Part shown: in pieces, positions 1-64,000 of the stretch
How the letters are laid out: every line of letters starts with the position of its first letter
Position numbering within the stretch: the stretch's first letter is position 1
From: Halothiobacillus neapolitanus c2
GTDB lineage: Bacteria > Pseudomonadota > Gammaproteobacteria > Halothiobacillales > Halothiobacillaceae
Assembly (NCBI RefSeq): GCF_000024765.1
Contig: NC_013422.1
Span: 1,507,501 to 1,571,500 of the forward strand
Direction: 5' to 3'
DNA: 64,000 nucleotides
Translations under genes and position numbers: made by a program
The notes under the pieces: model-generated
The model's database searches: none
What the model was told of the DNA's origin: nothing
The model's input: only the letters and a program-made list of their open reading frames with translations

Positions 1-512
1 TAGAGCCGAACCGGCACGTTGATCGGCGAATGGGCAATCGGCGCCAGTCCGCTGAGCCCGGCATGGAATCCCGCCACGGCGCGAAGCGGCACACCTTGTC
101 GCACCATGCTCAGAGCCACGGACCCACCAAAGCAGAACCCGATGACGGCGATGCGTTCCGGATCAACCTCGGGCTGCTGCTTCAGGGCATGAATCGCCGC
201 CATGAATCGATCTTTCATCAACGACAGATTGCCCCCGATAGCCGAAGACAAGGCTGATGCCTCGGTCGGATTATCTGCTTGGGCATGGTTGCCGTACATA
301 TCGACAGCAAAGCCGACATAACCCAACTTGGCCAATGCCTTTGCGCGATCATCGGAAAACGCATTTCGCCCCCACCATTCATGGACGACCAAAACGGCAG
401 GACGACGACCCTGTTTGGAGGCGTCGACAGCAAGCGCCCCTTGCATCGTCACATCATCCAATGTGTACGGAATGGTTTTAAGTTCGATTGAGGTTGAATT
501 CGAAGCAGTCAT
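1..512 (-). CDS. Dienelactone hydrolase family protein (3' end outside window)
   Basis: Alpha/beta hydrolase of the dienelactone hydrolase family, a cytoplasmic esterase/lactonase class. The reading frame is open to the window edge, so the C-terminal part with the later catalytic residues is missing. The N-terminal region reads VVHEWWGRN, the usual DLH oxyanion-side motif. Further on is IAVIGFCFGGS, where Cys in GFCFGG is the family nucleophile. The ATG at 512 is preceded by an AGGAG about 10 nt upstream; the other nearby ATG (522) is out of frame. The true substrate cannot be told; many members act on compounds other than dienelactone. Confidence 0.88.
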   Translation of the reverse strand, partial: MTASNSTSIELKTIPYTLDDVTMQGALAVDASKQGRRPAVLVVHEWWGRNAFSDDRAKALAKLGYVGFAVDMYGNHAQADNPTEASALSSAIGGNLSLMKDRFMAAIHALKQQPEVDPERIAVIGFCFGGSVALSMVRQGVPLRAVAGFHAGLSGLAPIAHSPINVPVRL

Positions 513-603
513 CAGCGTGCATCTCCTGAACAAATGAATCTAAACGTGGGACCCGAAACAGCCACAAATAAAATAAATGGCAGGCTATTGGTTTAGCAGA
601 TTA

Positions 604-637
604 ATCATCCTACTGAAATTTTTTTCGGCAGGATGAT
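604..637. repeat. Hairpin in AT-rich intergenic region
   Basis: An 8-bp inverted repeat (ATCATCCT and AGGATGAT) encloses a T-rich loop. It lies upstream of the dienelactone hydrolase gene and downstream of the small ORF at 742-951, both leftward. It could be a weak terminator for the upstream gene or simply a regulatory stem. The remaining 513-741 region is AT-rich and shows no gene. Confidence 0.35.
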
Positions 638-741
638 TGAGCGGGAAAGGAGTAAACAGAAACTATCTAATTGATTTTAAAAACAAACGGTGCCTAAACC
701 GTAATCTGTAGAACTGAAAACCACCAAAAAACCGTATGGGA

Positions 742-951
742 TTACGATTTGGATGCTGCGCTCGGCAAATCCGAGGCGACGTCAGAGAGGGCATCGCGCA
801 GGGCTTGAATAATCAGTCGATCAGCCTCCGCCTGGTTCACACCCGGAACATCCCAATCGAATATGGCCCGATATTTTTCAACCAACGACCGCATGTCGTG
901 GAGCATTTGCGCCCGATGATGTTCAAGTTCAATGTCTTCGATGGTGCTCAT
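742..951 (-). CDS. Small hypothetical protein (69 aa)
   Basis: Short, acidic, probably all-helical protein (MSTIEDIELEHHRAQ at the N-terminus) without signal peptide or membrane segment. A GAGG ribosome-binding site lies about 8 nt before the ATG, and the composition looks coding rather than random. I do not recognise the family. It is a single leftward gene next to a MITE at 1077-1186; no function is proposed. Confidence 0.55.
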   Translation of the reverse strand: MSTIEDIELEHHRAQMLHDMRSLVEKYRAIFDWDVPGVNQAEADRLIIQALRDALSDVASDLPSAASKS

Positions 952-1076
952 GATTCGTACCTCGTATTTTCAGTATTGATGGTTGAGTGGGTTCGATTAT
1001 CAGGCTGCTGAAATACTCGATTCAGCAACCTGATAAGACGGGACATGGATGTCTCGCACGCAAGACGATCACATAA

Positions 1077-1186
1077 GGCAAGCTCGAAAAACCCGTCATT
1101 CCCGCGTAGGCGGGAATCCAGCGCCTTGATTTTTCTGGGTTCCCGCATTCGCGGGAACGACGAATCACGGGTATTTCGAGGTGCCC
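1077..1186. mobile_element. MITE-like element, family A, copy 1 (110 bp)
   Basis: Non-coding 110-bp element. Its ends are inverted: CTCGAAAAACCCGT on the left and the complement of ACGGGTATTTCGAG on the right. The right tip is GGTGCCC. Inside are two GC-rich palindromes of the CATTCCCGCG...GGCGGGAAT type. The element is flanked by the 4-bp direct repeat ATAA (1073-1076 and 1187-1190), the expected footprint of transposition. It is nearly identical to the 110-bp copy at 10858-10967 and shares ends with the longer element at 55074-55300. No transposase gene is in the window. Confidence 0.8.
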
Positions 1187-1268
1187 ATAAGTGATTGACT
1201 AGCGAAGCCCGGGCATGTACTGGACCCGGTATTGCTGAAAAACTCAAGGGGGGATTTTCAGCATCTTG

Positions 1269-1565
1269 TCAGTCCAGCAAACCGGCTTCTGACCACATGA
1301 CATTCTTGTGCTCTTTAACCGCTGCCTTGAGCAAATCAATTAACGGCGCTGCACGGGTAGACGAGCTGACACCGTCGTCTGCATCTTGCCCGACCGTATG
1401 ACTGACGCCGACCGCGGCTGTCAATTTTTCGAGCGCCTGCGGCACATCGGCAGCCAGAATCGAACCGGGCACCGTCGCGCTATGACCCATCTTATCGATC
1501 ATGGCCAGCGCATCTGCTCGAAGCATGGTGATATTCGGATACACCTTGGTTGAAAACGTAATCAT
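1269..1565 (-). CDS. DUF1840 family protein
   Basis: 98-residue cytoplasmic protein of the DUF1840 family. The family pattern is visible: MITFSTK at the start, an MGHSATVPGSI segment around residues 26-36, then a predicted helical C-terminal half. There is a strong GGAGG about 7 nt before the ATG. Biochemical function is unknown. The gene lies 85 bp downstream of the H+-ATPase gene in the same direction and may be cotranscribed with it. Confidence 0.8.
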   Translation of the reverse strand: MITFSTKVYPNITMLRADALAMIDKMGHSATVPGSILAADVPQALEKLTAAVGVSHTVGQDADDGVSSSTRAAPLIDLLKAAVKEHKNVMWSEAGLLD

Positions 1566-1650
1566 GCTGATCCTCCTCTGGTTATCGACGCTGGACCGGC
1601 AGCGATCCTGTCGTTGTTAAACACCTCGTCTCGCTCTTATCCATGCCGCC

Positions 1651-4134
1651 TTATCCGTGTTGCAAGGGATGGCGCAGCGTTTTAAGGAAACTGCGATGCG
1701 GTGCCGCCGTATAGTCGAAGCGTCGCTGAATGCTTACTTTGGCAACATCCGTCACAAATGACCAGACAATTGAATACACCCAGATGAGCGCCACATCAAA
1801 CCAGGTGATTGGCGCCATCAAGCCCATTGGGTACAAACACAACAAGGTGGCAGCAACCTTGGTGGCGACCGCCGTCCAGATCATGACCGGCGCGGGATAA
1901 GGGCGGGCGAGATACCAACCGCGCGCCCTGGCGACAAACAAAGCCAAGTGGCCGGATACCGCCATCTTGAGAAACACATAGGTTTGTACTTGCGGGATGG
2001 AAAGATGCAGCCAGTTCATAGCCAGGTACAACATCAGAAAACTGCCGATGGTGCCGGTCACGCCCATTGCCGTTGATACCGCCAGCACACGGTGCATGTT
2101 CCAGCGCACGGGTTTGGGCTCGACCTTGGTGTGGTCGTAGGCAATCGTCATGATCGGCAGATCGTTGAAGAGGGCCAGAAGAATGATCATGATCGCCGTG
2201 ATCGGGTAGAAGTTGAACACGATCATCGCCAACACCACGAAGATCATGATCCGAATCGTTTCATTGATTCGGTAAATGGCGTAAGAGTTCATGCGCTCGA
2301 AAATACGTCGGGCTTCTTCGACTGCGGTCGTAATGGTGGATAACCCCGGTGCCGTGAGAATCAGATCGGCGGCCGCACGCGCCGCATCCGTCGCACCGGA
2401 AACGGCAATTCCCACGTCCGCCTGCTTGAGCGCCGGTGCATCGTTGACGCCATCCCCGGTCATGGCAACGAGGTGGTGTCGACCCTGCAGTGCTTTGACA
2501 ATGGCGTACTTGTCTTCGGGAAAGACTTGGGCATACCCATCGGCTTTCTCGATTTGTTCGGCGGCATCCAGCGCTTTAGCGCCATCAGCACCAAGCAGAT
2601 TACTCGCCGGTTGAATTGCTTGACCCAAACCCAGTTGTCCCGCGATTTGTCGTGCAATAGCGACATTGTCGCCCGTCACCATTTTCACAGCGATGCCGTG
2701 TTCATTCGCTTCCTTGATCGTTTGCGCCGAATCGTCACGCGGCGGGTCGAACATCGGCAGAATGCCAAGGAAAATCCAGTTCTTACCGTCATCGGAACGC
2801 GCGACACCCAAGGTGCGAAACCCCTTGGCAGCATACTCGTCAACCAGTTGATTGGCCCTTTGGGCATCGTCACCGGTAAGCTGAGCCAGAGCGACAATAA
2901 CCTGAGGCGCGCCCTTGGTGGTTTTAAAGCGCTGACCCGCAGATGACGTAATGGCAGCTTCGGTCCGCTTACCCATCGGATCGAATGGCACGAAGGCCGT
3001 TTGCGTGTATTGCTCAAGTACACGGGCGTCATTCAATCCGCCAATCACCGCCTGATCAATCGCATCTTTGTCCTCTGCCTTGGAGGCCAGCGCGGCAGCC
3101 AGAATCAGATCCTGTGCGTCCTTCGCCGCGAATACGGCAGGTTCGCCCAGCGTGAGCTTGTTTTGAGTCAATGTGCCCGTTTTGTCCGAGCACAAAATGT
3201 CGATACCCGCCATTTCTTCAATGGACTGCAATTTCGAAACAATCGCCCCCTTTTTCGATAAAGCCATGGCGCCGACTGCCATCGTGACCGACAACACGGC
3301 GGGCATCGCCACGGGAATGGAGGCAACCGTCAGAATCAGCGCAAACTGGAACAGTTCGAGCATCGGTGCACCTCGATGGAGTTGCACCAAAATCAGCACC
3401 GCTACGAGCCCGAGACTCATAAAAATCAGGTAATCGCCAATGGCCAGAACGGCTTTCTGAAAGTGCGACGGCGCACCCGCATCGGCGACAAGTTTCGCCG
3501 TCATACCAAAGAAAGTCTGACTGCCAGTGGCCGTGATCATCGCCACCATTTCGCCTTGCTTGGCGATCGAGCCGGAATACACCACTTCACCCGTTTTTTT
3601 GTCCACGGGTAGTGATTCGCCCGTCAGCGCGGACTGATCGACCGACAGATAATCCCCTTCGATCAATTTGGCATCGGCGGGAATAATGTCACCCAGCCGC
3701 AACCGGACAACGTCGCCCGGCACCAGTTCGGCTGCATCAATTTCGCTCCATTGCCCGTCACGCAGAACCCGAGCCCGGAGCGCCAACTGATTCTTCAGCG
3801 CCGCAAGCGCATTGGCCGCCTTGAACTCCTGCCAAAATCCCACACCCGCATTGAACAACAGCAAGGCGAGAATGATGAAAAAGTCCGGCCAATGACGCAC
3901 GATGGCCGACAGAACGGCGGCCACCTCAATCATCCAGGGAATAGGCCCCCAGAAGTAACCCAGAAACTTGATCCACGGGCTGACCTTTTTTTCCACCAGA
4001 GCGTTCGGACCGAACCCAGCCAGTCGAGCCGTAGCCTCCGCCTTGCTCAAGCCCTTGGATGTGCTTTCCAGTTGCTTGGCCAATTCATCAATGCTGAGCT
4101 TCTCAACTTGCTGACTATCGATGGCTTTAACCAT
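1651..4134 (-). CDS. Plasma-membrane type H+-ATPase (P-type, class IIIA)
   Basis: Proton-exporting P-type ATPase of the inner membrane, 827 residues, full length. The order is: N-terminal cation-ATPase segment; TM pair near 55-100; actuator domain with TGES at 171-174; TM pair near 230-280; phosphorylation motif DKTGTLT with Asp317; nucleotide-binding domain; hinge TGDGVNDAPA; and C-terminal membrane helices. The PVAMPAV segment before the phosphorylation site is typical of the H+-ATPase branch, not of Ca2+ or heavy-metal pumps. A likely role is pH homeostasis or acid tolerance. The substrate is inferred from family resemblance. Confidence 0.88.
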   Translation of the reverse strand: MVKAIDSQQVEKLSIDELAKQLESTSKGLSKAEATARLAGFGPNALVEKKVSPWIKFLGYFWGPIPWMIEVAAVLSAIVRHWPDFFIILALLLFNAGVGFWQEFKAANALAALKNQLALRARVLRDGQWSEIDAAELVPGDVVRLRLGDIIPADAKLIEGDYLSVDQSALTGESLPVDKKTGEVVYSGSIAKQGEMVAMITATGSQTFFGMTAKLVADAGAPSHFQKAVLAIGDYLIFMSLGLVAVLILVQLHRGAPMLELFQFALILTVASIPVAMPAVLSVTMAVGAMALSKKGAIVSKLQSIEEMAGIDILCSDKTGTLTQNKLTLGEPAVFAAKDAQDLILAAALASKAEDKDAIDQAVIGGLNDARVLEQYTQTAFVPFDPMGKRTEAAITSSAGQRFKTTKGAPQVIVALAQLTGDDAQRANQLVDEYAAKGFRTLGVARSDDGKNWIFLGILPMFDPPRDDSAQTIKEANEHGIAVKMVTGDNVAIARQIAGQLGLGQAIQPASNLLGADGAKALDAAEQIEKADGYAQVFPEDKYAIVKALQGRHHLVAMTGDGVNDAPALKQADVGIAVSGATDAARAAADLILTAPGLSTITTAVEEARRIFERMNSYAIYRINETIRIMIFVVLAMIVFNFYPITAIMIILLALFNDLPIMTIAYDHTKVEPKPVRWNMHRVLAVSTAMGVTGTIGSFLMLYLAMNWLHLSIPQVQTYVFLKMAVSGHLALFVARARGWYLARPYPAPVMIWTAVATKVAATLLCLYPMGLMAPITWFDVALIWVYSIVWSFVTDVAKVSIQRRFDYTAAPHRSFLKTLRHPLQHG

Positions 4135-4375
4135 ATTCCACCCTTTTCGACTCTGGATTTACCCGGCTGGAGATGGTGGGGGGTCTGTGCTCACTGGGTG
4201 CAATACAAACCCAGTTCAAACCGCTTACCCACCAAACCACAAACATAGTATGCCTATTCGATCAGGGTAGAGAAAGAAAACAAACCGTTCAGGGCCGCAC
4301 TAAGCAGTCAAACTTGGCCCATCTTGAGATTTCTTGAAATTTAAGGCACCTTTTCAGTCATGCACGAAAACCACC

Positions 4376-5170
4376 TCAATGAGCCCTATGCGCGGCAGCA
4401 ATTTCCTTCATTACCGGCAAATCCAGACCAAACCTTTCGGCCAGTTTCAAAGCCCGCTGCAAGCGGGCGGCAGCCGTGCGCCCCTGACAGAGGTGGGCTG
4501 GATCACCTTCGAATCCAGCCAGCATGCCCTCGATCAGGGGCTCGGGTGTCAGCGCCTGTCCGACCAGCTTCTCTTGGAGCGCTATAACCTCAAGCGCGAC
4601 CGAACGGGCAAGCGACTGATGATCCCGCCAGAGGGTTTCGACATCCCCGCCCACCTTGAGCCCGGCAATATTGGTGGTGAGAATGTAGACATTTTTGATG
4701 ACCAACTCGTTTTGCATGGCGGCCAAATCGTCGATGATCCGGGCATTCAAACCCATCGCTGCAAGCGCTTCTGCCATCAAACCGGCGTTGCTTCCCCAGA
4801 CCGGACTGGGCATGAGTTGTTTGACGAGCTTGCCCGGCTTTTTCTCGAACCAGATGGAAATAACGGTCGGGTTGACGATGCCCGCCGCTTGCCAATCCTT
4901 GGGCAATAGTTCGTTCTGGAGCAGCACCAGTCGTTCGTGCCACGGCGCCGGGATTTGCGTGAGCAGATCGGGCAGGTCTTTTTCACCGACCGCCAGCACC
5001 AGAGCCATCGCATCGGGGACATGGGCCAATACACCGGAAAGTGATTGCCGACGGGTCACCGGAACGACCGGATGGCCGGTTTTCAAAAAACCGCGGGCCA
5101 ACACCTGAGCAATCTCGCCCATACCAACCAAAATCACGGACGGGGCAAGACCCGAAGTGTCCTGACTCAT
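4376..5170 (-). CDS. NAD(P)-binding, ketopantoate reductase-like protein
   Basis: 264-residue soluble protein with an N-terminal Rossmann fold (VILVGMGEIAQVLARGF) and a helical C-terminal half resembling 6-phosphogluconate dehydrogenase/ketopantoate reductase-like enzymes. The classic PanE signature residues are not evident, so calling it panE would be unsafe. The start is fixed by an AGGAG 8 nt before the ATG. The stop of the roxA-like gene upstream is only 19 bp away, so the two probably form one leftward unit. Confidence 0.65.
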   Translation of the reverse strand: MSQDTSGLAPSVILVGMGEIAQVLARGFLKTGHPVVPVTRRQSLSGVLAHVPDAMALVLAVGEKDLPDLLTQIPAPWHERLVLLQNELLPKDWQAAGIVNPTVISIWFEKKPGKLVKQLMPSPVWGSNAGLMAEALAAMGLNARIIDDLAAMQNELVIKNVYILTTNIAGLKVGGDVETLWRDHQSLARSVALEVIALQEKLVGQALTPEPLIEGMLAGFEGDPAHLCQGRTAAARLQRALKLAERFGLDLPVMKEIAAAHRAH

Positions 5171-5189
5171 GTTTTATTCTCCTTTCGCA

Positions 5190-6383
5190 TTAAACACTCA
5201 GCAAGTTCGGCTGCCACTGCACCACCCCATCGGCATACAGTTTCTGCAAAAGTTCAGCCGCGGCCTCAGACTCGGTGGCTGCCAGCAGTTCGGCGGCATC
5301 ATAAAAAACCTGACTCACAAGCAAGCGCGCCAAGGGGAGCATTTCGGCATTCAAGAGCGTGCTTTGACCATCTACGGCCAGTGCACCGCCAGCCGAATCG
5401 GGCTCATCTTCAACCAGCAACAAACGCGCAGCCGGTGTGCGCATGAGGGTGTCGCCGCTATGGGCGATTTCACCGCGCAGGGCCTTCGCGTCCAAAGGAT
5501 CGTTTTGTGGATAAAAACCCGCGTGATCCAGCGGGCGCTCGGTGAGGGTTTCGGCAATGAATCGATCCAGCACGGCATCATCCTGATCGAGTACCGATTG
5601 CAAGATCGCGCGCAACTTGACACGCGATGAGGCATCCAATGCGCCGGGATTCGCAGGTGCCTGCAAATCGGGATCACCGTAACGAGCCGCTTGATCCATG
5701 TCGGTAATCAGACGGTCGGTGACGCCAGCCGCCATCTCGTGCAGCAAGGGCGCACGAAAGCCGATCGAATACGTCATGCAGTGGTCGACCGCTACGCCGT
5801 GATGCGGCACACCGGGCGGTAGATAGAGCATGTCGCCCGGTTCCAGCACCCATTCTTCGGTCGGTTCGAATTCTTGCAGCAGGCGAATATCCAGATCTGG
5901 CACAAAATCACTGTGCTTCGGCGGATACTCGATCATCCACTTGCGCCGCCCCATCCCCTGCAACAGGAACACATCATATTCATCGATATGCGCCCCGACC
6001 GAACCACCGGGTGGTGCGTAGGAAATCATCAGGTCATCGATCCGCCAATCGGGTACAAAACGGAAGTGCTGGACCAAATTCATCAAGTCCGGGATCAGCT
6101 TTTCGCAATCGGTGATCAACAACGAGTAACCGTCTTCGGGCAGGCTTGTGAAGTCCGCTTCGGTGAATGGGCCATGACGCAACGTCCAGGGCCGCGCGCC
6201 GGCCGATTCGAGAATCAAGCGCGCGGGCACGTCTTCCTCACAGGCCAGACCGGCTAGTTCTTCGGGAGATAGAGGCGATTCGAAGCCGGGCACGCCCTGA
6301 CGGATCAACACCGGTTTTTTCTGCCAGTAATCACGCAGAAAATCCGCCACGGACAAGGTACCCAACACCTGTGAAATCACCAT
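5190..6383 (-). CDS. roxA: Ribosomal protein uL16 3-hydroxylase (JmjC/cupin oxygenase)
   Basis: Fe(II)/2-oxoglutarate dioxygenase of the YcfD/RoxA group, which hydroxylates an arginine of ribosomal protein L16. The 397-residue protein begins with the usual LSVADFLRDYWQKKPVLIR segment. Metal ligands are visible as HxD (His132 and Asp134 in GAHIDEYDVF) and a distal His194 in PPGVPHHG, 62 residues later. A helical C-terminal domain follows. I start at the internal ATG at 6383 because GAGGT lies just upstream; the longer frame to 6455 would add an unrelated hydrophobic N-terminus. The gene is divergent from the modE-like gene. Confidence 0.88.
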   Translation of the reverse strand: MVISQVLGTLSVADFLRDYWQKKPVLIRQGVPGFESPLSPEELAGLACEEDVPARLILESAGARPWTLRHGPFTEADFTSLPEDGYSLLITDCEKLIPDLMNLVQHFRFVPDWRIDDLMISYAPPGGSVGAHIDEYDVFLLQGMGRRKWMIEYPPKHSDFVPDLDIRLLQEFEPTEEWVLEPGDMLYLPPGVPHHGVAVDHCMTYSIGFRAPLLHEMAAGVTDRLITDMDQAARYGDPDLQAPANPGALDASSRVKLRAILQSVLDQDDAVLDRFIAETLTERPLDHAGFYPQNDPLDAKALRGEIAHSGDTLMRTPAARLLLVEDEPDSAGGALAVDGQSTLLNAEMLPLARLLVSQVFYDAAELLAATESEAAAELLQKLYADGVVQWQPNLLSV

Positions 6384-6467
6384 AAAACTAACCTCTATAA
6401 ATCGGGTCAACCATAGTACCACTTGGGTAACAACCGCCCATTTCCACTGCACCATAAAATACAGACT

Positions 6468-6491
6468 CGGTTATGCTATAAAAACATAACG
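6468..6491. promoter_or_regulatory. Putative ModE operator
   Basis: Inverted repeat GTTATG-N9-CATAAC with an A/T-rich spacer, 42 bp before the modE-like start codon. From memory of the enterobacterial mod operator, arm sequence (CG.TTAT... ATAACG) and overall length agree well. It suggests autoregulation of the modE-like gene and perhaps control of divergent roxA. No molybdate transport genes are in the window. Confidence 0.5.
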
Positions 6492-6533
6492 CTCATCCGT
6501 TGCTCCACCCAACATGGACTCGAGGAAGTCATC

Positions 6534-6914
6534 ATGCCGAAAAAATCACGCCTTGACCGCTTGCCCGGTGATGCCTACAGCGAACAGATTCACGCCCGAT
6601 TCTGGCTGATTGGCACCGATCAGAAAGGCTACCTCGGGGTAGGCAAAGTCCGGTTGATGGAACTCATCGACGAACTCGGTTCAATCAGCCAAGCAGCCAA
6701 AACACTGGGCATGTCGTACAAGCGCGCGTGGTCGCTGATCGAAGAGGTCAACAAGATCGGTAGCCAACCGTACGTCACCAAAGAGGTCGGCGGAGCGGGT
6801 GGTGGCCATGCCACCCTGACCGAAGCAGGACGAAAGGCCATCGGGCACTACCGCGAACTCGAAACAGAATTTCGCCAATTCATCGCGCAACGCACCGCGA
6901 CCATTAACCTGTGA
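6534..6914 (+). CDS. ModE-like molybdate-responsive regulator (N-terminal domain only)
   Basis: DNA-binding protein of about 126 residues consisting of a LysR-type winged helix as in the N-terminal domain of ModE. The recognition region reads GSISQAAKTLGMSYKRAWSLI, and the C-terminal wing has the GGAGGGHATLTEAG pattern of ModE proteins. The C-terminal di-MOP molybdate-binding domain is absent, so metal sensing must be indirect or use another subunit. I start at 6534, behind a GAGGA, not at the upstream ATG at 6423. A ModE-box-like palindrome precedes it. The DUF455 frame follows 13 bp downstream. Confidence 0.82.
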   Translation: MPKKSRLDRLPGDAYSEQIHARFWLIGTDQKGYLGVGKVRLMELIDELGSISQAAKTLGMSYKRAWSLIEEVNKIGSQPYVTKEVGGAGGGHATLTEAGRKAIGHYRELETEFRQFIAQRTATINL

Positions 6915-6927
6915 CACGTAGAAACCA

Positions 6928-7793
6928 ATGACCGCTCCATTATTCAATGCCTCGATTCGTGAACAGGCCTACCACTGGTTGATGACATCCGATCCACGGC
7001 AGAAATCAGACGGGGCTGCCGCACTGTATCGCCAAGCACGGATGACGGACGATGCACTGGTCTCTCGCCCTCCCGAACAGACCCGTCAGCGTGTTCCGGA
7101 CCCCGGCCGCCCTGCCCTGCCCTGCCCAAACTGGTGCCGCCGCGCGATCTACCCAAGCGGATCACGCACACCCAGGCCGGACGCAACGCGCTGGCTCATG
7201 CCTTTGCGCACATTGAGTTCAACGCCATCAATATCGCGCTGGACGCGGTCTACCGCTTCGACGACATGCCCGCAGATTACTATCGTGACTGGCTGCAAGT
7301 GGCGGCTGAAGAAGGCAAGCACTTCCTCCTGCTGGCCGACTACCTTGCACAGCACGGATGTACCTACGGCGACTTCCCCGCACACAACAGCCTGTGGGAA
7401 ACCGTCTGCGCCACCGATCACGACGTCATGGTGCGCATGGCGCTGGTACCGCGTGTACTGGAAGCGCGCGGGCTCGACGTCACCCCAGCTATTGCAGACA
7501 AACTGCGTTCAGTGGGCGATCAAGCACTCGTCGACATTCTCGGGGTGATTTACACCGATGAGATCGGTCACGTCGAAATCGGTACCCGCTGGTTCCGTTT
7601 TTGTGCCGAGCACCGTCAGCTCGATCCCCGCCGTACCTTCCGTGATCTGCTCACAGAATACATGCAGGGACGGATTCGCGGACCCTATGACGAACCGGGT
7701 CGTCTGGCTGCCGGTTTCACCCGCGATGAAATCGAGGATCTCAAAGCCATGGAAGCACAGACACTCGCCCGCCTCGACAAAACCCACACCTGA
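6928..7793 (+). pseudogene. DUF455 ferritin-like protein gene, frameshifted at a CCTGC repeat
   Basis: The N-terminal frame (AYHWLMTSDPRQKSDGA) and the C-terminal frame (from LVPPRDLPKR onward) together make one DUF455 ferritin-like protein of about 287 residues. They are in different frames. The break lies at three tandem CCTGC units (7111-7125); two units would restore GRPALPKLVPPRDLPKR. The rest, with EEGKHF and DEIGHVEIG carrying the diiron-type Glu/His ligands, is intact. The C-terminal frame could start at a GTG (7134) but would lack the N-terminal domain. Explanations are decay, slipped-strand phase variation or a sequencing error. The gene lies directly behind the modE-like gene. Confidence 0.8.
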
Positions 7794-7937
7794 ATCTGTC
7801 CACGTTATCCCGCAGATTTCCTTTCGAGCAAAACAAACACACCAAATATTTGCTGCTTTTCGCTGCCTAAATGTCCAAAGGCACATTGCTGTGCATAGGG
7901 CGCACTGTTAGGATCGGGAAAAAACCCTATTCGAACA

Positions 7938-10529
7938 ATGGAAACGAGCAAAAACAAAATGAAAAACAAAACCTTCGGGGCGTTGATGATCGGTGCCTTG
8001 ATGCTCTTTACCGGGTGCGACGGCAGTACTGACTATTCCAGAAGTCAGATCCAAATGGATGCTCAGTCCATCCCACTCCGGGCGGGCGACGTCCGTACCG
8101 TGCACGTGAAGATTGTCGACACCCAAGCGAGCACAAAGCAGAAGATCAGCCTGAGTGTCTCTGACCCCACGGTTGCCCACGTCGCTCCCTCGTCCTGCAC
8201 CCTGTCTGCTGGAGACGCCCCTTGTTCGGTAACCGTATTCGGCAAGAAGCCGGGTAACGCGCTCATTCTGGCCGAAGCCCCGGGCCATACCAACGCCCGC
8301 ACGTCGGTGTCCGTCGCCGGAACCGTTAGCGAGTACGGAACGATCACCGTTTCATCGACAATCCGCAATTTCTACTCAGGCGCGCAGGTTGCCTACCCGT
8401 TCTCCATCACGGTCAACCTTGTCCCCGCAACGGGAACCGACAGCAAGCGCATTCCAAACGACAATCCACTGACGGTGATGATGAATCAACCCGCCGGGAT
8501 ATCGTTCGCACAGGGCGGCATTCAGCAATGCAACCTCACTACGGCAAACCCCAGCTGCACAATCAGCGGGACCATCGACGCCGCGCAGGTATCGTCTAAA
8601 GCCGCCTTCTCATCGACCATCAGCCCCACCGGCACCTGGGTTGCGGGAAACAATGCCCCGTTCGGTGCTCAAGATGACATCACGATCACTTGGAAAGGCA
8701 ACCCCAACCAATCCGCGGGAACAATCGAGGTCGCCTCTCAAAACAGTTCCGGCCAAATCTTTCTTGGCATGAAGGCGCCATTGTTCGTGTATCTGACGGA
8801 AAACACGCTGCTTGAATCGAACTACTGGGTCACGGTGACCAGCACCGATCCAAGTGCGTTGGTCTTTTATTCCTATCCGGACGGCGCGAACACACCCGCC
8901 GACCTGCAGAAAACCGATTCTGTTACCTGCGCGTTGTCGTTGGATAACAGCAGCTCCGAGGCCTTTGCCGATTCTGTGACGAGTTGCGGATATGGCCTGT
9001 TGCCCTTGAAAGGCACTGCAGATGGTCTCGACACCGCGCTCTCTGTGAACGTCACGACAGTGCCACCGTCATTCGCCAATAATCAGGCAGGATTGTTAAT
9101 CGCGGTGCCGTCGTATCGAAAAACCGTCAACCTGAAGCTAATCGACAACAGTGGAACAACCGACGGACGAACGATCACATTCACCAATGCATCAGCGGAT
9201 AAGGTTCGAGTCGAGGCCAATGCGGGCTCTGCGAACGCCTATACATCCCCCTCGTCCGTTGCCGCTGGCGTAAACCCGACGAATCCGGCACGAACCCAAG
9301 CAGGCGCGCAATCCTACTGCGGACCAACCGCCGGCGGTAAAAACGCCTGCCCAATCGGATCGACCTGTGTTCAGGGAGGTGCCGGCGTGGCAAAAGGTAA
9401 AACACCGTTCTTGTGCTTCTGGGATAAACCCGCCTTCGCCAATGGCAGCGGTATTCTCCTGCCAACCGGGCAACCGGGCGACTCAACCACTCTGTTCATT
9501 CCCCAGTGGTCGGGCATCACGACCGGCCCGCAGCAGATTCAGTGGTCCGGCAATTACACCGTCCTGAATTGTCCCGGCGGCACCTGCCCGAGCAGCCCGA
9601 CAACGCCGGGCACCGGGCCAACCTATGCTGCAAACACCCTCGCTGAGGTCACGTATCAGCACAACACGGTGGATTACTATGATGTGTCCATCATCAACGG
9701 GGCGAATTACGCGCTGGCATTCGGACCAACCCACGGCCAGGTGACGCCCAACGGGTATGAATGCGGGACGCCCGGCGAGTCATCGCCACCGATCGGCGTA
9801 TCCGCCACCCAGACGCTCAGCAACTGGGTGTTTACGCCCACGGCAACCAGTTTCCCAACCCCGCTGCCGAGCACGGATAGCCCCGCGTCTTACTTTGCCG
9901 TGGTCGAAACAAGCGCCACAACGCCAACGCCCTGCAACGTGACCCACCCGCAAACGACCTGTGCGGCGACCGGTTCCAGTGGCCCGGTCTGCGGCTGGGA
10001 CAAAAGCAAGGTCTTGAGTGGGACGAGCAGCTTCGCAGCGTCGGATCGGATTTGCGGCACCTTTGTTTCCTGGGCCACGGCAAACCAGATCTGGGGTTGG
10101 AACAACAATGGCGATGCCACTTATCTGAATCAGGCGCCATTCGCATTCACCACGAATAGCGCGGTCAATCCGGCATTCAACGGTCAAACAACCATCTCGG
10201 TCAGCGATCTGCAACTGTGCATCAACAACAGCTTCAGCGCGTACACGGACCCGGCGCCTACCAATCAGCCCGCCGTCATGGCCTGCGGTGGCACCAACTG
10301 GACCGGAATAACGACGCCTTCGGTTGGGTACACGACCGAGGGAACCGCCTGGGTTCCTTATGTACTGCCGACCATTACCTGGTTGAAAAAGGCATGCCCA
10401 ACCTGTTACACCTACCCCTTCGATGACATGTCCTCGACGTTCACCTGCGAAAAGAACGTGGTCAAAGACGGCAGCAACACCCTCGACTACACCATTCAAA
10501 TTTCACACCCAACCAACACATTCGACTGA
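7938..10529 (+). CDS. Large hypothetical lipoprotein with N-terminal Ig-like domain
   Basis: 863-residue exported protein. A lipoprotein signal ends in LMLFTGC (Cys27 from the first ATG; an internal ATG at 7959 gives a shorter but equally good signal). Residues of roughly 45-115 look like a bacterial Ig-like beta domain. The remainder is long, Thr/Ser/Pro/Asn-rich and beta-rich, with scattered cysteine pairs (SYCGPTAGGKNACPIGSTC near residue 460) that suggest disulfides in the periplasm or on the surface. I recognise no enzymatic motif. It is a single rightward gene between the DUF455 locus and tRNA-Thr. Confidence 0.7.
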   Translation: METSKNKMKNKTFGALMIGALMLFTGCDGSTDYSRSQIQMDAQSIPLRAGDVRTVHVKIVDTQASTKQKISLSVSDPTVAHVAPSSCTLSAGDAPCSVTVFGKKPGNALILAEAPGHTNARTSVSVAGTVSEYGTITVSSTIRNFYSGAQVAYPFSITVNLVPATGTDSKRIPNDNPLTVMMNQPAGISFAQGGIQQCNLTTANPSCTISGTIDAAQVSSKAAFSSTISPTGTWVAGNNAPFGAQDDITITWKGNPNQSAGTIEVASQNSSGQIFLGMKAPLFVYLTENTLLESNYWVTVTSTDPSALVFYSYPDGANTPADLQKTDSVTCALSLDNSSSEAFADSVTSCGYGLLPLKGTADGLDTALSVNVTTVPPSFANNQAGLLIAVPSYRKTVNLKLIDNSGTTDGRTITFTNASADKVRVEANAGSANAYTSPSSVAAGVNPTNPARTQAGAQSYCGPTAGGKNACPIGSTCVQGGAGVAKGKTPFLCFWDKPAFANGSGILLPTGQPGDSTTLFIPQWSGITTGPQQIQWSGNYTVLNCPGGTCPSSPTTPGTGPTYAANTLAEVTYQHNTVDYYDVSIINGANYALAFGPTHGQVTPNGYECGTPGESSPPIGVSATQTLSNWVFTPTATSFPTPLPSTDSPASYFAVVETSATTPTPCNVTHPQTTCAATGSSGPVCGWDKSKVLSGTSSFAASDRICGTFVSWATANQIWGWNNNGDATYLNQAPFAFTTNSAVNPAFNGQTTISVSDLQLCINNSFSAYTDPAPTNQPAVMACGGTNWTGITTPSVGYTTEGTAWVPYVLPTITWLKKACPTCYTYPFDDMSSTFTCEKNVVKDGSNTLDYTIQISHPTNTFD

Positions 10530-10624
10530 ACAGACGCGCGTATCGATATCGTGAATCGCAGGGGCTGATGAGAATCGGCCCGACATTGACATTCCTACCC
10601 AGACGATGAAAAACTTCCCATCTG

Positions 10625-10700
10625 GCCGGAATAGCTCAGTCGGTAGAGCAGCGCATTCGTAACGCGAAGGTCGTAGGTTCGATTCCTATTTCCGGCACCA
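10625..10700 (+). tRNA. tRNA-Thr (CGT anticodon)
   Basis: Complete 76-nt cloverleaf with encoded CCA. The acceptor GCCGGAA pairs with TTCCGGC, the D arm is GCTC...GAGC, the anticodon loop is TTCGTAA, and the T arm is TAGG-TTCGATT-CCTA. The anticodon CGT reads ACG (Thr), and the sequence closely resembles enterobacterial thrW. The last anticodon-stem pair next to the loop is mismatched (A-C). Confidence 0.95.
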
Positions 10701-10857
10701 CATACGCACGGTTCAAACCGCTTCGCACCCGGCCAAATTGTCTCGGGCGAGCACTAAAACCAGTTGGACAGACATAAGTGAAAATCAGTTTTGTCGGTCT
10801 GCACCAACATTTCTTTGTGTGGCTCGTGAAAGCCCTCAAACTCATCGAAATATTATT

Positions 10858-10967
10858 GGGTATCTCGAAAAACCCGTCATTCCCGCGTAGGCGGGAATCC
10901 AGCGCCTTGATTTTTCTGGGTTCCTGCCTACGCGGGAACGACGAACCACGGGTATTTCGAGGTGCCC
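10858..10967. mobile_element. MITE-like element, family A, copy 2 (110 bp)
   Basis: Same length and nearly the same sequence as the copy at 1077-1186, with GGGTATCTCGAAAAACCCGT at the left end and the complementary ACGGGTATTTCGAGGTGCCC at the right. It is flanked by the direct repeat TATT (10854-10857 and 10968-10971). The right tip touches the DUF2237 gene: its last base forms part of that gene's TAG stop codon. Confidence 0.82.
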
Positions 10968-11506
10968 TATTGTTTCGGTTCACCGGAGGGTGGCACTTGC
11001 GATGGCCGAATCAAATGGCGATTCAAATCGCTGGCGAACAGGGTGGCCAGCACGCCATAGCTTGTTGCTTCAGGATTCACGGGCGGCGCGACGCCCGCAT
11101 CCAATGCCTGTTGCCAACGACCCGCGCACACGCACCAGAAATCGCCGGGTTTCAGGCCAGGAAATCGAAAATCGGGTCGGGGTGTAATCAGATCGTTGCC
11201 TTGGCTTAAGGTATAACTCAGAAAGGCCTCGGTCATTTGAGCACACACCCCGTGCACGCCCAAATCAGCAATTGAGAGCCGGCAATAGCCGCTGCGGTCC
11301 GCGCCGGCGTGCAAGTCTTTAGAACACGCCTGCAAAGGTCGGCCGTAGAGGTTCTGTTCATAAGCCGCCGACGAGTTCAGGTCGGGTGGGTCAATCGGTT
11401 GGATGATCGGTTCGGCACTCATGGCACGATTCGCTCCCATCAAAATACAGATGCCAAAAATGCCCAAGGCCGCTCGGGCCAGACGTGTTCGAAACACATC
11501 ACGCAT
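10967..11506 (-). CDS. DUF2237 family protein, exported
   Basis: 179-residue protein. An N-terminal hydrophobic signal (ARAALGIFGICILMGANRAMSA) is followed by a DUF2237 domain: LYGRPLQACS, then GYCRLSIADLGVHGVCA, GNDLITPRPDFRFPGLKPGD and FWCVCAGRW, with the conserved cysteines present. Family function is unknown; most members have no signal peptide, so export is unusual. The ATG at 11506 overlaps the end of the glutathione peroxidase gene by 8 bp, indicating one operon. The stop codon TAG spans the junction with the MITE at 10858-10967, so the extreme C-terminus may have been altered by the insertion. Confidence 0.72.
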   Translation of the reverse strand: MRDVFRTRLARAALGIFGICILMGANRAMSAEPIIQPIDPPDLNSSAAYEQNLYGRPLQACSKDLHAGADRSGYCRLSIADLGVHGVCAQMTEAFLSYTLSQGNDLITPRPDFRFPGLKPGDFWCVCAGRWQQALDAGVAPPVNPEATSYGVLATLFASDLNRHLIRPSQVPPSGEPKQ

Positions 11507-12053
11507 GGGCTGCCAGGGCTTTTTCGATGATCGGTTGCAGTGCGGCTGGCGTCGTGGTCGAGCCATAGCTGCCGAACAGTTTGCCATCGCGCCCGATCAG
11601 GTATTTATGAAAGTTCCATGAGGGATAATCGCCGCCAGCGGCGGTAGCAAGGGTTTTGAACAAAGGGTCTGCATCGTCTTTTCGCACACGGGTTTTAGCA
11701 AACATCGGGAACTTGACCCCGTAGGTCATTTCGCAGAAATCCTTGATCTGCTTTTCATCCTTGGGATCTTGCGCAAAGTCATTCGATGGAAAGCCCAACA
11801 CGGCAAAGCCCTGCGATTGGTAGTCTGCGTAGAGCTTCTCCAACCCCTTGAATTGTGGCGTGAACCCGCAATAAGAGGCCGTGTTCACCACCAACACCAC
11901 CTGTCCACCGTAGGTGGCGCACAAATTGACTTCTTTATCGTCATCCAGGGTTCGCACCGTTTGATTCAGCAGCGGGCAGGAAGCAGCCCAGGTCGGCAAC
12001 GAGAAACTGACCGCGCCGAGTGCGCAGGTTTGCAGGAATTGACGTCGTTTCAT
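11499..12053 (-). CDS. Glutathione peroxidase family protein with twin-arginine signal
   Basis: Thiol peroxidase of the glutathione peroxidase family, about 184 residues. It starts MKRRQFLQTCALGAVSF, a short Tat-like signal with paired arginines, so it is probably periplasmic. The active-site segment is NTASYCGFTPQFKGLEKLY with a catalytic cysteine in place of selenocysteine. GFPSNDF (the Gln-loop equivalent) and SWNFHKYLI carry the tetrad Asn/Trp region. I prefer the ATG at 12053, 7 nt after AGAGG, over the GTG at 12059. It overlaps the DUF2237 gene. Confidence 0.85.
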   Translation of the reverse strand: MKRRQFLQTCALGAVSFSLPTWAASCPLLNQTVRTLDDDKEVNLCATYGGQVVLVVNTASYCGFTPQFKGLEKLYADYQSQGFAVLGFPSNDFAQDPKDEKQIKDFCEMTYGVKFPMFAKTRVRKDDADPLFKTLATAAGGDYPSWNFHKYLIGRDGKLFGSYGSTTTPAALQPIIEKALAAHA

Positions 12054-12200
12054 GAACACACCTCTTGAAGGCTGGGATTGTCTGGACAGGAAGGGCAGCT
12101 AACGTTGTGCGAAGGGCTTTGAGTCACCCTTCTCGTGTGATTCCCGTTCGCGCGGGCTTCGATAGCGTCGGCTAAATCGAGCATAGACCAGAGGAATCAA

Positions 12201-12226
12201 AAAAGGCGTGATTAGCTCACGCCTCG
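12201..12226 (-). terminator. Rho-independent terminator after the nuclease gene
   Basis: On the minus strand GGCGTGA-GCTAA-TCACGCC is followed by TTTTTT. The stem begins inside the last codons of the epsilon/GIY-YIG gene, whose TGA lies in the 5' arm. Confidence 0.8.
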
Positions 12227-13662
12227 ATCAGTCGAATGGGCCGATCAGAACGTGACGACAGAGGCGTTACACGAGCCGGGTCTAGGTGGCGCAACAAAAT
12301 CAGATAGGTATCGCGATCAAAATTCGGTCGCGGGTGTTCAAGCACCGCGTCCAGCTCAGCCTCGTTATGCGCCGTTCCCCAATGAACCCATTGATCAATC
12401 ACGTGCCATGAGGCGCCCGTATGGTCATCCGATTCGTGCAAAACCACCGGACCGTCATAAGGCCATTGTTTGATACGGAGCTCTTCAAGGGCAGTTGCCA
12501 GACGCAAGTCGTGCTGCATCGGACTTTCCTGCCCAACGCAGACGCCGCGGCACCGTTTGATTTGATGGGCAAAACACGGGCCAGAACCCGACTGCAAACC
12601 CAGCCGGATATCGCAGAGACCGTGCTTTGCGGCCAGTTCGCGCAGCACCTGTTTGGCCTGGGTCGCGTGACGAAACGGCCCATAGCAGCTCCCGGGAATC
12701 ACATCATCCCCACGCAACAAACGCGGCGGTTGAACGTTACCGAATACCCAGTGCCAAGTGCATAAATCGCGCGTTCGCCTGAGTTTGCGGTTGAATAGGG
12801 GGCTGAGCGTCTTGATCAGGCGCGATTCGAGCAACAGGGCAGACAACTCCCCCGGCGTCTCGATCCAATCGATATGTTGCACCGCTTGCGCAAGCCGCAT
12901 TTCCTTCTGTTCGCGATGGTCGTTTCGAAAATGATCCAGTACCCGTCGCCGCAGATGAATGCTCTTGCCGATATAAAGCGGTAATGCGCCATCCCCGTAC
13001 ATCAGGTACACGCCGGGCGTGTCCGGAATTTCGTCGATCCGCTCGGGCGCAAGATGGGGCGGCAAACTGGGGCGTTGGCGCTGCGCCCGACAAGCCGCCA
13101 GCAACTCCTCGGCTCGTGTGCAGGCCAGCGTCGTGATGAAATCCGCCACCACTGCCGCATCGCCCAATGCACGATGACGTGCAGCGCAGGAGAGCCCCAT
13201 CCGCTGCATGACCGAATCAAGATTGTGTCGCCGTTCGGCGGGGAACATCTGACGCGATAATTTGACGCTGCATAACACCGACGGATTGAACCGGATGCCC
13301 TCTCGCCGGAACGCTTGCTTCAAAAAGCCCAGATCGAATCGGGCATTGTGTGCGATCACGATGTGGTTTTCGAGCCGTTCCAGCAATGCCTGCGCCCGAT
13401 GAGCGAACACCGGCTGATCGGCAACCATCTCGTTCGTGATGCCCGTTAGCGTCGTGATGCGGGCGGGAATGGCACAGCCCGGATGGATCAGGCAGGACCA
13501 GTTGCTTTGCGTGCCGTCGGGATGCAGGGTCACGATGCCGATTTCGGTGATGCGATCGCGCTCGGTATGGCTGCCGGTGGTCTCAATATCCAAACAGGCC
13601 AGAGGCTGACCCAACTGGGCGATGAACGCACGAAGCCGGTCGGCGACCTCCACCGCGTTCAT
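12217..13662 (-). CDS. DnaQ-like 3'-5' exonuclease fused to GIY-YIG (UvrC/Cho-type) nuclease
   Basis: Two-domain nuclease of 481 residues. The first domain is a DEDDh exonuclease like polymerase III epsilon: ExoI CLDIETTGS, ExoII IAHNARFDLGFL, ExoIII HRALGDAAVVADF. The second is a GIY-YIG domain (GVYLMYGDGALPLYIGKSIHLRRRV) as in UvrC and Cho, followed by a UvrC-like cysteine-rich region (CFAHQIKRCRGVCVG). The fusion is known in proteobacteria and is thought to act in nucleotide excision repair or DNA end processing. The ATG at 13662 overlaps the photolyase stop (ATGA), so translation is coupled. A terminator follows. Confidence 0.85.
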   Translation of the reverse strand: MNAVEVADRLRAFIAQLGQPLACLDIETTGSHTERDRITEIGIVTLHPDGTQSNWSCLIHPGCAIPARITTLTGITNEMVADQPVFAHRAQALLERLENHIVIAHNARFDLGFLKQAFRREGIRFNPSVLCSVKLSRQMFPAERRHNLDSVMQRMGLSCAARHRALGDAAVVADFITTLACTRAEELLAACRAQRQRPSLPPHLAPERIDEIPDTPGVYLMYGDGALPLYIGKSIHLRRRVLDHFRNDHREQKEMRLAQAVQHIDWIETPGELSALLLESRLIKTLSPLFNRKLRRTRDLCTWHWVFGNVQPPRLLRGDDVIPGSCYGPFRHATQAKQVLRELAAKHGLCDIRLGLQSGSGPCFAHQIKRCRGVCVGQESPMQHDLRLATALEELRIKQWPYDGPVVLHESDDHTGASWHVIDQWVHWGTAHNEAELDAVLEHPRPNFDRDTYLILLRHLDPARVTPLSSRSDRPIRLIEA

Positions 13663-15002
13663 GCGGGCATCGCCGCCGTACCGGACAACCACAGTGCCCG
13701 ATACGCGCCACCGGGGTCGTAATCCTGAGCCTGTTTATCCGGGTTGAATCGTCGCGATCCACGCGGGTCCGTGCCGTATCCGGCCAGATACAGCCAATTA
13801 CCCTGATTGCTGTACACATCGTAATCGACGAGTTGCGACTCGAACCAGGCGGCGCCTGCCCGCCAATCACAACCCAGATCGTGAATCAGATAACTGGCCA
13901 CCACCTGCCGCATGCGATTGGACAAATAACCGGTCCGCGAAAGTTCAGTCATAGCGGCATCAATGAAAGCATGACCGGTATCGGCGTTCTTCCAGCGCTC
14001 AAAACGGTCGGCATCGTGGGTGGGCGCCGGACGATCCGGTGCCAGTCCCCGGGCGTGGTACAAACGGCGGCCGTACTTCAGATGCAAAAAACGAAAGTAA
14101 TCGCGCCAGAGCAACTCAAACCGCAGCCAGTAGGTGCCCTCATTAGCACCCCGCGCCTGTTCGAAATGCTGCCGTGCCGCATAAACCTGACGGGCGCTGA
14201 GAACCCCCAGCGCCAGAAAAGGCGACCACTTGCTCGAATAATCCTTGCCAATCAACTGATTCCGGGTGGCTTTGTAAGTGTGCGGCAAACCGCGCGCAAA
14301 ATACTGATCCAGATGCCGTTGCGCCCCGATTTCATCGACGGAACAATCTGGGTCGTCGCAGGGGAATGCGCTACGCGCATCCACTGCTGGCCGAGTTGAT
14401 GCACCACAGAGGGCGTCAAACTGAGCGTCGATCGATGCGGTCGGATACGGTACCGATTCGGGCCAAGGCGGCACGGCATCGGGTGCTGGGTACGGGTGCT
14501 CAATACACACGGCAGCCTGCTCAACCCGCTTGCGAAACGGCGTGAACGAATCGGGCAAACGATCGATGGCAAAGGGCAAATCATCAGGCGCGATCAGGCT
14601 CGATTGCCAGCCGGTGTAGACCGAAACACCCAATGGTTCGAGCGATTGCTTCAAAGCATCGACCAGCGCCCGCTCCTGCGGTGCGGCGATGTCCTCAACC
14701 CAGACCGTATCGATGGCCCCCTGCCGAACCATAGCTAGCAGTTGATCGACCGGCTGCCCTTGCAGCAGACACAGACCACTACCCCGTTGACGTAACTGAC
14801 GATCTAATCCACGCAGTGCCTGACCCAACACGACACGACGATGTGGCCCTATCCGATCGAATCCCCACCGCGTCGGCTGCTCCATCGCCGGATCGAGAAT
14901 ATACACGGGCAAGAGGGCATCGGCCTGGTCGCAAGCGCGAATAAAGCAACGGTTATCACGCAAGCGCAGATCCTGACGAAACCAGTACAGCACCCGGGAC
15001 AT
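13659..15002 (-). CDS. Cryptochrome-DASH family photolyase
   Basis: 447-residue FAD flavoprotein. The N-terminal photolyase domain begins MSRVLYWFRQDLRLRDN. The C-terminal FAD domain has the DASH signatures: TYKATRNQLIGKDYSSKWSP, WLRFELLWRDYFRF, GYLSNRMRQ and GNWLYLAGYGTDPRG. DASH proteins bind FAD and methenyl-tetrahydrofolate and repair pyrimidine dimers mainly in single-stranded DNA, or act as light sensors. I start at 15002; the longer upstream frame is unrelated to the family. It lies 8 bp after the CIA30 gene and overlaps the nuclease gene, suggesting a light and DNA-repair operon. Confidence 0.9.
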   Translation of the reverse strand: MSRVLYWFRQDLRLRDNRCFIRACDQADALLPVYILDPAMEQPTRWGFDRIGPHRRVVLGQALRGLDRQLRQRGSGLCLLQGQPVDQLLAMVRQGAIDTVWVEDIAAPQERALVDALKQSLEPLGVSVYTGWQSSLIAPDDLPFAIDRLPDSFTPFRKRVEQAAVCIEHPYPAPDAVPPWPESVPYPTASIDAQFDALCGASTRPAVDARSAFPCDDPDCSVDEIGAQRHLDQYFARGLPHTYKATRNQLIGKDYSSKWSPFLALGVLSARQVYAARQHFEQARGANEGTYWLRFELLWRDYFRFLHLKYGRRLYHARGLAPDRPAPTHDADRFERWKNADTGHAFIDAAMTELSRTGYLSNRMRQVVASYLIHDLGCDWRAGAAWFESQLVDYDVYSNQGNWLYLAGYGTDPRGSRRFNPDKQAQDYDPGGAYRALWLSGTAAMPA

Positions 15003-15010
15003 GGACGTTA

Positions 15011-15553
15011 CTAATCCGTCGTATCGCCAAGGCGCGAGTAAAACCCCATTTCGCGCACGCAGACATCCGCCGTGAACGCGCGGCCGATGGCGACTACGGC
15101 AATTGTTTTGAGCTGGCGGGGCGCGAACGGTGTGTCTGTTTTGTAGGGCTCGAACGCATCGAACGGAAAATAGTGGTAGCGCGGTTGAGGCTCCGCATGG
15201 AATGTCTGGCGATAAGACTGCCAAGGCAGCCAGAGCCAGCGGGTGCGCAGATGCAGGTTGTAGGCTTCGCCATTGCCCATGGCGTGGATATACAAACCGG
15301 TATAGCCATCGATGTTTACAAGGTCACCAGCCGTCACAGGCCACTTGATTTGGATGAAACCGCCTCGATTGGCAAGCGACACATCACCGCGCAAACACAC
15401 GCCCTGCTCCATTCCGGAGTGCTGCCAATCCATATGTGCCACCGATTCGCCACCCATTACGCGGTCATCGGCAGTTCGCCAGCGATTTGTCGTCTGCGGA
15501 TCGTCCGCTCGAAACAGAGGCGCGTGCATCAGTGATGCGGTCATGTCCTTCAT
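15011..15553 (-). CDS. CIA30 family protein
   Basis: 180-residue protein with the CIA30 (NADH:ubiquinone oxidoreductase intermediate-associated protein 30) beta-sandwich domain. Visible landmarks are WRTADDRVMGGES near the start, RGGFIQIK in the middle, and YHYFPFDAFEP. In bacteria these proteins often sit beside photolyases and flavin or NAD enzymes, as here; a complex I role is shown only for the mitochondrial relative. No strong SD is seen, and an in-frame ATG three codons later is possible. It is packed between MipA and cryptochrome genes (4 and 8 bp gaps). Confidence 0.8.
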   Translation of the reverse strand: MKDMTASLMHAPLFRADDPQTTNRWRTADDRVMGGESVAHMDWQHSGMEQGVCLRGDVSLANRGGFIQIKWPVTAGDLVNIDGYTGLYIHAMGNGEAYNLHLRTRWLWLPWQSYRQTFHAEPQPRYHYFPFDAFEPYKTDTPFAPRQLKTIAVVAIGRAFTADVCVREMGFYSRLGDTTD

Positions 15554-15557
15554 CGGA

Positions 15558-16376
15558 TCAGAACCGGTAGGACAATGAACCGATCACGGTCATCTGGTTG
15601 GCTGATTGAACCAGCGGAGAGTCACTGACTTGTGAACCCAGATGGTCATAACTTGCGGCCACGCCCACCTGCCAAGATCGGGATAAGGGCAGGAAGGCGC
15701 TGGCACCTACACCCACCGAGACCAGACCACCGGCCGCCGTGTAGGGCTGATAACGCGTCGTCGTGGATTGAGCTGCCGAGACGCCGTAGTACGTATTGAT
15801 GAATTCGGCCGATGCCAGTGTAGCCCTGGGGCCAACCGCGTAGCGAACCGGTCCGACCCGGTTGAAATAATTCAGGCTCAAATCTCCGAGCACACCGGTA
15901 TGTCCACCGAAGCCCTGGCGCACCTCGGCTCGACCACTCCAATTCGCCTGGCGATACTCAACATAACCACCGGCCTCGCCAGCGGCAGAAATATCGCCCA
16001 TTCCTTTAAGGGCATCACTCTTGCCCGAGATCAAAAAAGGCGATCCACCGGTATCCTCATTGCGACTGAAGCGCAGCTTAATCACAGGACCGGCGCGCCA
16101 GTGGGGTGTTTGCACCAAGTTGTAACCAATGCCTTCCGGGATGGAGGCAAAAAAACGGTCACCGTAACGGATACGCAGATCGGGGAAAATAGAAGTTGTG
16201 TAGGTGTCCGATCCCGAATAGACCGGGGTAACCACCGCGGCCGCCCCGACACTAACCGACCAACCCGACTTGATGTCTGCTCGTGGCAGTTCGACGGGGG
16301 CAGCCTCGGTCATCGCGGGCAGGGTCAAAAGGACCGAAGCGAGCAAACCCTTTCGTTTATGTGTTGATGTATTCAT
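15558..16376 (-). CDS. MipA/OmpV family outer membrane protein
   Basis: 272-residue outer membrane beta-barrel. The signal peptide ends near MTEAAP; the mature part begins with VGAAAVVTPVYSGSDTYTTSIFPDLRIRYGDRFFAS, the MipA/OmpV hallmark, and ends with the outer membrane C-terminal Phe (SLSYRF). Family members are scaffold or resistance-linked barrel proteins. AAGGA lies 9 nt before the ATG. It is probably first gene of the leftward MipA-CIA30-cryptochrome-nuclease group. Confidence 0.87.
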   Translation of the reverse strand: MNTSTHKRKGLLASVLLTLPAMTEAAPVELPRADIKSGWSVSVGAAAVVTPVYSGSDTYTTSIFPDLRIRYGDRFFASIPEGIGYNLVQTPHWRAGPVIKLRFSRNEDTGGSPFLISGKSDALKGMGDISAAGEAGGYVEYRQANWSGRAEVRQGFGGHTGVLGDLSLNYFNRVGPVRYAVGPRATLASAEFINTYYGVSAAQSTTTRYQPYTAAGGLVSVGVGASAFLPLSRSWQVGVAASYDHLGSQVSDSPLVQSANQMTVIGSLSYRF

Positions 16377-16863
16377 CGTTGGCTGTCCTTTTCATGTTTT
16401 CATTCGGGTTCGATCGGGCGGCGTAGAGGGCATGCCATGACGATTGCACACTAACGGCTGCGCCACACAACCGCAATGTTATAGACCATTGAGTCCCCAA
16501 CGTTCCAACCGGCTGTGTGGCGTCGGTGAGGGATTCATCGGTTTGTTCGCAGCGCAGAACCGCTTCGAGATTTTCCAGAAAAACATGCTAAATTGATAGT
16601 TGGTTAACCATTTAAGACGACGAATTTCCCGATTACCGATCAGAGCTTCGCATCTGGTTACATGGATATACCGGGCAGTAAACCTGCGTCCATCACTTGG
16701 TTTAACGAAAAAAAATAATGAGCGAATCTGCGGGACCTGTTTTTGCACTGCTCAGCGTAGCAGTGGAATCTGACGGTCGGCAGGCACGCAAAGCCCACGG
16801 ACAGACCCTGTCTCAGGCTAAGGCCATGCCCCAACCTGAGCACTTGAATCAACCGGAGCCCCC
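16377..16863. promoter_or_regulatory. Divergent intergenic region mipA-like / RND operon, with palindrome
   Basis: The 487-bp gap between two divergent genes must hold both promoters. I see one perfect 10-bp palindrome, TGGTTAACCA at 16601-16610, a plausible repressor site for the efflux operon. No local regulator gene (TetR or MarR) accompanies it. Small open frames here lack ribosome-binding sites and were not accepted. Confidence 0.35.
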
Positions 16864-18027
16864 ATGGTTAATGCCCACTTACGTTCAAAAATCGATATCC
16901 GCCCAGCCCTTACCCTGCTGATCACGGCCAGTTTGATGCTGGGCGCGGGGAGTGCTTTTGCCGAAAATGGCCCCGGTAAAAAAATGCCGCCGCCAATCGT
17001 GCCCATCGAAACGGTCAAAACGGCATCGGTGACGATCCATCAAACGTTCAGTGGCGTCACCCAGGCAGAACGACAGGTCGATGTGCGCGCTCAAGTGTCC
17101 GGGATTTTGAAAACCCGCGCTTACGTCGAGGGCCAGAAAGTAGACAAGGGCACGCCGTTGTTCGTCATCGACGATAAACCCTATGTGGCCGCCTTGAACG
17201 AGGCCATCGCAAATCAGTCTTCGGCAGAAGCCGCTCTGAACGCGGCCCAACGCAACTGGAATCGTATCAAGACGCTCTACAGCAAGGGTGTCGCCAGCGT
17301 CAAAGAGCGCGACGATGCCCAGTCGGCATTGGAGATGGCACAAGCAGCGGTCAAGGTGGCGCAGGCCAAAAAAGTGGCCGCCCGAATTAATGTCGACTAC
17401 ACCCGCATCAATGCACCGATTGCCGGAATCGCTGGCCGCCGCACGGTCGCCGTGGGAAATCTTGTCAACGTCGGTGACACGCTGACACAAATCGAAGCGA
17501 TCGATCCGATTCAAGTCATCCTTACCACCTCTGCCGATAACCCCTACGCCGACAGCCCCGCACTCAAACCCGACCCGGACCACCCGATCCCGGCTACGCT
17601 TCTTTTTGGTGCCGAAGGCACCAAACGGTTGGATGGCAAGCTGAATTATCGTGCGGTCAGCATCGATCCCAATACCAACAGCATCACGCTACGGGGGATT
17701 TTCCCCAATCCCGATCAAGCGCTTCAACCCAATGAATTCGTTCGGGTGAACGTCGCGGTGGACAAGCTCGACGCGGCGCTGGTCATTCCGCAAACCGCAC
17801 TCACCAGTGGCATTCGACCCGGCAGTCATGCGGTATACACCGTGGACAGTCAGAACAAAATCACCTTGACTCCGGTCGAGCTCGGCCCGATGAGCGACCA
17901 AGGGCAAGTGATCCAATCAGGGTTATCCGCAGGGCAGCGGATCGTGACCGACGGCCTGGTCAAATTACGTCCCGATATCGTGGTTGAACCCTATAAAGCC
18001 GGTAAAGAGAAAACCGGTAAAGAGTAA
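16864..18027 (+). CDS. RND efflux membrane fusion protein (AcrA/MexE-like)
   Basis: Periplasmic adaptor of a tripartite RND pump, 387 residues. The signal peptide ends near GSAFA without a lipobox cysteine. The biotinyl-lipoyl halves flank a helical hairpin: QVDVRAQVSGILKTRAYVEG, then the coiled-coil region NRIKTLYSKGVASVKERDDAQSA, then INAPIAGIAGRRTVAVGNLV. Beta-barrel and membrane-proximal domains follow (QTALTSGIRPGSHAVYTV). GGAG lies shortly before the ATG. The pump gene follows 47 bp downstream; no outer membrane factor gene follows. Confidence 0.9.
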   Translation: MVNAHLRSKIDIRPALTLLITASLMLGAGSAFAENGPGKKMPPPIVPIETVKTASVTIHQTFSGVTQAERQVDVRAQVSGILKTRAYVEGQKVDKGTPLFVIDDKPYVAALNEAIANQSSAEAALNAAQRNWNRIKTLYSKGVASVKERDDAQSALEMAQAAVKVAQAKKVAARINVDYTRINAPIAGIAGRRTVAVGNLVNVGDTLTQIEAIDPIQVILTTSADNPYADSPALKPDPDHPIPATLLFGAEGTKRLDGKLNYRAVSIDPNTNSITLRGIFPNPDQALQPNEFVRVNVAVDKLDAALVIPQTALTSGIRPGSHAVYTVDSQNKITLTPVELGPMSDQGQVIQSGLSAGQRIVTDGLVKLRPDIVVEPYKAGKEKTGKE

Positions 18028-18074
18028 CGACGACCTCAACCGCCCTTTGACCGTGACGCATTGGATATACCCCT

Positions 18075-21000
18075 ATGATTTCGACCTTTTTCATCAATAG
18101 GCCCATTTTCGCCACCGTGCTCGCAGTGGTGATCACGCTTGCTGGCGCAGCGGCCTTCACCGGGCTGCCGGTTGAGCAATATCCCCAGATTGTGCCGCCC
18201 GACGTTCAGGTAACGGCCACCTACAACGGGGCCGATGCCGCCACCATTGCCGAATCGGTCGCCGCGCCCCTGGAACAGCGCATCAATGGCGTGGACAACA
18301 TGTTGTACATGTCTTCGAGCAGCTCCGATGCGGGCACGATGGCACTCACCGTCACCTTCGCCAATGGCACGGACCCCGATCAGGCCACCATCGATGTCAA
18401 CAATCGCGTGCAGCAAGCCTTGTCGCAGTTGCCGCAGGAAGTGCGTGATCAGGGCGTGGTGGTGCAGAAAAAGAGCAATGCGATCCTGATGGTCATCACC
18501 CTGCTCTCGGAGAAGGGACAGTTCGATACCAAGTTCATTTCCAACTATGCGCTGCTGAACATCATCGATGAACTCAAGCGCATCAAAGGGGTGGGCGATA
18601 CCCAATTGTTCGGCGCACAGGATTACTCCATGCGCATCTGGCTCGACCCAGCCAAACTGGCCCATTTCAAGCTGACACCGACCGATGTCGGCAATGCCAT
18701 CAAAGCGCAGAGCGCCCAGTTTGCCGCGGGCAAATTTAACGATGCGCCGAATGATTCGCGCGCTGGATTTACCTACACCATCACCGCCGACGGCCGGTTC
18801 ACCGATGTGGACCAGTTCCGCAACATCATCCTGCGAGGCAATCCCGACGGCGGCACATTGCGACTGAAGGATGTGGCGCGCATTGAATTGGGTTCGAAGT
18901 TTTACGGCTTCAATGCCACCTTCAATGGCAAGCCGACCGTGCCGATCGGCGTGTTCCTCTCACCCGGCGCCAATGCCCTGGAAACCGTCGCAGCCATCCG
19001 CGACCGGATGCAAGAACTTCAGGCTCGCTTCCCGGGCGACCTCGCCTACAAAATTCCGCTGGATACCACCGACTTTGTACGCATTTCCATCAAAGAGGTG
19101 CTCAAGACGCTGCTTGAGGCGATGGTTTTGGTCGTATTGGTCATTTTCGTCTTCCTACAAAAGCCTCGGGCGACCCTGATTCCGCTGATCGCCATCCCCG
19201 TCGCTCTTATCGGGGCACTGGCGGGTTTATTCCTTTCGGGCATGTCGATCAATCTGTTGACGCTCTTCGGCTTTGTGCTGGCCATCGGTATCGTGGTCGA
19301 TGATGCAATCATCGTGATCGAGAACGTGGAGCGTTTGATGCGCGAGGAGATGCTCAACGCTCGGGATGCTGCCATCAAGGCCATGCATCAGGTCACCGGC
19401 CCGATTATCGCGACCACGCTGGTACTCTTGGCCGTGTTCATTCCGGTGGCGTTCATTCCGGGGCTCACGGGCGAAATGTATCGTCAGTTCGCGATTGCCA
19501 TATCGATCTCGGTGGTGCTGTCCGCCGTCGTGGCGCTGACGTTGACCCCGGCCATGACCGCCGTGCTTCTCAAAAAACATGAAGATAAACCGCCTGCCCT
19601 GCCCTTTCGTGTGTTCAACCGTGGTTTCAGCAGCCTGACGAATGCGTACATGGGTCTCGTACATTTCTTTCTCAGGGCCTGGCCAGTGGGCTTGATGCTG
19701 TTTGCCGGCGTGATCATTGCCGCATTTTTCCTGTTCCGGCAATCGCCGACGGGCTTGATCCCGAATGAAGATCAAGGGTTCTTCATCTCGATCATCAAGT
19801 TGGCACCGGGCGCCAGTCTCGATCGCACCAGCACCGTGCGCAATGAACTGAGCGACATCATCACCCGCGATCCGAACGTCTTTTCTACCGTCGCTTTTGC
19901 GGGACGGGATTTACTGGCCGACACGGCGCGGCCCAATGCGGGCGTCGCCTTCACGCGCTTAAATCCCTGGGATGAACGCCCCTTAGCCAGCCAGAGCGTT
20001 CAGGCCATTGCGAAGAAAATCACCGGCGAAGCGCGGCATATTCCGCAGGGGCAGGTATTCTCGTTCGTTCCGCCCGCTATCCGTGGCATTTCCACCACCG
20101 GCGGCTTCGAACTGTACCTGCAAAACAGGGGCAACGGTGGCCTGGATGCCTTGAATACCGCCGCAAAAAACCTGATTGCCGCAGCCAATAAACGACCGGA
20201 ACTGGCCGGGGTGCGCACGACCTTCGAATTCAATATTCCGCAGTATCGAGCGGTGGTGGATCGGGATAAAGCCTATTCTCTCGGCGTGCCAGTCAAGGAT
20301 ATTTTCACGGCGATGCAATCGACTTTCGGCATGGGCTACATCAACGATTTCACCCTGTTCGGGCGCAACTTTCAGGTCAATCAAGCTGCGGACACGCCCT
20401 ATCGCGTGTCGCCGGACGATCTGCGACAGGTCTATGTTCGCAGTGCAAATGACGGGCTCATTCCGCTGAGCTCACTGGTCACACTGCACCAGACCAGCGG
20501 GCCGGATGTCGTCAATCGTTTCAATATCTTCCCGTCCGTGAAAATTCTGGGCAACCCTGCACCGGGCTATTCATCCGGTCAGGCGCTCAAAGCCATGCAG
20601 GAAGTGGCTGCAAACACGCTATCGCGCAATTTCCAACTGGGCTGGATCGGGGCGGCGTATCAAGAACTGTCCGCGGGCAAATCCGGGGCCATCGCGCTGG
20701 GGCTGGGCATTATCATGGTGTTTTTGATTCTGGCCGCCCTGTACGAACGCTGGACGCTCCCGCTGGCGGTCATCACCGCCATCCCCTTTGCCGTGTTGGG
20801 CGCACTGCTGGCGAACTGGATGCGCGGCCTCGATATTGATGTGTACTTTCAAGTCGGCCTGCTGGTCTTGATTGCCATGTCGGCCAAGAACGCGATTTTG
20901 ATCGTCGAATTTGCCGCCAAAATCCATGCCGAAGGAAAAACGATTGCCGAAGCCGCCGTGGCGGCCGCCCGCATCCGGTTCCGCCCGGTAATCATGACCT

Positions 21001-21236
21001 CGATGGCGTTTATACTGGGCGTGTTGCCACTGGCATTGGCCAGCGGTGCGGGTGAAGGAGCCAGACATGCGCTGGGTACCGGCATCGTCGGCGGCATGAT
21101 CTTCGCCACCTACATCGCTGTCCTGTTCATCCCGATGTTTTTCGAACTCACGCAAACCCTCAGTGAAAAGGTCAGTCGGCGTAAAAAACCTCAAGCTGCC
21201 AAAACTCAAGAGACACCCACAGACGAATCAGCATGA
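18075..21236 (+). CDS. RND multidrug efflux permease (HAE1 family, AcrB/MexF-like)
   Basis: Inner-membrane drug/proton antiporter, 1053 residues, full length. It starts MISTFFINRPIFATVLAVV. TM4 carries the proton-relay pair in GIVVDDAIIVIENVERLM. The porter domain contains the usual VPPDVQVTATYNGADA segment. TM8-12 include GQALKAMQE-linked regions and SAKNAILIVEFA. The product should form a trimer with the adaptor encoded upstream. The outer membrane channel must come from elsewhere, possibly the NodT-type gene at 42090. Confidence 0.92.
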   Translation: MISTFFINRPIFATVLAVVITLAGAAAFTGLPVEQYPQIVPPDVQVTATYNGADAATIAESVAAPLEQRINGVDNMLYMSSSSSDAGTMALTVTFANGTDPDQATIDVNNRVQQALSQLPQEVRDQGVVVQKKSNAILMVITLLSEKGQFDTKFISNYALLNIIDELKRIKGVGDTQLFGAQDYSMRIWLDPAKLAHFKLTPTDVGNAIKAQSAQFAAGKFNDAPNDSRAGFTYTITADGRFTDVDQFRNIILRGNPDGGTLRLKDVARIELGSKFYGFNATFNGKPTVPIGVFLSPGANALETVAAIRDRMQELQARFPGDLAYKIPLDTTDFVRISIKEVLKTLLEAMVLVVLVIFVFLQKPRATLIPLIAIPVALIGALAGLFLSGMSINLLTLFGFVLAIGIVVDDAIIVIENVERLMREEMLNARDAAIKAMHQVTGPIIATTLVLLAVFIPVAFIPGLTGEMYRQFAIAISISVVLSAVVALTLTPAMTAVLLKKHEDKPPALPFRVFNRGFSSLTNAYMGLVHFFLRAWPVGLMLFAGVIIAAFFLFRQSPTGLIPNEDQGFFISIIKLAPGASLDRTSTVRNELSDIITRDPNVFSTVAFAGRDLLADTARPNAGVAFTRLNPWDERPLASQSVQAIAKKITGEARHIPQGQVFSFVPPAIRGISTTGGFELYLQNRGNGGLDALNTAAKNLIAAANKRPELAGVRTTFEFNIPQYRAVVDRDKAYSLGVPVKDIFTAMQSTFGMGYINDFTLFGRNFQVNQAADTPYRVSPDDLRQVYVRSANDGLIPLSSLVTLHQTSGPDVVNRFNIFPSVKILGNPAPGYSSGQALKAMQEVAANTLSRNFQLGWIGAAYQELSAGKSGAIALGLGIIMVFLILAALYERWTLPLAVITAIPFAVLGALLANWMRGLDIDVYFQVGLLVLIAMSAKNAILIVEFAAKIHAEGKTIAEAAVAAARIRFRPVIMTSMAFILGVLPLALASGAGEGARHALGTGIVGGMIFATYIAVLFIPMFFELTQTLSEKVSRRKKPQAAKTQETPTDESA

Positions 21237-21307
21237 CGCCATGAAGGGGTGAAATCCGGATAAGGGCAGGTATTCATAAATGAAACCCACCAAGAGCGAA
21301 GACAATC

Positions 21308-21676
21308 ATGGACCCTATCGCGCAAGAATCGCCATCTGAGAAGCCCCTCGCATCCGCGGTCGCTGCCTGGGGTACGCCCCATTTTGCGCCGACATTGATC
21401 GACACATTGACTCGACTGGGCACTCGGCTTCTGCCCTTACAAAAAGCGCTCACCCACGGCAGCGTGGCGCTGGATGATGACCTGATGGTGCGGGTGCTGC
21501 ACACCGAAGCGAAGGGCGAACATTTGCTCGTGCGTCTGAGTGTTCAATACACCAGCATTATTACGGGCTGTAGCTGCATCGATGACCCGACACCCGAAAA
21601 CATCCTGCCGGAATATTGCGAACTGGAATTGTTCATCGACCGCCAGAACGGTGCGGCCAAGGTGGAATTGCTTTAA
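21308..21676 (+). CDS. Conserved hypothetical protein (122 aa)
   Basis: Soluble protein, no signal peptide. The C-terminal half has a conserved-looking block, ITGCSCIDDPTPENILPEYCELE, with three cysteines that might bind a metal or form disulfides; the N-terminal half is low in recognisable features. Its position 71 bp behind the RND permease, in the same direction, may mean read-through from that operon. The stop codon abuts the stop of the convergent tag gene. I do not assign a function. Confidence 0.6.
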   Translation: MDPIAQESPSEKPLASAVAAWGTPHFAPTLIDTLTRLGTRLLPLQKALTHGSVALDDDLMVRVLHTEAKGEHLLVRLSVQYTSIITGCSCIDDPTPENILPEYCELELFIDRQNGAAKVELL

Positions 21677-22297
21677 TCAGCCAGGACGCTTGAAGTCCTG
21701 ACGCGCCTGTTCCACGGCAAATCGGCTGATACAACCATGCACATGGTCATTGACCATCCCCATTGCCTGCATGAAAGCGAACAGGGTCGTCGGACCGACG
21801 AACTTCCAGCCAAGTTTCTTAAGATCCTTTGATAAGGCAATGGCTTCAGGGCAAGTCGTCACCATTTGCGGTTCATGGAATTGGCTCGGATCGGGTTCAT
21901 AACGCCAGAAAAAAGCAGACAATGAGCCGTGGTTTTGCAGCATTTCAATTGCACGCTTTGCGTTATTGATCACGGCTTCGATCTTGCCCCGGTGTCGCAC
22001 AATGCCTTTATTATTCATTAGCTCGCCAACATTCACTTCTGTGAACTCAGCAAGGCGATGAAAATCGAAATCAACGAACGCGTCTCGAAATGCCGGCCGT
22101 TTCACGAGGATCGTGCGCCAGCTCAAACCCGACTGGAAACCTTCCAGACAGATCTTTTCGAATAACCGAATGTCGTCGTCGACAGGGAAACCCCATTCAT
22201 TATCGTGATAATCCGGGAACTCAGGCGCAGAAGCACACCAAGCACAACGTCGTCGACCATCGGCACACAAGACAAGCTCATCCAAACGCTCCGTCAT
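21677..22297 (-). CDS. tag: DNA-3-methyladenine glycosylase I
   Basis: Base-excision repair glycosylase removing 3-methyladenine, 206 residues. The zinc-snap residues are visible: RCAWC near the N-terminus, YHDNEWG with the first His, and HVHGC near the C-terminus. The core GFQSGLSWRTILVKRPAFR and PTTLFAFMQAMGMVNDH is typical. I start at the ATG at 22297, 8 nt after AAGGG, in place of the GTG at 22306. It ends head-to-head with the convergent hypothetical gene. Confidence 0.92.
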   Translation of the reverse strand: MTERLDELVLCADGRRRCAWCASAPEFPDYHDNEWGFPVDDDIRLFEKICLEGFQSGLSWRTILVKRPAFRDAFVDFDFHRLAEFTEVNVGELMNNKGIVRHRGKIEAVINNAKRAIEMLQNHGSLSAFFWRYEPDPSQFHEPQMVTTCPEAIALSKDLKKLGWKFVGPTTLFAFMQAMGMVNDHVHGCISRFAVEQARQDFKRPG

Positions 22298-22509
22298 CAC
22301 AATCACCCTTCACAAAGCTCAAAGCGACAAAAACGAAAACCCGCAATCATCCATACATCCCACGGCAGCTTACCCCTCATGCACGGCAGCATGTTTTCCC
22401 GTGGTTCAGAGCTTCCCCTCACGGGCTTGGACTTTTCCTATTGTCGTGCAAAAGGAGTAGAATAACTTTTCTTGTGGAATAACCCATGAACAGCTTGGTA
22501 TCAACCGGC

Positions 22510-22537
22510 TTGAAATGTGTTCGTTAGACCCCATAAA
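22510..22537 (+). promoter_or_regulatory. Candidate ssrA promoter
   Basis: TTGAAA (22510-22515) and CATAAA (22532-22537) with 16-bp spacing sit 10 bp before the mature tmRNA 5' end. They are reasonable -35/-10 elements for sigma-70; the spacing is slightly short. The rest of 22298-22547 shows no gene. Confidence 0.4.
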
Positions 22538-22547
22538 GAGAAAACCA

Positions 22548-22906
22548 GGGGGTGACATGGCTTCGACGCGGGTCACGAAACTCTAGGTGCATGTCGAGGG
22601 GTAGAGCCTCGTAAAAATCTGCAAAAAATTTAGTTGCCAACGACGACAACTACGCACTCGCTGCTTAATAACCAGTAGGGTGCCGTCTGACTGAAGCCGT
22701 GCTTGTGCGTTCAGGTTCCAGGCGTCGACTCTCACAAGATCGTCATGAAGCGTGTCCGGCGTGGATTGGCTAAAACTTATCCGGAATCGCTCGTGGTTTT
22801 CCCTGCCTGTTGGGTAGCCGCGCGTTAAAATAAAAAACAGGAAAAACATGTAGTACCGAAAGCGTAGGACTGGCGGACGGGGGTTCAATTCCCCCCACCT
22901 CCACCA
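22548..22906 (+). ncRNA. ssrA: Transfer-messenger RNA (tmRNA, 10Sa RNA)
   Basis: 359-nt one-piece tmRNA for trans-translation rescue of stalled ribosomes. The acceptor GGGGGTG at the 5' end pairs with CACCTCC at the 3' end (one G-U), followed by ACCA. The T arm is GGGGG-TTCAATT-CCCCC. The tag frame from GCC at 22636 reads ANDDNYALAA then TAA TAA, matching the proteobacterial ANDENYALAA degradation tag with Glu replaced by Asp. Pseudoknot-like repeats follow. The last 6 nt and the terminator are duplicated at 27564-27610, marking this gene as the attachment site of an island. Confidence 0.97.
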
Positions 22907-22947
22907 ATAACAAAACCCCAACCGTTCTCGGTTGGGGTTTTTTCTTG
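22901..22947. repeat. Left attachment-site repeat (tmRNA 3' end)
   Basis: 47 bp comprising the final CCACCA of ssrA and its terminator, repeated without mismatch at 27564-27610. This is the expected result of site-specific integration into ssrA, where the incoming element restores the RNA 3' end. Confidence 0.85.
22912..22943 (+). terminator. ssrA terminator
   Basis: CCCCAACCG-TTCT-CGGTTGGGG followed by six T, directly after the mature 3' end. An identical second copy is at 27575-27606 within the distal repeat. Confidence 0.93.
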
Positions 22948-23218
22948 CCCGATCGCACCGGTTCCCGCGTGTTCTTGGTGGTTCTTGCGGAAGCCTGCGG
23001 ACTTCAGCAGCCGCCCGAATTGCCCGTTCCCTGCCACATTTCATTCTCTCCTGGCCATTCCTCGCTCCGACCTCGCTCCCCGGAACTGGCCCGAAGTCCG
23101 CAAAGGCCCGAATTTCTAGCCTTACATATCAACGAGTTACGCGCGGACGAATCAAGCGGTTGGATTGCAGCATTGGCTGCCAGAGGGGACACACGCTCAC
23201 TCCAGCGAGCTGTCGCAC

Positions 23219-23247
23219 TTGCAGTTTGTCAGAAACTAGAATATATT
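23219..23247 (+). promoter_or_regulatory. Candidate promoter of the abiE operon, leaderless start
   Basis: TTGCAG and TATATT with a 17-bp spacer end 7 bp before the abiEi ATG, and no Shine-Dalgarno sequence lies between. Transcription would begin at or next to the start codon. The palindrome AATATATT overlaps the -10 and could be the site where AbiEi represses its own operon; autorepression is known for AbiEi antitoxins. Confidence 0.4.
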
Positions 23248-23254
23248 TTCGTAC

Positions 23255-23875
23255 ATGAACACGACGACCAAGACCGCCGAGCTGATTCGCGAGCGCATCG
23301 AGGCGATGCCGATTGGGGAGCCTTTCACCCCGACGGCATTCCTTGAGTGCGGCACGCGTGCGTCCGTCGATCAGACTCTGTCGCGCCTCGTCAAGGCAGG
23401 GTCGATCGAGCGAGTGACGCGCGGCGTCTTTGTGCGTCCTGAGGTCAGCCGTTTCGTCGGCAAGGTGATGCCTGAACCGCTGAAGGTGGCCGAGACCGTT
23501 GCCAAGACCACTGGGGCGGTTGTCCAGATTCACGGTGCCGAAGCTGCGCGTCGGCTCGAACTGACCACTCAGGTTCCAACCCAATCTGTATTCGTGACAT
23601 CGGGCCCGTCAAAGCGCATCCGCGTGGGCAAGATGGAGATCCGACTGCAGCACGTCTGTCAGCGCAAGCTGGCCCTAGCCGGCCGACCTGCGGGGCTCGC
23701 GCTTGCGGCAATGTGGTACCTCGGCAAAAAGGAAGTGACTCCAGCTCTCGTCGAGAAGATTCGGCGCAAGCTGGGATCGAGCGAGTTCGAGGTGCTGAAG
23801 TCAGCCACCAGCTCAATGCCTGCGTGGATGAGCGACGCCATCTTCCGAAACGAGCGGATGGCAGCTCATGCCTGA
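23255..23875 (+). CDS. AbiEi-type antitoxin/regulator (DUF6088 family)
   Basis: 206-residue protein. The N-terminal winged helix (residues about 5-65) contains TPTAFLECGTRASVDQTLSRLVKAGSIERVTRGVFVRPE, typical of AbiEi/DUF6088 antitoxins. A C-terminal domain with KRIRVGKMEIRLQHV and GLALAAMWYLGK follows. AbiEi proteins repress their operon and neutralise the AbiEii nucleotidyltransferase toxin (type IV toxin-antitoxin, abortive phage infection). The gene overlaps abiEii by 8 bp. The start codon has no Shine-Dalgarno sequence but a promoter immediately upstream. Confidence 0.85.
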   Translation: MNTTTKTAELIRERIEAMPIGEPFTPTAFLECGTRASVDQTLSRLVKAGSIERVTRGVFVRPEVSRFVGKVMPEPLKVAETVAKTTGAVVQIHGAEAARRLELTTQVPTQSVFVTSGPSKRIRVGKMEIRLQHVCQRKLALAGRPAGLALAAMWYLGKKEVTPALVEKIRRKLGSSEFEVLKSATSSMPAWMSDAIFRNERMAAHA

Positions 23876-24884
23876 GTCCTTCCTGCATCTCGAACGAGAA
23901 GAGCAGTCCCAAATTTACCGGGCGCTTGCTCCGCAACTTGCACGCTCACCTGTTGTACTGGAAAAAGATGTATGGGTCTGCTGGGTGCTACAGACCCTGT
24001 TCACCATGCCCGATCGACTTCCGATGGCCTTCAAGGGCGGCACCTCACTATCCAAAGTTTTCGGAGCCATCGCACGCTTCTCCGAGGACGTAGACATCAC
24101 CCTCGACTATCGAGGACTGGACGGAACCTTCGACCCATTTGCCGAAGGGGTCTCTCGCAATCGGCTGAAGAAGTTCAGCGAGGATCTCAAGTCCTTCGTA
24201 CGCGACCATGCTCACGGTGTAGTGGAGCCGCACTTCCAGAAGATGCTGGCCACCGAGTTCAGCGCCGACGCATTCCGTCTTGAAATCAGCGATGACGGCG
24301 AGCAGTTGCGAGTGCACTACCCGACCGTGCTGGAGAAATCCGGAGACTACGTCGGTAACAGCGTCCTGATCGAGTTCGGTGGCCGCAACATCACCGAGCC
24401 GAATGAGGAGCATGTGGTGCGGCCCGACGTTGCGGAACATGTCGCTGAACTCGAATTCCCGCAGCCGACGGTCAGTGTGCTGTCCCCAGCACGTACCTTC
24501 TGGGAGAAGGCGACGTTGATGCACGTCGAATGTCAGCGCGAAGAGTTCCGCACAGGCGCCGAACGTCTGTCACGCCATTGGTACGACTTGGCGATGTTGG
24601 CCGACATTGAACATGGGCAAGCCGCTGTGGTCGATCGCGCTCTGCTTGCAGACGTCGTCAAACACAAGAAGATCTTCTACAACGCGAGCTACGCCAACTA
24701 CGACGCATGCCTGGCCGGGCAGCTCAAACTGATTCCGGAAGACACCGCACTAGCCGCGTTGCGCGATGACTTCCAGCGCATGATCGGTGCCGGCATGTTC
24801 ATCGGCGAGCCTCCCGCCTTCGATGCCATCGTCGATCGCCTGCGCGCGCTGGAAACAGCGATCAATGGGTGCAGCAATGGTTGA
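23868..24884 (+). CDS. AbiEii/AbiGii-type nucleotidyltransferase toxin
   Basis: 338-residue nucleotidyltransferase of the AbiEii/AbiGii group. The polymerase-beta-like active site is clear: MAFKGGTSLSKVFGAI (GGTSL motif near residue 58) followed by FSEDVDITLDYR, in which the DVD acidic pair binds metal. C-terminal conserved blocks include ARTFWEKATLMHVECQRE and RLSRHWYDLAMLAD. Family toxins transfer nucleotides to tRNA or other targets and arrest growth when phage infects. The ATG overlaps the end of the antitoxin gene, and a metallopeptidase gene overlaps its 3' end, so the three are translationally coupled. Confidence 0.9.
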   Translation: MPESFLHLEREEQSQIYRALAPQLARSPVVLEKDVWVCWVLQTLFTMPDRLPMAFKGGTSLSKVFGAIARFSEDVDITLDYRGLDGTFDPFAEGVSRNRLKKFSEDLKSFVRDHAHGVVEPHFQKMLATEFSADAFRLEISDDGEQLRVHYPTVLEKSGDYVGNSVLIEFGGRNITEPNEEHVVRPDVAEHVAELEFPQPTVSVLSPARTFWEKATLMHVECQREEFRTGAERLSRHWYDLAMLADIEHGQAAVVDRALLADVVKHKKIFYNASYANYDACLAGQLKLIPEDTALAALRDDFQRMIGAGMFIGEPPAFDAIVDRLRALETAINGCSNG

Positions 24885-25794
24885 AGCAGGCGTCGCTGTT
24901 AAAGCTCTGCTGCAAGGCGCCGCACCCGAGCGCAAACAAGAAATTAAGGACCTATGGAATCACTATGCACCCAAGGTCTGCGTAGTCGAAGACGCTCGAG
25001 GCGTGAACATCAGCGCCGGCAAGGGTCGCATCCAGTTTGACCACAAGACACTCAAAGCAATCTGGCTGCTTGGCTTCAACGGCTGGAGATCGATCGAGAC
25101 CTACTCTCCAGCGATCATTCTGGCCGGCATCACTGACGGGGCCATTGAAGACATACTGTGCGCCGATGACGAGCTTGCTGCTTTCGAGATGGATTACAGG
25201 TCTCGTGCAAATTCAGCTCGATCAATCATCGAAGAGAAAAGTTCGGTTCACACCACCTGGCCGCAAGATGTGCCGCGTCCTGAAGCCGATAGAGAAACAC
25301 TCGGCAGCCATCAAGAAATGGTGGCCTTCGATCTGGTCTGTCTGGCGACCGCCTACGTCTTTCTTCATGAGTTGCGGCACGTGAAATTTCTCTGCGACGG
25401 CGACTGCCCCGCCGATCGGCGTGAAGAAGAAATTGCGTGCGATGTCTGGGCGCGGTCATTTCTTACCGACAAGGTTGAAAGTTATGCCCAGTCTGTTGGC
25501 CAGGCTTTCAGCAGGGTGCTGGATAAGCGATCAATGGGGATCGCCCTCGGTGCAATGATCTTGCACGAAATAACCCCGGAAAGCGCTCGGTGGGGAACAG
25601 CGGAATATCCGCCCATTACAACGCGCATCCAGGCAATGATATCCGGTAGCACGCTCGCCAAAGAGTCGCACTTCTGGCTCTTCACGGCGTGCTTGCTGGT
25701 CGGGATATTTCGACAAGCACACCGACAGCTCCCGATGTATGCGCCGAGCACGCACGAGCTGGTGGAACAGCTGATAACTGACCTGCAGCCGTAG
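24877..25794 (+). CDS. HExxH metallopeptidase, Lit/peptidase U49-like, third gene of the abiE operon
   Basis: About 305 residues. The zinc-peptidase motif is FLHELRHVKFLCDG (HELRH), and a downstream EEEIACDVWARSFL supplies acidic third-ligand candidates, the layout of the Lit-like U49 peptidases. Lit of the e14 prophage cuts EF-Tu during T4 infection and so aborts phage growth. There is no signal peptide. The C-terminal region has two hydrophobic stretches (GIALGAMILHEI; FWLFTACLLVGIF) that may pack or touch a membrane. Start options are 24877 (overlapping abiEii by 8 bp) and 24865; the earlier in-frame codons are antitoxin-operon sequence. Family assignment is by motif, not search. Confidence 0.68.
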   Translation: MVEAGVAVKALLQGAAPERKQEIKDLWNHYAPKVCVVEDARGVNISAGKGRIQFDHKTLKAIWLLGFNGWRSIETYSPAIILAGITDGAIEDILCADDELAAFEMDYRSRANSARSIIEEKSSVHTTWPQDVPRPEADRETLGSHQEMVAFDLVCLATAYVFLHELRHVKFLCDGDCPADRREEEIACDVWARSFLTDKVESYAQSVGQAFSRVLDKRSMGIALGAMILHEITPESARWGTAEYPPITTRIQAMISGSTLAKESHFWLFTACLLVGIFRQAHRQLPMYAPSTHELVEQLITDLQP

Positions 25795-25821
25795 CATCAA
25801 ACACCCACTGTCACCGACAAT

Positions 25822-26259
25822 TCAGTCGCGAACTGTAAGTCGAGATCGCTGCTCATCCCACAGCGCCGGCGGATCGACCGCCAGATCGAACAGCGTGATG
25901 TGATTCGGCAATGCGTCGTCCAGGATGGCCGCCACGATGTCTGGCGCCAGCGTCGTCAGGTTGACCATGCGGCTGACGTAGCTGTTGTCGATGCCTTCCC
26001 GCGTGGCGATCTCCTTCAACGACTTCGCCTCTCCTGATTCCAGCATCGCCAGCCAGCGGTAGCCCCTGGCCAGCGCCAGTTGGATGGAGGTCGGTGCTAC
26101 GTCCCACGGTCTAACCGGCGCGGTTTCGCCGTTTGGCAAGGTGACCTGCTTGCGGCCGCTGCGGCGTTTGATCTGGATCGGCACGGACAAGGTCAGCCTG
26201 CCGTCGCTGGTCTGCAGGATGTCGGGCTCGCCGGTCTTCTGGATGCGGATGTCGCTCAT
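25822..26259 (-). CDS. Small helix-turn-helix protein paired with the serine recombinase
   Basis: 145-residue basic protein. Its first half is beta-rich (DGRLTLSVPIQIKRRSGRKQV); the second half has a ParB/KorB-like helix-turn-helix, SLKEIATREGIDNSYVSRMV, followed by LAPDIVAAILDD. Proteins of this type frequently follow large serine recombinase genes in phage-derived elements and may be their DNA-binding partners; that role is inference. The ATG at 26259 overlaps the recombinase TGA as ATGA. The open frame extends further upstream to 26844, but that part is antisense-frame shadow of the recombinase and has no plausible start. Confidence 0.7.
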   Translation of the reverse strand: MSDIRIQKTGEPDILQTSDGRLTLSVPIQIKRRSGRKQVTLPNGETAPVRPWDVAPTSIQLALARGYRWLAMLESGEAKSLKEIATREGIDNSYVSRMVNLTTLAPDIVAAILDDALPNHITLFDLAVDPPALWDEQRSRLTVRD

Positions 26260-27322
26260 GCCAGTGCTTCCACTTGTTGTTCGCCCGGCTCGGGGCGCAA
26301 CTCCAGCACCAGGCGTTCGATGCCGTTGGCGCGCAGCCGCACTTCGAGGTCGTTGGGCGACACGATCACCTTCTCGACCAGCAATTTCACGATCCGTGTC
26401 TGCTCGGCCGGGAAAAGTTGATCCCAAATCGCGTCGAGCCGGGTCATGGCCACGGTGATCTTGGCTTCGTCCAGGGTCGGATCGAGCTTGATCGCTTGCG
26501 GCAGCATTTCGCCGAGCAGATTCGGTGCACGTAGGATCGCACGCAGTTGATCGAGTACCACCGATTCGAGTTCTGCGGCCGGCAATCGCGGCAACCCCGA
26601 GGCGCCCGCGTGTTCCTTGGCGTCGCGCTGGGGCACGTAGTAACGGTAGCGCCGGCCATTCTTCTTGGTGGTGTGCCACGGCGACAGTGCGCGCCCGTCG
26701 TTGCCGACCACGATCCCCTTGAGCAGATAGGGAACCTTTGCCCGCGTCGTGTTGCCCCGCACTCGGCCATTCGTCTCCAGGATCGCGTGGACGCTGTCCC
26801 ACAATTCGCGGCTGATGATGGGCGGGTGTTCGGCCTGGCACCACTGGTCCTTGTGCCGCAACTCACCAAGGTAGGTTCGGTTGCTGAGGAGCTTGTAGAT
26901 GTGGCCCTTGTCGATCGGTCTGCCATCGCGGGTCTTGCCGTCCTGAGTGGTCCACGCCTTCGACGTTACGCCATCCAGCTTCAGCTCCTTGACCAAGGCA
27001 GTACTGGAGCCGAGTTCGACGAATCGCTGGAAGATGTGCCGGATCAGTTTGGCTTCGCGCTCGTTGGGCACCAACCGCCGGTTCTCGACGTCATAGCCCA
27101 GCGGCGGTACGCCGCCCATCCACATGCCCTTGCGCTTGCTGGCTGCTATCTTGTCGCGGATGCGCTCGCCGGTGACCTCGCGCTCGAACTGGGCGAAAGA
27201 CAGCAGGATGTTCAGCATCAGCCTGCCCATGGAGGTCGTCGTGTTGAACTGCTGAGTGACCGACACGAACGACACGCCGTAGCGCTCGAACACCTCGACC
27301 ATCTTGGAGAAGTCCGCCAGCC
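26256..27322 (-). pseudogene. Large serine recombinase, N-terminus deleted
   Basis: The remaining ~354 codons match a large serine recombinase/resolvase: the end of the catalytic domain (LADFSKMVEVFERYGVSFVSV, TTSMGRLMLNILLSFAQFERE), then the recombinase domain (GMWMGGVPPLGYDV, VPNEREAKLIRHIF), the zinc-ribbon region (here poor in cysteine) and a coiled-coil tail. The first 80-100 residues, including the nucleophilic serine, are missing. Upstream of the LADFSK codons the sequence no longer resembles a recombinase but contains a tmRNA T-arm-like piece. The protein cannot be catalytically active. Although the frame stays open to 27584, that extension is not recombinase sequence. Confidence 0.85.
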
Positions 27323-27364
27323 AAGCTCGAAGACCGAAGATTGCACGCCCAGTGCGGTTGGCTT

Positions 27365-27394
27365 GACTGGTTTCGGACGCGGGTTCAATTCCGC
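27365..27394 (+). repeat. Diverged tmRNA 3'-region remnant
   Basis: GACTGG, then CGGACGCGGGTTCAATTCC, resembles GACTGGCGGACGGGGGTTCAATTCC of the resident ssrA (22869-22893), with 3 extra bases and G/C changes. The T-loop GGTTCAATTCC is identical. It looks like the 3' part of another species' tmRNA left by an earlier integration, directly beside the truncated end of the recombinase gene. Confidence 0.45.
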
Positions 27395-27563
27395 AAACGG
27401 GAATCGAACTGGCGTCCTGTCTGATGCACTTGGCTGGTGACCTCGGACGGGCAGAACTGATAGGATTCTCAGCAGTAGGGGCTGGATTCCGCACCTTTCC
27501 GCAGGAGTTCGCGGCGGCTCTAAGGCGCTGAGTTACATAGGTTTGGCGCAGGGTTCCACCCCA

Positions 27564-27610
27564 CCACCAATAACAAAACCCCAACCGTTCTCGGTTGGGG
27601 TTTTTTCTTG
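27564..27610. repeat. Right attachment-site repeat (tmRNA 3' end copy)
   Basis: Perfect 47-bp copy of 22901-22947 including CCACCA and the complete ssrA terminator. It represents the original chromosomal 3' end of ssrA displaced by the island. Beyond it, 27611-27892 holds no recognisable gene. Confidence 0.85.
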
Positions 27611-27892
27611 TCTGATCGAGCCAATTAGCGCGAACTCGTGCGGGCTTCTGACCCGAATTGACTGCCGGACTACTGACAGAAAATGTTCTGACTAAAGGGA
27701 GCGCACGCTCCAGCCTTCATCAGAATCTTGAATATCTGCGTCTCGCTTTATTGCGTCGCCATCACGGTGAAGCCTTTTTTGGGTTTCTCCCGCTGCGAAT
27801 GCAACGATGCAATAATTCAGGGATTTTCTAGCAGCGAATGTTACATCTCGGAAAGCAACTCCTCGGCGCTCCGGGTTCGGCTTTTGCCCGCC

Positions 27893-28087
27893 TTATTTAC
27901 TGCCTTCAGCCGCGTTCTGAACGCTTTCGCCGGCGTTCTCGATTTTCTGGCCTGCTTTATCCAAACCCTGATCAATGGCTTTTCCTGCCTTTTCGGCCGG
28001 TCCTTCCTTACGTTCACAGCCGGTCATTGCGGTCGTGCAAACGCCGATCGCTAGGGCAATTCCCATCAACTTAACGATTGTTTTCAT
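27893..28087 (-). CDS. Small lipoprotein (64 aa)
   Basis: Tiny exported lipoprotein: MKTIVKLMGIALAIGVCTT then a lipobox ending TAMTGC, followed by a charged, helical tail (KAGKAIDQGLDKAGQKIENA) with a repeating AGxxI/L pattern as in apolipophorin-like or entericidin-like small proteins. AGGAG precedes the ATG. Function unknown; small proteins of this form are often envelope-stress genes. Confidence 0.7.
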   Translation of the reverse strand: MKTIVKLMGIALAIGVCTTAMTGCERKEGPAEKAGKAIDQGLDKAGQKIENAGESVQNAAEGSK

Positions 28088-28311
28088 CTGAGCTCCTGAC
28101 TTTAATTATTGGAAACGATTTATTCGATCGCATGCGTCGAACACCATCTGCTCGGCAACGCGGATCAAAGCGGCGTTGCTCGAAAAGACGAAGAGCCATA
28201 CTAACAGCTCGGGGTGTTTATGGAGATCTCGCTCGCAATAAAGTGATTTTTGCCGTGTCGGCCTGAACAGGATTGCGTTGCAGATGAGGGCGCAACGGCT
28301 GATGCGGGCAT

Positions 28312-28338
28312 AAAAAACCCGGCACATGACCGGGTTTT
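28312..28338 (-). terminator. Terminator of the haemoglobin operon
   Basis: AAAACCCGG-N7-CCGGGTTTT with T-run on the minus strand (28312-28317), 49 bp after the truncated haemoglobin stop. It is nearly symmetric and may work both ways. 28088-28311 shows no gene. Confidence 0.8.
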
Positions 28339-28386
28339 GTAACGCTCTACTCGTCTTTGACTCGTGTTACGGAGTCATGCCAATCA

Positions 28387-28827
28387 CTACTTGGTGATGA
28401 TGTCACTCGACATGGGCGCCAAAATCTTGATGAGATGATTTTGTGCTGGAACAGAGACGTGATGCTGATCCATGGCGACAATCAAATCCTCAGTCAGCGC
28501 GTTGAATGCCGCCTGTGTCACACCCATACTGTGATGCAATGGTCCCATCGCAGGGCCGGTGTATTTGCAGGGGCCGCCCAAGGCTTCACACACCTGATTG
28601 GTCAATGCAGCCTTGAGAGCCGGGATGTTCGCATGGGCAAAATAGCTGTTGATGCGATTATCGGCGGCAACGACACCCACGAAATCATTGATGATGTTGG
28701 CGATACCCTGTTTTTGACCGAATTCTTCGTAATATCCGGCGTGCGCGCTAACAGCGGAACAGGCCAGAACCATGCCACTGATCATGGCCAGTGCGGCGGG
28801 GCGAAATTTAAACTGTTTCATGTTCAT
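28387..28827 (-). CDS. Group I truncated haemoglobin with signal peptide
   Basis: 146-residue protein. A Sec signal peptide (ALAMISGMVLACSAVSAHA) is followed by a group I (trHbN) 2-on-2 globin: YYEEFGQKQGIANIINDFV, then NQVCEALGGPCKYTGPAMGPLHHSM, in which the proximal heme His lies in the LHH pair. Truncated haemoglobins bind O2 or NO; a periplasmic one is less common. I start at 28827, just behind AGAGAGAAAAC. It lies 23 bp downstream of the DUF3034 gene and shares its terminator. Confidence 0.85.
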   Translation of the reverse strand: MNMKQFKFRPAALAMISGMVLACSAVSAHAGYYEEFGQKQGIANIINDFVGVVAADNRINSYFAHANIPALKAALTNQVCEALGGPCKYTGPAMGPLHHSMGVTQAAFNALTEDLIVAMDQHHVSVPAQNHLIKILAPMSSDIITK

Positions 28828-28850
28828 GTTTTCTCTCTTACTGATTTCAA

Positions 28851-29825
28851 TCAAAAGGTTAAAGTGCCGTTGAGGTAGACACCATTCTGGTTGGTATACG
28901 GCCCGACGTTACCGAGACGAGCGAAGGCCAGCGCCAGAGAGACACTCTTGTTCGGAAAATAGGCAACGAAAACATCTTGCCAGCTCGATTGCTTGAGTCC
29001 GGCATCACTGAGGTTGTTGCTCATCCCCTTGTATTCATAGCCGATGGCCACATCGGGACGCAGCAATACGGCCGTGGAAAACTCGGGCTTGATGTGGGCA
29101 GAATCGTGATTGACGCCACCGAAACCCAGCAAGCCGGTTTCATTAGCCTTGGTGTAACGTAGATTGCCGTTGATGAGCCAGTTGTAACCGAAGAAGCCCC
29201 CGATCAGGACTTTCGTGGCGGACAGATAAACATCCGTGCCATGATCCTCGACACCGGCCCCCAAGCTTTGCAAGGCGGGCACGAGACTGTTGCCGCCCGT
29301 GACGTCTTTTTTGTACTCCACACCGATGGCAACCTGCGGAAGCAGATTATTGCTGTTGTAAACGGCATCCCCGAACAGGCGCAGTTTGGCACCGAAGATA
29401 TGCTGGCCGATCTTCATTCCGTCCAGCGGCAAAGCCACCGTGCCGTTGGGGCCGTAAACATTACTGCCCAGAGTGCCGGTCTGATACGCATAGGACAGCT
29501 CAAGCCGGTTGTAGATACCGACCGAGACAGCCAACTGGTTGACACTGAAATCCGGCAGCGTCACGTTCGTGAACGAGGCTGTCGGATTGATTTGCTGGTC
29601 GGTGCCGTAACCGGCAATGACGGCCCAGGGATTGATCCCGCCGCCCGCCGCGCCATCCAGTGACTGGATGCCCCCGGTCGCTAAAAAACGACCCTTACCC
29701 ATGACATCGTCGGCATGCGCAGCCATCGGGATACTCAGGGCCAAACCCAGCATCACGCCCCATGCGCACTTACGGCGATTCAATACACTGACTTTTCGGT
29801 CATTTTTATGTTTTTGATGGTTCAT
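28851..29825 (-). CDS. DUF3034 family outer membrane protein
   Basis: 324 residues. Signal peptide to about residue 38 (MLGLALSIPMAAHA), then GRFLATGGIQSLDGAAGGGINPWAVIAGYGT, the DUF3034 signature, and alternating beta-strands ending in Phe (LNGTLTF), as in a barrel. Family function is unknown. AGGAG precedes the ATG. It forms an operon with the exported truncated haemoglobin, which suggests a joint envelope function such as NO or O2 handling; that is inference. Confidence 0.82.
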   Translation of the reverse strand: MNHQKHKNDRKVSVLNRRKCAWGVMLGLALSIPMAAHADDVMGKGRFLATGGIQSLDGAAGGGINPWAVIAGYGTDQQINPTASFTNVTLPDFSVNQLAVSVGIYNRLELSYAYQTGTLGSNVYGPNGTVALPLDGMKIGQHIFGAKLRLFGDAVYNSNNLLPQVAIGVEYKKDVTGGNSLVPALQSLGAGVEDHGTDVYLSATKVLIGGFFGYNWLINGNLRYTKANETGLLGFGGVNHDSAHIKPEFSTAVLLRPDVAIGYEYKGMSNNLSDAGLKQSSWQDVFVAYFPNKSVSLALAFARLGNVGPYTNQNGVYLNGTLTF

Positions 29826-30014
29826 AGCGTCTCCTAGACTTCATGTCGCGTACAATTACGCATGAGGTCTACGCAGGAGACTGTCGATGGGTTGCATGAT
29901 TATGAGCCTGGATACCCATCCAGAATGTAATGAAAATGCAACATAAAGCGCGCGAGGTTCAACTAAACCTCGTCGATTGGAATAACGATCAGCCTTAAAT
30001 AACTGGCGAAAGGC

Positions 30015-30950
30015 TCAGTTATTAACACCGAATCGACGGAAATATCCCATCACCCGATCCGACAAACCGGCCAGCAATGGTTTATCCGACTTGGCAACCG
30101 CGTGACGTTGACGGGCTTCCGGCAGGGTCTGCAGAATCTTGTGATAATCGAGCGCCGACTGCATGTTCTTGACGAACGTGCCGACGTGTCCCGGTTTCGG
30201 GTGAAAACGGAATACCTGTCCCTGATTGATCAACTCGACCAGGAGTTCGTAATCACGCAATTGGGTTAATACGATGGTGACCAATTGGGGATGGGACTGT
30301 TTCAATGCCTTGATGGCGCCCACGTGGCTGGCTTGACCATCGAGCACATCGGCCACCAGTACACCAATGGCATGTGCACTTAGCAACTCCATGGCCTCGT
30401 CAAGATGGCGCGCCCAATACAGTGGATTACCCTGCGGCGTCGCACGTTTGACGAGTTCATAGGCAACAGGATCCTGATCGAGTAACAGGATGCCGGGCCG
30501 AGACAGTGGCTGCGCTGCCTCGTCGATCACCTGCCCACTATTGCGTCGTGCGGCGGCAGCGAAACTGAGCTCTGCCACCTGCGCGGCCGCTCGCACGTCC
30601 GCACGAATCTGTTCGACATCCCAAGGCTTCTGCAGGAACCGGAAAATCTCGCCTTCGTTGACCGAGCCGATGACCGCCGCCAGATCGGCATAACCTGTCA
30701 ACAGCAGGCGCATGGTGTTGGGCGACACTTCTCGAATGCCGCGCAGCACGTCAACACCGGCCATGATGGGCATGCGTTGATCGGAAATGACCACTGCGAC
30801 CGGTTGAGTCCGGGCAATTTCAATCGCATCGTGTCCGTTGTCGGTCGTCAACACATTGAATTCATTGCGAAACAACATCTTGAGCGAGCGGGTGATCCGA
30901 GCCTCGTCATCGACCAGCAGCAAGGTGGGTTTGGTATTCGACTCGTTCAT
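30015..30950 (-). CDS. Double-receiver response regulator without output domain
   Basis: 311-residue protein with two receiver domains. REC1 is canonical: LLLVDDEARI, phospho-acceptor Asp in VVISDQRMP, and Lys in FLQKPWD. REC2 (from ILLLDQDPVAYEL) keeps an Asp in VLVADVLDG and HPKPG near its end but is more diverged. No DNA-binding, GGDEF or phosphatase domain follows, so it may act as a phosphorelay link or scaffold. I start at 30950, behind GGAG. The sensor kinase gene ends 62 bp upstream, forming a two-component pair. Confidence 0.82.
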   Translation of the reverse strand: MNESNTKPTLLLVDDEARITRSLKMLFRNEFNVLTTDNGHDAIEIARTQPVAVVISDQRMPIMAGVDVLRGIREVSPNTMRLLLTGYADLAAVIGSVNEGEIFRFLQKPWDVEQIRADVRAAAQVAELSFAAAARRNSGQVIDEAAQPLSRPGILLLDQDPVAYELVKRATPQGNPLYWARHLDEAMELLSAHAIGVLVADVLDGQASHVGAIKALKQSHPQLVTIVLTQLRDYELLVELINQGQVFRFHPKPGHVGTFVKNMQSALDYHKILQTLPEARQRHAVAKSDKPLLAGLSDRVMGYFRRFGVNN

Positions 30951-31012
30951 TATTTCTGCTCCTTTCCGCGTTCTGGTCAACCGCACCGATTCACAAGGGT
31001 GAGGGAATTCAA

Positions 31013-32386
31013 TCAGTAGGTATTCTGTGTTTGCAGCACTTCAACGCTGTCCGCAACGTGCTTACCGCCGGTGCGCGAACTGGAATCCGTTGTCGCAGGT
31101 TGATTGGTCGATCGCTTGATTGGCAGGCTGATCTCGAAGCGCGTGCCAACACCAGGTTTGGTAGCCAAGCGGATATCACCGCCGTGATCCTTGATGATGC
31201 GATAGCTGATCGACAAACCGAGACCGGTTCCCTCGCCGACCTTCTTGGTGGTATAGAACGGTTCGAAAATGCGCGATACGTGTTCCGGCGGAATACCGCT
31301 GCCGTTATCTTCCACGCTGATGCAGACAAACTCGCCGCGGGTATAGGTTCGAATGAGCAATCGCCCTTTGTCGTGATTTATCGCTTGTGCCGAATTGGTC
31401 AGCAGATTCAATAAAACCTGATTAATTTGCGAGGGCGCGCAGGGCACGAGTGGTATCGGTTCGAAGCGTTTTTCGACCGTGACACGATTCTTCAGGTGGT
31501 GATGCCCGACCGTCAAAGCCGTTTCGATGTTGTCGATCAGATTGACCTGATCGGTTGCCGCCCGATCGACGCGCGCGAAATTTTTCAGGCTCTGGACAAT
31601 CTCGCTGATCTGCTTCAAACCAAAACGGGCATCGACAAACAATTCCGTCAAATCGGCCAGATCATTGACGGCATCAAACTCCTCGCGCATGGCGGCAATC
31701 GCCTGAATTTGCGCTTCCACATCGGTTTGCTCGGCAGCGGGGTTGAGCAGGTTTTCGAACAGACTGTCGTAGGCAGCGACCAATCCGTGAATTTGTCCCA
31801 GCATTTCTTCGGCCATCTGCACGTTGTTGCCAACATAACCGAGCGGTGTGTTGATCTCGTGCGCGACGCCCGCCACCATTTGGCCCAAGGCCGCCATCTT
31901 CTCGGACTGCACCAGGTGCGCCTGTGACGCCTTGATCTCCTGATTTGCCTGCGCCAATGCGTGATTGCGCTGATCCAGACGCTGCTCGACCAGTTTCAGC
32001 ACATCGGCGACAGAACCCAGCCCGGCGTAACTACCGTCGGCCTCGGTAAAGATGAAATCCTCGATGATCGGCGTGCGAATCTGTGCAGTAACGGTCGAAA
32101 TGACGGAACTGGTCGATTCGGCCAGCGAGACAATGACCGGCTGCGTGTTCATGAAGTACTGAATAGGACGTCGACCGTACAAATCGCGGGAGTACTTGTT
32201 GAGCAACAACTCCATCAGCGCATGGCGGCTGATCAAACCCACCGGTTGACGGTCTTCATCAACAACCGCCAGAGACAACATGCGATCGAAACCACCTTCC
32301 CCAAAGCGCTCCGTAACGGCATCGAGCGACATATCCACGGGCAATGGAGGAACCGCATCAAGCAGGGCACGCAGGGATGAAGACAT
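31013..32386 (-). CDS. Soluble sensor histidine kinase with CBS-like input domain
   Basis: 457 residues, no membrane segment. Residues of about 15-135 form a CBS-pair-like sensory domain (VVDEDRQPVGLISRHALME; YFMNTQPVIV). A coiled coil (135-165) leads to the dimerisation domain with His176 in GVAHEINTPLGYVGNN. The ATPase domain has N (LLNLLTNSAQAI), G1 (VEDNGSGIP), F (FEPFYTTK) and G2 (GEGTGLGLSISY) boxes. The input domain resembles that of the SiaA-like phosphatase at 37393. Its partner is the double-receiver protein downstream. Confidence 0.88.
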   Translation of the reverse strand: MSSSLRALLDAVPPLPVDMSLDAVTERFGEGGFDRMLSLAVVDEDRQPVGLISRHALMELLLNKYSRDLYGRRPIQYFMNTQPVIVSLAESTSSVISTVTAQIRTPIIEDFIFTEADGSYAGLGSVADVLKLVEQRLDQRNHALAQANQEIKASQAHLVQSEKMAALGQMVAGVAHEINTPLGYVGNNVQMAEEMLGQIHGLVAAYDSLFENLLNPAAEQTDVEAQIQAIAAMREEFDAVNDLADLTELFVDARFGLKQISEIVQSLKNFARVDRAATDQVNLIDNIETALTVGHHHLKNRVTVEKRFEPIPLVPCAPSQINQVLLNLLTNSAQAINHDKGRLLIRTYTRGEFVCISVEDNGSGIPPEHVSRIFEPFYTTKKVGEGTGLGLSISYRIIKDHGGDIRLATKPGVGTRFEISLPIKRSTNQPATTDSSSRTGGKHVADSVEVLQTQNTY

Positions 32387-32456
32387 CGCTCACTCTCAAT
32401 CAGATCAAGGAGCAAACACCCTAGCGATCAATTGTGACAACATTATGTTAACGGCC

Positions 32457-32714
32457 GGAACCTCTGATTGAGTCCCTCGTGAGCCGAGTTGCTGATCCAA
32501 AGGCCGCAAAACGAGGCAGAGGCCGAAGGTCGTAGTTTACGCTACGATGCCAAGGCCGATAACGAAGTGTTGCGGCTTTTGGGCAGCAACCCGCATGGGA
32601 CGGGCTTTTGAGGGCGATTTTACGCGAAGCAGGCGCAAGCTCGTTTCGCGCCGCGCCTTGCGACTCATCACTCAAAAGCCCGTCTCGGCCACGAAGGATT
32701 CAATCAGAGGTTCC
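32457..32714. mobile_element. MITE-like element, family B (about 258 bp)
   Basis: Terminal inverted repeats of about 25 bp: GGAACCTCTGATTGAGTCCC at the left and the complement of GGATTCAATCAGAGGTTCC at the right, with two internal differences. Inside lie a 14-bp perfect inverted repeat (GACGGGCTTTTGAG / CTCAAAAGCCCGTC) and an imperfect one around TGCTG...CAGCA. I see no convincing target duplication and no coding region. The right end runs into comEC. Only one copy is in the window. Confidence 0.65.
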
Positions 32715-35194
32715 CTAATACACCGCCAGACAAATGGCCATTGGCGGTCGCGGTAGGCGATAACCTGCCCGGATTTCACTTCGATCGCGCCCTGATCAGC
32801 GGTGTTGAACACTGGAATTTGTCGCTGCCGATAGCGTTGCAGCACCAAGGGATGCGGATGCCCGAAGGAGTTGAACTTACCGGCACTGATCACAGCCACT
32901 TCTGGCTGAACCGCAGCCAGGAATGGCGGCGAAGATGAGGTTTTCGAGCCATGATGCGGCACATAGAGCACATCTGATTTCAACGCAGTGCCACCTGAGT
33001 GCGCATCAATGAGCGCTTGCTCTGCCTCAGCTTCGATATCGCCGGTCAACAAGACGCTTCCGGCACGACTCTGGATGACAAGCACACAGGAACGATTGTT
33101 ATCGCTACGACTGTCCAGTGAAGCCTGATAGGTTGCAAAATCCACCCCATCCCACTGCCAATGCGCTCCATCACGACAAGATGTGCTACCGAAGCCCGGC
33201 AGCGGCTCCCCACTGATTACCGGAACATGAGGATAAACCGTCAGCACGCTGGACAATCCACCCATATGGTCGCGCGCATGGTGACTGATGACGATTTGAT
33301 TCAGCTCCGAGACATGCAGTGCGCGCAACGCAGGCACAACCGTTCGCTCGCCCGCGTCACTGCCACCGAATGCCGGCCCCGCGTCGTACAGCATCGCGTG
33401 GCGCGCGGTATGGATAACCACAGCCAACCCCTGCCCCACATCCAGAAACCAGATATCGGCCTCGCCATCCGGAATCGGTGCCGGTCGATAGAATACCGCG
33501 GGCAAACACAGCACGAGGCCAAGATATCGGGCAGGCCAGAATTTAGGCATCAACATCCAGGCCACACCAAGCGAGGCCAGCAACAGCGTCCATCCAGCGG
33601 GGGCGGCGATGTGGCTATCTGGCAGCGTCAACCGCAACCACTCAAGAAAGCCGAACAAGCCATGTGTCAGGACGTTGATCGGCCACATCAGGACTGCCGC
33701 AACCGAAGGCAACATACTGACGAACGCCATGACCAGCAGGGAAAGCGGCGTAATTACAAAAGTAATCACCGGCACAGCCAAGATATTGGCGGGTAAGGAC
33801 GACCAGGCCACACGGTCGAACAGCCACCAGACGATAGGCAGCAAGGCGAGCGTGATAATGATCTGCAGGCGGAATCCATCGCGCCAGAACGCGAGCGCGG
33901 GGCGGTACTGCAACCAGAGCAGCATGATCAACACCGCACCAAAGGAGAGCCAGAACCCCGCCGTGAGCGCATTGAACGGATCAAGCAAGAGCACACCCAC
34001 CAGAGCGATCAGCCAGAGATCGAGCAATCGCCACGACCGCCCCAGCAGCAAGCCCGCCAACAAAATCGTGATCATCAGTGCCGTGCGTTCGGTCGGTACA
34101 GACATCCCCGCCAGAAAGGCGTAGCCCCAAGCCGCAAAAACGGCCACCCCGGCGGCCACACGACGAGCGGGAAACCCTTCGCACCAGCGCGTGCGCGACC
34201 AAAGCCAGGCCGCGAGCCAAGCGAACAACCCGGAAACCATACCCACATGCAAACCCGAAATAGCCAGCAGATGATTCGTGCCAGTAGCCAGCAGCGTTTC
34301 CCAGTCGTTTTGACCCAGATAATCACTATCCCCGATGGTCAAACCCAGCAGTAAGCCTCGCCCTCGGTCCGGTGTGCCTTGTGATTGGGATATAGCCAGC
34401 AACTGCGCGCGCCAGTGCGAGCGAACCGATAACAGGTAGGCTGCAAATCCATCGCCTCTCTCGGCCAACAGTGTAGGCTTGCCATGAACCGATCCCGTTG
34501 CCGCGATACGCTGGGAAAACAACCAGCGCTCGTAGTCGAACCCGCCAGGGTTTGCGCTGCCATGAGGTGGTTTCAAGCGCAGATCAAATCGCCAGACCGC
34601 CCCACCGTGATACTCAACCTGTTCATTGGGCGGATAACGATGATAATCACCCACACGCAATCGCTGGCCGGTTGAATAAAATCGGCAAGCCGCATCGCTT
34701 TGGTTTCTATCAACTTGTACAACGCGCAACATCAACTGGGTCGCGTGCTTTGATGGACGCGGCAAGGCATCGATCATGGCCGTCACAGAGCAGGATACGG
34801 GCGCAAGCGATGACGGCGGCAACGACCGCACAAACGTACTGATGGCGGATAAAGACCACAACAAACCACTGAACACCGCTAAAGCAGGCACGGCAATGGT
34901 CCAGAAACGGGCAATAGTCGCCGATTGCTGTAAACGCAGAATCAAAAGAATCAACAAAACCAGAACCCAAAAGGCCACCAATGGGCGCAACAGGTCATCG
35001 GCCAACAGGTTGGCATGTAAAACTTTGGAGATGAGCGACGTCAGCCAGATCAGAGGCTTGGGCTGATCACTTGCCGCTTTCAATGGCGCCCAAGGCAGCA
35101 GCCAGGCACCCAGTGCGCCAACAGACCACGCCAGCAACCACAGTGAACTCAATCGTGTCGAGAAGTATCGATTTCGAACAAGCGTGCAACTCAT
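32672..35194 (-). CDS. comEC: DNA uptake channel ComEC/Rec2
   Basis: 840-residue inner membrane protein that carries transforming DNA into the cytoplasm. N-terminal TM helices and an OB-like domain are followed by the Competence domain (LLATGTNHLLAISGLHVGMVSG) and a C-terminal metallo-beta-lactamase-like domain (ISHHARDHMGGL; VLLTGDIEAEAEQ; YVPHHGSKTSS). The first metal motif reads SHHARDH in place of the usual SHxDxDH. The last 14 or so residues, after WRCI, are encoded by the terminal repeat of the MITE at 32457-32714, so the native C-terminus has been replaced. No other competence genes lie nearby. Confidence 0.9.
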   Translation of the reverse strand: MSCTLVRNRYFSTRLSSLWLLAWSVGALGAWLLPWAPLKAASDQPKPLIWLTSLISKVLHANLLADDLLRPLVAFWVLVLLILLILRLQQSATIARFWTIAVPALAVFSGLLWSLSAISTFVRSLPPSSLAPVSCSVTAMIDALPRPSKHATQLMLRVVQVDRNQSDAACRFYSTGQRLRVGDYHRYPPNEQVEYHGGAVWRFDLRLKPPHGSANPGGFDYERWLFSQRIAATGSVHGKPTLLAERGDGFAAYLLSVRSHWRAQLLAISQSQGTPDRGRGLLLGLTIGDSDYLGQNDWETLLATGTNHLLAISGLHVGMVSGLFAWLAAWLWSRTRWCEGFPARRVAAGVAVFAAWGYAFLAGMSVPTERTALMITILLAGLLLGRSWRLLDLWLIALVGVLLLDPFNALTAGFWLSFGAVLIMLLWLQYRPALAFWRDGFRLQIIITLALLPIVWWLFDRVAWSSLPANILAVPVITFVITPLSLLVMAFVSMLPSVAAVLMWPINVLTHGLFGFLEWLRLTLPDSHIAAPAGWTLLLASLGVAWMLMPKFWPARYLGLVLCLPAVFYRPAPIPDGEADIWFLDVGQGLAVVIHTARHAMLYDAGPAFGGSDAGERTVVPALRALHVSELNQIVISHHARDHMGGLSSVLTVYPHVPVISGEPLPGFGSTSCRDGAHWQWDGVDFATYQASLDSRSDNNRSCVLVIQSRAGSVLLTGDIEAEAEQALIDAHSGGTALKSDVLYVPHHGSKTSSSPPFLAAVQPEVAVISAGKFNSFGHPHPLVLQRYRQRQIPVFNTADQGAIEVKSGQVIAYRDRQWPFVWRCIREPLIESFVAETGF

Positions 35195-35251
35195 GGGGCA
35201 TATTCCAGCCGGAGGGCGCGTTTACATCGATTAGGCAGTAAGCGCAAAAGC

Positions 35252-36055
35252 CTAGCTTTTCAACCGGAAAGCCATGCCGCCGCTCGGCAGACGTTCCACA
35301 GTGAAACGGTCACTCAATTGCTGAGTAGACTCGGATGCACCCAGAATAAGCACACCCCAAGGCTGAAGAGAATTGGCAATATGCTCAATGATCTGCGCCT
35401 TGGTTTCACGTGCAAAATAAATCAACACGTTTCGACAGAAAACGATATCAAAACGCCCCAAGCCAACCGGCGGATCGAGCAGATTACCGACTTGAAAACG
35501 GACACGTCGCCGCACTTCCGGTTTGATTTTCCAACCGTGATCTACAACATCGAAAAATTGCTGTTTACGTGCCGCAGATAAGCCCCGCCCAAGCGACAAT
35601 TCATCGAAAATACCGGAGTTGGCCTGCTCCAATACTCGAGAAGACAAATCGGTACCGATAATTTCAACCGAAAATGGCGGTTTGATCTCGCTGACGAGCA
35701 TGCTGATCGAGTACGGCTCCTGCCCCGAAGAACAAGCCGCCGACCATATGCGAAGATTTTGCTTTTTTTTCGCCACCGCCTCAGGGAAAAAGACGTCACG
35801 CAACGCGGCGAAAGGATATTCATCCCGAAACCAGAGTGTTTCGTTGGTAGTCATTGCCTCGATGACCGCCTTGATCAGGGCAGGTTCGCGGCCATTGAGC
35901 AATCGCCCCATCAGTGCGTCAATGGACTCGATCTTCTGATCGCGCAACACGCGACTCAACCGGGTTTCCACCAGATACCGCTTATCAACGCCCAAAAGAA
36001 TGCCACTGCGCTTTTCGAGCAAGTCGCAAAACCTCTGGTATTGCTCGGCCTCCAT
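35252..36055 (-). CDS. cheR: Chemotaxis protein methyltransferase CheR
   Basis: 267-residue SAM-dependent methyltransferase that methylates glutamates of chemoreceptors. The N-terminal helical domain (residues about 1-70) binds receptor. MTTNETLWFRDEYPF and the SAM motif WSAACSSGQEPYSISML follow. RFDIVFCRNVLIYF and WGVLILGASES complete the fold. The gene starts 2 bp after the cheV stop, so the two are one operon. No receptors or cheA are in the window. Confidence 0.92.
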   Translation of the reverse strand: MEAEQYQRFCDLLEKRSGILLGVDKRYLVETRLSRVLRDQKIESIDALMGRLLNGREPALIKAVIEAMTTNETLWFRDEYPFAALRDVFFPEAVAKKKQNLRIWSAACSSGQEPYSISMLVSEIKPPFSVEIIGTDLSSRVLEQANSGIFDELSLGRGLSAARKQQFFDVVDHGWKIKPEVRRRVRFQVGNLLDPPVGLGRFDIVFCRNVLIYFARETKAQIIEHIANSLQPWGVLILGASESTQQLSDRFTVERLPSGGMAFRLKS

Positions 36056-36057
36056 CC

Positions 36058-36999
36058 CTATTTCGTCTCGACCAGATGTTGCGGTCGGTTACGGAGCGCC
36101 TCTGCGACGACCTTGGCCAGGTCGTCCGGGTGGAATTTGGCAATAAAACGGTCAGCACCGACGTTTTCGACCATGGCCTCGTTAAACACCCCACTCAACG
36201 ACGAGTGCAGGATGACATAAAGCGATTTCAGGCGAGGATCGCGGCGAATCTGGGTGGTGAGCGCATAGCCATCCATGATGGGCATCTCGATATCCGAGAT
36301 AACCAGAGCGACCCGGTCGAGCTGTTCGGGAGAATCGTCTGCCCAACGGCGCAAGGTATCAAACGCTTCCTTGCCATTGGTTGCCAGCACCGTTTCAAGC
36401 CCCATCTGCTTGAGCGTGTTGCGCACCTGATTGCGAGCAACCAGCGAATCATCGGCGACCAAGGCAATGCATTCTTTGGATGCCAAACCGCTGACTTGTT
36501 GCAATACATCGGCGGAAATTTCTTCGCGCGTACCGACCACTTTGGAGAAAATCTGCTCGACATCAATGATTTCAACGAGTGCTTTATCCACACGCGCCAC
36601 CGCGGTCAGGAAATTTGAGGTGTTCGTGCCGGTGGGCGGCGGCATGACTTCTTTCCAGGAAAGGTTGACGATGCGATCAACCGAATTGACCAGAAAGCCC
36701 TGAACCGCCCGGTTGTATTCCGTAATGATAACGAATGCCTCTTTCACATCTTCGGGGCTCATCCGCGGGCCGCCGATGGCATCGGACAAATCGATAATCG
36801 TAATGGTATGCCCCCGCACGTCCGCAATGCCACGCACCGATGAGGCCGCCTTGGGCACGTCGGTCAACTTGGGGCAGCGAATCACTTCGCGCACTTTAAA
36901 TACGTTGATCCCGAATCGCTGATCGTCAGCAAGGCCAAAAATCAACAACTCAAGTCGATTATGACCGGCAAGCTTGGTACGGGAATCAACCGATGACAT
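36058..36999 (-). CDS. cheV: Chemotaxis coupling protein CheV (CheW-REC)
   Basis: About 313 residues. The N-terminal CheW-like domain (LELLIFGLADDQRFGINVFKVREVIRCP...VRGHTITIIDLS) couples receptors to CheA. The C-terminal receiver (ALVADDSLVARNQV; phospho-acceptor Asp in LVISDIEMPIMDGY; Lys in IAKFHPDD) tunes coupling. The start is uncertain: ATG 36999, GTG 37014 and TTG 37026 are all in frame; none has an ideal SD, and the conserved region begins a few residues later. It is cotranscribed with cheR. Confidence 0.9.
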   Translation of the reverse strand: MSSVDSRTKLAGHNRLELLIFGLADDQRFGINVFKVREVIRCPKLTDVPKAASSVRGIADVRGHTITIIDLSDAIGGPRMSPEDVKEAFVIITEYNRAVQGFLVNSVDRIVNLSWKEVMPPPTGTNTSNFLTAVARVDKALVEIIDVEQIFSKVVGTREEISADVLQQVSGLASKECIALVADDSLVARNQVRNTLKQMGLETVLATNGKEAFDTLRRWADDSPEQLDRVALVISDIEMPIMDGYALTTQIRRDPRLKSLYVILHSSLSGVFNEAMVENVGADRFIAKFHPDDLAKVVAEALRNRPQHLVETK

Positions 37000-37026
37000 C
37001 ACATCTTTTTTCACGGTGATATTCAA

Positions 37027-37392
37027 CCTTGTTATGTAATTGGCGCAGTCTAGCGCTTTCCATCCACGATCACAGCGTTGTGCCGGACGACTCGAACGCT
37101 ATATCGGCCAAAAACGCATCTTCTTTAATTGGTAACCGTATTCGGCACAAAGCATACAGGCCACTCGATTCTGTTTTTCATAGCACAACCATGTATTCGA
37201 GGCATTCTCTCCCATATTGCCCTTTTCAATCCAGACGGAATTGCACTCGACATCATTTCTTGGTTGACGAGCGTCGGTTGTCAAAAAAATGTAACAACGA
37301 ACACGCATCATGAGTCAGTTATGGGCATCACGACCCATTGATTCTCGCGATCAATCCGAATATTGCCGTTATTTCTTTTGAGGCCTGCTGCC
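37027..37392. other. Divergent intergenic region cheV / sia operon
   Basis: 366 bp between divergent operons, so it should contain two promoters. I see a TTGACG at 37263 upstream of an A-run, possibly a -35 for the rightward operon, but no convincing -10 at the proper distance. No gene or clear repeat is present. Confidence 0.3.
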
Positions 37393-38604
37393 ATGTTGAG
37401 AGAGATCCGCTGCGCCGGTGACCTGGTGATTGAAGCGCGTGCCATTACACCGGACTTCAGAAATGAAGAGGTCTTGGCGTTGTTCGGCCAGCAGTCGAGC
37501 TTGACCCATCTCCCCGTGCTGATGACCGATGGTCGCCCCTTGGGTTTGATCAATCGGAACATCTTTCACAGCATGATGACCAAGCCCTACTATCCTGAAC
37601 TATATAGCCAGAAAAGCTGCATCACGTTTATGGATAAGGAGCCGTTGATCGTCGAAGCCAATCTGCGCATCGAACAGTTGACCGCACTGGCCGTGGAAGC
37701 GGGTAACAAAGTTTTTGCCGACGGATTCATCATCGTGCAGGACGGCAAATATCTGGGCATCGGTCAGGTACTCGACCTGATGCATGCCATGACCGAGTTG
37801 CAGGCACGACAACATCGTCAGTTGGTTGAAAGCATCGAATACGCCAGCGTGATTCAGCAATCACTGCTCAAGCCTTCGGAAATCGCGCTGGAACAAACTT
37901 TACCGGACAACCACTGGTTGATCTGGCAGCCGCGTGATGTGGTTGGCGGAGATATTTTCCATTTCAGTCAACGCGAAGACGGCTTTCTGGCCATCTTGTT
38001 CGATTGTACCGGGCACGGTGTACCGGGCGCATTCATGACCCTGATTGCCGAATCAGCACTTGAACAGGCGCTCAATCAGCTGGGTGATCGCAACCCTGCC
38101 GCGCTCATGGCAACAATCAACCAGCACATCAAACATGCGCTGAACCAGCACCAGGACGGCAACAGGGAAAACTCGGACGATGGTCTGGACGGCCTCATCC
38201 TCCGATACGAGCGCAGTAAACGCCAAATCACCTATGCCGGCGCGCACAGCGTTCTGTATTCCCTGAACATCGAAAACGACGCACCCATCACCTTACATAC
38301 CGGTGACCGAAAAGGAGTGGGCTACGCCAGCACGCCGCTCGATTTCAAATGGCATAACCACACCATCGCCATCGACGAACCCTCTCGCGTTTTCATGCTG
38401 ACCGATGGAGTGATCGACCAGATTGGCGGGCCGAGAAAAATTGCCTTCGGCAAAAAGCGACTCACACAGTTTCTAACCGAACAACGGCAAATCGAAATGC
38501 CACAGCAAAAACAGCGTTTCATAGAAACATTCAGTCACTATCAGGGCACGCAGACAAGACGAGATGATGTCACCCTGCTGGCGCTGAGTGTCACGCCGGC
38601 CTGA
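37393..38604 (+). CDS. SiaA-like PP2C-type phosphatase with CBS-like input domain
   Basis: 403-residue cytoplasmic serine phosphatase. Residues of about 10-130 are a CBS-like sensory domain (VLMTDGRPLGLINRNIF; CITFMDKEPLIVE). A linker helix (ELQARQHRQLVESIEYASVIQQSLL) leads to the SpoIIE/PP2C domain with metal motifs RDVVGGDIF (181-189), DCTGHGVPGA (204-213), FMLTDGVIDQIGG and TRRDDVTLL. In Pseudomonas SiaA, a membrane phosphatase, dephosphorylates SiaC; here a soluble sensor replaces the membrane input. I start at 37393 behind GAGG. First gene of the siaABCD-type operon. Confidence 0.85.
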   Translation: MLREIRCAGDLVIEARAITPDFRNEEVLALFGQQSSLTHLPVLMTDGRPLGLINRNIFHSMMTKPYYPELYSQKSCITFMDKEPLIVEANLRIEQLTALAVEAGNKVFADGFIIVQDGKYLGIGQVLDLMHAMTELQARQHRQLVESIEYASVIQQSLLKPSEIALEQTLPDNHWLIWQPRDVVGGDIFHFSQREDGFLAILFDCTGHGVPGAFMTLIAESALEQALNQLGDRNPAALMATINQHIKHALNQHQDGNRENSDDGLDGLILRYERSKRQITYAGAHSVLYSLNIENDAPITLHTGDRKGVGYASTPLDFKWHNHTIAIDEPSRVFMLTDGVIDQIGGPRKIAFGKKRLTQFLTEQRQIEMPQQKQRFIETFSHYQGTQTRRDDVTLLALSVTPA

Positions 38605-38675
38605 GTCCCAACACTGAACAGAATCACCCCTAACCGCCGCCGCATCAAATGCAGGAAGAAGCAGGAATACGCCTC

Positions 38676-39236
38676 ATGACTGAACACGACACACCGATTG
38701 CACCGCCCTGCTTTCCCGGGCTGGCGGAAGATCTTATCTTCTTTTACGCGGGTTATTTTTCTCAGAACATTATCAACGCCATCGGTGATGCCGTGCGTTT
38801 GCGCATGGAACAGTCGGAGGCATCGAGCAGCGTGCGGCGCAAGATTTTTTCTACCTTCATCGAGATGGCGCAGAACATCGTGCACTACTCGAGTGATGCC
38901 CTCACCCCGCCAGATCAGGCAACGCTGGAAATGCGTGCCGGTTCGGTGATGGTGACGCATGCCGACGGCCGGTTCTACATCCTCTGCGCCAACCCGGTCG
39001 ACGCCGAATTCGCAGAGCAACTCAAACCGCTGTTGGACCCTTTGCGGGTTATGACGACAGAGCAAATCAAAAATGCCTATCGGCAAACGCTGCGCAGTAG
39101 CGACAGTTCAGAAAACAGCAAAGGTTCGGGCCTGGGCTTTCTCACCATCGCCAAGGACAGCTCGGCTCCGCTTGAGTACGGCTTTACACCCGCTGCCCAT
39201 GGCATGTTGATGTTCACACTCAAGGCCACCATTTAA
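38676..39236 (+). CDS. SiaB-like protein kinase
   Basis: 186-residue protein of the SiaB family, GHKL-type kinases that phosphorylate the SiaC-like switch protein. Visible are FIEMAQNIVHYSSD (N-box-like), then SENSKGSGLGFLTIAKDS (G2-box-like). I chose the ATG at 38676, 9 nt after AGGA; the ATG at 38649 has no ribosome-binding site. It follows the phosphatase gene and precedes siaC, so kinase, phosphatase and substrate are encoded together as in the Pseudomonas system. Confidence 0.82.
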   Translation: MTEHDTPIAPPCFPGLAEDLIFFYAGYFSQNIINAIGDAVRLRMEQSEASSSVRRKIFSTFIEMAQNIVHYSSDALTPPDQATLEMRAGSVMVTHADGRFYILCANPVDAEFAEQLKPLLDPLRVMTTEQIKNAYRQTLRSSDSSENSKGSGLGFLTIAKDSSAPLEYGFTPAAHGMLMFTLKATI

Positions 39237-39262
39237 CTTTTCACGCATCAGGATTCCGAACA

Positions 39263-39646
39263 ATGGAAAAATTTTATCTCGCGGCGACCAACAACACCCC
39301 GGAGGTGGATTTTGATTTTCCGCAACGAAGGCTATCACTCAAGGGTGAGTCGTATCCAGAAAGCGCCGCTGCCTTTTACGGCGACATTCTGACGAAAACG
39401 AACGCGTTCCTAGATACGCTGGACCAAGAAAAGATCGACGTCAGTATTCAGCTTTTATACTTCAACAGTTCCAGCACAAAAATGTTGTTCAGCTTTTTCG
39501 AGATGCTGTACCAGGCAGCGGAGGCCGGCAATGCGGTGAGGCTGGATTGGTACCACGACGTGGACGATGAAACTATTCTGGAGTTCGGACTGGAACTGGC
39601 CGAGGACTTCCCTGCCATTGAATTCCACGCCCACGCCGTTGAATGA
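39263..39646 (+). CDS. SiaC-like switch protein (DUF1987)
   Basis: 127-residue DUF1987 protein. Landmarks are EVDFDFPQRRLSLKGESYPE, QLLYFNSSSTKMLFSFFEML and WYHDVDDETILEFGLELAED. The SSST segment corresponds to the region of the phosphorylated threonine in Pseudomonas SiaC. Unphosphorylated SiaC binds and activates the diguanylate cyclase SiaD; SiaB phosphorylation stops this. AGGA lies 9 nt before the ATG. It overlaps the cyclase gene (ATGA). Confidence 0.87.
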   Translation: MEKFYLAATNNTPEVDFDFPQRRLSLKGESYPESAAAFYGDILTKTNAFLDTLDQEKIDVSIQLLYFNSSSTKMLFSFFEMLYQAAEAGNAVRLDWYHDVDDETILEFGLELAEDFPAIEFHAHAVE

Positions 39647-40386
39647 TAATGACCACTCAAGACGCATACGCTCCGGACTTGTTTGAACGCGAAATAACGG
39701 TCCTGAACAAGGCGAAACAGGCTAAAGTTAATTTTTCGTCGCACGCCGATCACTCGGCATTATCGGAATTGATTGACGAATATGAACGCGTGATCCGCGA
39801 AATGCGTCGGGTCATCGCCCATTCGGACAGAACCGAGCGTGAACTCAATAATGCGAACCAGCGTTTGCGCGAACTGACCGAGGCGTTGACATTCCAGAAC
39901 CGTCACGATGGCTTAACAAGGTTGTTGAACCGCACGACGCTTATCAATGAGGCGGAACAACTTCTCAAAACGACCAAATCCGCTCTGATCATGATCGATA
40001 TCGATCACTTCAAGCAGATCAATGATCGCTACGGCCATCCCACGGGCGATAGAGTGCTCGTCGGATTGGCGGATACGCTGCGCTCGATAATACAGCCACC
40101 CGCGCTATGCGGACGTCTCGGCGGAGAAGAATTCGCCATCGTCTTACCCACGAATCAACTCGAAGAAGTCATCAGTCTGGCCGAGAAAATCAGCGAGGAG
40201 ATCAGAAATCTGCGTTGCGAAAGCGAACTCGGCCTGCGCATGACAGCCTCGCTCAGCATTACCTTGGCGAGACCCGGCGTGAACTTCGACACACTCTATC
40301 TTTGCGGCGACGATGCCCTGTACAGGGCCAAGCACGATGGTCGAAACCGGATCGAAGTCGTCCCCCATCCGCTCAACCCCACGTGA
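39643..40386 (+). CDS. SiaD-like diguanylate cyclase (GGEEF)
   Basis: 247-residue cytoplasmic cyclase producing c-di-GMP. An N-terminal helical coiled coil (ELIDEYERVIREMRRVIAH, TERELNNANQRLRELTEAL) is the likely SiaC contact. The GGDEF domain has HDGLTRLLNR, MIDIDHFKQINDRYGHPTGD and the active site GRLGGEEFAIVLP. The RxxD inhibitory site before GGEEF is absent, so product feedback is unlikely; control should come from SiaC. The start overlaps siaC by 4 bp. It should link the operon to biofilm or aggregation control. Confidence 0.87.
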   Translation: MIMTTQDAYAPDLFEREITVLNKAKQAKVNFSSHADHSALSELIDEYERVIREMRRVIAHSDRTERELNNANQRLRELTEALTFQNRHDGLTRLLNRTTLINEAEQLLKTTKSALIMIDIDHFKQINDRYGHPTGDRVLVGLADTLRSIIQPPALCGRLGGEEFAIVLPTNQLEEVISLAEKISEEIRNLRCESELGLRMTASLSITLARPGVNFDTLYLCGDDALYRAKHDGRNRIEVVPHPLNPT

Positions 40387-40434
40387 TGATCCCGCATAAT
40401 TCAAGACTCAAAGAAAGAGCTCTTCCCTGCTAAG

Positions 40435-40705
40435 CTAGTGTACTGTTTCGCTCTTGGAGGTACTTTCAGAGCCCTCCGATTGCGTCAGGACAAGGCGCCG
40501 TGCGCAGGCAATAGCCATACCCTTGGCAAGCACGGCAACGCCGTCATGGCGCATTCGGAGGTCTCCCTTCGGGCGAGCCGCTGGCCGATCATCTGCGGTG
40601 TTGCGCCCGCTTGCAAGGGGGCGGCCCTTGCTGCGCGAGCGCGCCTTGCATCTAATCGGCCAGCGGCTCGCTCAATGTGCCTCCAAGAACGAAATAGTAC
40701 ACTAG
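40435..40705. mobile_element. MITE-like element, family C, IS630-type ends (about 270 bp)
   Basis: Outer inverted repeats of about 29 bp: CTAGTGTACTGTTTCGCTCT at the left and the complement of AGAACGAAATAGTACACTAG at the right, with a few mismatches. An inner repeat GAGCCGCTGGCCGAT / ATCGGCCAGCGGCTC makes most of it a long palindrome. Both tips lie in CTAG, so a TA (or CTAG) duplication typical of IS630/mariner targets is likely. Open frames inside have no start signals. It fills the gap between the sia operon and pldA. Confidence 0.72.
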
Positions 40706-40732
40706 TGTTGGTACAAAAAATGGAATACCGTC

Positions 40733-41725
40733 ATGAAACGCGCTTACTGGATTCTCACTTCGGCAGTATTCCTATCACCATCGGCACACGCATCAGACTG
40801 GCAGGAATGCGCCTCCATCACGGGAGACTCGGCCCGATTGGCCTGCTATGACAAATTAGCAAAGGTAGAACCAACACATGCAGTGCCTACGGATCATGTG
40901 CAAAATCCAGTAGCGCCGGACGATACGTCATCCGCGCCAGTGCCTCAGGCCAAGGCACTGAACAAGCGCATTGATCAGGAAAAGCAAGCCAATTCAAACG
41001 CTTTCCTGATGCGCGCCTACAAACCAAACTACTTTCTGCCGGTGACGTACACAACCAACCGTCTGGATAACCCCGTCTACGATTTCAAACCCCAGCAGAT
41101 CGAGTCCAAATTCCAGCTTTCCTTCCAGTTCAATTGGTGGGATCACCCTTTTGGTACCGACTCACGGTTTTATTTTGCCTATACGCAGCTTTCATTGTGG
41201 CAAACCTACAACACCGAATCCGCCCCGTTCCGAGAAACCAACTACGAGCCAGAGGCGGGGCTGGATGTCACCATCAATCAGGATTTAATGGGATTAAATT
41301 TCCGCAAGGTGCGGGCCAGTTTCATCCATCAATCGAATGGTCAGGGCGGTTTGCGTTCCAGGAGTTGGAATCGCTTGGCGTTGCAAACGGCATTTGGTCG
41401 GGGAAATTTCGCCGGAGCCTTGCGCGGCTGGTACCGGATTCCCGAATCACGGGCCACAGATGACAATCCCGACATCACCGATTACCTGGGATACGGCGAT
41501 TTATTACTGGCCTACAAATTCCCTACCGGCACGCTTTCTGCCACCTTGAGAAACAATCTCAAATCGAACAATCGCGGCTCAATCGAAATTGATTACAGCT
41601 TTCCGCTCAACAAGCACATCAAGGGCTATGTTCAGTATTTCAATGGCTACGGTGAGTCTCTGATTGATTACAACCGCTCGATAAACCGCATAGGTATCGG
41701 TATCGCATTGACAGACTGGCTGTAA
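40733..41725 (+). CDS. pldA: Outer membrane phospholipase A
   Basis: OMPLA, a calcium-dependent dimeric barrel enzyme hydrolysing phospholipids misplaced in the outer leaflet. 330 residues with signal peptide MKRAYWILTSAVFLSPSAHA, a non-barrel N-terminal segment of about 80 residues, then the barrel. The catalytic triad is visible in FIHQSNGQ and RSRSWNR: His and Ser two residues apart, Asn 12 after Ser, the same spacing as in the E. coli enzyme. The C-terminal strand ends ALTDWL. The upstream MITE at 40435-40705 ends 27 bp before the start codon, so it may supply or disturb the promoter. Confidence 0.9.
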   Translation: MKRAYWILTSAVFLSPSAHASDWQECASITGDSARLACYDKLAKVEPTHAVPTDHVQNPVAPDDTSSAPVPQAKALNKRIDQEKQANSNAFLMRAYKPNYFLPVTYTTNRLDNPVYDFKPQQIESKFQLSFQFNWWDHPFGTDSRFYFAYTQLSLWQTYNTESAPFRETNYEPEAGLDVTINQDLMGLNFRKVRASFIHQSNGQGGLRSRSWNRLALQTAFGRGNFAGALRGWYRIPESRATDDNPDITDYLGYGDLLLAYKFPTGTLSATLRNNLKSNNRGSIEIDYSFPLNKHIKGYVQYFNGYGESLIDYNRSINRIGIGIALTDWL

Positions 41726-41742
41726 ACCCATCAAAGCGGACA

Positions 41743-41790
41743 AGGCATTAATAACCATAAGTTTCAAAAGGTTATTAAAAGCCCAATGCC
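41743..41790. terminator. Possible pldA terminator in the 41726-42089 gap
   Basis: GGCATT..AATAACC and GGTTATT..AATGCC form an interrupted stem 17 bp after the pldA stop. There is no clean T-run, so efficiency is doubtful. The rest of the 364-bp gap is AT-rich (A-run around 41850) and likely holds the promoter of the following efflux operon; no gene is seen. Confidence 0.4.
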
Positions 41791-42089
41791 TACTGAACAT
41801 CAAAATAGGTCCAGCCTGGAACTTCTCACGATGACCAAGTAAAAAACTATAAAAAAAAACGTTAATGTGCTAACTTTATTCGGGTTCGCTGGCTTTTAAT
41901 TAGCCCCCTACCAACCCCGCGCATCAAGAAGAGTACGGCGGTACTCGTCGATAGGACGAGATAAACCGGCTCTAACCTGCTAAATGTAACGCGGCGTAGC
42001 AACTGTTTACCTTCCGCGCCAGCAGCCATGTTCGCTCTGGGCGGTAGTGATAATGAGAATTCGATATTTTTCTGGGAGCTTGCAACTTC

Positions 42090-43634
42090 ATGCATGATTT
42101 AGCCTGCTGGCGTGATCGGTTTTCCGCCCCAATGCTGAAATTGGGCACGCTGCTATCACTGACAATGCTCGCCGGCTGTTCAGCCGTTGGGCCTGATTTT
42201 GTTGCACCTGCCGCACCGGACATTCCCGGTTACACCGCGCAAGCGATGCCCAAAAGCACCAAGGCAACCACCGGTATCGAACAAGGTGAAGCTCAGTCCC
42301 TCAAGCAAGCATCATTTATTCAGGGTGATTGGTGGAAGGCATTTCATTCACCCGCACTGAACAAGCTGATTGAACAGGGCATGGCCGCAAGTCCCACGCT
42401 TACCGCTGCCGAGGCCAAACTGGAACAGGCTCGACAAACCTACGCCGCTCAATACGGTTCCACGGAGCTACCGCAGGTTAATGGCAAACTCAGCGGCCAG
42501 AAGCAGAAGACCAACAATTCGGGTATCGGTCAGGAAGGAAACGGGCGTGTCTTCGGCCTGTATAACGCGGGTGTGACCGTCAGTTACAATCTTGACTTGT
42601 TCGGCGGTAATCGCAGAGCACTCGAAGCTTTGGCTGCCCAAACCGATTACCAGAAATATCAGCTGGATGCCGCACGGCTTACCTTGGCGGGCAATATCGC
42701 TGTTCAGGCCATGATGCAGGCGATGTATAACGATCAGATCGCAACGACCAAAAACATCATCAGCAATCAAGAGGAACAGCTGAAGCTGATTCGGTCACGC
42801 CTTGAGTTGGGCGCCGCGACCCAAAGCGACGTGCTGACACTTCAAACCCAATTGGACCAGACGCGAGCCACTCTGCCCCCGCTGATACTCAAACGCGACC
42901 AAAGCGACCATTTGCTGGCGACATTGGTCGGACAACCGCCAAGCAAGGTCATGCCTGTATTCAGCTTGAGCGATTTCACGCTGCCAGCCGAGCTTCCCGT
43001 TGTCGTCCCATCACAATGGGTTGCCTCGCGGCCAGATATTCAGGCCTCAACCGCATTACTGCATCAGGCATCGGCCCAGTACGGTGTCGCCGTTTCCAAC
43101 CTGTATCCGCAAATCAATTTATCGGCCACTGTGGGCTCTCAAGGCCTTACACCTGCCAGCCTGTTTGATGCCAACTCGATTATCTGGAGTTTGATTGCTG
43201 GTCTGACACAGCCAATCTTCAACGCAGGCCTCGAATCTGGAGCCAAGGCAGCCAAGGCCTCACTTTCTGCCGCCGCAGCTAATTATCAGCAAACCGTGTT
43301 AAACGGCTTGCGCAATACCGCGGATGCCTTGCGCGCAACTGCCATCGATGCTGACACGCTCAATGCCCAAGCAGCGGCTGAACGCTCAGCTCAGGCATCG
43401 CTCGATCTAACACAACAACAGATGAAGCTAGGTGCAATAAATTCGCTACAGCTTCTGACTGCACAACAACAGGTCGCACAGACGCAACTTCTGACACTGG
43501 CTGCCCGTTCGCAACGACTCACAGACAGCGTTGCCCTGTACCAAGCCATGGGCGGCGTACCAACAGCAGACCCGAATCAACCTCAAACCTTGTCACAAGT
43601 TCAAACAGCTAAGCCGGAGAAAAACACACCATGA
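42090..43634 (+). CDS. RND efflux outer membrane lipoprotein (NodT/OprM family)
   Basis: 514-residue TolC-like outer membrane channel. Signal with lipobox LTMLAGC (Cys30), then SAVGPDFVAPAAPDIPGY, the standard OMF N-terminus, two OEP repeats of helical hairpins, and the strand region QWVASRPDIQASTALLHQAS...LYPQINLSATVG. GGGAG lies 11 nt before the ATG at 42090; an internal ATG at 42132 also makes a lipoprotein signal. Its TGA overlaps the adaptor's ATG. First gene of a complete tripartite operon. Confidence 0.9.
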   Translation: MHDLACWRDRFSAPMLKLGTLLSLTMLAGCSAVGPDFVAPAAPDIPGYTAQAMPKSTKATTGIEQGEAQSLKQASFIQGDWWKAFHSPALNKLIEQGMAASPTLTAAEAKLEQARQTYAAQYGSTELPQVNGKLSGQKQKTNNSGIGQEGNGRVFGLYNAGVTVSYNLDLFGGNRRALEALAAQTDYQKYQLDAARLTLAGNIAVQAMMQAMYNDQIATTKNIISNQEEQLKLIRSRLELGAATQSDVLTLQTQLDQTRATLPPLILKRDQSDHLLATLVGQPPSKVMPVFSLSDFTLPAELPVVVPSQWVASRPDIQASTALLHQASAQYGVAVSNLYPQINLSATVGSQGLTPASLFDANSIIWSLIAGLTQPIFNAGLESGAKAAKASLSAAAANYQQTVLNGLRNTADALRATAIDADTLNAQAAAERSAQASLDLTQQQMKLGAINSLQLLTAQQQVAQTQLLTLAARSQRLTDSVALYQAMGGVPTADPNQPQTLSQVQTAKPEKNTP

Positions 43635-44773
43635 AGAAAGGTACCCCCATCCGCATGATCATCATGCTGCTGCTGGTTGCACTGGTGTTTGGCGGCATCT
43701 ACGGCTTCCAGCAATTCCGTAATGAAATGATATCCAAGGCGATTCGTGGCAAGGGTATACCGCCGCAGGCGGTCTCTACCATCGTGGTCAAAAAGGAAGA
43801 ATGGCAACCTAAGGTCGATGTGATCGGCTCCTTGCAGGCGGCACAATCCACAGAGCTGGCCACGGAAGTCAGTGGCCTGATTACGCAGATTCATTTCAAA
43901 TCCGGCCAGACGGTCAAAACGGGCGAGAAACTGCTGGAACTCAATGATGCGCCGCTGAAGGCTCAATTGGCTCAGTTGCAGGCAGCCGTCGTACTCGCAC
44001 GGCAGAACCTGACACGCGACCAGGCACAATTGAAAATCAATGCGGTGAGTCGTGCCGTGGTCGAGAGCGATCAGGCCAATCTCAAAAGCGCCGAGGCACA
44101 GGTTAAGCAGCAAGAGGCGCTGATCGATCAGAAAATTCTCAAGGCGCCATTTGCAGGCAAATTGGGTATTCGCAAAGTCGATTTAGGTGAATATCTCTCG
44201 GCCGGCACCGCGGTGGTCAGCCTCCAGAAGCTCGACCCGATGTATGTCGATTTCACCATCCCGCAATCGGAATTGTCTCTGGTCAGAGCCGGCAAAAACA
44301 TTTCCATCCAAACAAATGCGTTCGCTGGAAAAACCTTCGAGGGGAAAATCACGGCCATCGAACCGCAGGTGGATACGAGCACCCGTAACATTACGGTTCG
44401 TGCCGCCATTGCCAATCCCGACGGCAAGCTCTTGCCCGGACTGTTTGTGACGGCGCATGTCGACCAGGGTGAAGCTCAGCAGTATTTGACCCTACCCAGT
44501 ACCGCAATTGCCTACAACCCTTACGGCAGCACCGTTTTCGTCGTCAAGGATGAGGGCAAGGACGATCAGGGCAAACCCAAACTCACGGTTGAACAACGCG
44601 TCGTTACCACTGGCCCGACACGCGGCGATCAGGTGGCGATCCTCGATGGTCTCAAATCGGGCGAAACGGTGGTGACGGCCGGTCAACTCAAGCTCAGAAA
44701 CGGTGCGCCGGTGTTCATCAACAATAAAATCCAGCCTTCAAATAACCCGCACCCCGAGGTTAAAGACGAATGA
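43631..44773 (+). CDS. RND efflux membrane fusion protein (MexA/MdtA-like)
   Basis: 380-residue adaptor anchored by one N-terminal helix (IIMLLLVALVFGGIYGF) rather than a lipid. The lipoyl halves are STELATEVSGLITQIHFKSG and ILKAPFAGKLGIRKVDLGEYLS, with a short hairpin between. The barrel domain includes DTSTRNITVRAAIANPDGKLLPG, a typical MFP signature. It overlaps the channel gene and the pump gene by 4 bp each. Confidence 0.9.
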   Translation: MKKGTPIRMIIMLLLVALVFGGIYGFQQFRNEMISKAIRGKGIPPQAVSTIVVKKEEWQPKVDVIGSLQAAQSTELATEVSGLITQIHFKSGQTVKTGEKLLELNDAPLKAQLAQLQAAVVLARQNLTRDQAQLKINAVSRAVVESDQANLKSAEAQVKQQEALIDQKILKAPFAGKLGIRKVDLGEYLSAGTAVVSLQKLDPMYVDFTIPQSELSLVRAGKNISIQTNAFAGKTFEGKITAIEPQVDTSTRNITVRAAIANPDGKLLPGLFVTAHVDQGEAQQYLTLPSTAIAYNPYGSTVFVVKDEGKDDQGKPKLTVEQRVVTTGPTRGDQVAILDGLKSGETVVTAGQLKLRNGAPVFINNKIQPSNNPHPEVKDE

Positions 44774-47700
44774 GTACGGCGTCATCAAATAAACCCAAGT
44801 TCACGGATATTTTCGTTGCCAAACCGGTTTTGGCAACGGTGCTCAGTCTCGTGATCCTGGTGTTGGGTCTTCGATCCTTCGGCATGCTGCCCGTGCTGCA
44901 GTATCCCTACACCCAGAATGCGGTGGTGACGGTCACGACGGCTTACCCCGGTGCCGATGCCAATCTGGTGTCCAGTTTCATCACCACCCCGCTTGAAAAT
45001 GCCATCGCTCAGGCCAATGGCATCGATTACATGACCTCAAGCAGCACGCAGGGTGTCAGCACCATCACAGTCAACCTCAAACTCAATTACGAGCCCGACA
45101 AGGCGTTGACCGAAATCAACACCAAGGTCAATTCAGTCCTCAATCAACTGCCGCCGCAGTCCCAGAAACCGACCCTGTCGGGTCAGTATCGGTCAGACCA
45201 TTGATGCGATGTACATCGGCTTCTACAGTGATGTGCTCAAACCAAACCAGGTCACCGATTACGTCACGCGCGCGGTTCAGCCCAAATTGCAGGCCGTCGA
45301 CGGTGTGCAGACCGCAGAATTGCTGGGCGCCAAGAACTTCGCCCTGCGCGCCTGGCTCGACCCGAACAAACTCGCTGCCGTGGGGCTGACGGCCGCCGAT
45401 GTCTACAGCAAACTCGCCGCCAACAACTATCTGTCCTCCAGCGGCCAGACGAAGGGGCAAATGGTTCAGATTAATTTGAACGCATCGACCGCACTCAACT
45501 CGCTGGATGGGTTCAAGAACCTGATTCTCAAGGAAGACAAGGGCTCGATCGTTCGGCTGAAAGATGTCGCCAATGTCACCCTGGGTGCGGAAGATTACGA
45601 TTCGAGCGTGTCGTTCGATGGACGCAAAGCCGTGTACATCGGTATTCAGGTGGCGCCGGGTGCCAACCTGCTTGATGTCATCAAACGGGTCCGTGATGTC
45701 ATGCCGGGCATCGAAGCCCAACTGCCGACCGGTCTGAAAGCCAACATCGTCTATGACTCGACCAAGTTCGTTCATTCGTCCATCGACGAGGTAATCAAAA
45801 CACTCAGCGAAGCGGTATTGATTGTCACCCTGGTGGTATTTGTCTTCCTCGGTTCCCTGCGTTCCGTGCTGATTCCCGTCATTGCCATTCCGCTGTCGCT
45901 GATCGGTACATTCGCAGTGATGCTGATGCTGGGCTATTCGATCAACCTACTCACCCTACTCGCATTTGTACTGGCCATCGGTCTGGTGGTGGATGATGCC
46001 ATTATCGTGGTCGAAAATATCAGCCGACATCTTGAGGAAGGCCAGACACCCATCGATGCCGCCAGAATGGCCGCACGGGAGCTCGCCTCGCCGATCATCT
46101 CGATGACCATCGTCTTGATCGCGGTTTATTTGCCGATCGGCTTTATGCAGGGTTTGACCGGCGCACTGTTTACCGAATTCGCCTTCACGCTGGTCGGTAC
46201 CGTCGTGATATCCGCCATTGTGGCCCTGACCCTCTCCCCGATGTTGAGCTCAAAAATCCTGCGTGCCCCGAAGAAAGAAGGCGGCGGCTGGCAGGATCAT
46301 CTCGTGCTCTGGCTGGACAAACAATTCACCCGCCTGCATCAGTGGTATCAACGGCGGCTCGATGGGGTACTGAACTATCTTCCGGTTGTGCTGGTGTTTA
46401 TCGTCATCATGCTCGGCGGGATCTATTTTCTGTATTCAACCTCTAGTTCCGAACTGGCGCCTCAGGAAGATCAGGGTGTACTGATCTCACTGGCGTTCAA
46501 TTCACCGACCGCAACGCTGGATCAACGAGAACTTTACGCGAAACAGGTATTCAAGGATTTTGAAAAATACCCAGAAACCAACCACGTATTTCAACTCAAC
46601 ACACCGACGCAGGTGATCAGCGGCATGGTGCTCAAACCCTGGGATGAACGCACGCAAACAGCCACGCAGTTACAGCCTCAGGTACAAAAGGACCTCGCCC
46701 AGATTGCCGGCACCCAGAATGCCGTATTCCAGCCACCGTCGCTTCCCGGTGCCCGCGGTTTCCCGATTCAATTCGTGATCACGACCAGCGATCCGTTCGA
46801 CAAGTTGTTCCAGGTAGCCAATGACTTTCTGCAGAAAGCCCTCAAGTCTGGCGACTTCATCTTCCTGCAATCCGACCTGCGCATCGATTTACCTCAAGCC
46901 ACCATCAATATCGACCGGAACATGGCGGCCCAGCTCGGCATCAACATGCAGGATATCGGTTCGGCCCTATCCGCCATGTTGGGCGGGGGTTATGTCAACT
47001 ACTTCGAGCTCGACAGTCGTTCGTACAAGGTCATACCGCAAGTGGCACAGGCGTACCGTCTGAATCCTGATCAGCTCAAGTCGTATTACCTGAAAACGTC
47101 CAGCGGGAAAATGGTGCCTCTATCGACCGTGGCTCACATAACGACCCACGTTCTCCCGGAAACGATCAATCATTTCCAGCAGGAAAATGCCGCAACGATT
47201 CAGGGGGTCAACTTCCCGACTGTGCCTCAAGGCGTGGCGCTCGAGAAAATGGCCCAGCTGGCCAAGGAAACCCTACCCAACGGCTACAGCTATGATTACG
47301 CGGGCCCCTCACGACAGTTCGTGCAGGAATCTGGCGGCTTGGTGCTCACTTTCTTCTTCGCGATCGTGATCATCTATCTCGTGCTGGCCGCGCAATTTGA
47401 AAGTTTCCGCGACCCGCTGATTATTTTAGTCTCCGTGCCCATGTCCATTGCTGGCGCCATGATTTTCATCAATCTCGGCATCGGCAGGGCCACCCTGAAT
47501 ATTTATACCGAAGTGGGTCTGGTCACACTGATTGGCCTGATTTCCAAACACGGTATTCTGATCGTGGAGTTTGCCAACAATCTTCAGAAAACCGGTTTCA
47601 GCAAACGCGATGCCATCATCGAGGCGGCCGGGTTGCGACTGCGCCCCATTTTGATGACCACGTTCGCCATGGTCATCGGTGTGGTGCCATTGCTCACCGC

Positions 47701-47881
47701 TTCAGGTGCGGGTGCGGTCAGCCGGTTTGATCTTGGTCTGGTTATTTCCACGGGCTTGGGTATCGGTACGATTTTCACCCTGTTTGTTGTGCCCAGTGTC
47801 TACATGATGATTGGGCACGATCTTAATGCGCATGCAAAAGCTGAACCTGCGGAAGAAAAACAGGCACACGAGGCCATCTAA
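44770..47881 (+). pseudogene. RND efflux permease (HAE1), broken by a +1 frameshift
   Basis: Two frames together form one AcrB-type permease of about 1036 residues. The first (to 45204) covers TM1 and the start of the porter domain, FVAKPVLATVLSLVILVLG to LPPQSQKPTLS. The second (from about 45183) continues VSIGQTIDAMYIGFYSD to the end, including VVDDAIIVVENISRHLEEG and SKHGILIVEFANNL. Removing one G from the GGG at 45180-45182 restores LSVSIGQT. The rest is intact, and the two upstream genes are whole, so this is a recent mutation, programmed shift or sequencing error. Confidence 0.85.
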
Positions 47882-47977
47882 CGTTTCTGGAGACCCGAGC
47901 CAGACTTGCCTGTCTTTGGGAATATCCGCACGAAGTAACGCATCGGTAAAACCGATACCTCGTGAGTCACTGCATAC

Positions 47978-48016
47978 AAAAGGGCCGCTGTGTGAATGAC
48001 AGCGGCCCTTTTTTAC
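47978..48016 (+). terminator. Terminator of the second RND operon
   Basis: AAAGGGCCGCTGT-GTGAATG-ACAGCGGCCCTTTTTT, a strong 13-bp stem with U-tract, about 100 bp after the pump stop. The remainder of 47882-48218 between this operon and the convergent fumC shows no gene. Confidence 0.92.
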
Positions 48017-48218
48017 TGAAAAAATGATTTGTTAAATTCGCCGTGTTGCGACTATTCGAAGACGCTCAGACGCTCGGAACGTCGATTGAAAATCCATGTA
48101 TGGAATGTCGAGAAGTCTTCACTTTACTTGACAGCTAATCCTTGCCTAACCCAATAGTTTGGCACAATTCACTCTTTCGACTTGATCTTCGCTAAATCCC
48201 CTGAAGCCAGAAAATTAC

Positions 48219-49604
48219 TTAAATTCCGGTCATCAAGACAGGATCCAGTAAGCGCTTGAGTTCTTCTTCGGACAGCTCTGTCATCTCAAGAGCTACACTC
48301 AATACGCTTCTGCGTTCGGCATAGGCTCTTTTGGCAATCTTCGCCCCTAATTCATAACCAATCACTGGGTTCAGGGCCGTCACTAGAATGGGGTTCATAC
48401 CCAAGGCAGCCTCGATCCGCTCATGATTGACGGTAAAACCGGCAATCGCCTTATCCGCCAACAAATGCATGGCATTTGATAACAATTGAATGGATTGCAA
48501 AAGATTATTGGCAATCAAAGGCAACATCACGTTGAGCTCGAACAAACCGGATTGGCCAGCAAGGGCGACAGCCATATCTAAACCCTGAACCTGTGCGGCT
48601 ACCATGGCGACGGCTTCGGGAACAACAGGGTTGACCTTGCCGGGCATAATCGAACTGCCGGGCTGCAAGTCAGGAAGACTGATTTCACTGAAGCCCGCCA
48701 ACGGTCCCGAATTCATGAGCCGCAGGTCATTAGAAATTTTGGTTAGCACGATGGCCAAACTGCGCAAAGCAGCAGACATCGCAACCGGTTCATCCTGCGC
48801 AGCCAGACCCGCAAACGGGCGGAGCATGGAACAATACGCACCACCAGTTTCGTTGTTAAGAGCCGCAATAAAGGCAGCAGAGAAGCCTTCGGGCGCGTTG
48901 ATGCCCGTGCCGACCGCGGTGCCGCCCTGAGGCAGGGCCTGCATCCGCTCAACAGCCTGAACGATTCCCAAGCGGGCGCCATCAAGGTGATCGACATAGG
49001 CCATTAGTGTCTGATCAAAACGAACAGGCATCGCATCCATCAAATGCGTGCGACCGGTTTTGGTTACTCCGGCCAGCGCTTGAGCTTTGTCTTCGATAGA
49101 CTGCTTCAAGGAGTCGAGCGCGGGCAGCAACTCATGTTCGACCGCCTCGACCGCTGAAACACGAATGGCGGTGGGAATCACATCATTCGAACTTTGGCTC
49201 ATATTGACGTGGTCATTCGGATGAACACGAAGATCCGAATTTAGAAGCGAATCATTGGCTAGTCGCGCAATGACTTCGTTTGCATTCATGTTGGTACTGG
49301 TGCCCGAACCCGTCTGGTAGACATCAATAGGGAAAGCATCGACATAGTGCCCCGCTGCAATTTCGCGGCTGGCCTGCACGATCGGTTCACCCAGTGCTGG
49401 GGGTAATACGCCCAAGGTCATATTTGCCTGCGCGCACGCAGTCTTAACCTGAGCCAATGCCCGGATAAATTTAGCGGGCAACGGCATGCCACTAATGGGG
49501 AAGTTATCGATAGCTCGCTGGGTCTGTGCACCCCACAACGCATCGGCCGGTATGTCCACTGGCCCGATGCTGTCATGCTCTGTACGAAATTTTTGGGTTG
49601 TCAT
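48219..49604 (-). CDS. fumC: Class II fumarate hydratase
   Basis: Iron-independent fumarase interconverting fumarate and malate in the TCA cycle, 461 residues. Landmarks are GTEHD-like FRTEHDSIGPVDIP at the start, GSGTSTNMNANEVIA, THLMDAMPVRF and the superfamily signature GSSIMPGKVNP. I start at 49604 with GGAG 11 nt upstream; the longer frame to 49730 overlaps lpxA in another frame and is not conserved. It lies 22 bp behind lpxA. Confidence 0.93.
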   Translation of the reverse strand: MTTQKFRTEHDSIGPVDIPADALWGAQTQRAIDNFPISGMPLPAKFIRALAQVKTACAQANMTLGVLPPALGEPIVQASREIAAGHYVDAFPIDVYQTGSGTSTNMNANEVIARLANDSLLNSDLRVHPNDHVNMSQSSNDVIPTAIRVSAVEAVEHELLPALDSLKQSIEDKAQALAGVTKTGRTHLMDAMPVRFDQTLMAYVDHLDGARLGIVQAVERMQALPQGGTAVGTGINAPEGFSAAFIAALNNETGGAYCSMLRPFAGLAAQDEPVAMSAALRSLAIVLTKISNDLRLMNSGPLAGFSEISLPDLQPGSSIMPGKVNPVVPEAVAMVAAQVQGLDMAVALAGQSGLFELNVMLPLIANNLLQSIQLLSNAMHLLADKAIAGFTVNHERIEAALGMNPILVTALNPVIGYELGAKIAKRAYAERRSVLSVALEMTELSEEELKRLLDPVLMTGI

Positions 49605-49626
49605 CGAGGAACTTGCTCCACGGGTC

Positions 49627-50394
49627 TCAGCGGGTGATGCCTCGCTCGCTGCCTTTGATGAAGTCGAGCATTTGTTGCAAGGCGGGTTCAGTTTCAGCGG
49701 CTTGTTCAAATTCCGCCCAAACCATCTCATCCCCCTGTTTTTTCACCAATTGACGGAAACACCGGTTCAGCAATGCAATAGTCTCAGCATCAAAATGCCG
49801 ACGTCTGAGTCCTTCTTTATTCAAGCCGATTGAACGGGCACGAGCCCCGTCCGCCATAACAAAGGGCGGCACATCCTTGGAAAGTTTGCTGAAACCACCG
49901 ATAAAAGCATGCGCACCAATTCGGCAGAACTGGTGCGCCACGGCGAAACCACCAAAGATAGCGTGATCACCCACGGTGACGTGTCCAGCCAGCGAGGCTG
50001 CGTTGGCGAGGATGACATGATCGCCGATCTGGCAGTCATGTGCGATGTGTGCGTATGCCATGATGAGAACATCAGAGCCTATGCGCGTAACGCCGCCGCC
50101 GCCCTCGGTACCACGGTGAATCGAAGAAAATTCACGAATCTGGTTCCGATCACCGATTTCAAGGGTTGTATGCTCGCCGTGGAATTTAAGATCCTGCGGA
50201 ACTTCACCCAATACGGCATGACTGTAGATATGGTTGTCTTTACCGATCCGGCATGGGCCCTTGATCACCGAATGACTGTCAATCTGCGTTCCCGCGGATA
50301 TCTCGACCTTACCTTCGATGACCACATAGGGCCCGACGACCACACTGGGATCTAGGCTCGCCTCCGGCGAGATTATGGCTGTCGGATGAATCAC
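49627..50394 (-). CDS. lpxA: UDP-N-acetylglucosamine acyltransferase
   Basis: First enzyme of lipid A synthesis, 255 residues: left-handed beta-helix of hexapeptide repeats ([25 protein letters not shown] onward) with catalytic His in [14 protein letters not shown], and a helical C-terminal tail. It starts with GTG at 50394, overlapping the fabZ TGA (GTGA) and 9 nt after AAGGAA. The usual partner lpxB does not follow; fumC does. Confidence 0.94.
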
Positions 50395-50852
50395 TCGGAC
50401 ACTTCCTTGGCAACACATTTAATCAGCGCCTTGGCCGCCAGTTCACCATCAACATGGGCTTCACATTGAAAAATACCCATGCCACGAATCAGACGCTTCA
50501 GTTCAACGCGGATAATCAACTGATCACCCGGTTCAACAACCCGACGAAACGTGACTTCATCGAGTCCGACAAGCATGTAGAGTGAATTGGGGTTTGGCAC
50601 GACACCCTGACTACTGAACGCCAGGACACCCGTCGCTTGGGCCATTGCCTCCGTAATCAGGACACCCGGCATGACAGGCCGAACCGGAAAATGCCCCTGA
50701 AAAAAAGGTTCATTAAAAGTCACGTTTTTAACAGCCACCAAATATTCATTCGGCGCCCAGTCAAGAACACGATCAATTAACAGAAAGGGAAACCGATGAG
50801 GCAATAGATGCATTATCTCTTGAATCATGATTGGTTTTGTTGTTGTGCTCAC
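50391..50852 (-). CDS. fabZ: 3-hydroxyacyl-ACP dehydratase
   Basis: Hot-dog fold dehydratase of fatty acid synthesis, 153 residues. [17 protein letters not shown] contains the catalytic His; [23 protein letters not shown] contains the second active-site region with the catalytic Glu. GTG start at 50852 overlaps the lpxD TGA and follows GAGGA by 6 nt. Confidence 0.95.
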
Positions 50853-51916
50853 AGATTTTCCTCATCATTTTTTCGCAATGCGTTCAGACCGGTTTCCAAT
50901 GCCTGAACACGATGCGCAATTCGCTCGAGCTGTTTGAAACGCGCGGCGTTTTTATGCCAGTTATCGTTGGTGTCCAAGGGGGTACCCGCCGAGTAGACGC
51001 CAGGCTGACGAATGGAACGTGTGACCATTGACATGCCGGTTATGTGCACACCATCGACTAATGTCAGATGCCCGGCCAGACCGACACCACCGCCCAAGGT
51101 GCAGTATTTGCCCACCACGCTCGAACCTGCAAGCCCAGCGCAACCGGCAATTGCTGAATGCGCCCCAATTTCAACGTTGTGGGCAACTTGGATCAGGTTG
51201 TCCAGCTTGGCACCGTTATCGATGCGTGTGTCATCCAGCGCGCCACGGTCAATCGTGGTGTTGGCACCAATATCGACATCATCACCAATCACGACGCGCC
51301 CCAACTGCGGCACGCGCCGCCACCGCCCCTGCTCATTAATAAGACCAAATCCATCGGAACCGATCACGGCACCGGGTTGGATAACGCAGCGAGCGCCAAT
51401 CTCGCAGTGGTTCATCACGGTCACCCGTGCGATTAATTCAGTATCCGAACCAATCGATATATTTTCACCGAGAATGCAACCCGGACCGATTCGAACACCT
51501 GACGCAATGCGGCAACCGGCACCAATCACAACATGAGCCCCAACGGTCACATCATCCGCCAGATCTGCGGTCGGGTGAATATGCGCGCACGGATCGATGC
51601 ACTTCGTCGGTTCGGATCGAGGAAACAACCATTCCAGAACATCGACAAAGGCAGACTGTGGGTTCGGCACCAGAATCAATACCGCCCCCGATGGGAGGGC
51701 GTCCTGATGTTTTGACTGACAGAGCACCACACCGGCAGATGTCTTATCGGGTTGAATGCCTCGTCGGTTGCCACTGAAGTAGGACAGGTCAGAAATCGTT
51801 GCAGAGGCTAATGAGGCTACGCCACTAACAAGCCGTCCGGCATCTCCGCGGACAGAACCCCCTATGCGTGCTGCCACATCAGCGACACGGACGGCATCGG
51901 TAGGAATCGCGGGCAC
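50849..51916 (-). CDS. lpxD: UDP-3-O-(3-hydroxyacyl)glucosamine N-acyltransferase
   Basis: Third step of lipid A synthesis. 355 residues: N-terminal uridine-binding domain ([12 protein letters not shown]), a long hexapeptide beta-helix ([21 protein letters not shown]) with catalytic His in [15 protein letters not shown], and a C-terminal coiled coil. The start is a GTG at 51916 without obvious SD, 38 bp after ompH. It overlaps fabZ. Confidence 0.94.
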
Positions 51917-51954
51917 TTTGCTTGGGGCCGTTCAGGGAGAGGAGACAGCTTCTG

Positions 51955-52473
51955 TTACTTCCCTGCGCTCACGTCTTGCTTGAGTTTGGCGAGTACATCG
52001 CTCGTTATATCAACCTGAGGCGCGGCATAAACAACGCCTTCAGCCAGAATAAGGTCATAACCTTTTGTTTTAGCGACATCTTTAATGGCAGCCAGCACAA
52101 CGCGCTGAAGTTTGCCCAACTCCTCGTTTTTACGCAGATTCAGGTCATCGCGGAAATTGCTCTGCATACGCTGCAGATCACGAAGTTGACGGTTGAGCTC
52201 CTGCTCCTGCTTGGAACGGTCGCTATCGCTCATGGTTACTCCGTCGCGGTTTAGCTTGGTTTCCAAAGCTTGTGCCGTTTGCTGCGCATCACGGATTTCC
52301 TTCTCACGAGGCGCGAATTCTTTTTCAAGCTTCTTCTTGGCGATATCGGCCTGAGGCGCTTGCTCAAGCAAGGTAGAGGAATTGACAAAGGCAATCTTGA
52401 TTTCCGCCGACTGCGCAGTCGCAGCGAAAAACAAAGCCAAAACAGAAACTAAAGCCAATGCAATGCGGTTCAC
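51955..52473 (-). CDS. Periplasmic chaperone OmpH/Skp
   Basis: 172-residue periplasmic chaperone for unfolded outer membrane proteins. Signal peptide NRIALALVSVLALFFAATAQSA, then EIKIAFVNSSTLLEQAPQA and a long charged coiled coil that forms the tentacles. The start is the GTG at 52473, 7 nt after TAGGAG; the frame to 52500 has no such site. It sits between bamA and lpxD as in most gammaproteobacteria. Confidence 0.92.
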   Translation of the reverse strand: MNRIALALVSVLALFFAATAQSAEIKIAFVNSSTLLEQAPQADIAKKKLEKEFAPREKEIRDAQQTAQALETKLNRDGVTMSDSDRSKQEQELNRQLRDLQRMQSNFRDDLNLRKNEELGKLQRVVLAAIKDVAKTKGYDLILAEGVVYAAPQVDITSDVLAKLKQDVSAGK

Positions 52474-52571
52474 GCAAACTCTCCTAAAAAAACAAAGCAC
52501 AACCGGGGACAGATAGCCTCGGGATTATCTCACAGCCGTTGGCACAAGTGATGTCTTGCGAACGTTCTCAA

Positions 52572-54974
52572 TCAAAAACTTGTACCCACGGTAAACTGGA
52601 ACACCTGAGTCCGGTCACCAGGCTTGTTATTCAGGGGCTTGGCCACACTGAACACCAATGGACCGACCGGCGAAATCCAGTTAAATCCGATCCCTACAGA
52701 TTGGCGCAAATCCCTGGCACTGAAATCGTTATAGCTGCCGTACACATTACCCACATCCCAGAACAGTGATAGGCGAACATTGTTTGACTGACTGGTCAAA
52801 AATGGCATGGGCGAAATCAGCTCAAGCCCACCAGCTGTCAGGAACGTACCGCCTATCGGATCACCATTCGAGTCCAAAGGACCCAATGAGTAATCCTGAT
52901 AACCACGGACGGACTGTATGCCGCCTGCATAATAATTCAAGAAAGGCGGCACACCATTGTAATATTGGCTGACACCACCGTAAGTGGACTGCGTCTCGCC
53001 ATACGCTTTAATCAGATCGACCCGACCATGGGCAGACAGTGTCGCGTCTGTCCAAAGCGGGAAATAAACACGGCCTTTATAGTCACCCTTGTAGTATCTC
53101 AACTGACTACCCGGCACGGCCAGTGTGGCGGAAACGGTCTGCAAAATACCTGATGTCGGGAAGATGGCCTTGTTGCGCGTGTCGTACTTCAAGGTGGGAA
53201 TCAGGCTGAACGTATAGAAACTCTTGCCATCAAACCCGGGACCAGGGCGATCGTAGCCATTTTCACCCAATGGAGTTACCGGATATTCCCCTGTAGGCAC
53301 GACAGGCACGCCGGTAATCCAGCTTGGTGAATAAGTGGTGGATTTGATTTTCTGGTTCTGCAACTGGAAGGCGATGGACGCATAGGTATTCTCGGATAAT
53401 GGCACACCGAAATTGATGTTACCCCCGATCGAATCGACCAGATACCGGGAGAGAGACAACTGCGCCGCATTCTGTTTTGAGTAGAACAGACCGAAACCCT
53501 GACTCACACCATCGACGGTGAAATAAGGATTGTTGTAATTGAACTGCACGCCTGTCTGGTACGAACTACGCTGCAAATTGATGCCGACCGATTTACCGGA
53601 ACCCAGGAAATTCGACTGGTTAAGGCCCAAATTGAAAAGCACACCTTCGGATTGCGAATAACCAACCCCCGCAGTGAAGGAACCGGACAACTGCTCGGTA
53701 ATGTCATAGTCGACATCAACCTGATCAGGCACACCTGAAACCGGTTTCACCTTTTGATCCACCTGCTGAACGGAAGGCAGGCGCTGGATGCGTTCTTTGG
53801 AGCGGTCCAACTTATCGGCCGCATACCAACTGCCTTCCATCTGCCGCATTTCACGGCGATAGACCTCTTCGTTCGTGTTGAAGTTGCCGGTAAATTCCAC
53901 ATGCCGAACCGTGACGCGGTCACCGGGTTGTATGTTGAAATCAATGGCTACCGTTTTATTGTCTTCATCGATCTGGGGCATCGGCTGAACGCGAGCCAGC
54001 GCATAACCATCGTTACCCAACCGCTTGGCGATGGCATCCGAAGTATCGATCACATCCTTGCGGTTGAAGTATTCACCTGTTTTGACCTTGTCAAGCGCAT
54101 CCAGTGTGGCCTTGTCCAGCAATAGATTGCCGGAAAAAGTGACACCGCTGACCTTGTAACGCTGCCCTTCGGTGATGTTGATCACAATAGCCATGTGCTT
54201 ACGGTCAGGTGTGATGGTGACCTGTGAGGAATCCACCGCAAACTTCAGATAACCGCGATCAAGATAGAAAGACCGCAGACTTTCGAGATCTTTCGACATT
54301 TTCTCTTTTGAATATTGATCTGCGCTCGACCAGAAAGCCCACCAGGAAACCGGATGCATCGCGAGTTGAGACAACAGCTCAGATTCGGAGAAATCATGAT
54401 TTCCGATAATACGAACCTGCTGGATGCTGGCCGGTTTACCCTCGTAGATATCGATGGAAACGAAAACGCGATTATCGTCCAGTTTCTGCACATGAGTCTG
54501 AATCTGAACACCGTACTGCCCGAGGCTGTAGTACACGCGTTGCAATTCGGTCTTCATTTTGTCCAGTGCCTGCGGGTCGAGGACGTGCCCCTGGCTCAAG
54601 CCGATGTCTTTCAGTGCCTTTTGAAGCTTTTCGGTTTCAACTTTCTTGTTGCCTTTGACCTCGATGGCAGAGATGGTCGGTCTTTCCTGTACCTGAATCA
54701 TCAACACATTGCCGACACGGCCAACATTGACATCACTGAAGAACCCGGTTTTGTATAGCGCGTCGATGACCCGTGTACTGTCGTTTGCAGTGAAATCATC
54801 ACCCACGTGGTAGGGAATATACGTAAATGCCGTGCTCGGCGTGACGGTGCGCAGACCTTCTACCTTGATATCCGAAATCACGAATGCATGGGCCAGCGTT
54901 GGGATGAGCAGCAAAGCTGCTGCGACAGGCTTCAGGATGAACCGAGCCAATGAAAACTTAATTTGTGAAGTCAT
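52572..54974 (-). CDS. bamA: Outer membrane assembly factor BamA
   Basis: Essential beta-barrel insertase, 800 residues. Signal peptide to about residue 30 (TLAHAF), five POTRA domains (first: ISDIKVEGLRTVTPSTAFTY; last ends near VDVDYDITEQLSGSF), then the 16-strand barrel ending in Phe (QVFQFTVGTSF). The extracellular loop 6 motif appears as SVRGYQDYSLGP (VRGF/Y). A 227-bp MITE lies between it and rseP. Confidence 0.95.
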   Translation of the reverse strand: MTSQIKFSLARFILKPVAAALLLIPTLAHAFVISDIKVEGLRTVTPSTAFTYIPYHVGDDFTANDSTRVIDALYKTGFFSDVNVGRVGNVLMIQVQERPTISAIEVKGNKKVETEKLQKALKDIGLSQGHVLDPQALDKMKTELQRVYYSLGQYGVQIQTHVQKLDDNRVFVSIDIYEGKPASIQQVRIIGNHDFSESELLSQLAMHPVSWWAFWSSADQYSKEKMSKDLESLRSFYLDRGYLKFAVDSSQVTITPDRKHMAIVINITEGQRYKVSGVTFSGNLLLDKATLDALDKVKTGEYFNRKDVIDTSDAIAKRLGNDGYALARVQPMPQIDEDNKTVAIDFNIQPGDRVTVRHVEFTGNFNTNEEVYRREMRQMEGSWYAADKLDRSKERIQRLPSVQQVDQKVKPVSGVPDQVDVDYDITEQLSGSFTAGVGYSQSEGVLFNLGLNQSNFLGSGKSVGINLQRSSYQTGVQFNYNNPYFTVDGVSQGFGLFYSKQNAAQLSLSRYLVDSIGGNINFGVPLSENTYASIAFQLQNQKIKSTTYSPSWITGVPVVPTGEYPVTPLGENGYDRPGPGFDGKSFYTFSLIPTLKYDTRNKAIFPTSGILQTVSATLAVPGSQLRYYKGDYKGRVYFPLWTDATLSAHGRVDLIKAYGETQSTYGGVSQYYNGVPPFLNYYAGGIQSVRGYQDYSLGPLDSNGDPIGGTFLTAGGLELISPMPFLTSQSNNVRLSLFWDVGNVYGSYNDFSARDLRQSVGIGFNWISPVGPLVFSVAKPLNNKPGDRTQVFQFTVGTSF

Positions 54975-55073
54975 GCTTGAAGAGAGATCCCAGATATTCG
55001 GATAAAAAAGTGTTTAAAGTAAATTCCGCGGCCCTTTTGAGCCACTGATCGATTCCGGCCCGCCATCACATCA

Positions 55074-55300
55074 GGGCACTTCGAAAAACCTACTGTGCTG
55101 TCCGATTGCTGCGCGTCCTGTTCTCGCACCCTTCCGCCATCCATGGCGGAAGCCCTGCCGGGTGAGGCGCTTGAATTCGCGTGCTCGTTTACGAGCAGCT
55201 GGCGTAAGCCCGCGCCTCGCCTATCTACTTGATATGTCTCGTTGCTCACTGCGCGGCTCCTTGCACTCGAACATGCTCGTGACGGTTTTTCGAGGTGCCC
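55074..55300. mobile_element. MITE-like element, family A, long form (227 bp)
   Basis: Ends GGGCACTTCGAAAAACC and GGTTTTTCGAGGTGCCC are near-perfect inverted repeats and match the tips of the 110-bp copies. The flanks are the direct repeat ATCA (55070-55073 and 55301-55304). The core differs: it has the perfect hairpin CTTCCGCCATCCATGGCGGAAG at about 55130 and a GAGGCGC...GCGCCTC stem. It occupies over half of the 420-bp bamA-rseP gap; no gene is seen in the rest. Confidence 0.8.
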
Positions 55301-55394
55301 ATCAGACTATCAAACGATATAAGCCATGCATGCGAACCAAACTCAGTGCACCGCTCGCCACTGCCGACAATCGAGCTATTGTCGCCGACTATGC

Positions 55395-56804
55395 CTAGTG
55401 CAGCAACCGTGAGATGTCATTATAGAAAGCCAGCGCCATCAAACTCACCAGAAAGGCCAGACCTATCTTGGTTGCAACGGCTTCAAGCGCGGCCTCCGCG
55501 GGCTTCCCACGAAGAGCTTCAACCACATAAAGCACCAAATGGCCGCCGTCCAGCAAGGGGATGGGCAGCAAATTCATGATGGCGAGCGACAGGCTGACCA
55601 GTGCCATGAACCCAAGGAAAGTTGAAAAGCCGATAACCAGACTCTGCCCGGCGTACTCGGCAATCGCCACCGGACCTGAGAGATTGGATAAGCTCGCCTG
55701 ACCGGTAAGCAAGCCACCGAAGACATTAAAAGTCAGCGTGGTCATGGCCCAACTCCGCGATGCGGCCATAGATAACGCTTCAACCGGATTGTATCGCTCC
55801 AGAACCAGCATCTGTATCCCATCAGCCTTCGCGCGCGCCACGGCATCGGGCACCAGGCCCAACTGGGCACCGATCCGCCCAACGGAGGTTGTTTTGCCAT
55901 CGACATTGGTGGATGTTTCGGTCTTGGGCGTCACCGTGATCTGTTCTGTACGCCCATCTCGAAGCACGGTCAGCGTGACGGGCTTGCCAGGAGAATGCTC
56001 GATGCGGGTAATCAGAGCCCAGGGATCCCGATACGTCGAACCATTGATCTCCTCAATGATGTCGCCTTTCTTCAAGCCGGCTTGCTCGGCGGGGCTGGCA
56101 GCCATCACCTTATGGATGAGGGCATCACCCTTTGGCGACCACAATCGATAGCCAATCTCTCTCAACACATCCCTCGCCGGTCCCTGATGATTCCCCTGAA
56201 GTGGTTTGAGCTTGGTCAAATCGAGAGTGCCCGTGTTGACAGCACCTTGATGTTCAAATTCGATGGGCACTTTGGCCCCGGCCACGCCCCCTTCCAACAC
56301 AGCAAGTCGCAGATCGGAAAGGCTATGAATGGCTTGTCCTCCGACTTGCGTAATCACATCACCATCCTGAAGACCGCTTCGAGCCAGAACGGAATCGGCG
56401 GGCACCACGCCAACCTTCGGCAGCACACCCTGAACTCCGACCATGAACATCATCATCCAGAGTACGAGTGCAAGCAGAATATTCGCAACCGGTCCGGCAA
56501 GAACAATCAGAAAACGCTTCCAGACGGGCTGGCTGTTGAACGCCCGATGCTGCTCGGATGGGTCGACGGGCGCTTCGCGTTCATCCAGCATTTTTACGTA
56601 ACCGCCCAAAGGAAAAGCGGCAATACGGTATTCAATCGCATCCGGCCCCTTACGGGTGGACCATAACGTAGGGCCAAAGCCGAGTGAGTACGTCAGAACC
56701 TTGACCCCAAGCTTTCGGGCAACCCAGAAGTGGCCGTATTCATGGAATGCGACCAACACCGCGATGGTGATCAGGAACCCCAACAAACTCATTAGAATAT
56801 TCAT
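55395..56804 (-). CDS. rseP: Site-2 protease RseP
   Basis: Inner membrane zinc protease that cuts anti-sigma factor RseA and signal peptide remnants. 469 residues. Active site HEYGH (21-25) in TM1, two PDZ domains (LPKVGVVPADSVLARSGLQDG; ASPAEQAGLKKGDIIEEING), and NLLPIPLLDGGHL with the Asp ligand near the C-terminus. The gene sits downstream of dxr (54 bp) and upstream of bamA, the conserved order. Confidence 0.95.
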   Translation of the reverse strand: MNILMSLLGFLITIAVLVAFHEYGHFWVARKLGVKVLTYSLGFGPTLWSTRKGPDAIEYRIAAFPLGGYVKMLDEREAPVDPSEQHRAFNSQPVWKRFLIVLAGPVANILLALVLWMMMFMVGVQGVLPKVGVVPADSVLARSGLQDGDVITQVGGQAIHSLSDLRLAVLEGGVAGAKVPIEFEHQGAVNTGTLDLTKLKPLQGNHQGPARDVLREIGYRLWSPKGDALIHKVMAASPAEQAGLKKGDIIEEINGSTYRDPWALITRIEHSPGKPVTLTVLRDGRTEQITVTPKTETSTNVDGKTTSVGRIGAQLGLVPDAVARAKADGIQMLVLERYNPVEALSMAASRSWAMTTLTFNVFGGLLTGQASLSNLSGPVAIAEYAGQSLVIGFSTFLGFMALVSLSLAIMNLLPIPLLDGGHLVLYVVEALRGKPAEAALEAVATKIGLAFLVSLMALAFYNDISRLLH

Positions 56805-56858
56805 GTCATCAAGTGGTCCAAAAGAGTACAGGCAAGCTCAAAACGGGCAATGAAGCGA

Positions 56859-58064
56859 TCAGCCACGTGAATTCTCGAAACGAATGACAGCCGCATCCGC
56901 CATCGCACGTGCCCACTCGTTCTCGTCCAACACCGCCTCTATGGACTCGGGCGCGGCCGTCCGGGTTCCGGATTGAACCAAGTTCATGACAGCCTCAATC
57001 AACCGGGAAATATCGTTGAATGCGATACGGCCATCCAGAAATGCGGCAACGGCAACTTCATTGGCGGCATTCAGTACCAATGGTGCGTTGCCGCCGCTTT
57101 CAATCGCCGCATAAGCAAGCCGCAAGCAAGGAAAACGTTCACAATCGGGCGCATGAAAGTGCAAGCCATTGAGGGAAGTAAAATCTAGGGGCGCTACGCC
57201 CGATTCAATTCGTTCCGGCCAGGCCAATGCATGCGCGATGGGTGTGCGCATATCCGGCAGGCCCAGTTGGGCCAGCACCGAACCATCTGCGAATTGCACC
57301 ATGGAGTGGATCACGGATTGCGGATGCACGATCACATCGATCCGCGACGCCGGCATGCCAAACAGCCAGGATGCCTCGATGACCTCAAGCCCTTTGTTCA
57401 TCATCGTGGCCGAATCCACCGAGATTTTGCGCCCCATCGACCAGTTCGGATGACGACAAGCTTCATCAACTGTAATCTCTGAAAATCGCTCAAGGGGATG
57501 CGTTCTAAATGGCCCGCCGGATGCCGTCAGAATGAGTTTATCAACCGCTTTGGCAGGTTGCTCTCCAACGGGGAGGCACTGGAAAATCGCGTTGTGTTCA
57601 CTGTCGATGGGCAGAAGCGTCGCACCGGACTCGGCGACGGCGGTCATCATGATTTGACCCGCCGCGACCAGTGACTCCTTGTTGGCAAGCAACACCTGCT
57701 TGCCTGCACGCACCGCAGCCCAGGTCGAGGCAAGACCAGCCACACCGACAATGGCAGCTACAACGACATCGACCGATTCTTCTGCGGCCAATGCTGCAAT
57801 TTGCGCTGGCTGGTCAACGATCTCTGGCCGCAGTGCGCCATCTGGAATTTGCTCTGCGATTCGCTCGCGCAATCGAGCCGCGGCAGCCGGATCGGCCACA
57901 CCAACCGTACGGGGGTGAAATTCCTGAATCTGCGCCCACAAAACATCAACCTGCGCGTTCGCCACCAAGCTTTGCACCCGATAATGCTTTGGGTGGAGAC
58001 GAACCACGGCCAATGTGCTCTGGCCGATGCTCCCCGTTGAGCCGAAAATTGAAACAGATTTCAC
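56859..58064 (-). CDS. dxr: 1-deoxy-D-xylulose 5-phosphate reductoisomerase
   Basis: NADPH-dependent second enzyme of the MEP isoprenoid pathway, 401 residues. N-terminal Rossmann motif IFGSTGSIGQSTL, ANKESLVAAGQ, metal-binding PIDSEHNAIFQCL, and LTASGGPFRTHPLERF with the flexible loop. It starts with GTG 7 nt after GGGAG. It is 18 bp behind cdsA. Confidence 0.95.
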   Translation of the reverse strand: MKSVSIFGSTGSIGQSTLAVVRLHPKHYRVQSLVANAQVDVLWAQIQEFHPRTVGVADPAAAARLRERIAEQIPDGALRPEIVDQPAQIAALAAEESVDVVVAAIVGVAGLASTWAAVRAGKQVLLANKESLVAAGQIMMTAVAESGATLLPIDSEHNAIFQCLPVGEQPAKAVDKLILTASGGPFRTHPLERFSEITVDEACRHPNWSMGRKISVDSATMMNKGLEVIEASWLFGMPASRIDVIVHPQSVIHSMVQFADGSVLAQLGLPDMRTPIAHALAWPERIESGVAPLDFTSLNGLHFHAPDCERFPCLRLAYAAIESGGNAPLVLNAANEVAVAAFLDGRIAFNDISRLIEAVMNLVQSGTRTAAPESIEAVLDENEWARAMADAAVIRFENSRG

Positions 58065-58082
58065 TGCCGATCTCCCATCAGC

Positions 58083-58937
58083 TCAGGCCACAACGAACAG
58101 GTGCATCTGGGCAAGCGCCAGAAACCAGATGGGCATGGCCGCCAACTGGCCGTCGAGCCGGTCAAGCAGGCCACCATGACCGGGCAGTATCCGCCCGCTG
58201 TCCTTCACGCCTGCCTCACGCTTCAAACGGGATTCTTCGAGATCGCCCGCAACGGAATAAATCGCCACCAGCATGCTCCAAACAGCCAACTGCCATGAAG
58301 GCACGGCTTGGAATAAGGGCAGCGCGGCGCCAATCGCAGCAAGCAAACCGACACCGACGAGACCGCCGATCATGCCTTCTATTGATTTACCCGGGCTCAG
58401 GGCAGGTGCGAGTTTGTTTTTGCCCCAAGCCCGACCGGCGAAATACGCCAACGAGTCGGCAACAGCCACAATCAAAATCCCGAACAGCAGCAACCACGGC
58501 CCCTGCTCCTCGCGATGGATCATGACCACGGCTAACCAGAATACGGGCAGGATCAGGATTCCGAGCAACGTACGAACATTGGATGAGCGGGTAGGCGCGG
58601 CAACACGTCGGTGAAACCATAGCCCCAGAATCAATCCGGCCCAACCCAACACGGCAAGGGCAAACAATCCTGAGACCAAGTTAGCTGGCAAGAATAAAAA
58701 GAGTCCGGCACCCAAGAACGCGGCAGCGATCAGTGCGATCCAGCGCCAAATCAAGCCGATTGCACAGAGACGGAACCACTCATAACCCAAGCCAAGCGAG
58801 AGCAACGCGGTAAAACCGACAAAAGCATACTCAGGCAGCGCAAAAATAACGAACAGACCGAGCACACCCAGCGCCAATGCCGTCAACACGCGCACACCCG
58901 TCCCGCTCATGGCTTTGTTATCTGTGCTCGTCATCAT
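58083..58937 (-). CDS. cdsA: Phosphatidate cytidylyltransferase
   Basis: Inner membrane enzyme making CDP-diacylglycerol, 284 residues with about eight TM helices. The CTP-transferase signature is visible near the C-terminus: SVAGDLEESRLKREAGVKDSGRILPGHGGLLDRLD. Its ATG overlaps the uppS stop (ATGA). Confidence 0.94.
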   Translation of the reverse strand: MMTSTDNKAMSGTGVRVLTALALGVLGLFVIFALPEYAFVGFTALLSLGLGYEWFRLCAIGLIWRWIALIAAAFLGAGLFLFLPANLVSGLFALAVLGWAGLILGLWFHRRVAAPTRSSNVRTLLGILILPVFWLAVVMIHREEQGPWLLLFGILIVAVADSLAYFAGRAWGKNKLAPALSPGKSIEGMIGGLVGVGLLAAIGAALPLFQAVPSWQLAVWSMLVAIYSVAGDLEESRLKREAGVKDSGRILPGHGGLLDRLDGQLAAMPIWFLALAQMHLFVVA

Positions 58938-59701
58938 TCTTCAACACCGCCAAAGCGGCGCTGGCGAGCGGCAAACCAGTTCAAAGCGTCTCTAAAATCT
59001 TTCTCAGTGAAAGAAGGCCACAGACAGGACGTGAAATAGAGTTCGGCATAAGCGGATTGCCACAACAGGAAATTGCTGATGCGCTGCTCGCCACCCGTAC
59101 GAATGAAAAGATCGACAGGCGGTTGATTAGCGGTGGATAAATTAGCTTCAAAACAGCTGCGAACCGCAGTTTCGTCGTCAAGATCAACCTCACCCCGTTC
59201 TGCCGAACGGGCCAGCCGGGTAGCTGCCTGAAGTATGTCCCACTGCCCCCCATAGCTGACGGCGATCATCAAGTGCAGCCCGTCATTGGCTGACGTAAGC
59301 TCTTCTGCCTGTGTCATCGAATGACATATGCCCTGAGGCAGACGCGTACGATCCCCGATGAATTGCACACGAATACCATTGGCGTGCAAATCCTTGATAT
59401 CTCGCTCCAGCGCATAGGAAAACAGGCGCATCAATGCGTCCACCTCCTCGGCTGGGCGCGTCCAGTTCTCGGAGGAAAATGCGAACAGGGTAAGTACGGG
59501 GATGTTTGCGCGACGAGCAGACTCAATCAGTCGACGAACTGCTCTGCGGCCTCGTTGATGACCAAGGCTGCGCGGAAGATGCCGTTCTCTGGCCCAGCGC
59601 CCATTACCATCCATGATCACAGCGACATGCTGCGGGCCATTGGATGGCTGGACAGCAGGAGAAACCGCCGAAGAACTAGACGCTGTATCCGATGCCTTCA
59701 C
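58934..59701 (-). CDS. uppS: Undecaprenyl diphosphate synthase
   Basis: cis-prenyltransferase supplying the lipid carrier for peptidoglycan and O-antigen, 255 residues. VAVIMDGNGRWARERHLPRSLGH holds the catalytic Asp; TLFAFSSENWTRP and DLFIRTGGEQRISNFLLWQSAYAELYF are family blocks. The GTG start at 59701 lacks a strong SD, and the first 20 residues are Ser/Ala-rich and unconserved. It is 6 bp after frr. Confidence 0.94.
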   Translation of the reverse strand: MKASDTASSSSAVSPAVQPSNGPQHVAVIMDGNGRWARERHLPRSLGHQRGRRAVRRLIESARRANIPVLTLFAFSSENWTRPAEEVDALMRLFSYALERDIKDLHANGIRVQFIGDRTRLPQGICHSMTQAEELTSANDGLHLMIAVSYGGQWDILQAATRLARSAERGEVDLDDETAVRSCFEANLSTANQPPVDLFIRTGGEQRISNFLLWQSAYAELYFTSCLWPSFTEKDFRDALNWFAARQRRFGGVEE

Positions 59702-59707
59702 GCCGAA

Positions 59708-60265
59708 TTAGACTTCAAGCAATTCTTTTTCTTTTTCAGCGACCAGCTTATCGATTTCGGTAACGCACTGATCCGTCAATTTCTGGATCAAGTCCTGACC
59801 ACGACGTTCGTCGTCTTCGGAAATATCCTTGTCCTTGAGCATGTTCTTCAGGTCATTGTTGGCATCACGGCGAATATTTCGCACGGCCACCTTGGCATTT
59901 TCACCTTCGGTACGCACCACCTTGCCCAACTCCTTGCGGCGCTCTTCCGTAAGCGCAGGCATCGGAACCCGAATCACCAAACCGGAAGTCGATGGATTCA
60001 GCCCCAAGTCGGAAGTCATGATCGCTTTTTCGATTTTGCCGACCATTTCTTTTTCCCACGGTGTTACCGACAGGGTACGAGAGTCTTCAGCCGACAGTTT
60101 GGCAACCTGAGACAACGGCACCATGCTGCCGTAATAATCCACCGACACATGATCAAGAATGCTGACGTGTGCCCGTCCGGTTCTGATTTTGCTCAATTCC
60201 ACCTTGAGCGCATCGATGCTCTTGTGCATCCGCACATCACAATCTTTTCTAATATCTTCGATCAT
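59708..60265 (-). CDS. frr: Ribosome recycling factor
   Basis: 185-residue factor that splits post-termination ribosomes with [36 protein letters not shown] begins helix 1; [17 protein letters not shown] is the signature. I start at 60265, where ATGA overlaps the pyrH stop and GAGG lies upstream; the longer frame to 60382 is pyrH shadow. Confidence 0.96.
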
Positions 60266-61002
60266 TTCAATAATTCCTCGGATGTCACCAATGTACCCAC
60301 AGGCTCGCCTTGAATGGCGCGCACCAGGTTGTTCGGGGCATGAATATCGATCACCATCATCGGCATGTTCTGGTCGCGACAAAGCACGATCGCTGTCGCA
60401 TCCATGACCGCCAGACGCTGATCAAGGGCGTGATTATAAGTTAAGTGTTCAAATCGGAGCGCATTTGGATTCTTCACGGGGTCCGAGTCATAAACGCCAT
60501 CGACTTTCGTCGCCTTGATCATGATATCGGCCTGGATTTCGATGGCGCGCAAACTCGCACCAGAATCCGTGGTAAAGAACGGATTGCCCGTGCCACCGAC
60601 AAGAATCACGATCCGGCCCTTCTCAAGATGACGAATCGCCCGGCGGCGGATGAAGGATTCACACACAGAGGGGATGGACACGGCGGACATTACCCGGACT
60701 TCCAATCCACGCTGTTCGATCACATCCTGCATGGCAAGACCATTCATAACCGTCGCCAGCATGCCCATCTGATCGCCCGTAACCCGGTCCATACCGGCCT
60801 TGGCCAAACCTTCTCCACGGAAGATATTACCGCCCCCAACGACAATCCCGATCTCAACACCCATGGATCGCAAGCTCAGAATATCTTCAGCCAGACGATG
60901 AATGACCGAAGGATCGATGCCAAAAGGGCTATCACCCATCAACGCCTCGCCACTTAATTTCAGCAATACGCGTTTGTATTTGGGCGTGGCAGGGTCGGTC
61001 AT
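60262..61002 (-). CDS. pyrH: Uridylate kinase
   Basis: Hexameric UMP kinase, 246 residues: [15 protein letters not shown] at the N-terminus, [31 protein letters not shown] near the nucleotide site, and [17 protein letters not shown]. It overlaps frr by 4 bp and follows the tsf terminator region by about 200 bp. Confidence 0.96.
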
Positions 61003-61202
61003 ATTGTAGGCCTCTTGAGTTTTATCGGGAATCCAAGGAAGGTCAGTGAAGGTTTCTCATCCCTAATCCTTCTGACCATAACAATCGAAAAGAACGCTTC
61101 TCAATTGACACCATTTTCCAATATCGCACAGACATTGGAAAATAGTGGCATACGCGAATGCAGCATATCGTTCGCGCGAGCCCAAGGTGCATTATCAGGC
61201 TC

Positions 61203-61228
61203 AAAAAAAAGCCGGAGTCGCCTCCGGC
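61203..61228 (-). terminator. Terminator after tsf
   Basis: On the minus strand GCCGGAG-GCGA-CTCCGGC then eight T, 14 bp after the tsf stop. It separates rpsB-tsf from pyrH-frr transcripts. Confidence 0.92.
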
Positions 61229-61241
61229 CTATCTATTCGTA

Positions 61242-62120
61242 TCAGGCGCCTTTGACTTGCGCCATCACCTCGGCCGCGAAGTCGGTGGTGTCTTTTTCGA
61301 TCCCCTCACCTACCTCGATACGAGCAAACTTGACGCAGGTAGCGCCTTTGTTCTTGAGCAGCTTACCGACCGTCAAATCCGGATCCTTGACGAACGGCTG
61401 GCCAACCAGCGCCACTTCGGCAAGGAACTTGCGAATACGACCATCCACCATTTTTTCGATGATGTCGGCAGGCTTGCCGCTATCGGCTGCCTGAGCGATG
61501 AAAATCTCGCGCTCTTTAGCCACCAGATCGGCATCCACATCGGATTCGTTCACGCAGACCGGACGGGTCGCGGCAACGTGCATGGCAATATCACGGGCCA
61601 GAGCCACTTCGCCGCCCTGCAACTCAACCAATACACCGATACGCTCACCGTGACGATAAGCGCCAACAGCGCCTGTGGTCTCGTAACGCTCGAAACGGCG
61701 CACCTGGAGGTTTTCACCCAGCTTGGCAACCAGCGCTTTACGCTTATCTTCAATGCTCTGGCCGTCAATCTGCAACGCCATCAAGGCATCCATATCGGCA
61801 GGATTATCCGCCAATACCCGATCGGCAACCGACTGCACGAATCCGGCGAAATCCGGGTTCTTGGCAACGAAATCCGTCTCGGAGTTGACTTCAACCATGG
61901 CAGCAATATGGCCGTCATCAGAAACGGCTACGCCAATCTGGCCTTCGGCAGCCACACGGCCGGCTTTCTTGTCGGCTTTGGCCAAGCCGTTCTTACGCAT
62001 GTACTCGATCGCGGCTTCGATATCACCACCGGTTTCAACCAGGGCTTTCTTGCATTCCATCATGCCCGAGCCGGTACGCTCGCGCAGATCCTTAACTAAG
62101 CTGGCACTAATCGTTGTCAT
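61242..62120 (-). CDS. tsf: Translation elongation factor Ts
   Basis: Nucleotide exchange factor for EF-Tu, 292 residues: N-terminal UBA-like domain ([27 protein letters not shown]), then SETDFVAKN in the core, and the C-terminal [18 protein letters not shown]. Second gene of the rpsB-tsf operon. Confidence 0.96.
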
Positions 62121-62160
62121 CAGCGTTTCCTCTTAATTTTAAAATTCATTTAATAACAAT

Positions 62161-62182
62161 AACGGGCCACTTGGGACCCGTT
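62161..62182 (-). terminator. Hairpin between rpsB and tsf (attenuator)
   Basis: AACGGG/CCCGTT stem followed on the minus strand by ATTGTTATT, a weak U-tract. Intergenic attenuators at this place are known in other bacteria and would lower tsf relative to rpsB. Confidence 0.5.
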
Positions 62183-62242
62183 CTGTTGCTGTTTATTGGG
62201 CAGTGGTACCGAAGGTCGACACCACGCCGATCAAACAATCAA

Positions 62243-62977
62243 TCAGGCCTGATCGGCTTCCGCTGCTTCGACAAAGTCTGAGGGAGCAATCGCTGACGCA
62301 CCCTTCGCTTCCAGTACGGTTTCAGCTACTGCATGGGCATAGAGCTGGATCGCACGGATCGCATCATCGTTACCCGGGATAACGTAATCGATACCTTTGC
62401 TGCTGCTGTTGGTATCCACGATACCGATAACAGGGATGCCCAGCTTCTTGGCTTCGATCACCGCGATATCTTCGTGACCGACGTCAATGACGAACAGCGC
62501 ATTCGGCAGACGATCCATATCCTGAATACCACCGAGTGAACGCTCGAGTTTTTCACGCTCACGGGTCATCATCAGACCTTCTTTCTTGTTCAGTTTTGCC
62601 AGCGAACCGTCTTGTTCCATAGTTTGCAGCGTTTTAAGACGACGAACCGACTGACGCACGGTAGCGTAGTTCGTCATCATGCCGCCCAACCAACGGTGGT
62701 TGACATACGGCATGCCACAACGAGCCGCTTCTTCAGCGACGGTGTCGCGAGCTGAACGCTTAGTGCCGACGAACATGATGGTTCCGCCGCCACCAACAAC
62801 TTTACTGATGAAGTTCAACGCATCGTTGAACATCGGAACGGTCTTTTCCAGATTGATGATGTGGATGCGGTTACGCTGACCGAAAATATAGGGCGCCATG
62901 CCCGGATTCCAATAACGAGTCTGGTGACCAAAATGGACGCCGGCCTCGATCATTTGACGCATGCTAACTGATGCCAT
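62243..62977 (-). CDS. rpsB: 30S ribosomal protein S2
   Basis: 244 residues: [27 protein letters not shown] at the N-terminus and PDALFVID-like [34 protein letters not shown] start at 62977, behind AAGG; the frame extends to 63064 without homology. The 316-bp upstream stretch is its leader and promoter. Confidence 0.96.
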
Positions 62978-63134
62978 GATATTAAACCTTTTCAAATTAT
63001 GGGTTGAGCCTCCGTTCAACCAAACCAATGCAACCTTGGGCGGCCTCTCGCCTTCCCGCAGCACCCCGCATCGTTTTACCGTTGAACGTGTGAATTACCT
63101 CGCGCACAACCTAGGGTTATGACAAGGCGCGCGT

Positions 63135-63163
63135 ATTCTAGCGCCTCAGACCGCAGAATGGAA
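63135..63163 (-). promoter_or_regulatory. Candidate rpsB promoter and long leader
   Basis: On the minus strand TTCCAT, 17 bp, TAGAAT, giving a leader of about 150 nt before the rpsB ATG. Ribosomal protein S2 represses its own operon through such leaders in enterobacteria. The rest of 62978-63293 shows no gene. Confidence 0.4.
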
Positions 63164-63293
63164 GCTTGAGGAACTGATTCGACACCTTTGCGGCGCACCG
63201 CCACTGCGACCAACATGATCGCCGACACTTCCCTCGATCAAAGCATTGTGGCGAATGCTTTATCTGCGAGCATCGCCATAAATCCCCATGGAA

Positions 63294-64000
63294 TCACTCG
63301 TTCAAGTCAAGTTCCGATGAAACCGCAAACAGCCGGATCGGCGAAAAGGGGCCATCCTGCGCAAATTCGATCGCGTGGGCCTTGGCCAACTCAAGCACGG
63401 CAACCACGCTCACGGCAATACCACCGCGCCCTTCTTCGGCCCGATAGACACGATCCAGCGTTACGGGGCTCCCCATTTTCATCAGATCGAGGATGTCGGT
63501 CATGCGGGCACGAACGGACAGCGTCTCGCGACGAATTTCATGCGCCGCTGTCAGCTCACCCTGTCGCACCATGCCGCGCAGCGCTGCCACCAGGTCCGTC
63601 AGGGAAATATCAGGCGGGAGAATGGTGTGACGGGGAAGCGTTGCGGTAATGCTCAAAGGGAAAAAGTCCCGATCCACTCGCGGCTGCTCATCCAGCCAAC
63701 AGGCTGCGTGATTCAGGCGCTCGTAAGCCAGCAGGCGCTCAACCAAGGCAGCGCGAGGGTCTTCTGATTCTTCATCGTCTGCGGCCGGTGGCGTCGGAAG
63801 AAGCAACCGCGATTTGATCTCGGCAAGCCAGGCGGCCATGAGCAAGTACTCCGCCGCCAGTTCGATTTTCAAAGATTGCATCAGATCAAGGTAGGTCAGG
63901 TATTGCCGCGTCACCTCGGCGACAGGAATTGCAAGGATGTCGAGGTTTTGCTTGCGAATCAGGTAGAGCAGCAGATCGAGCGGGCCTTCAAATTGCGACA
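63294..64000 (-). CDS. scpA: Segregation and condensation protein ScpA (5' end outside window)
   Basis: Kleisin subunit of the SMC-ScpAB condensin. The frame is open to the window edge, beginning within FEGPLDLLLYLIRKQNLDIL, the ScpA N-terminal signature, and continuing IPVAEVTRQYLTYLDLMQ and EYLLMAAWLAEIKSRLLLP. The C-terminal winged helix ends GPFSPIRLFAVSSELDLNE. About 235 residues are present; only a few N-terminal residues are missing. Confidence 0.93.
   Translation of the reverse strand, partial: SQFEGPLDLLLYLIRKQNLDILAIPVAEVTRQYLTYLDLMQSLKIELAAEYLLMAAWLAEIKSRLLLPTPPAADDEESEDPRAALVERLLAYERLNHAACWLDEQPRVDRDFFPLSITATLPRHTILPPDISLTDLVAALRGMVRQGELTAAHEIRRETLSVRARMTDILDLMKMGSPVTLDRVYRAEEGRGGIAVSVVAVLELAKAHAIEFAQDGPFSPIRLFAVSSELDLNE

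Follow-up and report, generated by a model that had tools for sequence, protein, structure and literature searches.

Homologous tandem-CBS inputs on a histidine kinase and a SiaA-type phosphatase of Halothiobacillus neapolitanus, and a separate CBS-fronted SiaABCD lineage

A histidine kinase and a SiaA-type PP2C phosphatase encoded in a 64,000-nucleotide stretch of Halothiobacillus neapolitanus c2 (NC_013422.1, positions 1,507,501 to 1,571,500; hereafter the window) begin with homologous tandem-CBS modules, one family placed on two outputs. We are fairly confident of the wider reading that both N-termini are cytosolic inputs joined by a long helix to an output whose activity is set by a ligand, with the phosphatase belonging to a separate CBS-SiaABCD lineage and the kinase and its response regulator forming a cassette of their own. 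The features concerned are listed in Table 1.

Table 1. Features of the kinase and sia loci in window coordinates.
Feature	Position	Strand	Basis or remark
Double-receiver response regulator, 26 nt downstream of kinase	30015..30986	-	Pfam Response_reg, 2 stretches
Histidine kinase	31013-32386	-	ATG at 32386
Kinase HisKA (His176) and HATPase_c	31115..31888	-	Pfam
Long helix from second CBS repeat to kinase dimerisation helix, residues 126-163	31898..32011	-	Predicted structure
Kinase tandem CBS (Bateman) module, residues ~3-137	31976..32380	-	Pfam CBS above cut-off, first repeat; model; PDB
Intervening genes comEC-like (name presumed from its sequence), cheR, cheV	32672..37026	-	Opposite to siaABCD; Pfam CheR, CheW + receiver (CheV)
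CBS-SiaA, SiaA-type PP2C phosphatase	37393..38604	+	Pfam SpoIIE 72.6 bits; model; PDB
CBS-SiaA tandem CBS module, residues ~8-141	37414..37815	+	BLASTP, hhalign, model, PDB
44-residue helix linking CBS module to PP2C, residues 126-169	37768..37899	+	Predicted structure
SiaB-family kinase	38649..39236	+	NCBIfam SiaB_fam_kinase 202.4 bits, cut-off 85
SiaC	39263..39646	+	Pfam SiaC 133.2 bits, cut-off 24.5
SiaD-like diguanylate cyclase	39643..40386	+	Pfam GGDEF 128 bits; GGEEF kept, RxxD I-site absent

CBS domains are usually small-molecule binders, and an earlier note on this DNA had quoted one segment from each protein as evidence of a shared CBS-like sensor domain. Both segments are present and align, with FMN in the kinase and FMD in the phosphatase each 31 residues past the Q/R that opens the motif, and with G50 of the kinase (counted from ATG 32386) opposite G51 of the phosphatase (from ATG 37393). 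The whole proteins match in BLASTP (E=1e-10, 35/151 identical), and small family alignments of the two modules match each other in hhalign (probability 99.0, E=2.8e-18, 126 columns), which rules out chance similarity. Pfam CBS (PF00571, gathering cut-off 24 bits) scores 26.1 bits in the kinase and 20.7 bits in the phosphatase. Single-sequence PDB searches with each N-terminus gave no significant match (the top phosphatase hits are two CBSX1 chains, E 0.35 and 0.45), and a profile from 18 modules matched CBS chains with a best E of 2.8e-17. The earlier note had held that unrelated folds would overturn its proposal; on predicted structures the folds are related, as both AlphaFold models match solved CBS pairs in the PDB and, compared by the order of their elements, carry the module elements in identical order. 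BLASTP, profile-profile comparison and predicted folds thus agree on the shared domain. Searched at E<=0.001, this genome yields the module in these two proteins only. The pairing is not local: EAL-CBS-GGDEF proteins have the module too, as do CBS-kinase loci with double receivers elsewhere.

The phosphatase frame opens at a TTG (37363) that is probably wrong, since for most relatives the alignment begins at the ATG at 37393. Its model (mean pLDDT 89.8) matches AcuB 9s4y over residues 6-141 (Z 15.8), and its PP2C part has as best PDB match the SiaA-PP2C structure 6k4e (Z 34.1, rmsd 1.6, 246 aligned, 33% identity). Neither HAMP nor Cache is found in the protein by Pfam at E<=1. Genes for SiaB, SiaC and a GGDEF protein follow downstream, so that CBS-SiaA leads a siaB-siaC-siaD series by Pfam and NCBIfam, bearing out the suggested tie between this phosphatase and the SiaC/c-di-GMP switch. 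NCBIfam equivalog scores fall under their cut-offs (SiaA NF038263, 205.4 against 700; SiaC, 79.7 against 150; SiaD, 152.5 against 290); the SiaA score covers the PP2C part only, and a HAMP-type SiaA (locus L262) reaches 999.6 bits with the same model. Thr72 of SiaC, in an SSSTK motif, is probably the counterpart of P. aeruginosa Thr68 named in passages of PMC7647112.

The kinase model, which is short of full length, has a mean pLDDT of 87.0 and matches PDB CBS pairs with Z up to 14.8. HATPase_c scores 97.9 bits and HisKA 25.1 bits, slightly below its 26.9 cut-off; with His176 and the adjoining double receiver these identify a two-component kinase, and the proposed link to a double receiver holds, the regulator gene lying next to the kinase with two Response_reg stretches. 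A CBS-kinase adjoins a double receiver at all eight gammaproteobacterial loci with the same kinase type and an uncut frame, and likewise for the four CBS-kinases encountered in a Burkholderiales sample (our name for the order to which G311, the Cupriavidus genome with locus L128, belongs). No double receiver is found at L111, where the kinase frame is cut short, or at L101 and L112, which have a different kinase type. Kinase and regulator form a cassette whose history is distinct from that of CBS-SiaABCD.

Among the best 80 of 398 relatives, 80/80 loci are CBS-PP2C with siaB and siaC, Pseudomonas included, and 77 have an adjacent stand-alone siaD; a simpler count of SiaD-like genes gives 78, from which L162 was removed because it has no stand-alone siaD. 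This operon content places the phosphatase in a separate Sia clade. The set was seeded with the peptide patterns KSC[IL][AT]FMD and M[TA][KR]P[YF][YMV][PR]E[LI], and the selection itself therefore accounts in part for the conservation that those loci show at positions 74-81 and 62-70. A sample drawn by profile, free of these patterns, gave CBS-PP2C with siaB and siaC at all 20 loci fetched, four of them with the order siaA-siaC-siaB. In a tree of the PP2C domain alone, one branch (SH-aLRT 95) sets apart the 64 CBS-type rows (42 of the 80 loci and 22 from the profile-drawn sample) and another (SH-aLRT 100) sets apart 16 rows of the long type; of 18 SiaA-like proteins of the long type, 16 have HAMP. 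CBS-SiaABCD is thus a separate, stable Sia lineage in which a CBS input, predicted to be cytosolic, stands in place of HAMP. In the Burkholderiales sample, 13 of 21 CBS-SiaA loci have no siaD within about 3 kb downstream (a 22nd, L244, ends at a contig end and is outside this count); c-di-GMP is therefore not the evident output at every locus.

The CBS-fronted form is present in species of Halothiobacillus, Ectothiorhodospira, Cupriavidus, Duganella, Bordetella and Pseudomonas, which rules out an arrangement peculiar to Halothiobacillus. The earlier note had called it a wiring different from that of Pseudomonas: the input does differ from that of P. aeruginosa SiaA, which passages of PMC7647112 describe as a two-TM/HAMP protein, but the arrangement is neither organism-specific nor absent from Pseudomonas. 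Of 17 Pseudomonas genomes with CBS-SiaA that were searched at E<=1e-40, 16 gave no additional SiaA of the long type.

EAL-CBS-GGDEF modules occur in 17 of the 23 CBS-SiaA genomes of the order sample versus 67 of the 227 others (Fisher p=4e-5), and in 16 of 22 when the centre genome is left out (p=9e-5), both values uncorrected for kinship. The proteins were sorted by frame length, and all 20 long frames fetched were confirmed (13 from the 17 genomes and seven from the others); two short contig-cut frames (L238 and L239) are also EAL-CBS-GGDEF and are counted in the 67, and a further short frame (G397) is outside the fetched set. Genomes with a divergent CBS (G591, G398, G348 and G521) were counted as lacking CBS-SiaA, and a partial match in G487 was left out. 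CDD cd04598 probably corresponds to such proteins. All seven Ectothiorhodospira CBS-SiaA loci have an EAL-CBS-GGDEF gene among their flanking genes, directly upstream and in line at L121, L122 and L126 and on the opposite strand, 1.7-4.3 kb past the siaA end, at the other four; at L162 one follows siaC, in the place expected of siaD. Enrichment, flank linkage and this replacement suggest that CBS-SiaA and the EAL-CBS-GGDEF protein may be a co-ordinated pair, in which one ligand would control both the production of c-di-GMP by way of SiaD and its degradation by way of the EAL protein, the Halothiobacillus kinase copy being incidental. The enrichment, however, takes no account of kinship or genome content, most of the order sample shows no linkage between the two genes, six of the 23 CBS-SiaA genomes have no EAL-CBS-GGDEF, and none is found in the H. 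neapolitanus genome at E<=0.001; we consider such a pairing possible but somewhat doubtful.

It had also been proposed that the kinase and the phosphatase read the same signal. For one ligand driving both outputs in the cell speak the shared family and fold (BLASTP, hhalign), the restriction of the module in this genome to these two proteins at that threshold, the spacing of 4.7-12.8 kb between kinase and CBS-SiaA in all seven Halothiobacillus genomes that have both, and three residues, G51, R55 and G122, that are invariant in 146/146 modules compared and in 22 further SiaA modules. Against it, the modules divide by output: one clade (100/99) holds 47 of the 48 PP2C-linked modules and another (96/94) holds 19/19 kinase modules, in a tree that took 48 of 85 distinct PP2C-linked modules and has few columns and a bootstrap not fully settled. 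(L109 was left out as 'other' and L110 fell below the length limit; L108 was included, on a long branch grouping with GG modules, and was left out of the residue comparison.) A tree joining the Halothiobacillus kinase and SiaA modules is rejected by the AU test (p-AU 0.004), and with the module tree this excludes a recent local duplication between the two genes.

Residues near the cleft also differ. Position 111 is Gly in SiaA (84/84, and 22/22 in the profile-drawn set) and Asp in the kinase (19/19), and position 110 is Asp in SiaA (84/84 and 18/22) and mostly Glu in the kinase. Five positions outside the seed patterns, K82, G104, K106, D110 and G111, are each conserved in 84/84 of the SiaA modules compared; in the profile-drawn set the counts are K82 13/22, G104 21/22, K106 17/22, D110 18/22 and G111 22/22, and the values for K82 and K106 weaken the argument from a difference in the pocket. 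The kinase lies within 10 kb at only three of the 80 CBS-SiaA loci (best 80 of 398 relatives), and in stretches fetched from other genomes the cassette is present without CBS-SiaA. With output-specific clades and several conserved positions that differ, a common signal is not supported, and a single ligand for both proteins appears rather doubtful.

The motif of adenine-nucleotide-binding CBS domains, which we take as G-h-x-[ST]-x-x-[DN], is nowhere complete in CBS1 (SiaA 0/84, kinase 0/19), and in CBS2 it is complete in 8/84 SiaA and 5/19 kinase modules; naming a ligand from it failed because the motif is too degenerate. CBS modules can act purely as dimerisation or docking units, and the poor preservation of this motif, together with a long connecting helix in the predicted structures of a type seen in dimeric outputs, would fit a module that has no physiological ligand and whose conservation reflects interface constraints. 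Such a role is unlikely: M80, P84, G111 and G122 are strongly conserved in loops that border the ligand cleft of other CBS pairs, and the closest solved folds include the nucleotide-bound AcuB, MgtE and CBSX2.

The preferred reading is a ligand-gated input on each protein. A small molecule would bind in the CBS cleft, the likeliest candidates being a purine nucleotide or a metabolite resembling a nucleotide; the last CBS helix, which in the models extends as a long helix to HisKA/HATPase in the kinase and to PP2C in the phosphatase, would shift and so set output activity. Passages of PMC1592074 describe signalling helices that connect sensory domains, CBS among them, to kinases or PP2C. In the phosphatase branch, altered dephosphorylation of SiaC-P would change SiaC binding to SiaD and hence how much c-di-GMP is made; on the kinase side, the change would be in the flow of phosphoryl groups to the double receiver. 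Ligand control and its direction, dimerisation, and a Pseudomonas-type mechanism downstream of SiaA are inferred. Being small and apparently soluble, the CBS module allows the question of which small molecule gates CBS-linked c-di-GMP proteins to be put directly to isolated domains.

An unexpected correlate of input type lies in the cyclase. The RxxD product-inhibition motif of SiaD is present in 0/85 CBS-type operons versus 16/16 HAMP-type ones (17/17 long-type); the eight CBS-type SiaD proteins of the order sample include four with KxxD, a conservative change. This difference yields a concrete prediction on feedback. It is conceivable, if improbable, that feedback has shifted from the cyclase to the phosphatase, SiaD having lost its product-inhibition site while the SiaA CBS module, of a family shared with EAL-CBS-GGDEF proteins and kinases, senses a ligand of purine or cyclic-dinucleotide-related kind and so governs c-di-GMP synthesis and breakdown together.

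The system has been studied as a membrane-input switch in P. aeruginosa (PMC7647112, PMC8457831 and PMC12834913), and a narrow search of the open-licence literature found no published description of the CBS-fronted form. The two share the PP2C domain (6k4e), SiaB, the SSSTK threonine of SiaC, a SiaD-like cyclase and the order siaA-siaB-siaC-siaD; they differ in that the window SiaA has a CBS pair and P. aeruginosa SiaA a membrane input with HAMP, and in that the window SiaD lacks the RxxD primary I-site. Since this second, predicted cytosolic form occurs in several genera, conclusions about membrane input need not carry over to it. Nucleotide-binding CBS pairs (AcuB 9s4y, MgtE and CBSX2 4gqy) share the fold of both modules, but identity is 13-23% in the rows listed and the ribose-phosphate motif is mostly incomplete here. 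Bordetella DdpB and Cupriavidus RMET_RS24295, EAL-CBS-GGDEF proteins according to passages of PMC12805831 and PMC6629876, respectively, have CBS between EAL and GGDEF, and relatives with this architecture carry the same module family; in those relatives the module sits between EAL and GGDEF within a single chain, whereas here it is N-terminal to PP2C or to a kinase.

The Halothiobacillus neapolitanus c2 genome is one contig of 2,582,886 bases, of which the window spans positions 1507501-1571500; the genes discussed here are tabulated below. Between the cheR/cheV and kinase genes, on the minus strand, is a gene that looks comEC-like from its sequence. For the phosphatase, ATG 37393 is the most probable start, since the alignment with most of its relatives begins at that codon. 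The serine recombinase-like frame suggests that a mobile element lies close to these signalling genes.

Features of the signalling cluster (window positions)
Feature	Coordinates	Strand	Remark
Open frame	26256-27584	-	resembles a serine recombinase, judged by eye
Double-receiver regulator	30015-30986	-	
Histidine kinase	31013-32386	-	CBS module in front
cheV		-	
cheR		-	
PP2C phosphatase (CBS-SiaA)		+	
SiaB-family kinase		+	follows CBS-SiaA
SiaC		+	follows SiaB
SiaD (GGDEF protein)	39643-40386	+	follows SiaC

The N-termini of the kinase and the phosphatase are related, as an earlier note had claimed, with a BLASTP E-value of 1e-10 and an hhalign E-value of 2.8e-18 over 126 columns of the two family alignments. 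Against the Pfam CBS model (cut-off 24 bits) the kinase passes with 26.1 and the phosphatase falls below with 20.7. The structure prediction and profile search proposed in that note agree with this relationship: AlphaFold models of kinase residues 1-164 (36-row alignment; mean pLDDT 87.0) and of the full-length phosphatase (49 rows; 89.8) have an identical order of strands and helices inside the module, and both resemble solved CBS pairs (kinase, 4gqy at E=8.7e-09, 3l31 at Z 14.8 and AcuB 9s4y at Z 14.7; phosphatase residues 6-141, AcuB 9s4y at Z 15.8). The phosphatase model also matches SiaA-PP2C 6k4e (Z 34.1). In both models a long helix runs past the last CBS strand towards the output domain (kinase 126-163, phosphatase 126-169); PMC1592074 describes signalling helices that link sensory domains, CBS among them, to kinases or PP2C. 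We infer that ligand binding at the module would gate the output, and infer the direction of control likewise; in most of the modules compared, the nucleotide motif typical of CBS domains is incomplete.

The module family serves at least three outputs: PP2C, kinase and EAL-CBS-GGDEF. The window genome has two copies (E<=0.001), and five other Halothiobacillus genomes encode an EAL-CBS-GGDEF-type protein with a copy, the domains of one of which (L028) are confirmed by Pfam. Copies occur in 43 of 274 genomes of the class (E<=1e-6) and in 95 of 250 genomes sampled from the order of a Cupriavidus genome (E<=1e-8), and all 20 long module-bearing frames fetched are EAL-CBS-GGDEF. The CBS-kinase adjoins a double receiver at 8/8 uncut gammaproteobacterial loci of the window's kinase type and in 4/4 cases encountered in the order sample; none was seen at L111, where the kinase frame is cut short, or at L101 and L112, which have another kinase type. 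Locus L108 (3087-5156) encodes a 690-aa PP2C protein whose highly divergent CBS module clusters with CBS-GGDEF proteins, not with CBS-SiaA.

That the two modules read the same signal, as the earlier note suggested, is possible but rather unlikely. The module tree, which took 48 of 85 distinct PP2C-linked modules, sorts by output (7 label changes versus a shuffled mean of 50.7), with all 19 kinase modules in one clade (96/94) and 47 of the 48 PP2C-linked modules in another (100/99). Forcing the Halothiobacillus kinase and SiaA modules into one group costs 51.95 log units (p-AU 0.004). G51, R55 and G122 (SiaA numbering) are common to 146/146 modules compared. Position 111 is Gly in SiaA (84/84, and 22/22 profile-drawn modules) and Asp in 19/19 kinases, and position 110 is Asp in SiaA (84/84, and 18/22 profile-drawn) and mostly Glu in kinases; the SiaA-typical K82 and K106, present in 13/22 and 17/22 profile-drawn modules, are less strict than at first sight. 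The loops holding the differing residues presumably border the ligand cleft, as in CBS structures, and it is therefore likelier, though not strongly so, that the two modules bind different ligands or put one ligand to different uses. A functional link is nonetheless possible, because the modules lie 4.7-12.8 kb apart in 7/7 Halothiobacillus genomes with both; among the exceptions, G001 has neither, G004 has SiaA without the kinase, and G009 the kinase without SiaA.

A scan of named genomes returned 398 relatives, and among the best 80 of these the CBS-PP2C gene is accompanied by siaB and siaC in 80/80 and by an adjacent stand-alone siaD in 77/80 (exceptions L158, L162 and L193). In a tree of PP2C columns, 64 CBS-type rows (42 of the 80 loci plus 22 from the order sample) form one side of a branch with SH-aLRT 95, and 16 HAMP-type rows stand on their own branch (SH-aLRT 100). 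Four loci with a divergent CBS-like PP2C (L240-L243), from genomes of 1.8-2.2 Mb, form a clade of their own, with SiaC nearby in 3/4 and SiaB in 2/4.

The motif RxxD, the I-site for product inhibition in P. aeruginosa SiaD, is absent from the SiaD of the window. It was not found in CBS-type SiaD (0/77 among the best 80 relatives, 0/8 in the order sample, where 4/8 have KxxD) and is present in 17/17 SiaD from operons with a long, non-CBS SiaA, 16 of them HAMP-type. Because the two PP2C groups split deep in the tree, the loss may go back to a single early event in one lineage and not to 85 independent ones. Its absence predicts that CBS-type systems would lack product feedback at the cyclase level. 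Within about 3 kb downstream, no siaD was found at 13 of 21 order-sample CBS-SiaA loci (L198-L202, L204-L206, L208, L210, L212, L213 and L245), and SiaC may therefore have other targets there.

At least one further module copy is present in 44/50 CBS-SiaA genomes examined. In the order sample, EAL-CBS-GGDEF modules occur in 17/23 CBS-SiaA genomes versus 67/227 others (p=4e-5), or in 16/22 CBS-SiaA genomes once the centre genome is left out (p=9e-5), both values uncorrected for kinship. In Ectothiorhodospira an EAL-CBS-GGDEF gene flanks the CBS-SiaA locus in 7/7 cases, immediately upstream and in line at L121, L122 and L126 (at L121 its frame and siaA share 4 bp, given use of the first start). 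At L120, L123, L124 and L125 it is encoded on the other strand, 1.7-4.3 kb past the siaA end. At L162 (7921-14124), CBS-SiaA, SiaB and SiaC are followed by EAL-CBS-GGDEF at the siaD position; a second such gene lies upstream, divergent.

HAMP is present in 16 of 18 long, non-CBS SiaA-like proteins, and 11 of the 18 give a dCache match under the Pfam cut-off. The NCBIfam SiaA model (cut-off 700) scores 999.6 for one of the long type (L262) and 190-236 for three CBS-type proteins. Two of the 18 fall outside both PP2C groups: L263, with neither HAMP nor HisKA plus receiver, and L246 (357-2168), encoded upstream of siaB and siaC, in which HisKA and receiver domains precede the PP2C domain in place of HAMP. 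The last arrangement would give the Sia switch a third kind of input. CBS-SiaA genera among the best 80 relatives include Ectothiorhodospira, Cupriavidus, Duganella, Herbaspirillum, Bordetella and Pseudomonas. A second, long SiaA (E<=1e-40) was not found in 16 of the 17 Pseudomonas genomes with CBS-SiaA and is present in one, G342. Both wirings therefore exist in Pseudomonas. The chemistry downstream of CBS-SiaA would be as in the P. aeruginosa Sia work; the different wiring described in the earlier note holds relative to P. aeruginosa, but it is a widespread second form and not a local one.
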